From: Paramacrobiotus metropolitanus
Taxonomy: Eukaryota > Tardigrada > Eutardigrada > Parachela > Macrobiotidae
Assembly: GCF_019649055.1 (NCBI RefSeq)
Contig: NW_026570224.1
Location: 434,001-498,000, forward strand
DNA: 64,000 nucleotides
Reading direction: 5' to 3'
Position 1 is the stretch's first letter. Each line of letters opens with the position of its first letter. Below the pieces are notes generated by a model. It was not told the DNA's origin. It did no database searches and worked only from the letters and a program-made list of their open reading frames with translations. This document shows, piece after piece, positions 1 through 64,000 of this stretch. A program made the translations under genes and the position numbers.

Positions 1-948
1 CTGATACTTATTCCTGAGCTTGCACCATTTACTGTATGTACTGTACCTACAATAGACGATTACGAGGTACAGAAAAGCAAAAAGCAAAAAAATGCAAGCA
101 AAAAAATGCAGAAAGCAAAACAATTCTGTAAGCAAAAAAATGCAGATTCCATTTCACAATTAACCATCACAATTTACTATATTCAAATCTGTTATTTACC
201 AACGTTAAAAAAAAACTTACTGGTGACTATTTGTAGCTTCGTTGCAGTAACTATTGGGTAATTTGAGATTCAATATAAACTTTAAACACCAAGAAATTAC
301 GGCTGAGAGCGGTGATACCAGATACAACTCTTGCATCGAAAAATTAAAACACATCAAATTAAAACTGTCATTTGCACCTAATTTACAGAGCAGTTAAAAT
401 ACCGCAAACCAAACCTCAGCGTAAATTATATCAAAAAATCCGAAATCGAAAATGTGTGATTCAGTAACCCAACGTAATGACTGAACCATTTAACTGAATA
501 ATGGAAAATCATAACTGAACAGTTTACTGTTTACACTTCACAGCTTACACTTTAAAGTATAAAGTAAGTAACACATAACGACGATCAGGGATGCACACCT
601 TGATGAAAACGAAAAAGAATATCCAGCCTTCAAATGTCTTTAATATTAGGAAGTAATAGTAAACAAGATGTAAGGATCAGATGTAAGCTAGAAATGTTTT
701 CTATTAATTTGAAAATTCATGCTTTATAAATCCGTAACTGGTGAGTTCCACAAATGTCTAGCGCAGTCCAGAATCCAGCAAAAGAAACTGACTCCAATCA
801 AGGTTGTCATGAAAGGAGTTCGTCTCTTTATAATCAAGGGAGTGATTTCACGAACTACCAACTCTTTCGTATTACTTATATACCATACAGCTTATCAGTT
901 ATCATCGACCCTAATAGTTTACAAGAGGAGTCTAGAAAATTGATTCAC
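1..948. other. AT-rich non-coding stretch at left edge
   Basis: I see no supportable exon here. The stretch is AT-rich, with short reiterations of an A-run word (gcaaaaaaatgca) around 65-150. If the exon at 949-1059 belongs to a longer gene, this is the start of its first intron. Confidence 0.5.
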
Positions 949-1059
949 CTCAATGGGTTCCTGATCCTCGTCTTGCTGTGGTTCCAGCGGCTCCTCTTCT
1001 TCTTGAGGCTCGAAGTCATCTGCCGCGAAATCATCTCCCCCCTCATAATCGTCATCCAT
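949..1059 (-). CDS. possible first coding exon of RNA polymerase subunit RPB6
   Basis: The minus strand opens with ATG at 1059 and reads 37 codons of very acidic sequence beginning MDDDYEGGDDFAADDFEP. It ends at a GAG|GTGAAT donor in phase 0. RPB6 (RPABC2), a small subunit shared by RNA polymerases I, II and III, has a disordered acidic N-terminus of this type (Asp/Glu with GGDDF-like runs) before its conserved core. The core (the MTKYERARVLG region) is not in the window, so it would have to lie left of base 1 across an intron of more than 948 bases. The match rests only on composition and short motifs. Another acidic nuclear protein is possible. Confidence 0.35.
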
Positions 1060-1781
1060 TATGACCTGATGCTAAATGGCCGCCTAAAAGAATTAGAACA
1101 GTATCCACTCACAAAGCAGTTTTCTGCAATTCGGAAGCTTCAAATTTAACCAGTTTTAAACTAATGTTTCTGTTTCAACTCATTATTTTTTAAGCTATGA
1201 AAATACAGTATGAACCAGTGCAGTAGCGAATAGCGATTCCCGAATGGCCGAATCTAGCGATGTGATTGTGCTGCTAAATGCAGCCTAAAGCGGTACAATT
1301 GCCAAAAACAACGTAATGATCAAATCGGTGCGGTCAAAAGTTACTTTGTAAAATTTGACCAACCGCACACCATCCACAGGGTGGACTCGTAGCACAGTAA
1401 GTAATCGACCGAACGCTTGTTTTTATAATTTATTCATTTTATTGCACTTAATTTTCAGACCCATGGGGCATGGTACATACATTTGTGCTTTTAAAATCTA
1501 TACAATCGCTTCACTTTTCACAAAAATCCAATTAATATCTTTGGCAGCAGTGTCAACAGCACGCTTTCAGCGCCTCTTAGCACAGGAAAGTCCTATTCGA
1601 GAATATTATTATTATATACTTTGTAAGTAAGTGCAGTCCAGTATCTGTACATATGCATCTGTACTACAAAAGTTAACCGGCAGGAACGATTTTAAAAGGA
1701 AGAATATCGGAATTACATCCAGATCAGTTAATGCTATGTACGACTCAGTATATTTCAAATTCGAAGGAACAAAACTCCAGT
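1060..1781. other. intergenic, SHQ1 to next minus-strand gene
   Basis: About 720 AT-rich bases hold the 3' flank of SHQ1 and the promoter side of the possible RPB6 exon. No coding or RNA gene is recognised. Confidence 0.5.
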
Positions 1782-3788
1782 TCAGTCCTCGTCATCATCA
1801 GAATCCAAAAGAGCCAACTTCTTAATTTGCTCCTGAAGATCCGCGCTTGTCTCATCATTCGCTGCGCCTCGTTCCTCCATCGCCAATCGACCGGCTTCCT
1901 CGGTGATTTCGAGATCCAGTCCCACGTCGTCCTTCTGAATACGCACCTCTGCCACTTCATTGCGAAACAGTTGATAATCTTCCGACCCTTCACCAATACT
2001 CTGGATCCACACACAGTAATCAATGATATACAGGTCATTAAGAATGTAACGGTTTTCTTGACTGGAACTGAAAGCGGCTCGAACGTGCAGCAGCGTTTTC
2101 AAAATGGCACTTCTTCCCAATGCAACAATATTTTTTACGTCACGAATTACAGTTTGAGATAAATTCCAGTTGCGATACAACGGATAACACAAGCTGCGCC
2201 GGATACATGCTCTTAGCGCCGCGGTGACAGAGGTGAAATGATCGGTACACGATAGCGACGGTGATAGTTTCGCTACAGTCCATGAAGATTCCACCTAGAA
2301 GCAGAATTTTAAAAGCAGTCAATTACGGCTTCCAAGAAAATACTAACAGTTTCAAATGGCAAATAAAATTCGAATAATTTTTTTAAAATCTGAACTAAAT
2401 AACGATACCATGTATTACTTAATAATAATAAACAATGCTAACAATGTTTAATGCTGAGTGCATTTTTTGACGAATCACAATCAATAAAAAGGCGCGATTT
2501 AGAAAAGGATTCGCAATCTTGGCCTGTAACTACTTACTTATTTTTAACCAAATACTAACCGTTGAATTTCCCATTGTCGTTCGATGATCGTAGGCATATG
2601 CAAAAATTATTTCGGCCAAAGTAGCCCACACAATCGGAACCACATCGGGGGAAACTTTTATCTCATGCCTGGGCAGTTCTTTTAAAACATCCACTTCTTC
2701 TCCATCAAAATCCACTTTCTGCTCGCCATTCCCCGCTAGTGTGGTCCACCACGGCTGATAACAGCAGATCTCCTCAATCTTAGTGAGCTCTTCTTCATCG
2801 AACAAATTTGACCTGAAATCATAATTTGAAATAAAAATTCTTAAGCATTTTTCCACTGCTGGCAAATCAGGCCATTACAAATAATGTTCATCATTGTGGC
2901 AGAAATCATCCGCTTCCAGTGCTTCGCGCTGCTGCGTAATTTCATCCGGTGACAAATCATCCACATTTTCCAAATCTAATATCATGCGTAATTCATCGCT
3001 CAATTCGCAGAATACTCCCGTTCGGCGCAGGCCGAATCCGTAGCGATGTCGCCGCACTGTCTTCCCCGACACCGAAGCACCGTCGTCGTTTTCAGGAGGC
3101 ATTTCCTGTGGATATCGCCAATCGAGATCAGCGCCCGCAATGGAATCCACGTCGCCATCCACACTGGCGTCTCCATTGATTTCCACGGGAAGCACCGGCA
3201 CTCTCCACGTTCCACGCGGAGTCAGGAGCTTTGTAATCATATCCAAGTCCGCAAAATGTGCGCCCGGGTCTTTCTTGGCGATGCGAATTTCGAAAATTCC
3301 TGCAATCGCGAAATGTTAGACTGCTACGCAACGCACTTCAGTATTTCCGTTACCGTCAGTTGCACTGTACTCGGTGGCCACGCCATCTTCCGCGACATCT
3401 CCCGGAAAGTACAAGCTAAAAAGAAAACGTCTTCGTTAATTCGAAGTCCGCAGAAAATGAGCGCGTGACGATCGATGGCGTATTTCAAACACGGTATTTG
3501 GTGATTTACCGCAGATGATATGGTTTTGAATAGAACTGGAGTTCGTTATCCACGACTTCGATCTCGGCTTCAGAGATCTAAAACGCAAAAAGCATGCGTG
3601 AGAAACGGAGCTCCTTCCAGTACATTTTGCGAATCAGTTTCGCGTTGTCTTGCGCCGAGTCACATAAAACTGATAAAAGAATAAGTAAAACGAAACACTG
3701 CACAATCACTCACCTTAGCAAATGGAGCCCGAATCGATACCAGTATACTCTCTGCGTTCTGGGAGATCTTGAAGCGCGGCGTCAACAT
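1782..3788 (-). CDS. SHQ1: SHQ1, H/ACA snoRNP assembly factor, 6 exons, 463 aa
   Basis: Exons on the minus strand are 3788-3714, 3577-3510, 3415-3354, 3299-2879, 2812-2560 and 2294-1782. Every junction is GT-AG and all phases agree, giving 463 residues. The protein starts MLTPRFKISQ, the usual start of SHQ1. It has an N-terminal CS (p23-like) domain in exons 1-4 and then the helical SHQ1-specific domain, with YGFGLRRTGVF, EHYLSNLF and CCYQPWW. It ends with the highly conserved RSLCYPLYRNW and YILNDLYIIDYCVWIQ blocks. The tail is Asp-rich. SHQ1 binds dyskerin (NAP57) as an RNA mimic and chaperones it before H/ACA RNP and telomerase RNP assembly in the nucleus. Length is close to fungal SHQ1 and shorter than the human protein, which has an extra C-terminal tail. 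Identification is very secure. Confidence 0.96.
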
Positions 3789-6128
3789 TTGGAGGATTTC
3801 ATCCAATCCAGACAACTGACAACCAACAGAAAATTGTGAAATACTGTATAAAATAATAAATTCTTCAAAAAACTTCACATCAGTAAGATATCAACCAATA
3901 ATATTTAATAATCATTCAAATCCAGATACCTTAGATTGCAGGCAGAGTGCAATCCAAAAACACAAAAATATTGAACTGCTATCTCAAAGGAAAGCGCAAT
4001 CGTAGAGGAAACCTAATCTGGCGCTAAAAAATGTTGAAAAACGGTCGATTATGTTCGACTTTGAACTGCTCTTATGTAATCCTCCTTTGTGTTAGGACTT
4101 TGACTACGAGGATGCACGCAGTCAAACCGACAGTAAATTTTTTCAGCGAGACCAACCGACAACCGTGCACATGAGTGCAAGCGACTGCCAACCATCCACG
4201 GATGGCTGTCACCTGTACCACGCATACAGTGCAAACGACACCTCCCTTCCACGGGTGGCCGTTATGTGAAAAAATAATCCACTTGTGAGCGTGGTTGTCG
4301 GTTGGTCTCGCTGAAAAAATTTACTGTCGGTTCGACTGCGTGCATCCTCGTACAGTACTACGGTACTGTACTTTATACTGTACTTATGCATACACAGTAT
4401 TTGTTCAATGTTCAGTGAGAAGCCGAACTGCACAAAGTTAAAAGTCTCCTGGCGGTCAGCAGCTGCTCAACACACAGCAGGAACCGGAAGTCTGTACAAC
4501 ATGCCGGTCTCTTCCCATCTTTTTCTTTTTAGTACTTACAAGTTAGTACTACTTACTTGTCTTAACTTGTCTTGATTCAGAAAGCTTTCGTTATGATTCA
4601 GACCTTAAACAGTAAGAAATAATTTTGCATAAGCATTTCGTACAATAGTTTATCGGCTAGTTCACTAGTTACTGTACTGTTCATTGAATTATACCGTAGT
4701 ATAAAACGTACATGAACTGACTATGTGCAACACGAGTACAGACTCGGTGCGCTGTAGATTTTGCAGACTTCGTGCCGGCTTTAAAACTTTCGAAAAAAAA
4801 TTCTACGGTATCAAAACGTGTAATAAACCCCACGAAAAAGAACAAATTAAAACAAAAAAAGCGAAAGGTATCTTATTTTATTTATTTAGGCACATTCACC
4901 AGTGGACCACCACGTACTGTGTGCCGTAGTGAACAAAAACGTAACTGTTTTCTATGGTCAAGTTCATCATACTCGTATGGAATCACCCTTTGACTTTTGT
5001 TATTATGCTGTAAAATACACTCGCAAATGCAATAGATCTTCTCCAAGCAGGATTTTTACAAAATTTCCGAACACTGCAGAATTATGTAATTCAATATTGC
5101 TATGTGTAGTGGCTCTATCTGCAAAAAAATGGGACAAAAGTTTTGGATTGTCATGATAACTAACTACTTGACTTCTGAAATCTACATACAACAGTAGCGC
5201 AACTGGCAACGGGATGCCTATATATTATATGCCCAAGAGACGGGCCAAGAGTAAGTCAAAAAAGTTAAAAATTATGTTGTTTGTCAATTAAAATTTTCGT
5301 TGCAAGGTGCACCGTTATTTATTAATGCTATCCGATTCCGCACACTCCAACCATTACACACATTTACTGATTTCCAGTCCCAAAAATTACTGTAGGATTT
5401 TTACCGGTATCGACGGTATGTATTCTAATCAACTGACGTTACTAACCATACTGTATGGCATATGCTGCTGCCGTATGCGGTCGGCTTGCCAGAGCCGTAA
5501 CAAAAATTTCCCCCAAAAACGAAAAATCTTGACGAACCGGTTTTGCATGTAGGCAAGTGATACGTACTGAACATTTGAGTGAGTAACATCAAACTTCCGT
5601 TCAAATCATGCCGGCCATAACGCCAATAATGGTTGAACAGTTTTTGCGCCGTAAGCAATCAGCGTACTCAATAGACAGGTAGAATACTACAGTAGCAGTA
5701 ACAAATAAAATGTCTACAGCCTACTTATACATGCTACACACTACCGTGGTGCTTAGCATAAGCCATTGTTGACGGAAGGTTTTTGTCCGAGTGCCAGGTA
5801 GAAAAAAATCTTCATTAGTAGTCCTTACTCTAGAAAATAGCCGTTCCGTCTTGCGCTAATGCAGTTTTATACTGAGGTGTTTAATCTCTCCTGCTCCACC
5901 AATTATCGATCTCTTATCTGCCGCGGGTTTTTTATATATGCGGCCAAGAATTCTTAGCCTTCTTGTCAAATGTTCCTTACTGGTTGTAAAATTCAGAAAC
6001 ATCGGGCGCCTTTCCGAACAGCTGTCGTAATATAGTAATATATCCCCAAACCCCCTTAATAATGTGTAAAATAAGATAACTTCAAAAGTAAATTTTTTTT
6101 CCATCCTATTGCTACCGGATTCTATACC
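3789..6128. other. intergenic region with hairpin element, no gene seen
   Basis: Between the divergently placed SHQ1 and the four-helix membrane gene there are about 2.3 kb without a convincing exon. Open frames here are short and have no family resemblance. The long inverted repeat at 4105-4352 is listed separately. Confidence 0.6.
4105..4352. repeat. long inverted repeat (MITE-like hairpin)
   Basis: Bases 4105-4164 and 4293-4352 are 60-bp reverse complements with one difference (A at 4124 region versus G-containing partner). They are separated by a 128-base centre that itself contains short palindromes around catccacggatgg. The arms begin tacgaggatgcacgcagtc. The near-identity suggests a recent non-autonomous element or foldback. 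No transposase is present and no target-site duplication could be assigned with confidence. Confidence 0.85.
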
Positions 6129-7276
6129 ATGAATTCCGACAATTTCTCGATATCGGAAACCTTGACTGTGATTTTACGAAATGAGAGCCGGAAGCGATTG
6201 TTTCGGGATATCAGCCTCACACAAACTTTATTTGGACCAATATTCTTCATAATGTTTGCAGTTGTACTACATGGTAAGTAAATGTGGATAACAAATTACG
6301 GGTTATGCACAATATTACAAAGATCTCAAGTTTTAATTTCCAAAAGGCATCGAACGCATATTTGTATTGCGTCTTTACAGTGCAACTTCCGACTGCGTTA
6401 TACTTCGTCACGTGGATGACCCTGACAGGTTTGATTGGGTTCTGTTTTACACATTTCCTAATGCCCAAAACATCCGCACACCCCAGTCTGGTGCCCTGTT
6501 TGTACATATGCATGCTGTCCTGTGGACTGGCACTGGGTGTGGCTACCGTGGTGCAGGGAACACTACTGCTAACCTCTCCGCATTTGCGGAAAAATACTAA
6601 AATTACCGGATCACGGATTGCCGACGGACCGGAAGTGGCCGGCTTGGGACCGGCAATCGGCATCGGCGCTTTACTGACATCTTTGGAACTTGTTGCCGTA
6701 ATTATGGTCATACGTGATTTAATTGGATGTTCACGATACGGATTACCACAGTCTAGACGGAATTTGACAGACACAAGACCGTAAGTACCACTTGCCGGCG
6801 CACCCGTATCGGGGAAATACAATTTTACACAAATGTTTTTAACCCACAGCTTACACTATGCTTCATAGTATATTTTACGTACTCCAATGTATAAGTAGAA
6901 TAGTCAATCTTGAGCAGTTTTGGTAGATCCTAACAGGATTATCGTTCAATACCATGGTCAGTTTCTTTTGTTTGATTCAGTTAAAAATTATGCTTTTTAA
7001 GTTTTTACAGCGCACTGATAGAAGATTACAACGGGATTTAACCTTAAACGTATGCGCATTATTGTGAACTGCAGAATAATCCGCACAACAGTTGATTATC
7101 GAATTGTACGCGATCCGCGAGGACTGGCCATCGGACTGCCGACCGAGTTGCACGCGTTAAATGCTCTGAAGATGGACAGTCCACCGGGATACGACCAGAT
7201 TCCACCGCCGACCTACGACGAAGCGGTGCAGACGGAGGAGATGGCAGGCGAACAGACTCCTCGGAATACCACTTGA
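6129..7276 (+). CDS. four-helix membrane protein with PPxY tail, 3 exons, 248 aa
   Basis: Exons are 6129-6273, 6381-6780 and 7075-7276. Splice sites are canonical and phases agree, giving 248 residues. The sequence shows about four hydrophobic segments: LFGPIFFIMFAVVLH in exon 1, then LYFVTWMTLTGLIGFCF, a SLVPCLYICMLSCGLALG segment and a GIGALLTSLELVAVIMV segment in exon 2. The C-terminal cytoplasmic-type tail carries two PPxY motifs close together (SPPGYDQI and PPPTYDEA), which are ligands for WW domains of NEDD4-type ubiquitin ligases. An AATAAA lies directly at the stop codon (about 7278). The architecture resembles small tetraspan trafficking or adaptor proteins, but I do not recognise a named family. 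Function is therefore unassigned. Confidence 0.8.
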
Positions 7277-7938
7277 ATAAAGCTCAAGCATGCAGAGCTC
7301 AAACGCTTTTTAATAAGAGAGCTCCGCTCACACTCTGATTCTTCCGGCTGGTCAAACCTTCGCTGAGCAATAAGTAATTGTCAAACACATTAATTTGTCG
7401 TATACAGAGTAGTTACAATAAACATTAAAATATACGATAAAGAATGTGTAACTGTGAAGAAAAGTTGAATGGTTCCGTAATATATTGCTGATCCCGGGTC
7501 TTTGATCGAAGCGGTTGCACTAGATGTACATTTTCTTCGATAAGAAAAAACCACCACAATTCGAACAACGCATAAGTTTCGTCTTCTAACTATAATTGTT
7601 AAGGTGTTTCGGTAATTCCTAAGCCAACCTGGTAACATCAACAACGATTTATTTCTAACAAAACGAAGATTCTAAATGCACCAACGTGAGCGGTAGGCGA
7701 GAAATATTTAGAAACAACTGAACAAGAACCTTTACACATAATAAAAAAATATCAGCGGTGCAAATAATATTCAGTTAAAGAAAGGTAAAAATACGAACAC
7801 ATACTACTGTCATTTAAAAACAGTTTACAGTTATGTACACTCAGTAAGCTACCAACGTTAACTGATCCAGATATTGTACGAGACATTAACCACATTAGCT
7901 CGGCCAGCACATGGGCCAATACATGTTCAAATTCAACT
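7277..7938. other. intergenic, convergent 3' ends
   Basis: This stretch separates the convergent ends of the plus-strand membrane gene and the minus-strand BMP receptor. I see nothing coding in it. Confidence 0.5.
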
Positions 7939-10900
7939 TCATGGAGAGGACGGCAGAGAATTCCCGAGCAACTGCGCTAGCGTCTTCTTGGTGCGCAGCG
8001 CAGTTGACCTTACAGCAGGTATATCGTGCCACAATTCCTCCATCAACGAAACATATTTACCCGTTACCTGCAACGAAAAGCAAGCCAACTGTAAATGTGC
8101 ACCAAATGAATACGTACTTACTTCCAGTTATAATGTGTGGTAGACTGGCGCAAATATTGTCAAGATGTCCAGATTCTCAATGTTTTTGAATTTCTTACAA
8201 GTATATCCCTATAAATTACTGCAGAAGTAATTATCGACACAGCATACTTCGTGTTTGCGCCAACAATCAAGGATCGGTGGCCGCTGCCCATGTTGGCAGA
8301 CCGGTCGGCACCTCAAGTCATCCATTCTTAAGCGAAGTTTCTCTAACTTCTCTGGACAACATACAACTTGACGCATTTCCTCCAATTTCGGATCAGTTCC
8401 CACCATACCGTGAAACGGAAGCTGGTAGCCTTCACAAACTCCTACAGGCACACACCGATTACTAAAATACCGCACTTGGTGGTGTAATATCCCTTTGTGC
8501 AGTACCGGAAACATCAGCACATCGAGCAATTTCCCACAACACCAATCCCAGAGAATAAATATCGCAACGCTTGTAGGAATCGAATTCCTGTCGGCGGATG
8601 GAATCGTCCAACAGTTCCGGAGGCATATACCGCCGTGTTCCTTCTCGTTTTGTTAAATCGTGCATTTTGCTGCCCATACTGTCCTCCCTTTTAAAATGAA
8701 AGCATTCCCAGTTATTGCCGATGCATAAACGCAATGCTTTCCGTTTTTTGGACAAATTCATCACTTGCTTCTACCTGATAGCCAGCCCAAAATCGGCGAT
8801 CACGCAAGTGACCCCGTCCATCTTGATGAGGATGTTTTTGCTCTTCATGTCACGATGTGCAATGGACGGTTTGGCTTCAGTGCCGCGTATTCCCGAATGC
8901 AAATGATCCAGTCCGCATGCGATCGTGTGGGCCATTTTCACCATAGTGGCTATACTTATCCGACTTTGCAACTGCCGTAAGTGGTCGTATAGCGAAGCCA
9001 TGTGGAAATCCGTTATCAGCAGCATTTGTGTGCAGGAACCAGTTCCGCCAATATCGGCAGCAATAAATCCTACAGTCAAAATTAACAGATTACGCTATAT
9101 TATCGCTATATTATATTTTGAAGTTGTAGTTTCGTTTCAGTTTTTGAAAACGCATTTCTAATGAGACATGATTTGACCATTAATTTTACCTTACTTTCAT
9201 ACACCTGACTGTGCAAAAACAAACACAATTGTGTACGTTCTAGTCAGATCCGTGTCAGCGCAAACCATTAGAGCTTCCTTTTAGACATGTGAACGAAAAA
9301 TTACAACTTTACCCCGGTTACTTTACAGTTTAAAATATCTTTATTAATGACATTTTGGTTGTCCAAGAGCTTGTTATGCGGTTATGTCGTGTCACCGTGG
9401 CGGCAACTAAACGTTGCTATTTTGTCGACATACACAACCTACTTGTCACGCTGCTGTTGACTTATCATTTCACGGCGGCGCCAGAAACGTTTACATTAGC
9501 ACATTTTACGGTTAACTACATGTCTACGTCGGTGTTCGTGCCACTGAAACGACCGTACACTCACCGAGGATGTTTTCATGCCGCAACATACACGTCTGGT
9601 AGAGATCTTTCTCCGATTCCCAGCTGGCATCGTCCAGTGTTGAAAAGATCTTCACCGCCACTTTTTCATCACGGTACCGTGCCAGCCAGACCTCGCCGTA
9701 ACGCCCGCGGCCAATATTCTGCTGGAACTGCAGTTGCCGGGCCACTGTTGTCTGCACCAAGCGCGGAAGTCCAGAACCGGAACCGGAAGTCATCGACTGT
9801 TCCATCTGGTCTTTGGCCGCACTGGACGATGAGAACAGCTTCAAAGGTCCCATTAAGGATTGACTTTCCAATGCGGACAACGGATCGCCGGGAATTTTCC
9901 TTCTCCTAAAACCAACCGGATGAATAGGCAGCTGTTGCGCAAAATTAACGACAAATAAATTAATTTTTTTAGTGAAGCAGTACATGTTAACTTAAGAGTC
10001 ATAAAAAAAGCAGTACATGCTAAGAGTAATAGAGATACACATAGTTCCATAGCAGTACATATCTAAACCCATTTTCGAGAGCGATTAAAAAACTTTTTTC
10101 CAATTTAACATTTTGATCTCTCGATAGTTAAATTCAGTAGAAGTAATTCTAAGAACGTTGTGCAAGTACTTAAGCTTTCGCACCGGTAACAACAATAAAA
10201 TCCAAACGCGCAGGCGATAGCCACAACGAAGAAACTAACAGCGGCAGCAATGGTCCAGGTGAGATACTTGTGAGCGGGAACCATTTCCGGCGCCGGTGGT
10301 AAGGTGGGCAAGTGTGGCTCCAAGAATTCGTTGCATCTGTCTTCGTGGTCACAACAAACGATCCACGAGCGGACACCTGGGCGGTGCGGAACCTTGTTGC
10401 CTTTACACTGCATAATACTGTTTTCATCCTCTCCCAAGCAGCCGTATTCGCGAATTTCCTCGATGTGCCCTGACGCATCTTTGCTCTCCCTGATCGATGC
10501 AAAACATTTACTTTTCCCCTTGGCCGTGCACGTATTGTTGACCGCATGCTCCGGACAGCCTGCATCTTCTTCGCAGAAACAATCCAACGCGAAAACTGCA
10601 AAACCATCCAAATCGAGTTGCGTTGCATGAAAATGATTACACATGCACTACGTACTTGGAGCAACTTGGCAATTAGTTTCTAAATTTCGAAATCATAAAT
10701 GAGAAAGTCTTGTACTCCATGTTCTCTCACTTAATCCGGTCGGCGACTCGGCAGCAACACAATCTATACAGTTTATTAAGTTTTAAATAAGGTACAAGTA
10801 TAAAAACCACATATATTTGCATTCGGCATTCCCTTTCCATATCGTAGGTCACGCTAGATGCAGGAAGTCACAACATCAATAAAGAAATGCACAGCAGTAA

Positions 10901-11524
10901 CGTCTCAATCCCTTTCACTGCTAATCTTATCACGGTGATTTAAACCGCAATACAGAAGAAAAATGGCATCGTAATTCATTCCGAAGAATTATTTACAATA
11001 TCAGCGTTGCGTTTTACGCTGTACAATATCACACATCAGTTTATCTAATTATCCTGCAACTAGCTGCACAAACAGATGCATTGTAAGTACTGTATCTCTA
11101 CAGTAGTTCTCTACCTTCTGTAGGTACTGTACGTACTGTAAAGTTCACTACAATATTGGCTGACAACAATTCAGTTGCATTTTAACTGGCTCAACCAGGC
11201 ATTACATAATTATTATACTATCAATCTATAACCAGGTAAGTTCAAGTTTTTAAAATCCAAGGAGCTGAATTAAAAAAAAATGTATGAGAAAAATATTCTC
11301 CACCAAAAACGATGCTCCGCAAAAATTTTGTGAACATTTATGCCCAATAAGCATTTTTATCATTCCACCATCTGTTTATAAGTGACCAGTACTGGTTGGC
11401 AGTAGTGGTTTACAGGTGTAGTGTTTAGGTTTTGCATAACACAAACATTTCGTTGCTCACCGGGAAAAAATAACTGGATAATTACACAACAAGCGCATGC
11501 TACAAATACAGGAAGATGATCCAT
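7939..11524 (-). CDS. BMPR1: BMP type I receptor Ser/Thr kinase (BMPR1/thickveins-like)
   Basis: Minus-strand exons are 11524-11461 (signal peptide [16 protein letters not shown]), 10595-10184, 9905-9565, 9069-8775, 8687-8506, 8441-8365 and 8088-7939. Phases agree for the first six. Exon 2 holds the Cys-rich activin-receptor ectodomain ([12 protein letters not shown] box) and the membrane helix. Exon 3 carries the GS box [11 protein letters not shown] and the glycine loop GRGRYGEVW with VAVKIF lysine. Exon 4 has the L45-loop block [14 protein letters not shown], closely matching BMPR1A/B rather than activin/TGF-beta type I receptors, plus catalytic HRDMKSKN and DFG. The last exon has the [13 protein letters not shown] end of the C-lobe. 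The product phosphorylates R-Smads after ligand-driven activation by a type II receptor. The coding link between 8365 and 8088 (the KLRP..W region) could not be resolved. Either a small exon is missed or an error or lesion lies there. Confidence 0.9.
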
Positions 11525-12797
11525 GGTGCCAACAGTAGAAATCCTTAATCCGATAGAAGACCAAATAGTCGTAAAGCAAAGCAGATCACATTTTTGCGGA
11601 ATTAACTGAGTGGCGGCAGATGCAGTGTCCTTTATGCTTCTGTCCCGTATAAATGGGTCAAGTACCCGAACCAATCGCTTCCAGAAAGTAAGTTTTTATT
11701 TCGAACATCCTTTCATACAGTCTAACAGGTTCTTCGCTAATCATTCGCGATCGTAGATGTAGCGCAGGTCTTCGCGCTGTCGACTGGTTATTGCTTATTA
11801 GCTGTGCGATAACCGTCACGCGAGTATGGTTATGATGTGCATATCTATCTGCCTTGAGTCATATATTTGCAGCGTTCTCTGCCAGCTTCTTTCGCATGCA
11901 CACTAAACGCACTTACCATTTTGTCTTTGCCTTGTTACCATTCTTTGTTTAGTTTTATGGGCGGTCTGACTGGCAAAATATATGCCTCTCTTTCTGTGTC
12001 TAAAAGAGTGACCGATTTGTACTGTACTACGGGCGCTCTCACGAAACCTTTTCCTTTTCGGTTCACACTGGAAACGGAGCTGGAAGTTGAATGCTGATGT
12101 CTGGTCTACGAGTACTGTGTGTCTGTGTGTTCAGAATAGTACAAACTACAAAGCATTATCAATAACTGTTGTACCGTGGTTTTAAGTTTGTGTGGCGAAA
12201 ATCCATGTAATTACTTAATTGCGAATATCTATACACGTGGAAAAGTTTTAAAATAAAAAACTCTTCTGCTGAATGCTGGCAGTATTTGAATGAAATTGTT
12301 TAAAAGTTTAAAAACGTTTAAAACGTTTAAAATTGCTGCACTGTATCAATATTACGATCACTGTACTACTACATAGTACATAGTGACTACATACTATGCC
12401 GTTTATGTTTTAATACTGACATAAGACCGGTGTATCTTTTGTATAATATAAAATATATACGTATAATCAGTAAAATGCGCATTGTTTCCCCATCATACTA
12501 ACAATAAGAAAATCGTAAAACAGCGTAATTGTTGACGCTCTCTGATAATGTCATTATGAATTTACTCAACGGGACAAGTGAGAGAACAGAAGAAAAATTA
12601 TGATTTGCAATATTATACAATGTCTTAAAATTAGAATACTTCCTATAGGAACTTTATACTCGTACAATCCAAGTATTCTGTGTAAAGCGCACTGTGTATT
12701 CATTAAGAGTATTTATTGTCGTCCACAGAGGCACAGACTGACACTACTTACCGTGTATAAAACAGCATGATACAATAATGAAAATTTTAATTCAAAA
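11525..12797. other. intergenic, BMP receptor promoter side
   Basis: These 1.3 kb separate divergent genes and are AT-rich. They include a short reiteration of acgtttaaa words near 12300-12340 and many tactgta words. No exon is supported. Confidence 0.5.
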
Positions 12798-13269
12798 ATG
12801 CCTTTTCATCGCTTACAAAGTTATAATCATGGTGGGCCGGCCATTCGTGAGCCTTATACCGGTAATCTTGAAGTGAATTTACCGAGTAAGTATGTCAAGA
12901 ATTTCGTAGTAAACAGATATTTTTTGCAAGAACCATTCTAGGGAATAGATATTTACAAGCCTATCTGACTGTCATTTTTTCGGATGAAAAGGTACGAGCA
13001 CTAATAAAACTTAAGATTCATGATTCATCGTAAACAATATAAGTAATATTGTCATTGTCAGTTTTTGTTCCCAGGCACCACTGGGGGGCAGTCACGAGCA
13101 TTTCGTTGCGCGTCTTCGGCTTCTGTCGCTGGCGATTGATTCCCCGTGCTTCGCTGTGAAAACAATTTCCAAATTAGAAACGGTCGCACCAGATCTGTAT
13201 TTTATTTTTAGCAGAAATTCCACAGTTTTAACTTTTATTATTAGCAAACGTGACAAGGTTTGCTTATGA
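12798..13269 (+). CDS. small hypothetical protein, 3 exons, 110 aa
   Basis: Exons 12798-12885, 12942-12991 and 13075-13269 join in phase through GTAAGT and GTACGA donors and ctag and cccag acceptors. They give an open frame of 110 residues that starts MPFHRLQSYNHGG. I do not recognise the protein. The first two exons and the GC-richer start of exon 3 look coding (PLGGSHEHFVARLRLLSLAI). The AT-rich end of exon 3 (from about 13160) looks more like intron, with acceptor-like ttttattttag and ttattattag strings. The true 3' end may therefore differ. It could also be the 5' part of the histone-fold gene that starts 43 bases downstream. Confidence 0.45.
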
Positions 13270-13312
13270 AACTTTCCGTTTGTCAAACACTGTGATCTCT
13301 GCAATCGTTAAT

Positions 13313-15173
13313 ATGTCATCTACTCAACTTCCTTCAGAGCCTTCAAAAACAGATCAACCTGTGTCAACAGACGAGGATAATATGCAGGAGGATAATCATG
13401 TTGGGTCGGACAGCGAAATGGATGAGTTGGAGATGGAAGACTTGGAAGCTTCGGATGAAAATCTTTCCACTGATGAGGAGGGAGAAGAGGAAGCGACTGG
13501 GGAAGTAATGTGGCAGATCGTACGCGACAACCGCGACGAAGACACTGGAGAACTCCAGCGAAGCTCCGATGAGTACTCCGATGATGAAAACGAGCTTGAC
13601 GAGCCACCCGAGTCTGATACGGAGGCCGAACATCAGCCGTCCAGTGCAGATCCGCTTAAATCGTCAGGGAAGGAAGATCTTGTGCGGAATAGTTTGGTGC
13701 ATCCTATGATCGTTGACGAAGATGATGATTCTGATTATTCCAATTTGGAGCATGGTTTGCCTCCGAAGCTGGTTATCCCGTTTACATTTGAGACTATTAA
13801 GAATCGTAAGTCTTTGTGCTGACTCTTGTTATTGTTTTTGTAATTCGTATTGTTCCTAAGTGTTTCATGCAGCGGCTGCGCTTTAATAATTTTGTCAATA
13901 TATTGTTATATTAATAGTATTACACAGACGCGCTCTCAGGTTTTAGTTTTATTTCATTTACGAGTGCGCGGTTTTCTCGGAGTATTCAGATGACGACCCG
14001 ACGCTCTGCTACTCGTAGTAAGCCGCCCCTTGCGTAGTTTGATGGGCTTTCAGTATGCTATTTGTCCGTGCTCTCCAACCAATTTATTTTTTAAATCTAA
14101 ATAACTGCTCACACTTACTAATTTAACGCTCTGTTAACACTAACCTACTAGTTTGAGAACAGGGAGGTTTTGTTTTGATTTGGATAGTTATAAATGGTTC
14201 AATAATTGCATGTTTTAAATATATTGTATTATAGCGGTTATGTTTACCACCGCGATGTCACCCTTTGTTTTTTTCTGACCACTGGTGATTAGCTGAGAGA
14301 AATTGGTGTACCAGTTGTGAGTCGTATTGCAGCTTTGAAAACATCGTAAGATAATATTATTGCATTATGCATGTACTATGCTTTATTCATAAAATAATGT
14401 ACCTATGATTTTGTTTTGCTTCAGAATATTTTCCCAATGAATCCTCTCAGCGAAGAAGTAGTAAACAGCATCAGAAATCGAAAAATCATAAATCACCAGC
14501 TTTGTCCAGCCAGTCCCAGCCTAGTTCCTCTAACCAGTTGATACCTTCTCCTCTGCGTAATATTCCTTCCGCCGCGTGGCCATCCACTGCTGAACCGGAG
14601 AATACTTACCCCGAGTTGCCCCGCGAGCCGGCCCGCTTCCCACCGAAGACGGTGCGCCGAGTCATGACTTTCCTTACCTGCACGGAGGACATCCGTGTTA
14701 GTCATCCGGCCGTCGATGCTGTCTCCATCGCCCTCGAATGTTTCGTCAGAAATTTCACCAAAGAAGCCTACCAGTATGCTCAGCGCAAAGGTCGGAACGT
14801 GCTACGCTACGATGATCTGGCCTACATTGGCAACCATTACGCTAATCTGTACTTCCTCCAGGATTACCTACCGCCCCAGGAAGCGGCGGGATATGTAGTA
14901 CGGAAAGTTCTAGAGGAGTCAGGCGTTGGGTTTCCGTCGGAGACACCACCGAATAATGCAGACGCAGGCGAAAGTTCAAGTGGGAAAAAAGCAGTTGAAG
15001 AGAAGAATTCAAACAAGGCAGCCGACAGCAGAAGCCAAAGAAACAAACCGAGTGACAACCCGCTTGTGGAAACGGCAACGGAAATGGCCAGGATGTGGGA
15101 TGCGGATTCAAAACTGAAAAAATGGAGGAGTATGAACCGGCATTCGGGGAAGGGCAAAGGAAGTAAGACATAG
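13313..15173 (+). CDS. histone-fold protein, CHRAC1/POLE4-like, with acidic N-terminus, 413 aa
   Basis: Two exons, 13313-13805 and 14425-15173, join in phase 1 across a 619-base intron to give 413 residues. The first 165 residues are extremely acidic (runs such as DSEMDELEMEDLEASDE), followed by a basic/Ser-rich linker. A histone fold of the NF-YC/CHRAC1 type lies at about residues 235-315: the FPPKTVRRVMTF helix, DAVSIALECFVRNFTKEAY as the long central helix, NVLRYDDLAYIG, and the FLQDYLPP end. Such subunits pair with an NF-YB-type partner in chromatin remodelling (CHRAC) or DNA polymerase epsilon complexes. The tail is Lys/Ser-rich. Known CHRAC1 and POLE4 are about 120-130 residues, so the long acidic head is unusual and resembles histone-chaperone tails. 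The family call is good; the exact orthologue is uncertain. Confidence 0.78.
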
Positions 15174-16262
15174 AGAGAAGAAGCTTCATCGGAGAGAATC
15201 GACTGATTTGAGTGGGAATTTGTTATTAGTACGTTGCATGTGATCAGTGGACATTTGAAAGTTCTTACGTTTGTTGACGCAAACAATTATCGGAAGTTGA
15301 AACCTACGAGTATTATGCAGTGCTGTTTTAAACTGAAAATGGTGTGATTGCAGATTTCTGTTATCAGTGCTACCATTGCTGTGGGTGCGGAGAGTTTGAT
15401 TATTTTATGCAGCCTTCTTCAAACGTTTTATAAAGGTGTTCTCGGGCAGCAATACAATACTCGTACTTAATTATAGTGTCCTGCATGAACGTACACTTTA
15501 CGCCCGGTCGGAAACGTTTAATACTTTTTGAATACAGTTTATATAGATATAATAATTCAAGAATCATGCGTACGTATTACGAATATTGAGCATTGTTGGG
15601 GCCGTAATTCCTGTCAAATTCCTGTATCAGTTTTCAATGCGTGTTTCAACTGTCAGTCAACTTTCACTGCCCAATTCTACGAAATCGCGCGAAAGTTATA
15701 TTGACTTACACGCATTAATATAACAAAACGGTTAAAAACTTTGATTCCATCGCACGTCTCGGTTTCGGCATGGCCTTTTCGAAAACGATATTTTATGCAC
15801 AAGTGGCAAGAATGCAGTATACCGTATGTACTGTTAAATCGGTAACGCCAGTTGTCAACAGTCAACAGAAAATGCACTACAGTCTACAGTGTATTGTCAT
15901 TTGTCATGTAAGCAACAGGCATCCCCATCCAGAAAACTACTGCAATCTAAAATCGATCAATTACTAGAGTAGTACCTGTAAATGCACTTGTACTACCGAA
16001 GTGATCTGCAGTTACACTATGTCGGTGCAAAGCGCCAGCGCTTACCTTGTGCATACATGTTATTATCCACGGAAATTTCATAAATAAACTGATGGTGAGG
16101 TGCGTATACGTATGCGCCTATGGACTATTTTCCAGCCCGTCACCTTTACACGTGTCTCTCTTTAAATCAAAAAGATCATTCAAACACTTCGTCAGCCAAG
16201 ATTAAAATTGATGAGAGAGGCGAATGAAATAATATTAATATGGAATCAGCAATACATACCGT
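15174..16262. other. intergenic, no gene seen
   Basis: This holds the 3' flank of the histone-fold gene and AT-rich sequence with no exon or RNA gene I can support. Confidence 0.5.
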
Positions 16263-16485
16263 ATTAACATATTGGTTCATCCATTCGGATTGCGTGTCTG
16301 TCCTTATATGAAATGTGTGGGTGCCAAAACTTTTATTTTAACGAAGCGCTCCGTTTCCCATTAACAGTTATTAACAGTATGTTGTTGTTTATTAACGTAT
16401 TGGTTCATCCATTCGGATTGCGTGTCTGTCCTTATATGAAATGTGGGTGCCAAAACTTTTATTTTAACGAAGCGCTCCGTTTCCA
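16263..16485. repeat. tandem duplication, two ~95-bp copies 128 bp apart
   Basis: Bases 16263-16357 and 16391-16485 are near-identical. Both start attaac.tattggttcatcc and end agcgctccgtttcc. The first copy has an extra TG in the atgtgtgggtgcc segment. The copies are separated by about 33 bases of TTAACAG-rich sequence. Neither copy shows coding similarity. Confidence 0.85.
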
Positions 16486-16929
16486 TTTGTATATCCAACA
16501 AGTGTGAAGAAGCAATTTGATATGGATCTTTTCCTCGCAAATAAATTGCCTGTAACTTGTTCGAAAACTTGTGTGATCCTGCAAAGGCTGCAAGTAAGTT
16601 ACCTGCTGCTTCTTGTCTTCGGTAGGAACGACTGCCCGAGAATGAAATAGGAACGACCCTACGAATGACCTTACTTATTTTTATTTTGGGTGGACATATA
16701 GAGACGTGCACGTCTTTGTAGTCACTACAGTCTGGTGATTGTGGTTTGCAAAACAATAATTTCTACATAGATATGCAAAATTTGCACATGCACGCACCTA
16801 GATGTCAAGGCACGTGTACACGGTGGCCGCGGCTTCTTAATATTATTATTATCACAAGAAGAGGTCACACACCACACACACCAATGAACGCCGCCCAGAT
16901 GGCTGCACGACTTTTGCATGGAAACGCGG

Positions 16930-17295
16930 ATTATGCCTCGCTTGGGACGTGACCTGTGTAGACACTGTTGCGCTTTCACATGTCAAGGCCACTTCCACCA
17001 CAGCCGGAGCGGCCGCCATGCAAGCAGAGTTACGGAAATCAGGACTATATTCCTATCTGGTTGGCCGCTACCTATTCGTCCCGATCGCCTTCGAAACACT
17101 GGGCCCGTGGGGACCGTCGGCGATCGCCATCTTCAAAGAACTGGGAAAAGACTGCAGCAGCACACCGGAGAAGCACGCTCGCACGAATTTCTGCGGCAGC
17201 GATTGTCCAGAAATTCAACGGGGAAATACAGGCGTCAGTGCTTTGTGGGCACGATGGAAGGACTGGATAAGCTGAACGAAATTTTTCTGTTATAG
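16930..17295 (+). pseudogene. retroelement endonuclease-like C-terminal fragment (decayed)
   Basis: One frame reads WDVTCVDTVA, then FVPIAFETLGPWGPSA and IFKELGKD. Other frames continue with EARSHEFLRQRLS, IQRGNTG and VGTMEGLDKL. This order is typical of the region after the reverse transcriptase in certain metazoan retroelements: a restriction-endonuclease-like block (RPD...WDVT), then the ETLGPWGP and QRL..QRGN blocks. At least two frame changes are needed to follow the family, so the copy is broken. The RT domain itself is absent. A related fragment lies on the other strand at 21820-22345. Confidence 0.7.
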
Positions 17296-18793
17296 TTTAG
17301 CGTGTTTTTTTTCTTGAAATTGGTGTATTGAGGCATTGATTTGACCAATAAAGTACCTTAGAAGAGGTCAATATTAATGATGAGCCGTCAGTCAAGTAAG
17401 ACATGCAGACATATACATATCTGCATACTGCTGCAGTACATACTATACTACATAATGAACCGAGTTCATAATTATTAATTAGCTAGACTAGTACTGCACC
17501 GTGCAGTGCAGATTCTCTACAAATGAACAGTTAGTTCGAGAAATCATTCGATCGCTGGTTTGAGTTGCGGTGCGGTTCATTAATATCAACTACCTATTAA
17601 TTAACCAAACTAATTGCACAGTGTGCTAGAGATCAATTAGTGCGTGTATTATGTCGGCGAGTCATTCGCAGTCAATTAACGTGTTTAGGGCCCTTGTCGG
17701 TCGTCCAAGGTCAGTGCATGCTTTTGTTGTGGATTTGTAGGGCGTTGTACCGCGTGACTTCCAGGGAATGCAAAAGTGCCATATTTTTTAGAGATATGAC
17801 TGTAGCGAGTATAGTCTGGACGTTTGCGTAGAAATGAATTCTACCCCAGTATTCCTATGTTCTATGAAAATTTAGCCCTACGTGAACAATATTCACTATT
17901 TACTAGTACTAGTACTGTAAATATGATTTACGGACTTAAGATCAGCGTGAGGTATAAATTTGCGTGCTAGGTAAATATATACAAAGTACTTATTTTGACA
18001 ATTTAATTTGTCACGGTCTCTGATAATCCAGTGAAAATTAAAGTAACGATGGATACAGTCATGCATACAATTGCTTATGCCTAGTCATCTTGCCGAATTT
18101 CTTAAACCCGGTCGTACAAAAGTGCCTTCCGACAGTTTCGATACTAACACAGCCTTTATCACTTTAATTATGGCAAGATCAATCTTTATGGGTAGTGGCT
18201 AGTGCAATTTAAAATGTATCATGTAAAGAAAATTAACTTTGTTTTGGAGTGAGGCTTTGTGCAACTGCAGTAGCAGTCCTTACTGCCTTATATAATTACT
18301 TGTAAGTAAGATTTTGTTCGCCACAGTGCCTAATTGTGTACTGTAATAACTGTAGCAAATCACCGACGATCATCGACGGTCGAACGGCATGCGCAATGGG
18401 CGTCATCGGTTTCATATATTGTGTGCATTTGCTCTATTGGTGGTAGTTACAATTATCAAAATATGGAATGGAATAAGCCAACCACAATACACAATTTTCA
18501 TACGTGATACTGTGCCCAGAATGTTCTGTACCCCGTCCACTGACCACTGGTCAGCTTTAGAACCTGTTGAGCTTTTCCCAGTTTCCTAATGTTCCAATGC
18601 GGAGTTACTGCATGATCAGCTGGTTGATACCCGTACGGCTTTAACTGTTCGATGCATTTCCCATCAGGCTCGACGCGCTAAAGTTTTTAAAAGTTTTGAT
18701 GGTCACTTAGTTTTGTGTGGGTTATTCAGAACAGTCGCAATTATTTATTACACATTTAGGGCATTTGTATCCCAGGAATTCCTTACTGCAACG
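17296..18793. other. intergenic upstream of the bHLH gene
   Basis: About 1.5 kb are AT-rich with many tactgta-type words. A cagctg E-box occurs near 18617, upstream of the bHLH start, which could allow autoregulation (inference). No exon is supported. Confidence 0.45.
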
Positions 18794-19180
18794 ATGGAAT
18801 TGGATGGTGACGATTGCTGCATGTGTTATACCGGCAAAGAATTAGCCCATCAACCCAAACCAAAGAATTCGTCAAAGTCGGCGATTCGGTCCGCTGTCCC
18901 CACTAAACGGAAAAGAACGCATCCCTCCAAAGCAATACAGCCGGAGGAACTGAAGAATCGTCGGCTGCAGGCCAATGCCAGGGAACGTCGACGTATGCAC
19001 GGTTTAAAAGAAGCCTTCGATGTGCTGAAAGAACGACTATTGCAGATTCCCGGATATGCCGAGCAGGTTGGAAAAATGTCAAAATATGACACACTGTTGT
19101 TGGCACAGAGTTACATTACGGCTCTCAGAAGTATTCTTTCCGAGGCTCCGGCAAAGGTCACCAAATCGTCTAAATCGTAG
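18794..19180 (+). CDS. atonal-type bHLH transcription factor, 128 aa, single exon
   Basis: The open frame from ATG 18794 gives 128 residues. The basic region RRLQANARERRRM (residues 56-68) and helix 1 GLKEAFDVLKERL (70-82) follow the atonal/neurogenin class, in which the ANARER signature contacts the E-box. A slightly longer loop (IPGYAEQVG) leads to helix 2 KMSKYDTLLLAQSYITAL (94-111), again the class pattern (KLSKYETL.MA..YI.AL). These factors act in the nucleus as heterodimers with E proteins (daughterless) in neural or sensory precursor specification. Helix 1 has Lys at a position usually Asn (GLN.AF), a small deviation. I start at 18794 rather than 18713 because the upstream extension looks non-coding. 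Possible poly(A) signals occur near 19396. Which atonal subfamily is not clear. Confidence 0.9.
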   Translation: MELDGDDCCMCYTGKELAHQPKPKNSSKSAIRSAVPTKRKRTHPSKAIQPEELKNRRLQANARERRRMHGLKEAFDVLKERLLQIPGYAEQVGKMSKYDTLLLAQSYITALRSILSEAPAKVTKSSKS

Positions 19181-20449
19181 GCTTAATTGGTCGATATTTA
19201 GAGTGGTGTTATGTTACCTCTTTGTCGCTCTCAGAACGTATGTTTGCTGTTTGTTTTGCCTGTTTTGTTTTTTAATTATGTTTCCCTGCTGTTAAATGAG
19301 ACTTCACACAATACTAATACTTTGATGGAATCATGCTTTCGATAAGTCCGCAGGTGCATATAATTAAAATACGTATGTATAAGATTATTGCAAAATAAAA
19401 TACGTATATTGTTCCATATAATAGCACAGGGATGACACGAAATATTATATTGCAATTACTTACGTACTTATATTAATTACTGGTATGCTTGCGAATCTAT
19501 GTAATTCATATGTTGCCAAAATCGAGTGCACAATTAGAGTGTAATAATTTTGAACAAAAAAAACGCAAAACTGAAATGTCTTAAATGCGACGTCTAATTC
19601 CCGAATGCGCTTTCGATCCCCAGCTGGAGACAATTAAATTAACTTCTCGTCGTCAGTTTGTGCACAGTTAAATGACCGTTGCCCACTTAATAAATCTAAA
19701 TACAAGCGATTCACCTGGGTGGTCAGTGGTCACTTTTGAACCATATCAATCTGCATGGCGCTCGCCATCGACATCTCAATCAATTTTACATTGTTATCAG
19801 CTGTTACTGAATACAGTAATATCGCAAAAGGCGCCCATGAGGTCATGTCGCGGTGCAACCGTTGTATATGATAAAGATTATCAAAGGGCACATAATTGCT
19901 ATAATAAACCCCTTTGGGACCGTCAGAACCAAGATGGAAAACAATGTGGGATTTGGTGCGAAAACTGATGATGCTTATCGTAACAGCACGCCAGCGCCGT
20001 ATGTGGAAGCCGGACAATTGCAGGTTGTCTTAAAATGTTCACACTCTTCCATATTAAAATGGCTAATTAGCTTTTGCAGTCGCATTTTGCAGTTAAACAA
20101 TAACAAGAGGGACCACTTCACGGATCATATTTCCCGTCGACTTCGACACTGCTTATAATGCGAGTGTATGAATAGGATTTAAGGATTAAAGTGTTGTACG
20201 TCTACAGATTAATTCGGCTAATGTGATGCTTTTGCGGCATCAGGATTTTTGATTTCCCCTGTTTTGCATCGCTTACGTATACAGTAAACCTGACTATACA
20301 GAAGCATATATAGTCTTAAAATAATTACATCTATATTATATTGTATACAAGAAACAGCCTCGGCTTCGCCTCCGCTTTTCTTGTGGTCTCCAGTCTACGG
20401 CCGATTTATTCAAATGATTTCGATCAGCTATTTAGTTAACATCAAATCT
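19181..20449. other. intergenic, no gene seen
   Basis: This holds the 3' flank of the bHLH gene. A short open stretch starting at ATG 19934 (MENNVGFGAKTDD) has no supporting partner exon. At about 20280 a lone pogo-like terminus (cagtaaacctg) resembles the ends of the adjacent MITE. Confidence 0.45.
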
Positions 20450-20451
20450 TA

Positions 20452-20610
20452 CAGCGAAACCTGTCTTTACATACACCGGTAAATACACCTGGAAATTACA
20501 TACGCGGAAATTTTAACCGGCGCGTCCCATAGACTGTGTAATACATACACCGGAATAGCACATACGGTTTTGCTTTAACCGAAGGTGTATGTAGTAACCA
20601 GGTTTCACTG
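20452..20610. mobile_element. MITE with pogo/Tigger-like termini and TA target duplication
   Basis: The element starts CAGCGAAACCTG at 20452 and ends CAGGTTTCACTG at 20610. The ends are inverted repeats that continue imperfectly inward (tacatacaccggt versus accgaaggtgtatgtag). TA dinucleotides flank both sides (20450-20451 and 20611-20612), as expected for Tc1/mariner-pogo transposition. At 159 bp it has no coding capacity and would depend on a transposase elsewhere. Confidence 0.8.
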
Positions 20611-20800
20611 TATTCCTTCAACGAAACAAAATGATCCGAAAATACGCTAAAACGCAGATAGAATAAAAAGTGAATTTATGGCTTTTGTGCACTCAGACGC
20701 ATTCACTCAGAAGGGAATTTTTGTTAACTTCTCCCTCCCGAATTTGATCGAGTCTACCAGGTACTAAATTTCCACTAAAGGATGCTTGCAATAGATGCTG

Positions 20801-21350
20801 GTAGCGGTCACTCGTTTACCTAGCGGTCTGTGTGCTCTGGACAGCAGCGGTAGTTCGGTACTCGTTTACCTAGCGGGCTGTGTGCTCTGGATAGTAGTGG
20901 TAGTTCGGTCACTCGTTTACCTAGCGGGCTGTGTGCTCTGGACAGCAGCGGTAGTTCGGTACTCGTTTACCTAGCGGGCTGTGTGCTCTGGATAGTAGTG
21001 GTAGTTCGGTCACTCGTTTACCTAGCGGGCTGTGCACCTGATAGTAGTGTTAGTCTCGGTACTGTTTACCCAGCGCATGTGCCTGGATAGTGGTAGTTCG
21101 GTCACTCGTTTACCTAGCGGGCTGTGTGCTCTGGATAGTAGTGGTAGTTCGGTCACTCGTTTACCTAGCGGGCTGTGTGCTCTGGACAGCAGCGGTAGTT
21201 CGGTACTCGTTTACCTAGCGGGCTGTGTGCTCTGGATAGTAGTGGTCGTTCGGTCATTCCTTTACCTAGCGGGCTGCGTGCTCTGGATAGTAGTGGTAGT
21301 TCGGTCACTCGTTTACCTAGCGGGCTGCGTGCTCTGGATAGTAGTGGTCG
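20801..21350. repeat. minisatellite, ~51-53 bp unit
   Basis: The unit is roughly ctcgtttacctagcgggctg, then tgtgctctggatagtagtgg, then tagttcggtca. It is repeated about ten times head to tail. Two unit variants (gacagcagcgg with ggta, and gatagtagtgg with ggtca) alternate in parts, showing a two-unit higher-order period. Copies near 21040-21080 are degenerate. Open frames through it are a by-product of repetition. Confidence 0.92.
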
Positions 21351-21433
21351 TGACAAGAGTCATCTTCGACTTCGCTTCAGATAGTAGTGGTATTGACTAA
21401 GAGTCATCTTCGACTTCGCTTCAGATGATCTTG

Positions 21434-21492
21434 TGAGGAAATTACGTGTCGTAATTTCCTCATATAATTTATAGGAGGAAATTACGACACGT
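21434..21492. repeat. overlapping perfect inverted repeats
   Basis: tgaggaaattacg (21434-21446) and its reverse complement (21450-21462) flank a three-base loop. The right half also pairs over 18 bases with 21475-21492, giving two mutually exclusive hairpins. A 24-base direct repeat (gtcatcttcgacttcgcttc core) precedes it near 21358-21425. Confidence 0.75.
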
Positions 21493-21819
21493 GTAGTTTC
21501 TGTGAGACCGGAAACGTAGGCATAGGTAGAACTCCGTAAAAGTATTGTTTGTATATGGGTTTTACCAGAAATGCAGCAATAATCAGGTAAAGAAACGTTG
21601 TATCTTAACGTATCAAGGCGGCGACGTTAAACTACAAAGAAACAGTAACAAGGGGTGCATATTATATATCGTGTTGCAGTCTTTGAATACCATGGAAAAC
21701 TTATACTGTCACTAGCCACTACATTAACATCGTTCAAGCAAAAAATCAAATAATACAAACACAGACAAAAAGAAATGCAGTTTTCACATGCTATAACAAG
21801 AAAATTTCCTCTAACTTCT

Positions 21820-22345
21820 CTGATCCGGTATTGTGCCCATAACGCACATAGTTTCCTTTGAATCTGTATGGAGATCCGCTGCCGGAAAAATTCTTTCGCG
21901 TGGTTGCCCGGTAGTGGTCGCGATGAGCTGTCCGGTTTTATCGACCAGCATCTTAGCTCCGTCGCCCAAAGGTCCGTATGTTTCAAAGGCAGCGGCAACA
22001 AATTGCACCTTGGCTGAAGCCACGCATGTTTTATGAGCTTTTTTGCTTCGGCTAGTTCCGCGGCACCGACATTGACGGCTGTACGGTCGAGATATGAAGT
22101 TGCCAGAGTGTCCACACAGGTTACGTCTATTGCGAGTGGTTTACCACGTTCCCAGGGGACAAGCGTAACTACATCCGGTCTTTTGTTACCTACTAAGGCC
22201 AATCCTTTCGGCTCCACTCTGGCAGGGAAACCACCCGTCGTTAACGCGCGAGCGAACTCCTTGCTGATGCCATGTCATGTCTGGGTAGTCGTCCGGCTGA
22301 TCGTTTGCACCGCAGTCCATGTCTCCCGAACTCGTCTACCCATTC
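21820..22345 (-). pseudogene. retroelement endonuclease-like C-terminal fragment (decayed)
   Basis: On the minus strand the order is GRHGLRCKRSAGRLPRHD (zinc-knuckle-like Cys/His block), EFARALTTGGFPARVEP, KRPDVVTLVPWERGKPL, IDVTCVDTLATSYL, then FVAAAFETYGPLGDGA and FFRQRISIQIQ. This matches the same family as 16930-17295: a Cys/His motif plus a restriction-like endonuclease RPD...DVT core behind a lost reverse transcriptase. Blocks fall in different frames, so the copy is inactive. It lies beside the minisatellite. Confidence 0.75.
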
Positions 22346-23058
22346 GCCGCATTTACATTCATGGGGAGTTACAATAGGATATATATCGTAGCATTGTAAC
22401 TCCCCTCCCCCTACGAATATATTATATATCGTAGCATCCCCCTAATAATAATTAAACAGTGTTTGCTGTTCCGTGTCGTCTTGAGAATAAGTTCAAGTAC
22501 GTCATACGTCTGATGCTCATGGCGCTCTTTAAGGTTCTTTGAAAAGGTTTTTTTGTGTTTCAAAAAAGTTAATAATAATGAAGAATTATTCCCATAGGGA
22601 CTAAGCTTTTTGAAGACAACTGCAGAGACGTATGTACTATGGACCAGATTTCAGTGAGGTACAGGTACGATGTACAATGCAGTACTTACAATTATTTTGT
22701 GTTTTATGGCGGTAAAGTCTCCCTATCTTTTATGCCATGTATCGTTTATTGTTCGTGCTGTGAAAGATCATAAGTCAAAAAAGTTTTAAACATGTTTTAA
22801 ATTGCAAAGTCTACGAATTTTGTATTTCAGAATTACGTACGTACGGAGAGTATCGTACACGATAAATACTCTTATTAATTTTAAGTATACGAACTCACAG
22901 ACTCAAGTACAGCAACCACTGAGATTAAAGTATTTATTATTTAATTAATCTTGTTCGAGTTTTGATATCCAGTTGAGAAGACAGATGCTGATTTTAAAAA
23001 ACACCCCTAGCCAACGAGGACTACCGACTGACGAAGCAACTGCACAGGCACATAAACT
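22346..23058. other. intergenic, no gene seen
   Basis: AT-rich sequence. A 20-base string around atatatcgtagcat occurs twice (near 22382 and 22425), close to the retroelement edge. No exon is supported. Confidence 0.4.
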
Positions 23059-24216
23059 TTAACACAGAAATCTTTCCAGCAAATTTCCACCAAAATCGTT
23101 GCTTTTATTTTGAGAGACTGGCAAGGTTTTCTTGAGAAGGGAAGGTGGAACGATGAGACCAGCGTTTGCATCTTTCTTCCGTCTCTTCTTACTGGAGGCT
23201 GACGGGCTCGGCGAACACGGCGCTGAATAAGAAACAATTTTCGGCGAGGAGGTCTTCGCATGCAGGGAGGAAGCGGAAGCTATCCTGGATAAGAACGCCG
23301 ACAAAGCAGGCTGAGCAGTGTTATCGCTGTACACCGACGACGTTCGCGAAGAAGGAGACAGAATGTTTTTCTGGACGTCCCGCGGCAATCCAGGTTGCGT
23401 GCAACTTCGATGGCAGGAATTGCAATAAAGAGTCTAAAACAGAAATATATGTACCAAGTTTTAATTTTGGGTACCTGCGGCTTGGAAAAAAAAATGAATC
23501 GAAAAAAACTGCACTCTGGTGAACTAGCAGCTGCTCACTTCTTCGATCCCCATTGTGCGTGCATAGAAGCATTTACATTTTACAAGTCTTTTTTAAATCA
23601 ACTAATATTCATCGATTCGTACTCTTACCAGTCTATTTTTTGATTTGGCGAATCGTCCAATGTGTTTTTCATCTATCGCAGTACTCGTTGTGGTCGCAAC
23701 ATTAGAATTTCGTTTTATGGACTTTGAGACTTTACGGCCTAAGGATCGTGCAAGCGCCTTCGTCTGCCTTTTACGACTTTTTATGCGAACGCGTGTATTC
23801 TGAGCATCCCGTGATGTACCACAAAATGGGCAGTAAATCTGTTCGACCCTCTTCATCCAATCTGAAAAGCACGAAATTTTTCTACACAGATAATTATATG
23901 ATGTATGAGCGTAACTGCGTAAACAGCAAGCCTCACAGTTGAGACTGACATCCTTGTGCAACTTCCAGAGCAAATTGAAACGAAACACAATTATCCAGGC
24001 CAAATGGTAGCCGGTACAGCAAGACATACTTGCATTGCTACTTGGAAATTCCTGAACCCAGAGCGAGGAAAAATAAGCTCCAACAGGGTTGTTTTTGTCG
24101 TCGGAGAAAAGCTGAGCGGCGGACTTTTGGAAAAGAGAGGCAGATAATAAGAAATCTGTTTCGTCGCGATCAGATGTCCCCCCGTAACCACTAATGGTCG
24201 AGGCTTCCGTGCACAT
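23059..24216 (-). CDS. C18orf21: C18orf21/UPF0711 family protein, 3 exons, 302 aa
   Basis: Exons 24216-23916, 23861-23629 and 23433-23059 join in phase to give 302 residues. Diagnostic features are a central zinc-ribbon-like Cys pair IYCPFCG, followed by a basic stretch (TRVRIKSRKRQTKALARSL). A second Cys pair, TLYCNSCHRSC, is followed by a Ser-rich, low-complexity region. The short C-terminal block is LKKTLPVSQNK...DFGGNLLERFL. The same order of blocks (CPYC, RVRLKPK, CKTCNR, LKMLLSQN, FL end) defines human C18orf21, which has recently been linked to RNase MRP. The second splice (SKNRL|TLYCNSC) places both Cys pairs as in the human protein. The N-terminal exon is the least certain part; it may contain a further small intron near 24050. 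Confidence 0.8.
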
Positions 24217-24606
24217 CTCGAAAGAAATATGTTTCAAAATTAAGCTAATACTGGACGGAAATCTTTCCAGGTTATTAAAAATAAGATATTACGGTTAAAA
24301 AAGATCGCTCTGAAAGGGCCAAAGCGAAATCTCCAAAACGTTTTTTCTTTCAAAGCACAAGCGAAGAGTACGCACTGTTACAAGTACGACTGCCCTTTCG
24401 CGGTGCATGCCAATGCGACAACGCAATACGAAACCATATACAGACGTAACTGATAAGGTTTGTCTTCGAGCAGCTGGTTTCGTACTTCTACGAGTATTCG
24501 TATTTGTGGGGACCATTCTTTCCGAAACTTTGAAGTGCAACCATTCTACATCTGTCTGTCTTGTGAAACTGTGATCCAGTGTTGTGATTTAATTGTTTTT
24601 ACTATT

Positions 24607-25136
24607 TGTAACGGGGGATTCCTGTCTCATGTATTAGTATGTACGAGTATGTGCTTGGTTGTCCCGCCTCTTGTATTTCCTGTTCCTGTACGAGCGGTTC
24701 AGTATATATAGCGATGTATTTCCTGCGGTATCTTCAGTCGTTGGGTTAGCAATATTTCGAGCAGTATCAGCCGGTTCCGTTGCCCGTTATACTTGGAGTC
24801 GCATACCGAGAACGAAATTTTTTTCAAGTCGACAGTTTCAGTGCCCTTTAACTTTTACCACCGCTACCCCTCCGCCTCCCTGTTGAACAGTGCCCTTTAA
24901 CTTTTACCACCGCTACCCCTCCGCCTCCCTGTTTCAACAGGTAAGTCTTTATGTATCACGTCCAATTTTTTTTTCTCAAAAAGAACAATTTCAACTGTTA
25001 CCGATCCTAATACCATTTTCGAATTCCGTAACGCGCCATTTTTTAAGTAATTAATTAACGATCGTATAGTCAGCTTTCCGCAGTTATGGGCTGTTTGCAA
25101 TAGTTAATAAGTACTAATTACCAGCAAGTCAGGATC
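24607..25136 (+). mobile_element. LTR/leader-like region of a gag retroelement
   Basis: TGTAACGGGGGATTCC at 24607 resembles an LTR start. A TATA-like tatatata lies at about 24704, about 430 bases upstream of the gag start. The segment includes a 49-bp tandem duplication (24839-24887 and 24888-24934, cagtgccctttaacttttac start), followed by a gtaagt donor-like site. I found no matching 3' copy, so LTR identity is not proven. Confidence 0.4.
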
Positions 25137-26340
25137 ATGGCTCTAGACCCGCAAGCACTGCAGAATATTCTTAACACCGTTAATGCCGCTTCCGCTCAGC
25201 AGAATGCAGCTTTACAGCAAAGCCTACAGAATAACGCTACTGCACATCAGAATTTATTGAATTTTTTGAATAACCAGAATGCCGCTGCAGTTACCCGTAT
25301 AACATCTCTCGAAATGGGTGATTTGCCGAAGTTTGGTGGTTTTCCACGAAGACGCTCAGGACTTTTAACACAGTTTGAGACGATGGCCGTTGCTAATAAC
25401 TTCACACCAGCTAACAGAATCCAACATTTTGCGCTCTGTTTGAGGAATAACGCTCTTCGCTGGTATACCGCAGAACCAGCAGGTATCACATGGCCAGACC
25501 TTCGATCCCATTTTTTAACAGCTTTTGGAAAAACTCGTTTTGAACTCGATCTCGTGAATGAAGGTTGCCGTACACTAGCATTTACAGATCCTCGTACTTT
25601 TGTCCATCGTGTCCTTGATTACGTGGAAGTCATTAATCCCGCAGCTACCGAAGCAGAAAAGACAGTTCGTCTCTTCGAAGCTTTGCCCCTTGAATTTAAA
25701 CCAGCTTTCGTGACTAACAGCCCCAGAACCGTAGCCGATTTTTTTCAATCGTTTACGTGATGTGTCCGTTAAGCAACACATGTCGCGATGCAGAATCAAA
25801 AAATTCGTCATACCAGGCGTCCAATAATGTTAGATCAGTCAAATCTCTCGTCGCTATACAGCCAACCGACAGCGCCTAGCTCTAATCAGATAGAGATTGT
25901 CGCTCATAACCTGAAAGGTTTGGATGAAAGACTAAAGCATCTTGCTGAACAAATAAAGTGTTTACAGGAGAATAACGAATCACAGGGCATACGATCTTTC
26001 TCAGAATTACTTAACGGGTAATGCGAACCAGTCAACCCTTCGACTCACAGATGCGCCAAGCCAAGACAATGGATGCTTTAATTGCGGTAACTATGATCAT
26101 CTTTCGTATGCTTGCCCGTTTGGAGCTGGCCACTCTACGCAGGCACAGTATGCACAGGCAGAACAAGATTCTGAAGATCGTTATCCGATGTCATTCGGTG
26201 CAGCACAGCATCCACCAACAACGCAGCAACTGACTTTTAACACATCCGGTAAATTACCATCTCAGGCGCAACAGTTTAGGTCTGCAGAATCTCAGGACAC
26301 CGGTAGTGCACAACCGGCGTATTCGAGATGGCAGATTTAA
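25137..26340 (+). pseudogene. degenerate retroelement gag (gag only, no pol)
   Basis: A 207-codon frame from ATG 25137 has a Gln/Asn-rich N-terminus and a retrotransposon Gag core (DLPKFGGFPRRRS, ALRWYTAEPAGITWPDLRSHF, FVHRVLDYVEVINP). This is the Ty3/gypsy-type Gag pattern. The frame breaks at a T-run near 25740, where a one-base shift continues the similarity. A second frame follows from about 25788. A CCHC zinc knuckle (CFNCGNYDHLSYACP) is found at about 26085-26130 in yet another frame. No protease, RT or integrase follows, and the element ends near the stop at 26338. This is a broken, gag-only relic. Confidence 0.8.
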
Positions 26341-27376
26341 CTTTTCTGGTCTAATTGTCGTTCGTACGTGAAAATTTGTTTCGGTTTTGTAAACTAAAGT
26401 GCTCTTTGAAAATTTTGTTAATATTATATTATTGTACTGAGTTATTAATGATGCCTGCCCGTTGATTTTGGCTGCAGCAGTATTTATTGTTATTGAGAAA
26501 AGGGCAGATAAGTGAGAAAATTTTGAGGTTGACAGCGCTGATTCGCTGAATATTTGTTTGATGATGGCCAGATGTGAAAAGCCTCGCGATGGTAACGGTA
26601 ATGGTTTATCTCAATGTAATGTGCAGAAATGAATTTTGGGATATATTTAAATTGTTATTGCATATGCGCACCGCTTAAATCTTATCTATCATTAATTTTC
26701 CGCCGCTGGTTCGGCTAATGACTTAAAACGCCAGATGTTGTCGTCTCCTTTTGGGCAGCCAGAGATCGTTAATGTCAACTTAAATTATAAAATTTTCAAT
26801 AAAATCACTAAAACCAGATGTACCATCATTTAAAGTTAAGAATAAATTCCAACTTATCGCATTCCACGAAAATAAGATCCTAAATCTAAATGTCAGCGTT
26901 CACAACACATGACGGCATGCTTGGCACAAAAACATGAACTATTATTCGAAATTCCCATTAACTGTATATGCATTATTGACGGTAACAGACAATTATGAAT
27001 GTTTGCTTCGACTGCAAAGAAAAAATTGATTGGTTCAGTTTTAAGGTTGTGCAAAGTTTATGGTAACAGTAATGCGCGCATTAATTTGAATAATAATTCC
27101 GCCGAACAGAAGACGCAGCTTGATCACCACTGTGTACCACGGCAGCTCAAGTAAGTATTTGTGTTAAACCGAATTACGCTAATTACGCAAAATGAAATTA
27201 AAAGTAGATCTACGAAATTAAGAAGATCACTGAAAATTTATGGAAAAGGGTTTTGCACACGAGCAAATCTAATTTAAATAAATGAAGTACAGATTCGGAA
27301 GTAGGTTTTTTTCACGTTCATCTAAATAAAAGAAAGATAAGCCATAATTAGTGGCCCTTGTGCATGATGTACTTAC
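26341..27376. other. non-coding flank; missing last syntrophin exon expected here or in a gap
   Basis: AT-rich. The final ~30 residues of syntrophin (the LDLH.CPK..VF.LH.FL block) should follow the donor at 27376, but I could not find them on the minus strand here. Confidence 0.4.
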
Positions 27377-30300
27377 ACAGGCGTCAGCGGAATCGATAAA
27401 CTCTAAAAATAAAGTCCGTTTCCCATCATCAGCTGTCGCCTTAAGTTTCTCAAAGGGCTGCTGCCAAAATATCTCCCGTCTGGATGGATTGGCCGACATC
27501 AGTGTGAAGCCGTTCTCCCAGTGAACGATGAGCTTGGAATCATGGTTCTGCCAGGCACAAGCTACGGAGAAAAAAACTATCATTCCCAATCAGATCGGAC
27601 GCACTCCGCAGCTACGCACCCCATGACATTTCCTGTATGACCTCCACGGCACGGAATGTGCCCTGAATAATGGCTTTCACCCAACTCGACAAGTCCCGAC
27701 ACGTTTCCAGCTTGAAGACATGACAGTCGATACCATTACGCGTGCCAACGCGAATCAGGAAGGTTATCGGGGGCTCCGACAGATCGATATTTTTTTGTAT
27801 TTTGGACAGGGTATTCTGCCGCGATGCTGATGATGAATATAAAACTCTGCAATACATGGTATCGATGTCTGACCAGAAATCTTAACAGAAATCTTAATGC
27901 AGTTATCTTAATAGATTAACGATTTCGAAATTTAAAGCTGACAAAGTTTCTCCAAAACATTCTAAATTTGTAAGCTAAGACCTTCGCCAAGCGTCAGCTA
28001 CCGACTGAGAAAATGCAGACATTTTGACAATAGTAATCTCGCCAGTGTGGACAAAAAATAGCTTTTAGATTGCCCTAACACAGCTAGCAGTTTCATAAAA
28101 TTTGTATGAGCAGAATATTTGTATGAAACTTTTTGTTTCCTGTCACTCGTAGTGAACATGATTTGCATGCACTAAACGTTTTCAATGGAGCCGGGCACTG
28201 TCAAGATTTGACAATTTCCGCTAAATCCAACATCACATTCCACGCAAATCAAGCGTGTCGTAAAAGCGGAATAATCTACTCGTCCTGCACACACTGACAA
28301 ACACACACGATCATGTGTAGGGAACGATTGACATATCATTGACCCAAATTATTTCACCACAGACAGCTCTGTTTTTCCACAACATAAGTAGCACCCCATT
28401 ACCATTATCTCGCCAGCATGCATGTCAGCCCAAGCCAAAAAACAACAAAAAAACGCTCCGATATGCATTGTTAATCGCAATCACGGATGCTGCAGTACAT
28501 GTATATACATATGTACCTTGTCGTCAGTAAATCGCATGTAAAACTGGGTGTTGCCCATTCCTCTTTGGTCCAGGGCACCGCATCAAATACCATAATCTGC
28601 CGTTCCGTTAAGGCCGCAAATACCGGTTTAAGCTGCACCAAACCATCCATGTACACCTGAATGAACAGTAATGCATCAGGCATAAAAGTCAATTCCCAAT
28701 CATTCAGCAATCAACAATAATTTCCGTCTGCAACATGAAACAAGTTATCGGAGCATATAATCGATAAAACACTGTGCAATAAATGAGGAAATGCCTCTTT
28801 CGATTAAAGTGGACATGGTAGCGACTCTTTTACCAGCCGATCCAGTTGCTTCCAAAGTAAACGTATGCACAACAAAATAATCTACAAGCCTTCGAAGAAA
28901 TGGCCAGTAAACTAACAATTTATGGTTACAAAACGGATTGTAGATTGAAGACAAAATAAAATTTAAAAAAGCACTGAAACCTAAACATTTTTACCATTTC
29001 TTTAATCATTTCGAAGAAAATCAGTAACTCGAATGACTTTTTACTGCTACGAATCGCTGCAAAACCATAAACTCTATCGGTGACCTATATAGCAAGCGCT
29101 GTTACGTACGTAAGTCTGACAGTGGTGGATGGGACTATTAATTTATATTCAGTAATAACTTGAATTTGCATTTTCCTTGCAAATGGTGACAAACTTAAAA
29201 AATCAAAGTGTGACTTAAATCTTAAAAAGCATAAAATTCCAAGTTCAACCTACCGAAAATTGCATGAGTTAAAATATTGCGGAGCACTTGAACGTTGACC
29301 TAGCCACCGCTATATCCAACGCTTTGGAGCGGAAGCCCTTCCATTCCCCGGCAGAACATTTACACTTTACTCTTTGAACATAAACGCTTGCTTACCCTCT
29401 CGGCCATCCAGCCCAATTGCGCCAGATGACTGCCGCCCAGTACTTTGGGCAGCACCCGATTGCACTGCACCAGGAGCTTACTATTGAGTGCAGCAATATT
29501 GGAATGGATCATGTTGAACCATGAAGTCCCATTGGTGGGATCGGCAAATTTCAGTTGGCAGGAATGTCGCAAATTGGGCGATTGAAGCAATAATATTGTG
29601 GCATCAGCCTCTAGTGATTGCTCCACCAGGCGTGATAGGTAACAAAGTAATAAAGGAATGACTTTACTATCGGAACGCAGGTTGCGGGCTGGAGAGGAAA
29701 TAGCTTCCTAAATGAGCAAACAGAACAGTAATGAAACAACACTGAAATGGGTTAAACGCTCATGTGACACCAACAAAATTGTTAGATTTTGCGATCGGTG
29801 CACCAGCCATAACTTGTCTTTCGCTTCGAAAGAAATACTTGTAAGTTCTTATTCTAAATACTTATAAGACTATCCAACATTAACTGGCATTCCAAACCCA
29901 CACATTTATAACAGCAAGCAAATTTGTAAACAATAAGTGTTTTCAATTATCAGTCAACTGACTGATCCATATCACTAGCCGACAGTCGAATATCGGCATA
30001 AACTATTTCCAGAATCCAAGGTTAACGATAAGCATTGTCATCTTTTTAGCACGCGTTAGCATAAACGCAATATCCAAAAGCTTCGTGGATGTCAAGAACG
30101 TTCTAATTTAAATCCCAGAAGTAAGAAAAGAATAACATCTTGCAATCATTAAAAGAGTGAAGTGAACAGCAGTACGCGCACCTCAAAATTCAGGAGAGAG
30201 GAAAATGCTAGTCGCAGTGGGCTCTGTCAACCAAGCATACGAAAAATGTAAAGAAAACGAGCCACTGGCTTTCAAAAACGAAAAAAAAACGATTCTGTAC

Positions 30301-31462
30301 TAATACGGTTTCATTTACCTTTAAGAAACCGTGCGACAGCTCCCATCCAATATCATTCAAAGCGATCCTTTTTGTGGCTTCCCGCCAGAATTGCACTACG
30401 AAAATCAAATTGTAAAGCCTACAAAAAAGATGATCAGGAACTGTACTACGTGCTTCCAAATCGAAGAATAAGATACGGAAAAAGACATAAATTAAGAACA
30501 GAGGTACAGAACTAACAATATATTTTATCACACGAAACTGCACATCAAACAGCAAGCAATGAAAAACGCCCTCGTCTCTGATGACCGAACAGACAACTGG
30601 AATACTACTTTATAGTAATTTCACTAATTTGTTTCAGTTATATAATAATTCTGCCGTTCCTTATCCTTTACATTGCGTGATACAGCATGACCCAATGCGT
30701 GCTCTTGTTTTCTCGCCAATTACTACTCAGGAGGCGAATATGACCAGCCAAACTTGGGAAAATTAGATCAACACCTACGTAAGTAGTACTAATTTCCATG
30801 AATATTTTCCCGTACAGCAATGTGAAAATCGCTCAATGAGCCTCCACTCTCCTACCTTCTAAAATCACAATATTGCCGGCTTGCTTGAGCGCCGTAACCG
30901 CATCATCATGCGAGGCAGCACTCAAATCATGGCCATTGCATGATAATATTGCATCGCCCACATGCAACTCATGCGTTTTCTCAGCGGCCATATCGGAGAA
31001 GATTTTACTGATGACGATGGGCATCCGGTTCTCCTTGCCTCCCTTAATACTGATTCCCAATCCACTATCGGCATCCTTAACTATCTTTACTGTCCGTTTC
31101 TCACTGGTGAGCGGCGGCGGCGGTGGTGCAACATTACTGGAACTCGAGTAGGGAAAGGAGGACATGTCGTGGTTGGCGAAATTAAATCGACTGTGACTGT
31201 TGGTGTTTGTTGTAGACGCTGCGATATGGTTGTAATTCCGATCTGATCCATAACCGTAACTGCTTCCATAGGGATAACCGGCATCGTCATCGTTCAGTGT
31301 ATCCTCGAAGTTCAAAATCAGGGCATCATCTTCCAGGGTGAGAATGGTCCGTATCCATGTGGAATGGTGCTGGCTGAGCACGTAGGCTGCATTGAAATTA
31401 ACGCCGGGTTCGGGATTGCGTAAAGCCGGCATTCTCGTCCGTCCAAGAGAATTGTAGTACAT
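27377..31462 (-). CDS. syntrophin (alpha/beta class), at least 6 exons, 3' end unresolved
   Basis: Exons 31462-30856, 30395-30319, 29707-29396, 28656-28517, 27846-27620 and 27561-27377 join in phase to 516 residues. A split first PH domain starts at TWIRTILTLEDDALIL. It is interrupted by a PDZ domain (RTVKIVKDADSGLGISIKGG with the GLGI carboxylate loop, then MPIVISKIF and GDAILSCNG) and resumes with EVQFWREA and IGWE. A second PH domain follows (LTERQIMVFDAVPWTKEEW, FLIRVGTRNGIDCHVFKLET, WVKAIIQG), and then the syntrophin-unique region (WENGFTL, QPFEKLKATADDG, LFLEF). Syntrophins are membrane-cortex adaptors that bind dystrophin/dystrobrevin through the C-terminal part and recruit channels and signalling proteins by PDZ. 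The start ATG at 31462 is the first in frame. A Tyr/Gly/Ser-rich insert precedes the PDZ. The last exon was not found. Confidence 0.93.
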
Positions 31463-34400
31463 GACGCGCTTTCAGGAAACAGCGCGCCGCATCAAGGATG
31501 AGTGATTTTTCATTGATGCTGGGATAATTATGGATTTTTTCAGCACAAAAGCGCATGAGTCTGTAATAAAATTAAAAGACAATTGAATCGATGGCCTCAA
31601 TTAGGGCAAACGGCTCAAGATGCTGTTACAGTGTTACTCTACCATATATATAAATATAAGCCCGTTGTTGCGCAAACACAGCAGAAATGAAACCAATTAC
31701 CATGGTTAGCGTTAAAAACGATTCATCTGTTTTACTACCAAGGAAAATTAACACATATTTATATTGCGGACCTATACAGCAATGCTAACTGCAAGAGAAT
31801 CAATTACTGCAAGCAGTATACAGTGTACCCTACACATACCGTAAAATACGTAATCGCAAGGTTTTCAAGACTGAACTACGTTCATGTAATCGAAAATTAT
31901 GAATAGTGCATAGTGCATACTGCATAGGTTGATCTTCTCAATTCATCCCGATATATATCCCTGCTGAAGAGCCATTTAAATGATTCTTAAACAAGTGAAA
32001 CAGATCACAACTCTCAAGAGAATTCCTGAAGTGCGAGAACGCCAGCTATCACTACGCAAGAGGCCATAAATCATTAATATCCTTCTTTGACTCGTGATTT
32101 TCCACTAATCACAAGCACAGCGCGTCAGTAATAAAAATTTAATGAAAATAATTTCGAGATTCCTCATACATTAACAGCTTCGAAATTCCAAATATGTCTG
32201 AAGCATGCAAACTGAAAAGCCGGGTAATCGGCTAACAGGTTAGAACTGTTGCAGTGCGTGATACCGATCGATAAACACTTTGCAAAAATACGGTCCGAAA
32301 AACGGAAAAGATTACTGGTACAAGTGGCACAACAGATTCCAAACCTGTCCGTTAAAACGACCAGCAAAATACGGAAATCTATCACTTCCGCAGGCCCGCG
32401 CACAGCATAAACACACTGGTATCCGTTCCGAGCAAATTAAAAGGAAAACCATTTGCTGCTGCACCAGCGGAAAAAGTCTGGCCACACTTAACCAGTTAGG
32501 AAAACATGAGATTTTTAGGATGCTAATTTTCCGCTGAGCTAGACAGCCATGGATATCGATACAGTTGCACAAAAGATTCATTCATTTCTATCTACACGAC
32601 GTGTTTATTTTTCTCTAAAGCTAATGCAGTCATGTTATGGCGCACTGCTAATACTCGACATTAGCTGTCATCGCTACCACCAACGCTTAGCCCTTCAAAT
32701 GCAAAAATAATTCCAAGTGGCAGGATGCAATTAACTGCACTCAATATTCATATAAACAAAATCCTTATCAGTTTCTGCACTGCTCCGTCCTTCCTCTCGG
32801 GCTGGAATTGCTTGCGTAATCCGCTTAAAGCTAACGTGGTAATTTTGCCGTTTAACTCCATGTGATCTCATTAGCCCTGTAAATCCTTCGACTAGAAATT
32901 TATCAACTGCATCTGCTAGGAAACATTAATACATTAATCTCCAAATTAAGGAAATGAGCTGCGGAAACAATAAAAACTGCACTTATCGTTACGACAAATA
33001 ATATAATTCCCCTTTCTCAAAAGTAAAAACTGGAAAAAGATTAAAATACTATAATCAGAATCTCTGCAGACAAGCACCACTCCAAAGATACTGAGAAAAA
33101 GAACTGCTTCAAAAAAGTGCGATATAAAATTGTCACAGACAACCGGTAGTTTTTATGAAAAAATTACAAAATCTGTAAACACAGCATTATTTACTTTTAC
33201 GTACTTCACGCGTTTTATAAATGCGATGTCCAGGCGATTAAATCACGGCACAAGAATTTATGCAACATTCAACAATGTAACTGGTAACATCCAAGTTTTC
33301 AAAATATTATGAAGCCGTGCAAACTGCAACCTTTATGTCTCAATACTCAAGTTCTCAACATATGCCAGACAACAACAAAACGGATGCATTCTCACAGGCG
33401 TCAATCCAGTGAAGGCATAACACTCTGGCAAACAAAATGTAAATCAAACACAAACACATGAAAGTCGCTATAAGAACGTCCTTGTCGCGTCAGAACAAGC
33501 ACGCAAGACTGAATAGAATGCCATAAAAAATGACAAGCTGACTTATCATACAAATTCCAACCGGTCACCAGCATCTACACTCTCGGCCAGTTGATGTCTT
33601 AATTCAAATTCCATACTCACATAACTATTGCAACGCGATGTATACCCACAAAGTAGATCAAAATAATGACCAACAAGTCATTAAAAAATTCTTCCAAAGC
33701 ACTGGTAGCTCAAATAAATCATGAAAATCCCTTCAAACCACTGCATGCTGACTGGGTTTTTTATTATTATTATACATTTCTTGTTGTAAGGAACTCGCAA
33801 ACTTACACTACAAGTGAGGCATCCGCAAGGTTAAGCCGACATGACCCAGTTCCGGTGGAGCATGGAGAAAAAACACAGGAGTTCCATGCTGGCTGACGTT
33901 GGCCCACTTTAGCGCAATAAGCGCACCCCAGCAGCCTGCGACACGAACTATTGTCATAATACCATGCCAATCCGAGCTTTGCAAATAGACAAAAGTATGA
34001 TAATCTTTGGACAGTAGCAGATAACATAAAAGCAATGCAAATAAGGTACTGGAAATTTTAAACTTCGTATTTTGTTTGATTAATCCGTTTCAGCGTCATG
34101 GAATGTGTTTGTGTTTAGTGTTTGGCTTATAATTTCTCAATGCGGAATCGATGCTTGAAAGAGGGGACATAGGCAACCGACCAGTAGTAAGGTCTGTTGG
34201 GCTGCCCCTTCGTCCGAGTTAACTACCCTCAAAAGTAGCTTCGTGACGCCACTAGCCAAAAAATTTTTCGGCTTCAAATTCCTCTTTTGCCATTCATATG
34301 GAGCGGGACACTCAGCGGGAGCTACACCGTTTGTCTCATATCTGGTGATTTTGCCAGGCATTTTTTTGTCAGTTTTGTTCTCTTGGTAAATTGCGAAACA

Positions 34401-34946
34401 GCTGGTTATCCTAGCAAAGATTTGTGCATTTTATTCATGCGTGGTTCCACAGGTCGCATGGGAGGCTGGAAGCACAAGTGTGACCCACGAGGAACGTTTG
34501 CGCCGCAGTGACGCACACGACCTTTCTACAACTTTTCTTAAGCCTCCAGCTAGGAGCACTTCACGGCGTGAGAAACATAATACAAAAACAATAAAATGTT
34601 CACCACCGTTGCAGGCGTTGTCGTTGAAGGCGTTTTGCCTGCAACGATAGTAACGTAAATCGTGTATAATGTATATCGTTTTAAATTTGTTGAATCTCTG
34701 TTCTTTCCGTAAACTGAATAGTACAAATTACAAGAAAGCGATGAAGCGGCTGTGTCTGTTTCACGGAAATCAGAAAACAAAATCAGGTACAAATGAGATG
34801 CAACAATTCCACAAGACTACCAGCCACCTGCCAGTCGTAGGCGACTGAAACAAGCCAACAAATAAATTCATAATTCAGATCAACAGCTTATAAGAAAGGC
34901 ACGGCAACCACATTCGTACAGATCACCAGAAATTAAATAATCAATC
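31463..34946. other. large intergenic region between EXO1 and syntrophin
   Basis: About 3.5 kb are AT-rich with no recognisable exon. A 10-bp inverted repeat (cgttgcaggc/gcctgcaacg, 34607-34616 and 34637-34646) lies near the EXO1 3' end. Two short frames near 33.8-34.4 kb have no family resemblance. A non-coding first exon of syntrophin could lie around 31.5-32.5 kb but is not demonstrable. Confidence 0.5.
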
Positions 34947-37900
34947 TTACATGGACAATGTCTTTTGAAATGCAAGATGGCCAAAAGAAACTTTTCGATT
35001 TACTGAGCAATCTTTCTGATATGTCATAGATGGTAGGCTGGCAGATTTTTTGTGCGCGTCAACGGCAGATAATCTGACTTTTTCGGAGCTGTGAGAGTTC
35101 GCTTTACAATTGGTACTGCCGGAAATGATCACCTCAAGGTCATCGTCATCCTGTGACACATCCGGCGCAACCGACTGAGAAAGGGGCTTCAGTTCAGTTT
35201 CTTTACATGAATTTGTGGGTAACTCCAGCAGACGTTCAACTATAAGACAATCATCGGAGCTTGCGAAGTATCTAAAAAGGAGCCCATTAAGAGTTACAAA
35301 AATCGTGAAAGCTTCTGAAGACGGAATTTATACCCGCTATGAACGACATCTCCCTGCTTTTCCAGTTGCATTTTTGCCGTAGTGTTAGGGCGATATTTTA
35401 AAGATCGAGTCTGTTTCGTGGAAACCGCCGAAAAGGACACCATTCGCTTCTTTAAAGGTTGCGGAGACACCAACAGACCGTTTTCGACGCCGTTTGTCCA
35501 CAACTTTCTTTTGCAGTGATTCACATCACAGGACGAAGTGAAGGGATTTTTAGACAAATCCGAAAGTTCAACCCCTACAAAACAAAAAACAATAATTTCT
35601 GTAACCAAAGAAACGAAAAGTCAGTCTTCTCTAACCAGATGCACCGGACATTTGATCGATAGGATCGGCATCGAGAACCACCGTTTCTCCCAAGGTGCTT
35701 CGTCTTTTAACCAGCGGAGTCTTGACAGGAGATGTAAATGGCATCGGTTTTCGGTAAGTTTTGGACCATATTCCATCAGTAGCTTGTCGTTCCAAATCAA
35801 CCGGAGAAGAAGTAATCTAAATGACAAAACTGCGCTCTACAAGGAATGCAACAAGCAGTTTCCCGCTTTACCTGAGAAAATCGCCACTCTTCTTCGGAGG
35901 AATTTTCCGCATTTTGTCCCACAGGGATGGCTCCGACAGCAATTTTAAACGCTACAGTATCCGTTAACATACCGCTAAAACCGCAACGTTGTTTACACTT
36001 TACCGTAGTCGGAAATGGGTGTCAGTTATTAAAATATCAAACACAAAACAAATTTTTGAATTGCTTTCTTACTGTCCCGCAAAATTCAGCTTATGAGAGT
36101 CCAGATTAGCCGGCAGAGGATGAAGCGGCACCAGCTTTCTTTGCGCAGGATCCAACACTATTTGGTACAGAAAAGTGTAATTCGCCCTCATGAATTTTGC
36201 TTTGAATTCAGGTGTCACAACCAAATGCATGTTGTTGAGGTATTGTGGCAATCTGCTCAACATCTGCAAACCGAGATCTTGTAAATATAAATGAAAAAAA
36301 TGTAACAAGCCAGTCCATTTTAAGCCGTCTCACGTCCAAAAAGCAGAAAAATTTCCCTTACCCGGTCAACAGAAATAATATTGCTACAACCCATCACAAC
36401 CTTGGACGCTTTGTACAGCCCGAGACCGTTAAATCCTCCCGGGTAATAATCACATCCCGTCAAAATACAGGCATAGCGAAATCGTGTAAACAGCATTTCA
36501 TCACTGCTTCTTCCGGGAGACAACAGAAGTTTAGCTCGATTTCCCAAACATTTATGAAGATTGTGTCTTTCATAGAACAAGCCACTGCCGTTGGGATCCA
36601 GTTTGAAAAAGATCTGCACGAATCACAGAAAACTTATCGGCGCTCGGTTCCTACGGCTGCGAAAACACATAAACAAAACAAAGAATGAATGTGCATACCC
36701 GTTTGCATCCGAAAGGAATGAGATCGGAATCTTCCGTGATCACGAAATGAACGTATCCTTCATTCAGTAAGTACGTTAACTGTGCATCCGCTTCGAACGG
36801 CGATACTAAACAATCCACTCCAGCGCTTTTGCAGGCCTAAGAAAAATGAACAGAAAAAGTGCAATCAGTATTGCATATTGCAGATTGCTCTAGATTTTTT
36901 TGCACGAATGCTCTACACTGCAGCACATTAAACATGTTGGTATCTCCATTTTCACAATTCAGCACGTATACTACCGCAAAAGTAAATGAAAAAAACTAAA
37001 ACATTTCGCTTCCACTAAGTACTTTTCAAAACCGGCGAAGCAACTTTAACGTCAGTACTACCCTAGCTAGTATTATTTTACGCAGCGTAAAATTGCGCTA
37101 TTCAGTTCTACTTTCCGAATAAAACAGTATATATTCTGTATTTCCATCAATTTGCCAGCTTTATTCAACTTTTTGTAAATTGTACGTACCTTGATAACTT
37201 CTAAAACCATACTAGGAGTGATGCTGTAACTCTGACCAAAGCACTGACGCGCTTCTTTATGGTTTCCTTGCATTTCGTATTGTTCCCCTTTCTGTTTCAT
37301 CAGCTCGCGGCGCCTACCGAGAAACATAAATCATTCCTGGATGGAGTAACATCTGGTTATAGACAGTAACAAAACGATGTACATCATTAATTTCGATTTT
37401 TGTATCAACTTGAACTGTCAGGTGCACTGTTCGTGATTATCAGCTTAATGAAAAAAAACGATAATCAGGTCTTGATAAAATATTTAAGAAATAGCAAAAT
37501 GCGTTGATAAACAACTCACTCAGTCCGCTGTTTGTGAATGCCGTTTTTCGCGGGAAGAGAATGACCATCGAAGACAATAATGGGCCGGATTCCGTGCTTT
37601 TTCAGAAGTTCGATCATTTTCATACAGAATGAAACGTATCTACAACAAAATTTCAAACATTGTATGCCTGTATGATTGAATCCAAAAGCCAAATTACGAT
37701 AAGTAACAAACCGAACAAACACAGGGCCCATATTTTAACGGACAAAGACCGCTTTCAAGTTACTCAACATTCAGCTATAAATAAGTAATAACAGTTATAA
37801 AACCATCGAAAGTTTGCTCATACTCATAACCACTTTTACTGCTACTATAACTAGCAGGTAGCTTGCTTGAAAGTAGCTTCTAGTTCTGTCCTTGTAGGCT

Positions 37901-38077
37901 GCATCGTCGCACTTACTGTGTTGTGGCTTGTCCCTTAACCAGCTGCTCGGCGCAAGAATAAACTGCTCGATGCAACCAACAATGCCCATCCACGGCAACA
38001 ACAGCACCAGAAAACTCAGAAATGTTGACTGGACGACAAGCGTTTTTTACAAAAGGTAGCAAACCTTGGATACCCAT
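34947..38077 (-). CDS. EXO1: EXO1, 5'-3' exonuclease / flap endonuclease, 10 exons, 611 aa
   Basis: Exons 38077-37917, 37639-37520, 37313-37190, 36836-36699, 36613-36362, 36263-36073, 35974-35872, 35816-35636, 35574-35334 and 35271-34947 are all in phase and give 611 residues. The start [10 protein letters not shown] and the whole XPG N and I domains are intact. Metal-binding acidic residues sit at human-like positions: D30 (AVDGH), D78 (VFDGH), E150 and D152 (FEADAQ), and D171 and D173 (EDSD). The H3TH block is TGCDYYPGG, with an extra ~11 residues just before it compared with human (D236 here for D225). The [16 protein letters not shown] block and FAG follow, then a low-complexity regulatory tail. 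The enzyme resects DNA in mismatch repair and double-strand-break repair in the nucleus. The tail is about 235 residues shorter than human, and I cannot see clear MLH1 or PCNA motifs. Confidence 0.97.
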
Positions 38078-38690
38078 TTCAACAACTGTAAAAGACTACG
38101 TGTGAGCGCTTCTCAGTTGCTGTTGAGTGCTGCTTCTCGTATGCCGAGGGATAAAATGTTCCCAGGAAGTTACTATTAAATTGTCAACGTTCAGATTACT
38201 CCTTTCCTTGGCTTTCTAGCACCATGAAGAAGAATTTGTGGTTCAAAAACAATCAAAGCGCATAAAGTAAGAAGTTTCCTAACTTTTCAAGTTTTCTGAT
38301 TTTTCTTTAATTTAAGTAAAAAAGCGACTAGGACAAACAGCTGAAGATATGCCCAACCGCTTTGGATGCGCCACACCGGCTGCACGTAAGCGCGCACGTT
38401 CAGGCTCCCAGTTCGAGCGGCAACCGTAAATTCTGTAAAAGAATTTCAGAATTTCATATTAGCGCATTCTGTCATTCAAATTCGCACTTTTTTATCCGAA
38501 GGAGTCAGTACAACAGCTCCCGATCTTGGCAGCTCTTGAACGCAGCTCTTTCGTTAAGCAGCCATACAGAGACCCATTAGTGCGAAGCGAACTGCGGACA
38601 AGATCAACCACCACTCAGCGCAATAACACGACGAGCGGGGAAATTGCCATCCGCTAGCTGCCGCAAACGGCAATACCAAGGAAAGCTTCA
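38078..38690. other. EXO1 upstream region
   Basis: This is the EXO1 promoter-side region and the transition into GC-rich repeat sequence. No exon is supported. A plus-strand gene upstream of EXO1 is not visible. Confidence 0.45.
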
Positions 38691-38744
38691 CCTACCTTTG
38701 ACGCGGGACAAGGCGGCATCCAACTAACGAAGCCTGCAATTCTA

Positions 38745-40960
38745 TTGCGCGGCAAGCGAGGCCCTCAATTGCGGCCCCTCCTACCCTCGACGCACACGGC
38801 GGCCCCTTCTACCCTCGACGTAAAACGGCTGCGCCGTTTTATGACGGTAAGTTGGTCACCTATTACGGCCGCATCTACCTCGGACGGCAAAGCAAGCAAC
38901 CAATGTCCCCTGCACCTCATTCGGGCGGTAAGGCGGCCCACTCATCTACGGCTCCAGCCAGTGAGGTCTCAGGCGACGGCCGCACCAACAACCGTCGGCA
39001 ATAATGCCCACCAGGAACGACTGTAAGGGCCTTCAGCGGCAGCAGCACTACCAGTGACGAGTCCATCTTCCTCGGACGGCAGAGAGGCCCCAAGTCTCGG
39101 CGGCGCCTTCCTCCAAAGGCAAGGAGGCTGACGGCTAACCAGGCCACCAAATCCGGCTGCGCCCATCTCCGACGGCAAGAAGACCCCCAGCGGCGGTTGC
39201 ACCTTCCTCGGACGGCAGTCAGGCCCCCTAACCATGGCGGCGCCCTCCTCCGACGGCAAGCAGGCCCACCATCGACGGCCACACCTTCGTCGGACGGCAG
39301 TCAGGCCCCATAACCACGGCGGCGCTCTCCTCCGACGGCAAGCAGGCCCACCATTGACGGCCGCACCTTCCTCGGACGGCAGTCAGGCCCCCTCACCATG
39401 GCGGCGCCCTCCTCCGACGGCAAGCAGGCCCACCATCGACGGCCGCACCTTCGTCGGACGGCAGCCAGGACCCCTAACCACGGCGGCGCCCTCCTCCGAC
39501 GGCAAGCGGGCCCACCATCGACGGCCACACCTTCGTCGGACGGCAGTCAGGCCCCATAACCACGGCGGCGCTCTCCTCCGACGGCAAGCAGGCCCACCAT
39601 TGACGGCCGCACCTTCCTCGGACGGCAGTCAGGCCCCCTAACCATGGCGGCGCTCTCCTCCGACGGCAAGCAGGCCCACCATTGACGGCCGCACCTTCTT
39701 CGGACGGCAGTCAGGCCCCTAACCATGGCGGCGCCCTCTCCGACGGCAAGCAGGCCCACCATCGACGGCCACACCTTCGTCGGACGGCAGTCAGGCCCCA
39801 TAACCACGGCGGCGCTCTCCTCCGACGGCAAGCAGGCCCACCATTGACGGCCGCACCTTCCTCGGACGGCAGTCAGGCCCCCTAACCATGGCGGCGCTCT
39901 CCTCCGACGGCAAGCAGGCCCACCATTGACGGCCGCACCTTCTTCGGACGGCAGTCAGGCCCCCTAACCATGGCGGCGCCCTCCTCCGACGGCAAGCAGG
40001 CCCACCATCGACGGCCACACCTTCGTCGGACGGCAGTCAGGCCCCATAACCACGGCGGCGCTCTCCTCCGACGGCAAGCAGACCCACCATCGACGGCCAC
40101 ACCTTCGTCGGACGGCAGTCAGGCCCCCTAACCACGGCGGCGCTCTCCTCCGACGGCAAGCAGGCCCACCATCGACGGCCGCATCTTCCTCGGACGGCAG
40201 TTAGGCACTCTAACCACGGCGGCGCCCTCCTCCGACGGCACGCAACCCCTAACAACGGCGGCTCTCTTCCTTTGACGGCAAGTTAGGCCTTCTACTACAG
40301 CTGCACTTTCCTGGGACGGCTAGGCAGGCTCCCAGTGACGCCAGCTCCACCTTCTGGGCGGCAAGGCATCACACCTACTACGGCGGCACGTCGAGGCAGC
40401 TCTCTAACTACGGCCGCACCTACCCCTCCGACGGCAAAGATAGGCTTTGGAGAAAGCTGCCTTACTTCGTACGGATTGGTAGCCTTTCAACTACAGTAGC
40501 ATCGTCTTTTAATGGCAAGATAAACCACCAAGGAACGCCCGCACCTTCCTTTGACGGCAAAGCAGACCATTTACTGAGGCTGCATCTGCCTCCGACGGCA
40601 AGATGGAGCTGCAAGGATGGCTGCACCCTTCTAGGACGGCAGACAAGCACCACAGCACGGGCGGCGCCCCCCTCCGACGGCAAGCTACGCTTTTCCCGTT
40701 GCCAAAGAATGCACCCAACTAAGCCTTTAAATCCTATGGGCAGCAAGACGGTTCGTCCATTTTCGGCTGCACCTACCTCAGTCGGTAAAATAGGCATCCA
40801 GCAACGGCTGTATCATTCTTCGCGGCAAGGTGATCTTCCGACTTCGGCCGCACCTGATTATGACAGCAAAGCCGGCCGCCATTGACTGCAGCATTTCCTT
40901 CAACTACAAAGCAAGACACCAACGGCAAACTGCACCATTTCTGACAATAAGGTGGAATGG
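38745..40960. repeat. GC-rich minisatellite field with 82-bp core unit
   Basis: The core at about 39190-40255 consists of about 13 head-to-tail units of roughly 82 bp. Each contains two related halves: ctcctccgacggcaagcagg with cccaccat, and accttcgtcggacggcagtc with aggcccc, joined by taaccacggcggcgc. Flanks from 38.75 to 40.95 kb carry increasingly diverged copies of the ctccgacggcaag word. Because 82 is not a multiple of three, each frame recurs only every third unit. The many open frames on both strands (Arg/Pro/Ala/Gly-rich) are repeat artefacts. GC content is far above the surrounding 35-40%. Confidence 0.93.
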
Positions 40961-41826
40961 TTCCGTCACCTAGCACGAACCTAAAATCTCCATTGCGACG
41001 CCCGTACAGCACAGTTCACCTGCAGTATGAACGGCTCCGGACGTCATCGGTTTACTGTATACTGCCGAGCGCATGGCGAAGGCAGCCTGCCGGCGACAGT
41101 GGAAACCCTGCTCTTGCTACTGCACATCTTGTTCCTGCCAAAGTTGCTCTATCCAGTGCATACGTTTATTGCAAATCACGCAATGCACGGCTACCAGCGG
41201 TTATCTCGAAACCGTCGCGACTAACGTCTGCATATCACTGGGTACCATCAATCACAAGATCAATCACAAGATCTCTTGTGTGCTACCTTCAGTCCTTCAC
41301 CACAGCCTTTTGCGGGTTCGGGGAGTCCGCAAGTACACGGCATCATCACCAACTTACCATGCGTACGCTGCTCCTCAAGGACATCACATTATCCTCGTTC
41401 ACACGCATCGGCGACAGTATCCTCGTGTCCTTTACATCGACTAACAGTAGGACCGATCCGTACAGTCACGGTTACAAGCTATCACTGCGTACGACAGGGC
41501 GCTCAGTCTATCCAGTTCATGCTCTCACGACATACGCGCGGCTAAGACTTGAACTAGAGCAAGGACGGGCAGTTTTTACTCTGTCTAGCAGAGCTTACCT
41601 GACTCGTCAACGCGTTGAACGTACGCTGGATCATCTGCTGCGCCTCCTACCTGGCCACCACCGTCACGAAACCCATCGCTCTGCATCTGGGGCACGACAA
41701 CAGCCGCTACCGCTGGGTCCAGCGACGTTGGAAAAGCAACTGTGTTGCCATCTATTTTCGGAGCCAAGTGCCGACAGACGTAATCAATCCAGACGTCTAA
41801 TCATGGATGTTGTTTGGGGTTTGTTT

Positions 41827-41951
41827 GGGGCCTTCGGTTGCGCAGGGCACTGGTCGCTCTCTTGCGCCGACCCCCGGTCGGCCGGCTTCTCGCTGACCCA
41901 GGGTCACCGCACACAGCCGATCACGAGAGTACCAGCCGCCCAGCAGCCGGG
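41827..41951 (+). repeat. 125-bp direct repeat, copy 1
   Basis: This is identical over about 123 bases to 42309-42433 (start ggggccttcggttgcgcagg, end cagccgcccagcagccggg). GC-rich. It lies 482 bp before copy 2. Confidence 0.92.
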
Positions 41952-42308
41952 GTTCCAGCACCCCCCAGTGGATTCCGGAAGCGGTAACATTAAATGACAA
42001 TTAACAACGTTAATTGATGTTAATGTTAGCTGGAGGATGTGCGCTCCCGCGTTTCCCTTTTCACCGTGTGTAGGCAGCTACCTGTGTTGGTGGCGCTGCG
42101 AGTCGGTGTGGCCGCTTAGATCAAAGCAGCCGCCGGCACTCACGCGCCTGCTTTTTGCTCTCGGCACTGTTTCTGTGCCCGCGTTGGGTTCTGCATTTCT
42201 GGCCGATGTTCTTTGCATTTCTTGTTCGTGTGCGCGCGAGTGATTTGTTCTTTACCACCCGCCACACCCTGCTTTTTGTGCTGCTGTTATTTCGCGTTGC
42301 TCAATAAA

Positions 42309-42433
42309 GGGGCCTTCGGTTGCGCAGGGCACTGGTCGCTCTCTTGCGCCGACCCCCGGTCGGCCGGCTTCTCGCTGACCCAGGGTCACCGCACACAGCC
42401 GATCACGAGAGTACCAGCCGCCCAGCAGCCGGG
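42309..42433 (+). repeat. 125-bp direct repeat, copy 2
   Basis: This copy is directly preceded by an AATAAA (42304-42309). The copy pair brackets about 357 bases of GC-rich sequence with a ttaacaacgttaattgatgt string. It could be a terminally repeated non-autonomous retroelement, with an R-like repeat after the poly(A) signal, or a segmental duplication. Confidence 0.85.
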
Positions 42434-43469
42434 TTAGTCAGTAGACTGTACTGTACTTGCACTATACTCGTATTCGTACTGTGGTTTTTTTATAAAAGTA
42501 GTTCTAAACTACTGTAATACAGCAAAGAAATTAATGAATCCTAAATAATTTCGCTCACTACAATTACAGTACAGCAATTCCTTGTTTCCTTTCATCTTTT
42601 CATTTACAGGAGGTTCCACTGTATCTTTTATCTTTTATGTGGGGAAGAGTAACCAAAAATGACCCGGAACCAGAAAGACTTTAATTTGTATGCTAACCAT
42701 AAATCCGAAAACGAAATGATGTTTTGTTTCTTCCTTTTATTATTCACATACAGCTGATCACAATATACTGCAGTTTGTATTTTGTGATTTGTACATTAAA
42801 AGGGCGAGACTGTCTTTGCAGTCTATGTTTATCTCTTGTCATGTAAGGTTGTAAGGTCATACAGCCTATATATATTCTGCAGTTGCACGTCGCAGTAAGT
42901 CTGTATTTTTACAATTATTTTTTAAACTCTGCTACAAATGTAGTACAGTAGTTGTATACGATTTATAATTCTTCGTTTTCCGTATGCGCATACGGCTTAA
43001 TATGTTATTAAGTCCGCAATTAAATTAATAAGTTTTGCACATGGCATCAGTAAGCAAGAGATGTGCGATGCACAATAATCTAATTATATAAAGCAATTGT
43101 GTAAATATTAGTACTGATATGATGAAAATCATACATAAATTGAAATACGTAGGTACTGTCAGCACTAAATTTTATACTATAGATATAAAATCTTATTAGG
43201 CTAGGCTGGCTAGTTATCTAAAAAAATTTGTTGCGCCGATAAACAGCTTCACGCCAGTTTTGTATTGGATGTATGAACACGAGCAGGGAGCTGGATGATT
43301 CAATACGTACTACAAAGTATTATCACTAATAATTCTATAATTGAAGCAAGGAATAATAAAGCACTAGCACTGTAAGTAGATATATAGAAATACAGAATAG
43401 GGTGTCCAAGAAGTAAACAGTGACTACCCCATTATTACTCGTAATACTCACAATTAATAGAGCAAATGA
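42434..43469. other. intergenic, no gene seen
   Basis: AT-rich with many tactgta words. No exon or RNA gene is supported. Confidence 0.5.
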
Positions 43470-45182
43470 TTAGAAAAACATATTGTGAGGAGTGTTAAGG
43501 GACGCCGGTGTCGTGTTGAGTAGCGAAAATGTCGTGTTCGAAGCGGGGACGTTGGCATTTGCTGTGGTCCAGTTCCAAACTCCGCCACTGGGCACGACTG
43601 CCGTATTGTTATAGCCGAACGTCCATCCACTATAGTTAGTAGGAATAAAATTTGTAAGACCTGTCGCCCAAATTCCAGTTGTGTTAAAGCTGGAAGATGG
43701 AGTTGTCACGCCGCCAGTTGCATTGAAACTCGGGAATACACTAGTGTGTGGTCCTGTAACATTAAAATTTGGGAAAACCGTGCTAGCGCTTACGGTTCCT
43801 ATTGTGCCATTTAGGAAAAGAGTGGCCACACTTCCGGTTCCACTAACATTCGGAAAATTTGTTGCTAGATTTCCGGAAGCAGTGGAGAGCTTGCTTGTGT
43901 TCAGGGTAGAGCTTTGAGTAGTTGCACTTGCAGTTACAGTAAAATTCGGGGAAGTAGTCGTAGCAGGAGAATGTGTTCCAGCAGTACTAGTCGTTAGTGT
44001 CGCGTTACTGGAAGCGGGTGTAGTTGTCCAGATCCCTGTTACATTAAGATTTTGGGCGGAAGTGTTGAGAATTCCGGTTGTACTGTTAGGGTAACGAGTG
44101 ACCACAGTTCCGGTTACAGTGAAATGTGCGGGAACACTGGCGAAAACAGTTGCGTTAGAAACTGCCGGTAAGGGAGTGGTCAGTGTTCCAGTACTGTTAG
44201 TGTGGTGAAATGTTGTGGCGTTTCCGGTTACGCTGGAATTTGGGGAACGGCTCGTCAGGGCACTTGTTGCATTCAAATTAGGATTAGGGACGGAAGTTGT
44301 ACTATGCCCTGTTGTACTGTAGTTCGCAGAAGAGGTATTTGTTCTGCCCGTCGTTGTGCTAGCAACAAAAGTCGTAGTTATCGTCGAAGAAGTCGTTGTA
44401 CGGGTAGTGGTCATTGTACTGGTACTGGACACAGGAGTCGTCGTAGTCCAGTTCGTCGTCGCTGCTTGGGTGGCAGACGTTGAAGAAACTGAGTTCAAGT
44501 GGTTCGTGCTTGCATTCCAACTGCCGGTAGAAAACGTTGCAGTAGTAAAGTGTCCCGTGGTTAGTGTGGTACCTGATGTCGGTTTCGGACTAGATGTGGT
44601 GGTTACCGCAACCGTACTTGTCAAACTGCCGGTAGTCGGTACCCACGTTGAATTAGTCGAATGCCCTGTAGTCAAAGTGACACTGGATGTCCGATTGGAA
44701 CTAGTGGTTGTGGTGACTACGGTAGAGATATTTGGACTACCGGTTGTAGATAGCCCCGTTGCATTAGTTGAATGTGCCGTGGTTACGGTGAAGCTGGATG
44801 TCTGGTTCAGGTTGGGGGTGGTAACGGAGCCATTCGGAGAGGTGAATCCAAGAGTTGCAGTGGTTATCAAACTACTGGCTGTTGTGCTAAAGGCGGCAGT
44901 GCTGTTAGGGGAACCGTGTCCAGGTGTCGACACCGCTTTGATGGTGGTCGTAGTTGAAACTTGCTGCACGGAGGGCGTTGTCGTGAGAAAGGTGCTCGAT
45001 AATGTTGAATTACTTGTGTTACTGCCGGTTGTGCTGGAACCCATAAATGTGGTGCTGTTTGTAACGCTAGCTGGGATTGAGCTTGGCGTGGTTGAGATTG
45101 AAAAATTACTGGGCATCGACGATGCGGATGCGGTCCAATTTGTTTGCACGGGGACTTCGGTCGCTGTGCTTATCTTTCTCTC
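43470..45182 (-). CDS. mucin-like Thr/Ser/Asn-rich protein, large 3' exon
   Basis: An open frame of about 570 codons runs without a stop to 43470, ending TPASLNTPHNMFF. A TATAG acceptor at 45183 in phase 1 makes 45182 the likely exon start. Upstream, the frame continues only briefly and without a good signal peptide. Composition is dominated by Thr, Ser and Asn. There are many N-x-S/T sequons (TNSTTF, NSTLSS, GSPNST) and diverged repeats of about 20-25 residues with the pattern T-x-x-x-N-x-T-T-x-x-x-T-T. This predicts dense O- and N-glycosylation in a secreted or surface mucin-like protein. The first exon, presumably with a signal peptide, was not found between 45.2 and 47.2 kb. The codon pattern is clearly coding on this strand; the Val-rich antisense frame is a shadow. 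Confidence 0.75.
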   Translation of the reverse strand, partial: ERKISTATEVPVQTNWTASASSMPSNFSISTTPSSIPASVTNSTTFMGSSTTGSNTSNSTLSSTFLTTTPSVQQVSTTTTIKAVSTPGHGSPNSTAAFSTTASSLITTATLGFTSPNGSVTTPNLNQTSSFTVTTAHSTNATGLSTTGSPNISTVVTTTTSSNRTSSVTLTTGHSTNSTWVPTTGSLTSTVAVTTTSSPKPTSGTTLTTGHFTTATFSTGSWNASTNHLNSVSSTSATQAATTNWTTTTPVSSTSTMTTTRTTTSSTITTTFVASTTTGRTNTSSANYSTTGHSTTSVPNPNLNATSALTSRSPNSSVTGNATTFHHTNSTGTLTTPLPAVSNATVFASVPAHFTVTGTVVTRYPNSTTGILNTSAQNLNVTGIWTTTPASSNATLTTSTAGTHSPATTTSPNFTVTASATTQSSTLNTSKLSTASGNLATNFPNVSGTGSVATLFLNGTIGTVSASTVFPNFNVTGPHTSVFPSFNATGGVTTPSSSFNTTGIWATGLTNFIPTNYSGWTFGYNNTAVVPSGGVWNWTTANANVPASNTTFSLLNTTPASLNTPHNMFF

Positions 45183-47226
45183 TATAACACAAAAAGCGTT
45201 GATTGGTCGAAAATTTTGTAAACGAAACAGCACCCAGATTATTTCAGATCTGCTGTGTAAAAAGAGCTCTCAAAATATTTCGCAAGATTATGTCGTGAAA
45301 TTATTGGTCTGCTGAGTTACAATAACTACTCTAGCGCTACAAATACTGCATCTGTATGTATATGCGAGTGTGATGGTGCATTAATACACAGTACACGATA
45401 ATACTACTTTGTAGTTTTAATGTTCTATCATAAATCGTACGATCGAACGTCCACACTCCACAGGCACAGCTAACTAATAGTGGCGAACGATAAAAAATTT
45501 ATATAGATCTGCCAGTCCATGATTGGTACTTCTACATATTCTGACGTGACATGTTTTTGCAATACCGTTTTGATAATTAGCGTTTCGGCAACCGACATAC
45601 GTACGGAATGTACAGTACATCACTATCTAAAATTAAAGCCTAAAATAATATCATTTCATACAGGTGAATGGACGAAAATTTTTGTTTAGTCTTCTGCATT
45701 AGTCAACTTTCGTTTCTTGATAACAGTTTGGCTGAAGGCCCAACAATAACAATTTCCTGTATGTCTTATTTGTTGAAGGCGTCTTTAAAAAACTCCTTCG
45801 GAACGCTTCCTACGGAAGCCTTACGCAGGCGCGTGGATTGGTTAAGAATAAATGCGAAAAAAAACCAAAATACTGCAGCCGGGCAAGAGAATGTGCGTAA
45901 TGAAAATTTGAATTTCATTGATGCTAGTCAAATCGGAACAATGCGTTATCTGCGACTCTGCGTACGAGTTGTCCAGTTCTAACGTGGAATTTCTAGAATT
46001 TGGGAATGTCTGAACTATTCTGATGTACAGCAACACGTTTTCTTGACCTGCATTCCTTTTCATTTCATACTTTCCTGCTCAGCCTGGACACTGCATTTTT
46101 GTCCTGGGAAACGAGCAATTAAATGTTCTAGTTCAATGATTTTTTTCTAAGCGCTGAAACATAGGATGGAGAATGAGGGGAGTCATCCACTGATACTATC
46201 GTATTACAATACGAATGCAAGCCTGCTGCCCTACGATTGTGTGATTGCTGTTGGAATACCGACAGTCTATATAATTCAGCTTTGCGATACACGTACAGCA
46301 TCTCTTCGAATGGGAATCCGACAGAGAATCGGCAACTGAACAGGCAGGATAGAGGCTAACCTTTAGTGTCCTTTACTTTCCATCTTTTCCCCGTTAGAGG
46401 ATAGACAGACGCAAAAGCTCAGAACAGACAGAATCATCCTGACCTTTCAGTAACCTTTCAGTTACACGTTGGATCCTATACTAATATAATATATAGACAG
46501 ACTACGTCTGCCATATGTTATATTAGGCTTGCCCGTTTCAACCGTGCAGCGCCTGCGTAAAATTGATAGGATTAGTTTACCGTTGTAGCATAGGATCAGT
46601 CGCTCATCGGTGACCTTACAAATAATAATTAAAAATCACACTCGTTGTACTCTGTATGTACAGATATGTAATCTACTGTGACTTGTTAGAACGCCGTGCG
46701 GTTGATGTGCTGGGATGTGTTTTGGCGTGTTGTAAACTTACACCGTAGGTCAAAATGTGGTATTTTTTGGGCTGATGAGAAACAATTCAATGATAACAGC
46801 ACTGCAATCGCAATTTTTTTGGTATATTTAAACTGTATTTGCTCTACAGAAACGCAGTTAATACTAATTTGTAAAAAAAATCTTTGAATTTCTATTTTGG
46901 GTGGCATGGGGAGAAAAAAGGGTAACAGAATGCAGTGCTGTTATCACTGAATTGTTTCTTCACAGCCCTTTTGTACAAGCAAAGTCTCCTGCAGAGCAAA
47001 TACAGTTTTTAATTCTTATTGAGTCAAGCCACATTAATATCTGCAATACTAAAATGGCAAACATTAAGATAATAAAGCGTTTCCACAGTGCAATCTAGAA
47101 TACCTAATCCAACATGTACGGTAAGATGGGAAATACATATTGGAACCCTGAAAGCACCACGCTGCTTGTTCTCCTGGCCAAACTGTTGGACCAGTGTTAG
47201 CCGAGAATATTTAATGCCGTTAGCAT
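45183..47226. other. intergenic or 5' intron of the mucin-like gene
   Basis: About 2 kb are AT-rich. The missing first exon of the mucin-like gene should lie here. Candidate short frames (for example minus 46063) have no signal peptide and were not accepted. Confidence 0.4.
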
Positions 47227-50200
47227 CTAAGACGATCCAGTACCTTCTGACTCTGTGTTATCATCAATGCTGTCGCTGGATGTTTCCTTACCCTGTGCAA
47301 CTAAAACGCCGTGACCTTTTCTTTGTGACATTTCAAGTTCGGGCTTAAAGGTGACCTGCTGGTTGGGCTTGAGGGTCACATCGATCGCCGGAGTACCGGC
47401 CGCCAATTCCGATTCGGTCATGCCGGTGCCGGCATCTGTGGCGCCTTCGGTCGATTGACTAGATTCTTCGGGTGCCTGGGTGGTTGTTGCGGCTTCCGTG
47501 GTTTCTGCGCCCGCCTCACTGGTCTGCTCTGGTTGTCCGGCTGTGGTGGTTTCAGCGGCAGTTGTTTCTTCAGCGGCAGTAGTACTCTCTTCTTGAGAGG
47601 CGGAAGTGGTTTCTTCTGCCGCTGAGGTTTCGCTGCCGGTAGTCTCCTCTGGTGTTGTGGTCTCCACGGTTGTGTCGGGTTCGGGTTCCGTGGCATCACG
47701 GGTGGTTTCTGTGGAGATGGCGGTTGTTTCGGTTTCCGTTGTCCCCTCGGTGGAAGCTTCCGCAGTTGTCTCCACTGAAGTTTCAGCCGCTTCGGAAGTT
47801 TCACTTCCGGTGGTTGCCTCCGAAGTTTCGGCACCTGTGGTTTCAGCGTCAGTAGACGCCTCTGCAGTTGTGTCTTCCGGGGACGACGACGCCGATGTGC
47901 TGGCACCTTCGGTAGTTTCTGCAGTAGTGTCCTCCACAGTCGTCTCACCAGCAGGCGAGGAACCTTCGCTGGTTTCCGCAGTTGTCTCCTCCGCCGGACT
48001 GGAAGCTTCCGACGCGGCGGTAGTGTCACCTTCCGTGGATCCAGCAGTTGTTTCGGCTTCGGTGGTAGCATCACTCGCCAACTCGGTGCTGGCTTCGGTT
48101 CTGGGTGTATCATCTTCCTCCGTTGTCGTTTCCACTGATTCCGGCGTGGTTGTGTCGGATGCAGCCTCGGCGGTTGTTTCTCCGGTGGAAGCTTCCGCAG
48201 TGGTCTCCTCCGCGCCCGTTGTGCTGGTGCCTTCCGGAGTGGTTTCCGTCTCAGTCGACGCTTCCGGTCCGGAAGTGGTTTCGTCGGCGGGTGACGTGGC
48301 TTCCGTTGTTTCGGCCTCGGCAGTTGACTCTGCTTGAGTGGTCTCCTCAGTGGACATGAGCTCAGTGCTGGCCTCGGTGAATGGCGTCTCATCAGGCTCC
48401 GTCGTCGTTTCCTCTCCTGCCGCTGTTGTTGTCTCTTCGGCTGGTGATGATGCTTCGCTTGTCTCGGTATCGGTCGTTTCTCCCGTGGTTTCAGCAGTCG
48501 TTGTATCCTCAGTGGAAACCAGCTCGGTGCTGGCTTCCGTAAACGGTGTTTCGTCAGATTCGGTGGTGCTTTCCACCGATTCGGAGGTGGTGGTCTCCTC
48601 AGCCGGGGATCCTGATTCGGCTGTCTCAGCAGTGGTATCGGGGGCAGCAGCTGTTGTTTCGTCGGAAGACGAGGCATCGGTGGTTTCGCTTTCAGCAGTG
48701 GTATCGGTGGTTTCGCCCTGGGTAGTGTCTTCGGTCGACATTAGCTCCGTGCTGGCTTCTGTGAACGGAGTTTCATCTGGTTCGGTGGTGGTTTCATCTG
48801 ACGCCGGTGTCGTGGTCTCATCGGCTGGTGACGTGGCTTCGCTGGTCTCACTTTCGGCAGTGGTGTCGGAGGTGTCACCTTGTGTGGTGTCTTCGGTGGA
48901 AACCAGTTCCGTGCTGGCTTCGGTGAACGGGGTCTCATCGGGTTCGGTGGTAGTTTCGTCCGATGCCGCTTCGGTGGTTTCGTCAGCTGGTGATGTGGCC
49001 TCCGTGGTGTCGCCTTCGGTCGTCTCGCCAGTGGACTCACCGGCTGTTGTGTCCTCGGCCGGGGATGATTCACTCGTTGCACTTTCGGTAGTCTCAGCCG
49101 TGCCTTCGGTGGTTTCCTCCGTCGATACCAGTTCGGTGCTGGCCTCGGTGAAGGGCGTCTCGTCCGGCTCGGCTGTGGTTTCGGCCGATTCCGCAGTGGT
49201 GGTTTCTTCCGCGGGAGTCGTAGCATCTGCCTCCGCTGTTGTCTCATCGGACACTGATGCTTCCGTGGTCTCGCTTGCGTCAGTAGTTTCGCCTTGAGTG
49301 GTTTCTTCTGTGGACACCAGTTCAGTGCTGGCTTCGGTGAACGGCGTTTCGTCGGGCTCGGATGTGGTCTCATCTGACACCGCTTCGGTCGTACTCTCGT
49401 CAGCTGGGGTCGTTGCTTCCGTGGTATCACCTTCGGTAGACTCACCAGTGGTTTCCGCTTGTGTGGTCTCCTCAGTGGACACCAACTCGGTGCTCGCTTC
49501 AGTGAAAGGTGTCTCATCGGGTTCGGTGGTGGTTTCGGCCGCTTCGGAAGTTGTTGTTTCTTCTGCCGATGGTGTCGGTTCTGCGGTTTCCGTAGTGGTG
49601 TCCGCGGCGGTGGATTCACCGGAAGGAGACGATGCTTCCGATGTTTCGCCTTCGATGGTTGTATCAGTGATCTCGCTGGCCGTTGTCTCTTCAGTCGATA
49701 TGAGAATGGTTGATTCAGTCGCCGGACCTTCTTCGGTAGTTTCTGCAGCGGGCGTCGCCTCGGAAGTCGTTTCCGCAGGTGACTCGCTCGTCGTTTCCGC
49801 GGACGTTTCCGGAGTGGTCTCCGCACTGACTTCCGCGGTGGTTTCCGCTGTTGTTTCCTCGGGCGTGGTTTCTGCACTAGCTTCGGAAGTGGTTTCGGCG
49901 GTTGTAGTTTCGGCTGACGTTTCCGCTGTGGTTTCAGCAGTGGTCTCAGCGGTAGTAGTCTCGGTTGTTGTTTCCGTTGTCGTTTCGACTGTAGTGGTAT
50001 CAGTGGTAGTCGACTCGGTGGTAGTTGGTGTAGTCGCTTCTGTTGTGGTCGTTGTTGGTGCCGGTGTGGTAGCCAGATGTGGCACTTCGGTGCTGGGTTT
50101 CGATGCTTTGGTGGTGGTGGGTGTGGTCGATGGGCCAATGGTTGTTGGACGTGTAACTGATTTACAATCAACTAGACAAAATATTTCCATCAGTTTTTGT

Positions 50201-51792
50201 CTCGGTTGATATTTCACCTCTGAATGGACAAGTATGGTACTGGTACAGTACAATTACAGCACTTACCGGCGTGGCAATTTGCTGCACTGCATTGACGCGG
50301 ATACTTCGACGCCAGTTTTTTACAGTCACACAGTGACAATTCGTCCAACTGGGGAATGAAATACGGCGCCACTTTAACGTGGAATACCGGCTTGCCGGGT
50401 TTGCTGAACTCTTCCGGTTGATTGTGGGTAACGGAGCACAAATCGTACGGGCAAATGTTGGCAAACGAGTTGTCATTATATGTAGGGAAAGCAATCTCCA
50501 AACCTGAACAGCCAAAATCATCATGCATATTTCTTCACTTTGCAGGAAGTAGCAACTAGCTACTAGCGCGCCTACCGAAACTTGCGTTTTAAAAAAAGTT
50601 CACCATTGCTGTATGCCACTTATAATGCCAGTGAATTATTTGCGCCACATTTTACGGTTACCGTGTTACGGTCAGCTAGCAGCTCGCTTACCAGGAATGA
50701 TATTGTTGAGGAACATCTCGATAGCGTTGTGGCGATCGGGACGTCTGTGTTCCGAGTTGAGACCCAGTGAAATGACGACGAACTTCATGATGCCGCGCAC
50801 CGTATTGGAGCAGGCATGTGGACCGCGTCCGACGATGGTGATTCTCTGTTCAGTGGCCAGACTGAAGAAGGCTTTGGAGTATCCAGAGTATGCGGAGCAG
50901 CGGGTGGCGGGAGTGCGGCTGTTTTGCGAAACAAATGAATGAGCTAACGGTGTTAGTATAGTGATATCATTTACAGGCTACTTACTCGTCCTTTTCGAAA
51001 GGCGTGAACAGAATCTTAAACGTCCAGCTGGAGCGTGCCACCTCTTGGAATTTTATGCATCCGTTCATATCTTTTGTGATTTTGTCCAGTGCTTTCTTGA
51101 TAAGCCTGACATGCCCGTCAGCTGCAATGTTGTTTCGTTAAAGAGTGTAAACGCACACACTGCAGAGAGATGTTGAGTTTTGTGGTCAATGGTAAAGAAA
51201 CGTACTGAACCCTCTTATGATGGTGTACGGGATAGTTGCGCTAGGCCACGAAGCTCCGACTGTTGGTCCGAAAAGGCCCCTCGTTTGAGCATGTTCCACA
51301 GCATCGGCTTCGTCCACGGATTGTACAGATTTGGCTACAAACAGGAACGCTTGTATAGTGGCTGTACGCTGCACACGCTCAACCGGGACAAACACAGATA
51401 CCTATGTGACACTTTTGACATTTTCTGTATAGGTCAGGTCATAGCTCGGCAACTCTGAAGGCGAAGAATGAGCTAGTACATCTACAGTAAACTACTCCAA
51501 CATGACCTTTACCATAATTACGTCCCTGTTTGAAATAAGTGTTGCCGATAAATTGTAATTTATAACTACACAATTTTCATTTGCAATCGATCCCTAAAAA
51601 CTGCTGTTATTCTGCATTGGAGTGTCGGAAGAAACGAATGTCAGAGGAGGTAGTCAACCGGTGGCTTACCGATTTGGAGATAGCAAATTAATTATCGAAA
51701 TTACAGATTTGTTAAATTATGGGCTTACCGGCTATCCGCGAAATGCACAGCACCACCAGCACGGCCGTTGACAGTAATAAAGAAGATCTCAT
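47227..51792 (-). CDS. astacin-like pseudoprotease fused to Thr/Glu-rich mucin-like tail, 6 exons, 1245 aa
   Basis: Exons 51792-51729, 51334-51206, 51121-50986, 50918-50692, 50503-50267 and 50171-47227 join in phase. A signal peptide (MRSSLLLSTAVLVVLCIS) leads into an M12A astacin scaffold: SWPSATIPYTI, IKKALDKI...GCIKFQEV, and YDLCSVTHNQP at the Met-turn position. At the zinc site the usual HExxHxxGxxH is replaced by RGIMKF, VVIS, LGLNSEHRRPDR (residues 151-172). No zinc-ligand pattern and no catalytic Glu remain, and the Met-turn SVMHY is SVTHN (209-213). From residue 265 a 981-residue tail of Thr, Glu, Ser and Ala carries seven good and one degenerate copies of a DETPFTEASTELVSTEETT unit. 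Few sequons are present; O-glycosylation is likely. The product is probably a secreted, inactive, structural or binding protein. Gene 53803-55280 is its paralogue. Confidence 0.88.
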
Positions 51793-53802
51793 GGTATATG
51801 TACCGGCTGTAGCGCCAGCGTATCAGCGACGGAAGATATCACAGCAGTCAGTTAAGGCAGTGTGGATTGCTTCCTGCGTGCTAGTCCGGATGTTATTGGT
51901 TTACCGACTGAAATCGGCCGCTTTTTGGTCATTTGGATTATCTACCTGTTCTCTAATTTGGTTCCCTGAATTTCTGCTTATTTGGTTATTAGACATGATT
52001 GTCAGCAGCTTTTCGATGGGCTAACTCGGTGACCAGAGCGAAGTGTTTGCGCCAGCGGAACGTGTCGCTCGAAAGACCGAATGTCCACGCATCCAGCGGT
52101 ACATATAAAACTGTTTTTACTATCGTTCACGTGAAATTGGCAGAAACACACCTAGAAAAAGGTTAACAAGTGGGAACAAAAATATTACAGCAAGTCACTG
52201 AGGTGCTTAGGTTGCAAGTTTGAATGGCTTGATCCTCAGGAAAACTTCGATTTTTCCATGCACTTCAAGCAGAAAAAGTAGCTAAAACGCCTTTTTTTGC
52301 CTTATTGTTCGAACCGCTGCAAGTGGTTGTTTTCAGTTGCACGGGTTGCAACACTGTTGCAACCCGTGCATATGTGTTGCCGATTAGCATGTAAGTATAT
52401 AAAATTGATACACCACGAAGAATTACTGCAGAAGTGTGCATACGCACATCTACCCTAGTGCTACAAGTATATAGAAGTACTGCAGGAGTTCACAACGATG
52501 ACTTTAAGGTGCTAGAGTAGTAAAAGGGCTTTTTCGGCACTCTTAAATTTAAGTAATACACCTTAAAACACTTATTTTTCTGATGTATTACTTAGCTCTA
52601 AGTTAAATACTTAAACATATAGTGTAGAACTTAAAATCTGCCAGGATTAAAAATCGGACTGACGAAAACAGTAGAGTAGTCTTGAAGTTTGAATCAAAGT
52701 GTTTCTGTATCGTTTGTTTCAATTAAGTATCGACCTACGATAACAACTTTACTACGACTTCAATTTAGTGACCTGTCGATTATCTTCTTTATTTTACAAT
52801 AACCTGCACTGAAAATGATGAGGCAAACAGAAAATTAAAATTATTCAATTCCTTTTTAGTTACTTATCATGTGGCGGAACAAATTATATACGCCAACTTC
52901 GAAGCGACTGTGTTTTGCGTTAATTTGTCACTTTTGGAACTGAATCTGTTCTGCTTTTCTCTAAAATTAAGGTTCCAATTGCTTTAATGCCGGAATCTGA
53001 TCATGAGTTGCATTTATTCTCCGGCAGCTCGGTAAACTAATGCAAGCTTCGTCGAAAAATTTTTTCGATAATATTTGTTGTACAAGGGTTAATTGGTTAT
53101 TACTATTATTTATTATTATTACGACGCAAGAGCAGGAGAACCCATCAGGGACGTTAAGCCTGGTCGATCGATCAAATGCGAGCACAAATCAAATAACAGT
53201 TTTTTTATATCTGCATAAGTACGTAAGTATCACAATGCATAGCGACACTACTAAGCATCAGAGTTTGGCTACAGTGAGCACGTCTGTAATTCCGTATAAT
53301 TTTGCTTTTACATAGAACATAGTTAAGTATGTGGTGGTGCTAGCATTTCTTTGACATCTCCATTCGCATGTACACACTGCTAATTATCAGCTGTTGGCGA
53401 CCCATAAGGGAGCAATTAGGATACTGGGCCGGCAGGGATAGAATTTGGTGGAGGAGGCTGTGACTCGCAATCAACTACAATTACAAAAAAACACAGGTGA
53501 AGTTTTTGAGTTAAAGCCCGATGGAAACGTAAAATCGCGCCGCTGGACAATAATGTACCGCATAATTAGTTATATGTTTTGCGGTTTAGGTTTGCTATCT
53601 CTCTAAGTTCAAGTTCATTAAACATACACCCTTTTCCAAAATTTGTACTGTAAACTGTGCAGAGCATACTACAGAATCTCATCTTTTAGTAGATAACTAA
53701 GTATATTACGGGAGATCACCAGGAAGGTAGGAACTACTGTAGTTGTAAGAAAAACGCTGCGAATGGTCATAATACGATAATTTAGCATCGGAATGTCAAC
53801 CG
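51793..53802. other. intergenic between the two astacin-like genes
   Basis: About 2 kb without an exon that I can support. It contains the perfect palindrome 52338-52370. Confidence 0.5.
52338..52370. repeat. perfect 33-base palindrome
   Basis: tgcacgggttgcaaca (52338-52353) and its exact reverse complement (52355-52370) flank a single C. It could be a foldback scar or a symmetric protein-binding site. It is not followed by a T-run, so terminator logic does not apply in this eukaryotic context. Confidence 0.9.
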
Positions 53803-55280
53803 CTAAACTTCGATTGTCTGCTTACAGAATTCGCAGGTAGTAGATGGACAGCCGTAAAGCTCCGTAAGTTCTTTACAGTCGCACCCACTGAGTCGGCCAG
53901 TTTTTGGTATGTAAAACGGAGCATTCTTCACTGTGAACATTTGCAGTCCCCGTTTTGCGAAGTCGCTCGGTTGGTTATGAGTAACTGAGCCTGCGCAATA
54001 AGTAACTACGTTAGTTTGTGGCACAATAATACAGACATATATTGCACTTAATGTTGTTCCAAAATTACGTACAGTAATCATAATTGCAAATGTAGAGAAA
54101 TGATTCCACTGGATGAGGTCGGAAAGCAATTTCGGCACCTATTGGTCAACCGCAAAAAAATCAACTAATTGGAAGCCAACGTCAGATATATAGCAGTAAT
54201 TCGAAATTTTCTTCCGAAAATCATTTTTTGCAAAGTGAAGGTTCTTTCAACCCAGGCTATTGCGATACAAAATCATTAATTACCTTGTTGTATGTTACTC
54301 ATATTTACTGTTAGATGTTCGTCCCGATCGTGGCGTTGATGCTCGTTGCGCCTTCCTGACAAAGAAAACATTGCTAAAACTGCAAACCATTTACGCATAT
54401 TTTATCTTCATTATTTATAGAATAGCGCGCTCGCAAGCTAACCATGCTATTCATTGTTCGCATTACCCATGCTGATAGTGAACATTTTCATAAGGTCATG
54501 TTGAGTTCCCATGCATCCATCGTCGCCACGAGCAATAACCAAGCGCTGCTCCGACTTCCTTTTGTCGGCCAAGTAAGCCTTGTAAATTCCGGGCCAGGAG
54601 GCACAATACTTAGCAGCCGTTTTGCTGGTAAATAGATAAATCAGTAAGTACACACTTTTGAAAAAAATTAATAAATAAATGCAAAGTCAGGAATAACTTT
54701 TCACGCTTCCTTAACTTGTATTTTATAAATATTTCTGTAGCAGTGTAATGGCAGCAGCACATACTTGTCTTTTTCAAATGGAGTGATTCTCAGTTTGTAT
54801 TTGGTGACATTGCAAGCCACTTGCTCAAATTTAGTGCAGTTCCTGACACCGTTTTCTACCGCTCTCATCGCTTTCGTCATTTGGTCTTGCTCGTCTTGAG
54901 CTGCAACGTCAACGCACAATTGTCAATTGCGTAACAAAAAATAATATGAGTTACAATGTAAGTTATAATGCGGCCGACATACAGTACGAGGCATCGAAAC
55001 AGTAGGTGATGGTCTTTTTGGGCCACAACCAGAACTGATGCCGGGTGCTGTAAGGGACGAACGCCGCCCGCAGGTTGGATCTGGCCGATGGTCTTTCAAA
55101 TCCCAGCGCATCCCTCAGGTCCGTCTGAGCTGAAAACTTTCATTTATAATAAAAAAATACTATACCAAATACACACGCATACCGACGATACGCCGAAGAC
55201 TGCCTACCTGTTGCGCTGTTAATTGCCACAATAGCGACAATGATAACGGCACTCGTAATAAACATCCTCAGTGCTGTCAT
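53803..55280 (-). CDS. astacin-like pseudoprotease, 7 exons, 279 aa
   Basis: Exons 55280-55208, 55129-54983, 54900-54765, 54624-54467, 54355-54284, 54138-54073 and 53990-53803 are all in phase. After a signal peptide (MTALRMFITSAVIIVAIVAI) the astacin scaffold is clear: RAAFVPYSTR, LWPKKTITYCFDAS, MTKAMRAVENGVRNCTKFEQV, RHDRDEHLTVNMSNIQ (the family's RxDRDxxVxxxxxNI) and NYDYCSVTHNQP. The active site is lost. His161 is followed by Asp in place of Glu, the second His is Lys165, the third is Asn175, and the Met-turn Met is Thr221. A four-residue insertion sits between helix and Gly172. There is no Thr-rich tail; the protein ends soon after CDCKELTELYGC. It is secreted, with several Cys for disulphides. 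It is paralogous to 47227-51792 and in the same orientation. Confidence 0.88.
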
Positions 55281-57751
55281 CTTGACTCCGGAGCTACTGA
55301 ATCTCACTTCCGACCCGAGAGAAAATCTGGGGATCGGAACTGGAAGCGCGTGGTAGTATCGAACTTAGCTGCCGACTCCAACAGTTCAAGTCACTGAAAT
55401 CAAGACAGAAACTGGGCGTAACCTACCAAAAGATAAAAAGTTAGGTATATTTTGCTTAATTAACACATTCAGCACGTTTGCCATCTTGAACCGGAAATTT
55501 ACAACCAGCAGTATGGGGTGAAATTGCTGCGGAAGCACGACTGAAAATCTATCTCGCTTCGGCATAAATCGTCACAGGATGCATGTACTCACATATATAC
55601 ACGTACGAATAGTAAGTAGCTGTTGTACAGGCTCGTTACAACATTTAAATACTGTAATTGCTGTAACTACTGCAAGGTGCGAGTGCTCGAATAGTATGCG
55701 AAAGTCACTTCACCTGTTTTAAGGCCATGGCTATTTTGGCTTTAATGCTAAAATGGCATTTTCCGTAAAAACTCAGACATACAGACAGACAACTCAGACA
55801 TCACACGCAAGTGTGATTGAAGCGGTCACTCGGCTGTCTGGATAGTCTCTGTGGCGGGATGCATGTGGTGAGTGGAATCAGCCAACATGTGCACAGGAGA
55901 CATAAACTTGCATGAACTTTCGAAAGGAGCCGCTAAAAATGCATCCAAATAACTTTGAAAATTAACTTCTAATTTCGGAGCTATAGAACTTTTTTGAAAC
56001 TCGCGCAATAAGATGGAAGAATATCTCAAAAGCTTAATTGCGAGGGCGAATTTAAAAATATTCGGTTTTACTTGAGTTATAACGATAACCAGCAATTGTA
56101 AAAGTGTTTTTTAAAAGCTGCAAGTTTAAAAATTTGTTTTTTGAAAAAAGCCCTCGCAAGGTGCAAGAGGACTAAGTTCTTGATTTTTTGGCTGCTTACA
56201 TAGAATTTTCCCCGTAGCGTGTGCAGACTAGTTAATTTTTTAGTGGAATTATTTTATTTCAATAAACTCTGAAATGGCTGACGACTTTGACCAGTCGCCA
56301 AATTCAACTTTTCTGGCCTCTCTCGAGAAGGATGTTACTTGACTGCGACTACGCTACCTTCCCGGGTAGGTGGTTTCGTTTACAAGAAAACCGAATGCTA
56401 CTGCACACGCTACTGCAAAATGGTTATGAAGCAAAAATTTGCATCAGATGTTTGTTGCTTTGCTTTTATTCGGATCTCGACAATTAAGTAAATTTCTTGC
56501 AGTTCTTTTGAAGGTCAGGTGTAAAGCTGCTCAGCCTAGCGTCTTGCAGTCAGGATCCTGTTTTAATAGTGTACGTTGCGACTGTAAAATGGTTGCACAG
56601 TTGAACTGATTATTCTTCCTCGAAACTTCGCATCGAAAACATGCGCTAAAGTACAGTATATCACTAGCAGTAGCAAGCGTTTTCGACAGTTTTTCACTAG
56701 TAGTGACAGCAGTTCTGGACTTAGAGTTGGAGATCTTTGGGTTGTGGGATCGTGTCATTGATTTGCACCCGTCCTCATCTTATCTGAAGGGCTACGCTTA
56801 CTGGCTAGCTTCTACGAGCACGCGCTGGAATGGACGGAAATAAAGGTATGGTTGTCGGCTGCTACAACAGTTGGGCTTACATAATTTTTAGATTTTAAGA
56901 CTTATGTATGGGAACAGTAGATTTTACTATGTGAAAAGTGTCGAAACCTCTGCTGTTCAGTGTTCAGTAATAGTGATTTGTCATTTGTATGTAAGCTGTA
57001 AACAAGAATTTGTAAGCAGATCGTTTCCGAAACGTTTTAATGAGGCAGCTTGATATCGCTCTGCTTGTTTTCATAACCATACACTGATGATACACATAGC
57101 GCTATCGGCTGTTGGTATAAGTACATCTTTACGAAGACCACTTGTACATCCATTGCCATAAATGTGTTGATTAAATGTATAATTAAGGACCTTACATGGA
57201 ACGGTGGAATTCGGAACCCTAACGTGTAAATTTGACTACTCGTACAAAATGGGTATAATATATTATCGGCTTGTATCTGCTCAAACGCCCTGCTCTTTGC
57301 CACCAATGGTTTGATTGTTTCCGCAAGCCTACTTTTTTTTGCGAAACCCATGGAAATGACATTGTATGAACATTGTACTTGTAATAATACCGGCAATTCC
57401 GTTGGGGTGTGTATCAGTGTACGACGACTCATTATGGATTTTAAACCAATTAGCAGTGACAAAGCCAGATTACGATCATTTCAGCGGAAGGTGTTGTTTC
57501 GGTATACAGTACCATGGCCATTATCGTCAGCAAATATCTATATTATTATCTTTGTTGAAAGGTTGTGCTTGTGCTGGAGCAAGGCGAAGTTGTACGATCA
57601 GTGTCACGCTATCCTTATTAATTTTGCGGTGCCACCGTAGTTAAGAAGTCTATAAATACTCGTGTACAATCGGCTTTGATGTACATAGCGGTTTAAAAAG
57701 CTGCCACTGCAGCAATTTCTGCTTACTATTGGCTAACTAAACATTTGGGAA
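55281..57751. other. intergenic, no gene firmly supported
   Basis: About 2.5 kb. A short frame at 56274 (MADDFDQSPNSTFLASLEKDVT, stop) has good start context but no continuing exon. A 141-codon minus frame at 57037-57462 has no recognisable features. Confidence 0.45.
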
Positions 57752-58699
57752 ATGTTCCGTTTGATTTTATTTGTTCTTGCTGTGGTTATTTTAGGTGATT
57801 CGGCTAAAGGATTGTTGTCTTCTAACTACGATAGACTACCTGCCGAAGACAAACAGGATCAACTATGGCAGAAAATCGCCCGTGATCCGTATCGGGAAAA
57901 TGAGCTTCCTACGGCTAATCCCAGCTTCTTCTCCTTGCTCAATCTATTTTTTCCGCCATTTCTCAAGAAATCCTTCACCCATGATGGCGATGAGATGCCC
58001 AACACCCGGCAGAAGCTGATTCATACATACGGAAGTGTGGCCAAAATGGAATTCCGTACCAACCCTAACATCACCACGTCGTTCACGGGATTGCTCCGAT
58101 CAGGCGCCATCGGCTTCGTGCGTCTCTCCCTGGCCAGACAGAGTGAGGATACGTTTATTCCGGGAATGGGAGTGAAATTTTTGATCGATGGTAAACCGTC
58201 TCTCAACATGCATGTGATGAATTCGCTGGAAGGGCAAGGGGGAAATAAAAATTTCTTTGAACGGACGTTCCGGAATATCATCCCCGCTCCCTCATCAATG
58301 AAGCTGAAGCTCCTGTCCAAAGCTTTCGCAGTGGCTATTTGGTTTCTACCGGGCGGCAGAGACGATCGCCCCGAATCGGAAACAAATCTGCCACTTTACG
58401 AACATGCGGCTGTCGATAATGAAGGGCGTGCCGTTTCGCCGGTGGTAGCGCCATACGAAATCTCGTTCACACCTAATCCGGAGCTGGCATGGTCACCGGA
58501 TACAACCGAGGATTTGCGAGTGAATCTGGGGAAGATTCCGGTGGGGTCGGTTTTGTATACGGTTACAGCCAAAAGAGGACTGCGAATGGAAGCGGAGACC
58601 ATTGGCGAAATTATTAGCACTAGCCGCTTTGTTGCATCGCGATATGGAGATGAAATATTATTCTTTCAGCATGCTAGACACCGTTGGCAATCATCGTAG
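57752..58699 (+). CDS. intronless secreted protein, resembles bacterial catalase-like uncharacterised family, 315 aa
   Basis: A single uninterrupted frame of 315 codons starts with a signal peptide (MFRLILFVLAVVILGDSAKG). The conserved-looking core includes HTYGSVAKMEF, then FTGLLRSGAIGFVRLSLA, GMGVKFLIDGKPSLNMH, NSLEGQGGNKNFFERTF and NIIPAP. Blocks near the end are PYEISFTPNPEL, FRV-like DLRVNLGKIPVG and SVLYTV. From memory of the family, mostly bacterial secreted proteins with a heme-catalase-like beta-barrel have the same order (HT.G..A...F, YTGL, G.LRLS, PG...K...DG.PS.N, GQG...NFF). I cannot confirm heme ligands, so no enzymatic activity is claimed. It is the only sizeable intronless gene besides the bHLH gene in a region where other genes have 2-14 exons, which is compatible with horizontal acquisition. 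Confidence 0.8.
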   Translation: MFRLILFVLAVVILGDSAKGLLSSNYDRLPAEDKQDQLWQKIARDPYRENELPTANPSFFSLLNLFFPPFLKKSFTHDGDEMPNTRQKLIHTYGSVAKMEFRTNPNITTSFTGLLRSGAIGFVRLSLARQSEDTFIPGMGVKFLIDGKPSLNMHVMNSLEGQGGNKNFFERTFRNIIPAPSSMKLKLLSKAFAVAIWFLPGGRDDRPESETNLPLYEHAAVDNEGRAVSPVVAPYEISFTPNPELAWSPDTTEDLRVNLGKIPVGSVLYTVTAKRGLRMEAETIGEIISTSRFVASRYGDEILFFQHARHRWQSS

Positions 58700-60057
58700 T
58701 ACAGTTGAACGGCTTGTGCATCTTAAAGGTTTGCAGTTTACGTAACTACTCACTGATACTCCTACAGCTGAAAAAACTCAAAAATGGGTAGTATCTCTTG
58801 TATGTGAATTGTGGTATTAAAAGTTACGCGTTTGGAAGGGCCCTGACTTTTGTATGTAACCCGCTCCTTTTGCAAAACGATTGTATTTTCGAAGCACCAA
58901 TTTGTTTCAGATTTTCAGTTGCAGATATTCAAATACTTAAGTATAACAAAGAACGCCCGCTGCTTATCACTACAGATTGACAGATTACACCCGAGCCATG
59001 CAGTACACAATGGTTTTGTTGCTATGGTGAAACTGACTGAAGTTTTTACAGCGAGCTATAATGTATCATTTATGCAACGATCTGCCGCCATTGCTTCATT
59101 GACCTTTCTGTAAAAACAATTCCAGATATTACGTATTTTATTTGTTCTGGGTCGACTGTCGATTACTAAGATTTCCAGATTTTCTTCACCAGAAAGTGCT
59201 GTAAGTATTATCTGCTCGTGGAAACGCGAAACACAGTTAACGCTGTTCCTGATAGCTGCGATACAACAGTATTCTGTGGATACACATCTATTAAATTATT
59301 ATAGTCCGTGCGTCATTATTATACTAGTTAATAATACCTGCTCACTATTTTTTTTTTCGTTGCAAGCTAATTTTACTTAACTTCCGCCCAGTAATAGATA
59401 TAACCCTTCTTATTACAACTGTAGAATTTACAACTACGAGCGTCTGCCTACGAGTAGTGAGGGCCCGTAATTGTTTGTGAAGGGGCAATCGGGTATACTG
59501 AAAATACAGGTAGAGAAACAGAGCTAATAAAATGTTTGTATTTTGTCAATAATGATAAATACACACCTGCGTTTGTGAAGTACTCTGTATGTACACTGTC
59601 TTTTTGTCATAATACAACATAATGCTGCAATGCGTTGCGTTTGGTGATTTAGCATTTCCATAAAAGTTTTGCAATGATATCACTGTTACGCACAAATGTA
59701 TGCCCATAATAATATAGTACGGGCACTGTCTTGCTTGTAGGCATATCTATATAGACCTTTATACAAGTACTGTATTTTGATACACAATTACACACTGATA
59801 CAATAACCTACAAACATGGTTTGCTGTGCGGTATAATCATTATAGAGATTTAATTAAGTTCTAAAGGAACGGGTTGGGTATTACTGCTGCATCGTTCTAT
59901 CTGTACTGCACTTACATTATTTAGTCACCGCATCATATTGTCAGTAATACGAATTGCAACGTTCGGTGAAAGCTGGAAACGGATAGTGCCTTCGAACACT
60001 CAAGATTACTTGTTTTTAGAACGTTGCTTCCACAACTCAGATGGTTACCGATTTAGA
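58700..60057. other. intergenic, BBS9 promoter side
   Basis: AT-rich, with no supportable exon. The BBS9 start at 60058 is preceded by an in-frame open stretch from 59938 that I regard as untranslated. Confidence 0.5.
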
Positions 60058-63000
60058 ATGTCGGTATGGAAAGCCCGCGAATACTGGGATGCCCCACGCA
60101 TGCAGGAAGTGACATCCAACGAGAGCATTATTCCTGGTTGTGCCGCCACTCTGGATGTTCGCTGTTCGCGTGGATGTCTCTGCACCGTCAGACTTGCCGA
60201 AAGCCCCGGTGAATAGACATTAGCAACTATAAGTAACTGGTTAGCGATGCTTGTAAAATCAAACAAATCTACTAGATCTAGAGATGCGAACATGTGTAAT
60301 GTTAAAGACATCAGAAATTCCTACTAAAGTATTCGAAGAGAACATGTGGATTTAATTGTTAGCATCCGATGTCATAATCGTGGGAACCTGGAATGGCATC
60401 CTCCGTGGTTTTTTTCCAGACAATGTACCCTATGCTTCTCAGCAGCTGCTTTTTGAGAAAGCTCTGGATGCTCCGGTACTGCAACTGGAAGTCGGCAACT
60501 TCATACTGTAAGCATAATGCACTGTGCCTGCCGACTTCTTCTGCTTCCTAACTGGAGCTATTACGCACTTTGCAGTGGACCGTCGACTTCTGGACCTGGA
60601 GGATTCCAGTTGGCCGTACTGCACTCAGAGAAAGTCAGCATGTTTTATTGTACGATTGCCAAAAGTGATTCTGAAAACGTGGATTTGTTTCCCTTACGAA
60701 GTTACAAATTAACAGCTCCCGCTTACTGCATGGTTATCGGCACATTCGGTGGCGTAAAGGGTCAGTACAGTCTGTACGGGACGTTCCGAGTGATCCACAT
60801 ATACGACTGTACTTATTATTTTTCCATGCGTATGTATTAATTTCTAGCTGAAATAAATGACCCCGATGTACATAAAATGCGTAATATGTTATTGAAGTCT
60901 GTTTTGTGCAGGTCGGCAGATGTTGTGCGTTGCTCGGTTGGACGGGAAACTGACACTGATCGACCAGGAAACCGTTACAGAAACACCAACTTTGGATGAT
61001 TTTCTCCTGCCAGGACCTCTTTGCTATGTGCCAAGCAGGGACTATTTCATCATGGGGACATCTTCGTGGACAGCAGAGTGCTATTCGTGAGTTGTAATTC
61101 TCTCGTTTAAAAAGGTTTTTAAGCAATTTGTGGTCACAGTGCGATGTCACAAGTGTCTGTTAACACGGGTAAAATTTTATTTGACAGTAAAATTCGTCAA
61201 ACAAAAATTCGTCAAACAAATTCATTGTACACTGTAATACATATTATTAACGTTTTGTAATTTCTAGATACAGCGAATTGGCGTCGAAAGCCGGAATCGG
61301 TACATCGAAGCCCACGCAAGCTGTGAAAATAAGGAAAACGTGGGTATATAATTGCGGCGAGCACTTAATCGATATTAGGCATACTGGTGATGGCCCTAAA
61401 AATGGGATTGTCGTGCTCGGTAAGTTGTCTGTAATAATCTGTGCATTATACCTAAAAGTTATACCTAAAATCTGTGCATTATACCTAAAACATTATACAG
61501 CTCACGTATTTATGCTCAAATGCCGCATTTATCGAAAAAGACCTCGTAGATAGAATTAGTCTAATTATGATTATGTTTGTGTACGTTAGGTGGATTGTGT
61601 TGTTATATTATAAAGAGTCTATATCGTTGTGGACAATTTTTCTTGTACAACAAGTCATACAAACACATTGTTAATGTAATCTCATGCATCAGGTGAGCGA
61701 CATATTTTCCTCCTGGATCCCAATGGTTCCATGCGATCGATACGTCGGCTCGATGCTCCTGCTAGTTTAATTTACCTGTACCCTGCAGGTAAGGTTAACA
61801 TAGTGCCGGGATACGTTATGTGTCATTTTTACTCGTCCGTGCAACATGGTCTGCTATAATTAAAACAACATTGTTGGTACATGGTAGTTTATCAAATCTT
61901 TGCAGTCTTAAAAATCTACAAATTTACCAGTTTTCATTAAAAGCCATTTAGAATTTCGCCGTAGTTACAATAATACGCAACATCCTGATTGTACGAGTGT
62001 GCCGCTATGTTTTTTGACTTCAGCTAAAGAGTCAGCGTTCAATATGCTTTTGGCGTCAACTTCACAAACCTTATTGGTGTACGAAGATTTTGTTCCCAAG
62101 TGGACAACACAATTTCCGTATACTATTATGGATGTCAAAGTGGCTCGGATAGCGTAAGTCGCGAGAAGCTGCGTGAAACGATGACGTGCACGTAGCGGTT
62201 GGAGTCGTTTGACTAAGAAAATATGAATGTTGTACATACTTGTAATAATCGCTGCAGAAATGGCGAGGGCATTCTCGTTACACTCGCCGAAGATGGGCAC
62301 GTAACGGCATGGTATCTTGGTACCGATCCGGAAATTTACGAAGTGAAAACCGTTGTGGCCACGCGCAAATTTGGAGAAGAAGAAATGAAATTAGAAACCA
62401 CTCGCCTGGCCAGTTTGATAAAGCAGCATGAGGACAACCCGAACGAAATAAAACGGGATCCTGTTCTGGGAACCGACGCCAAATTGTTATCGATAACTGT
62501 GAAAGAATTCAGTACCGTCATCTATGCTTTTGATCCAAAGAGCAGCTCCGGTCAACGCTTTCCCTCCACGAAAAGCCAGTTAGGCGTTACTCCAGTGGGG
62601 AGCGGTTTGACGGATGTCAGAGCCGAAATTCGTGTTCCGGTTCCCTTTATAACACACCCTGTGGAACTGCAAATCGGGACACTAAGTGCGTGTGTGGTAG
62701 GCAGTTGCCATCTCATTTATTCGAACTGATAGGTCTGCTTTTCAGCGAAACTGACGAACGTCGACTTCGCATTGCAAAATAATCTCTCGACGTCGCCTTA
62801 CGATTTACGAGGGGAGGTCATTGTGTACGCCACCAATGAGGGTAATATAACGGTTATCGCTCGCATGCTCAAGCTAGCTTGTGTTTCATCACGTTACACA
62901 CTTTAGATCGCCTGTACCTTCAAAAAGAACAATTTCAAATCCCACTGAGCATGGTCGCCCAAAGTGCTCCTTTATCAAAAAAGGGGTCGATAAAGTTGGA

Positions 63001-64000
63001 CTTTGAAATTGGACCGAAATCTTTGAAAGTTGCGGAAATGTTCCCGGGTACGATCGTGGAAAATGATTTCGCTACCAAAGACAGAAATGTACAACAGCAT
63101 GTTTTCAGATTTCTCAGCCCAACAAGATGAGACTGGGATGACTGTGGATTTTTACGGGTTAGGATTGGTGACAATGTTGATCTCGAAGAAACAAGAATGT
63201 TAGTACCGATTTAGTTGCAGCCTTTGGGCACGTCGAAAAAAATATTATTGTTTTTAGCAAAGGTTCGCATTCAAAGCGACAATTCCGGGTTGCTTTGTGT
63301 TATTTGCGAAGAAGTGCGCAGACGTCTACCATTCATCTACCCCGGGAACAATATGACATGTGTTTCTCCACTTCCGACTACATATTTACAAGAACTGTTA
63401 GATAAAAAAGTTCAGGTAATGAATGCCTGTGATTAGCGCAATGATTTGGACTAGCGTAGTTTCTTGCCTTGGTTATACAAAGTAATTGCCGCCAGCTAAG
63501 TGCGCCATTACAGAAATATTGTGAAGTACAGTAACTGAATTAAATAGAAATATTTTACAGGTCCAGAAATCATATGATGCGCTTAAAGAGGACCTAAACG
63601 CTTGGACAATACAACTGTTTGCCGTTCAAAAACGCTTTCTAACACGCTTAAAAGACCATGATGCCGGTATTGTACATCAGCTGGAAGAGCTGCTGGATGC
63701 CACGCAAGACAAAGTAAGTACACATGTCCGACTGCTTACATTTGAAATACAATATATGGCCTCTAATCCACGTTGAAAATGTCAACACAGATAATAGCCA
63801 TCCTACAGGAACTGGAAAATACCCAAGCGAATCTGGCTACTATTAGATCCACATTGACGAGTGCCATATCCCTGATACACTGGCTGATTCGAATAAATAA
63901 CCAGAAACTTACAGTGGCAGAAAAACGTTTAATCGAAGCGGTCATAGCGCCGGAATCCGATAACGTGGTCAATGACGAAGATGAGGTTGGTGTTATGATC
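60058..64000 (+). CDS. BBS9: BBS9 (PTHB1), BBSome subunit, 14 exons seen, 3' end beyond window
   Basis: Exons 60058-60208, 60363-60507, 60576-60760, 60912-61086, 61268-61419, 61693-61788, 62024-62153, 62258-62685, 62746-62841, 62907-63047, 63109-63198, 63258-63415, 63561-63713 and 63791 onward agree in phase (about 770 residues). The start MSVWKAREYWD parallels human MSLFKARDWW. Beta-propeller blocks follow: VIIVGTWNGILRGFFP, LQLEVGNFI, AVLHSEKVSMF, GTFGGVKGRQMLCV, LDGKLTLIDQE, LLPGPLCY, ILVTLAEDGHVTAWYLGTD. The central GAE/platform part contains MFPDFSAQQDETGM. The C-terminal helical region is entered at LDATQDK. BBS9 is the central scaffold of the BBSome, which moves membrane proteins through cilia. 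Introns are mostly 55-270 bases. The open frame runs off the right end, so the last ~100-150 residues are missing. Confidence 0.96.
61438..61490 (+). repeat. short direct repeat in a BBS9 intron
   Basis: tctgtgcattatacctaaaa occurs at 61438-61457 and 61471-61490, with a partial third copy between them. It lies in intron 5, well away from the splice sites. No function is apparent. Confidence 0.8.

Follow-up and report, generated by a model that had tools for sequence, protein, structure and literature searches.

The closest described relatives of the two genes analyzed here (A and B) are the M12A astacins, which include tolloid/BMP1, the meprins, the hatching enzymes, and crayfish astacin. Both genes lie on the minus strand of the window, the 64,000-nucleotide stretch of Paramacrobiotus metropolitanus DNA that was analyzed. 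They resemble these enzymes in a near-full match to the family profile, the four canonical cysteines, the ExxRxDR and YD.S..H motifs, and a secretion-like N terminus but, unlike them, have no intact HExxHxxGxxH motif, no Met-turn Met, and no Tyr ligand, and have largely lost the IGQR loop. They also differ from astacins in having four extra cysteines and, in B, a predicted mucin-like tail. The SIMHY Met-turn and the other astacin motifs used here were taken from PMC9848320, a paper whose main text does not contain the word "inactive." Pseudopeptidases have been much studied among the ADAMs (the M12B subfamily) and are known in other families, as set out in the sections consulted of a review of inactive metallopeptidases (PMC11266112). 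According to the same sections, the pseudopeptidase ADAMs (ADAM2, 11, 22, 23, and UNC-71) are metzincins with replaced zinc residues, as are A and B, and have non-catalytic roles, but they typically retain the Met-turn, which A and B have lost (PMC11266112). The rows examined in the tables of that review have no entry from the astacin branch, and those examined in a table of PMC4826915 give non-peptidase homologs in other families and none for M12A. The ADAMs also belong to a different subfamily from A and B and have a different domain set.

Another parallel is found among the chitinase-like lectins, whose fold is unrelated to that of the astacins. An inactive member with a peritrophin domain from the scorpion gut is a secreted dead enzyme that is suggested, in the portion of the report used here, to help form an extracellular gel (PMC4398375); its likeness to A and B is an analogy only. 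Among the matches listed from full-text literature, mainly open-access and exclusive of bioRxiv preprints, none names a pseudo-astacin family, and the statement in a preliminary description of gene A that no described family has this degeneration is uncontradicted within that scope. We tentatively read A and B as a maintained, secreted tandem pair of pseudo-astacins that derive from a probably zinc-less ancestor and have a matrix-binding or structural role, and assign a probability of roughly 0.45 to this statement as a whole.

Gene A (55280-53803, minus strand) comprises seven GT-AG exons separated by introns of 78–145 nt. The models of both genes were made by hand from the genomic sequence. 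As described previously, the modeled exons of A splice in phase; they would give one in-frame product of 279 residues in which the only stop codon is the terminal one, and the other two sense frames have 12 stops each. Exon 1 (55208..55280; all exons of both genes are on the minus strand) contains the start codon and a hydrophobic N terminus, judged by eye to be signal-peptide-like, and exon 2 (54983..55129) contains a short pro-region and the WP..I.Y entry into the astacin domain. The N-terminal subdomain with C95 is in exon 3 (54765..54900), and exon 4 (54467..54624) includes two cysteines, C126 and C156, and the helix that formerly bound zinc, HDLMKMFTISM(G). Exon 5 (54284..54355) encodes RRNEHQRHDRD, in which N175 is at the position of the third zinc His and the family Glu, E176, is retained. 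Exon 6 (54073..54138) encodes EIAF...ICNYDY with the extra C213, and exon 7 (53803..53990) extends from the degenerate Met-turn, (C)SVTHN, through the stop codon. The cysteines of exon 7 include the extra C218 (its codon split with exon 6), C254, and C256, together with C270, which is past the reference segments. By alignment, the canonical cysteines, which in astacins form two disulfides, are present as C95, C126, C156, and C265, and the ExxRxDRD region that follows the third His is complete (EHQRHDRD). The astacin identity proposed earlier is borne out by Pfam, which returns Astacin (PF01400) as the sole family (E 9e-18, 65 bits, cut-off 22.5) in a match that begins at residue 60 and covers profile positions 2–189 of 189. 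A phmmer search with gene A against solved structures gave 19 sequences with E values of 10 or less, of which tolloid-like 1 is the best (3.7e-06); the others include BMP1, hatching enzymes, meprins, crayfish astacin, one chain labeled just metalloendopeptidase, and two unrelated proteins.

The sequence corresponding to HExxHxxGxxH is HDLMKMFTISMGRRN in A and RGIMKFVVISLGLNS in B, and the motif is missing in every register, although the register before the Gly is ambiguous. In gene A the catalytic Glu, the second and third His, the Met-turn Met, and the Tyr ligand are replaced. Three alignments agree with the earlier placement of G172 and N175 at the motif Gly and the third His, and gene A consequently lacks the Glu and the second and third His in every such register. 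The Met-turn is SVTHN in both genes as compared with SIMHY with its zinc-binding Tyr: T221 of gene A replaces the Met, as had been reported, and N223 replaces the Tyr ligand, a change absent from the preliminary description; Thr and Asn are found in gene B too. The segment from C155 to S174 of gene B contains zero His and zero Glu, so that B has neither a zinc His nor the catalytic Glu in any register. Judged from their zinc-site and Met-turn residues, neither A nor B qualifies as an astacin peptidase, and both are almost certainly non-catalytic. The FxGD aspartate-switch motif of astacin pro-regions is absent from the pro-regions of both genes when these are read directly. A gene-model artefact, in which alternative splicing restores the zinc motif, deserves mention because the models are hand-made and a motif split by a junction would fall outside a scan of unspliced frames. 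However, HExxH has no occurrence in the minus-strand frames of the unspliced window, its one match in the six unspliced frames being at position 30531 on the plus strand, and the degenerate helix arises independently in both genes; an artefact is scarcely credible.

Upstream of G172 the alignments differ. The preliminary description placed H161-D-L-M-K165 on HExxH, a register in which the first His is kept, Asp replaces Glu, and Lys replaces the second His; its statement that every zinc-site residue is replaced fails in that register, in which H161 is the first His, but stands in the register that begins at K165. Alignment of an A+B profile with 3vtg places K165, M166, and I169 at H, E, and H, and MAFFT places M166 at the first His, a gap at the Glu, and I169 at the second His. 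A phmmer alignment of gene B with 3edi puts R160-G161 of B, the partners of H161-D162 in A, on H-E with a four-residue insertion. Global pairwise alignment of gene A with the 3vtg segment was run under 20 parameter settings: H161-D162 on H-E came out best, alone or jointly, in 19 of them, and K165 in 2. The registers obtained for A against the 3edi segment, and for B, were widely scattered. Pairwise alignment was rejected as the arbiter of the register since its settings disagree, the earlier register being the commonest for A against 3vtg. From the cysteine (C156 in A) to the motif Gly (G172 in A), both genes have a spacing of 16 residues, as compared with 15 in the two references. On this ground the K165 register, which calls for one residue inserted before the helix as compared with about four inside the helix for the earlier register, is favored over H161 for the first His of gene A, although the assignment of H161 and K165 to the first and second His is ambiguous. 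All zinc-site residues of gene A are replaced in the favored register, and A and B agree in four of the six residues of the site (K, I, T, and N); the zinc pocket would then be filled by Lys, Met/Phe, and Ile plus Asn/Ser, Thr, and Asn.

In the earlier register A would retain H161 as its one zinc His, with the Glu replaced by Asp; this would count against our reading as a whole and would be compatible with an enzyme that uses a relocated metal site or different chemistry, for which the conservation of E176, H177, D216, and H222 in both A and B could also be cited. E176, D216, and H222, however, do not vary among the five active reference segments either and are explained by the fold; H177 and H222 are the only His conserved between A and B, and H161 is unmatched by His in B. 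Persisting enzymatic activity is highly improbable.

Gene B (51792-47227, minus strand) lies 2 kb downstream of gene A on the same strand, and its head also matches Astacin in Pfam (E 9e-15, 55.3 bits, cut-off 22.5). Exon 1 (51729..51792) contains the start codon and an N terminus whose hydrophobic, signal-peptide-like stretch was judged by eye, exon 2 (51206..51361) the pro-region and a WP..IPY entry, and exon 4 (50692..50918), which follows exon 3 (50986..51121), the former zinc helix, RGIMKFVVISLGLNSEHRRPDR. The astacin-like domain ends in exon 5 (50267..50503), which includes CPYDLCSVTHNQP and CDCK. The canonical cysteines of B align as C95, C126, C155, and C266, and its ExxRxDRD region, EHRRPDRH, is missing the final D. 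The two proteins are 36% identical in a BLASTP alignment of 275 columns. Introns 2, 3, and 4 of B match introns 2, 3, and 5 of A in column and phase; the first introns have the same phase and are separated by two columns, and A has two more introns. The four extra cysteines of A (C213, C218, C254, and C256) have counterparts in B, and none of the five reference segments has Cys at these positions. These references are segments of solved active astacins, with 29 columns invariant in at least four of the five; A and B each keep 17 of the 29 and have lost 12, and the four zinc and Met-turn columns among the 29 are lost in both. The columns of the first His and the Glu, covered by two of the five segments, were judged separately from the 29.

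Because A and B share the losses, the intron positions, and the four extra cysteines, the loss of the zinc site probably predates their duplication. The simplest history would be loss of the site in an ancestor, followed by duplication and long maintenance of both copies. The earlier view of A as inactive, secreted-looking, and maintained is supported, and a diverged adjacent paralog with matching losses argues for maintenance rather than a pseudogene more strongly than do the exon phases used previously. Over 211 domain codons, A and B differ at 46% of first, 39% of second, and 66% of third positions, and the greater divergence of third positions is suggestive of purifying selection in its direction. 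Their synonymous divergence is saturated (dS of 2.45 by LWL85, undefined by NG86), so dN/dS for the pair is just suggestive. Searches for relatives of the A+B alignment confirmed none among 29 viral and 54 bacterial or archaeal pattern stretches, a result with no bearing on animal orthologs.

The surrounding DNA was sampled by a Pfam search of 20 ORFs picked by eye from 267 of at least 70 aa, as a sample of the gene content. Exon matches to SHQ1, the GS motif and kinase of a TGF-beta type I receptor, syntrophin, and a CBF/NF-Y histone fold identify the window as animal; a match to PTHB1 is below the cut-off. A tRNA scan of the window found none, and a promoter scan that found nothing used a prokaryotic model and is of no meaning for animal DNA. 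The window also contains a single-exon ORF of 315 aa (57752-58696, plus strand) that has a hydrophobic N terminus and for which Pfam gives nothing at E up to 10, a tandem array with a period of 82 bp and 13.5 copies that is open in several frames (39140-40244), a second array of 10.9 copies of a 51-bp unit (20805-21348), and a weak zinc-knuckle match, possibly from a retroelement gag (25957-26337, plus strand; E 0.0027, under the curated cut-off).

Exon 5 of gene B is followed by a GTAAGT donor and four candidate in-frame acceptors (50219, 50171, 50156, and 50105), all of which lead into one open 3-kb frame that would form exon 6 (47227..50219). Read through without this splice, gene B ends at 290 aa. 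With the predicted tail, the product would total 1232–1270 aa, of which the Thr/Glu-rich tail represents 959–997; the tail from the 50219 acceptor has 997 residues, 42% S+T, a net charge of -240, two Cys, and no N-x-S/T. B probably splices into this long mucin-like tail, which is probably O-glycosylated. Just downstream of B is a further S/T-rich ORF (45269-43473, minus strand) of 598 aa with 43% S+T and 37 N-x-S/T sequons, for which Pfam gives no match with an E of 0.1 or less. Exon 7 of gene A contains an apparently unused GTAAG donor (GTAAGC; 53821..53825, minus strand) in the same phase as intron 5 of B and, counted from the aligned C270 of A and C271 of B, in the same place. This GTAAG, one of 63 on the 64-kb minus strand, is 15 nt before the stop codon and makes the C terminus of gene A uncertain. 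The acceptors listed for A are those in phase 1 that have 10 or more pyrimidines out of 15 or open a frame of 35 aa or longer. None of these leads to a mucin-like frame, the longest frame being 71 aa; gene A may have lost a mucin-like tail or may retain an exon that escapes detection.

A lost tail exon in A would fit a history in which both genes are decaying toward loss, as would the disappearance of residues that are usually under strong constraint. At 36% identity, however, both copies are still open and spliceable with the four canonical cysteines, and the motifs SVTHNQP, CDCK, and TPFEKD are common to A and B, which makes decay very unlikely. It is also unlikely, although less so, that the dead domain acts as a regulator of active astacins by competing for substrates, inhibitors, or dimer partners, as a decoy or dominant-negative form. 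Such a role would be in keeping with the retention of E176 and the ExxRxDR region, the organizers of the mature fold, and pseudopeptidases are described as regulators of their active cousins in the sections consulted of PMC11266112. Against it, the changes to the site amount to a rebuilding and go beyond minimal mutation, extending to 12 of the 29 reference-invariant columns in each gene, and a decoy has no need of the long tail of B. When all six frames of the window were searched with the A+B profile, which consists of two sequences and could miss a distant astacin, the exons of A and B alone exceeded the inclusion threshold; the search gave no further copies and no active astacin.

Returning to a matrix-binding or structural role for the pair, such a role is indicated by the loss of the zinc site in a domain that retains the fold markers: the four canonical cysteines, the Gly, ExxRxDR, YD, and S-V-x-H. 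The four cysteines that were gained are adjacent to the former Met-turn and where the last helix begins. A disulfide staple there could stand in for zinc, and the astacin domain may have been reused as a binding or structural module pinned by disulfides. The head of B would use its old cleft or its surface to dock to a partner (a peptide, glycan, or matrix protein), and its acidic tail would provide hydrated bulk. Because the tail of B is long, acidic, and probably O-glycosylated, the pair most likely acts outside cells in a gel, coat, or cuticle, and the option of a structural cuticle or mucus component, raised earlier for gene A alongside a decoy, an inhibitor, and a carbohydrate or matrix binder, gains weight. 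A more specific proposal, which we regard as doubtful, is that A and B represent a mucin-tailed pseudo-astacin lineage in which a staple between the Met-turn and the last helix replaced the zinc pin and a protease was converted to a building or docking block of the matrix. The pair provides a test of whether a metzincin fold can persist without zinc and without the Met-turn, and of the turning of a protease domain into a part of the matrix.
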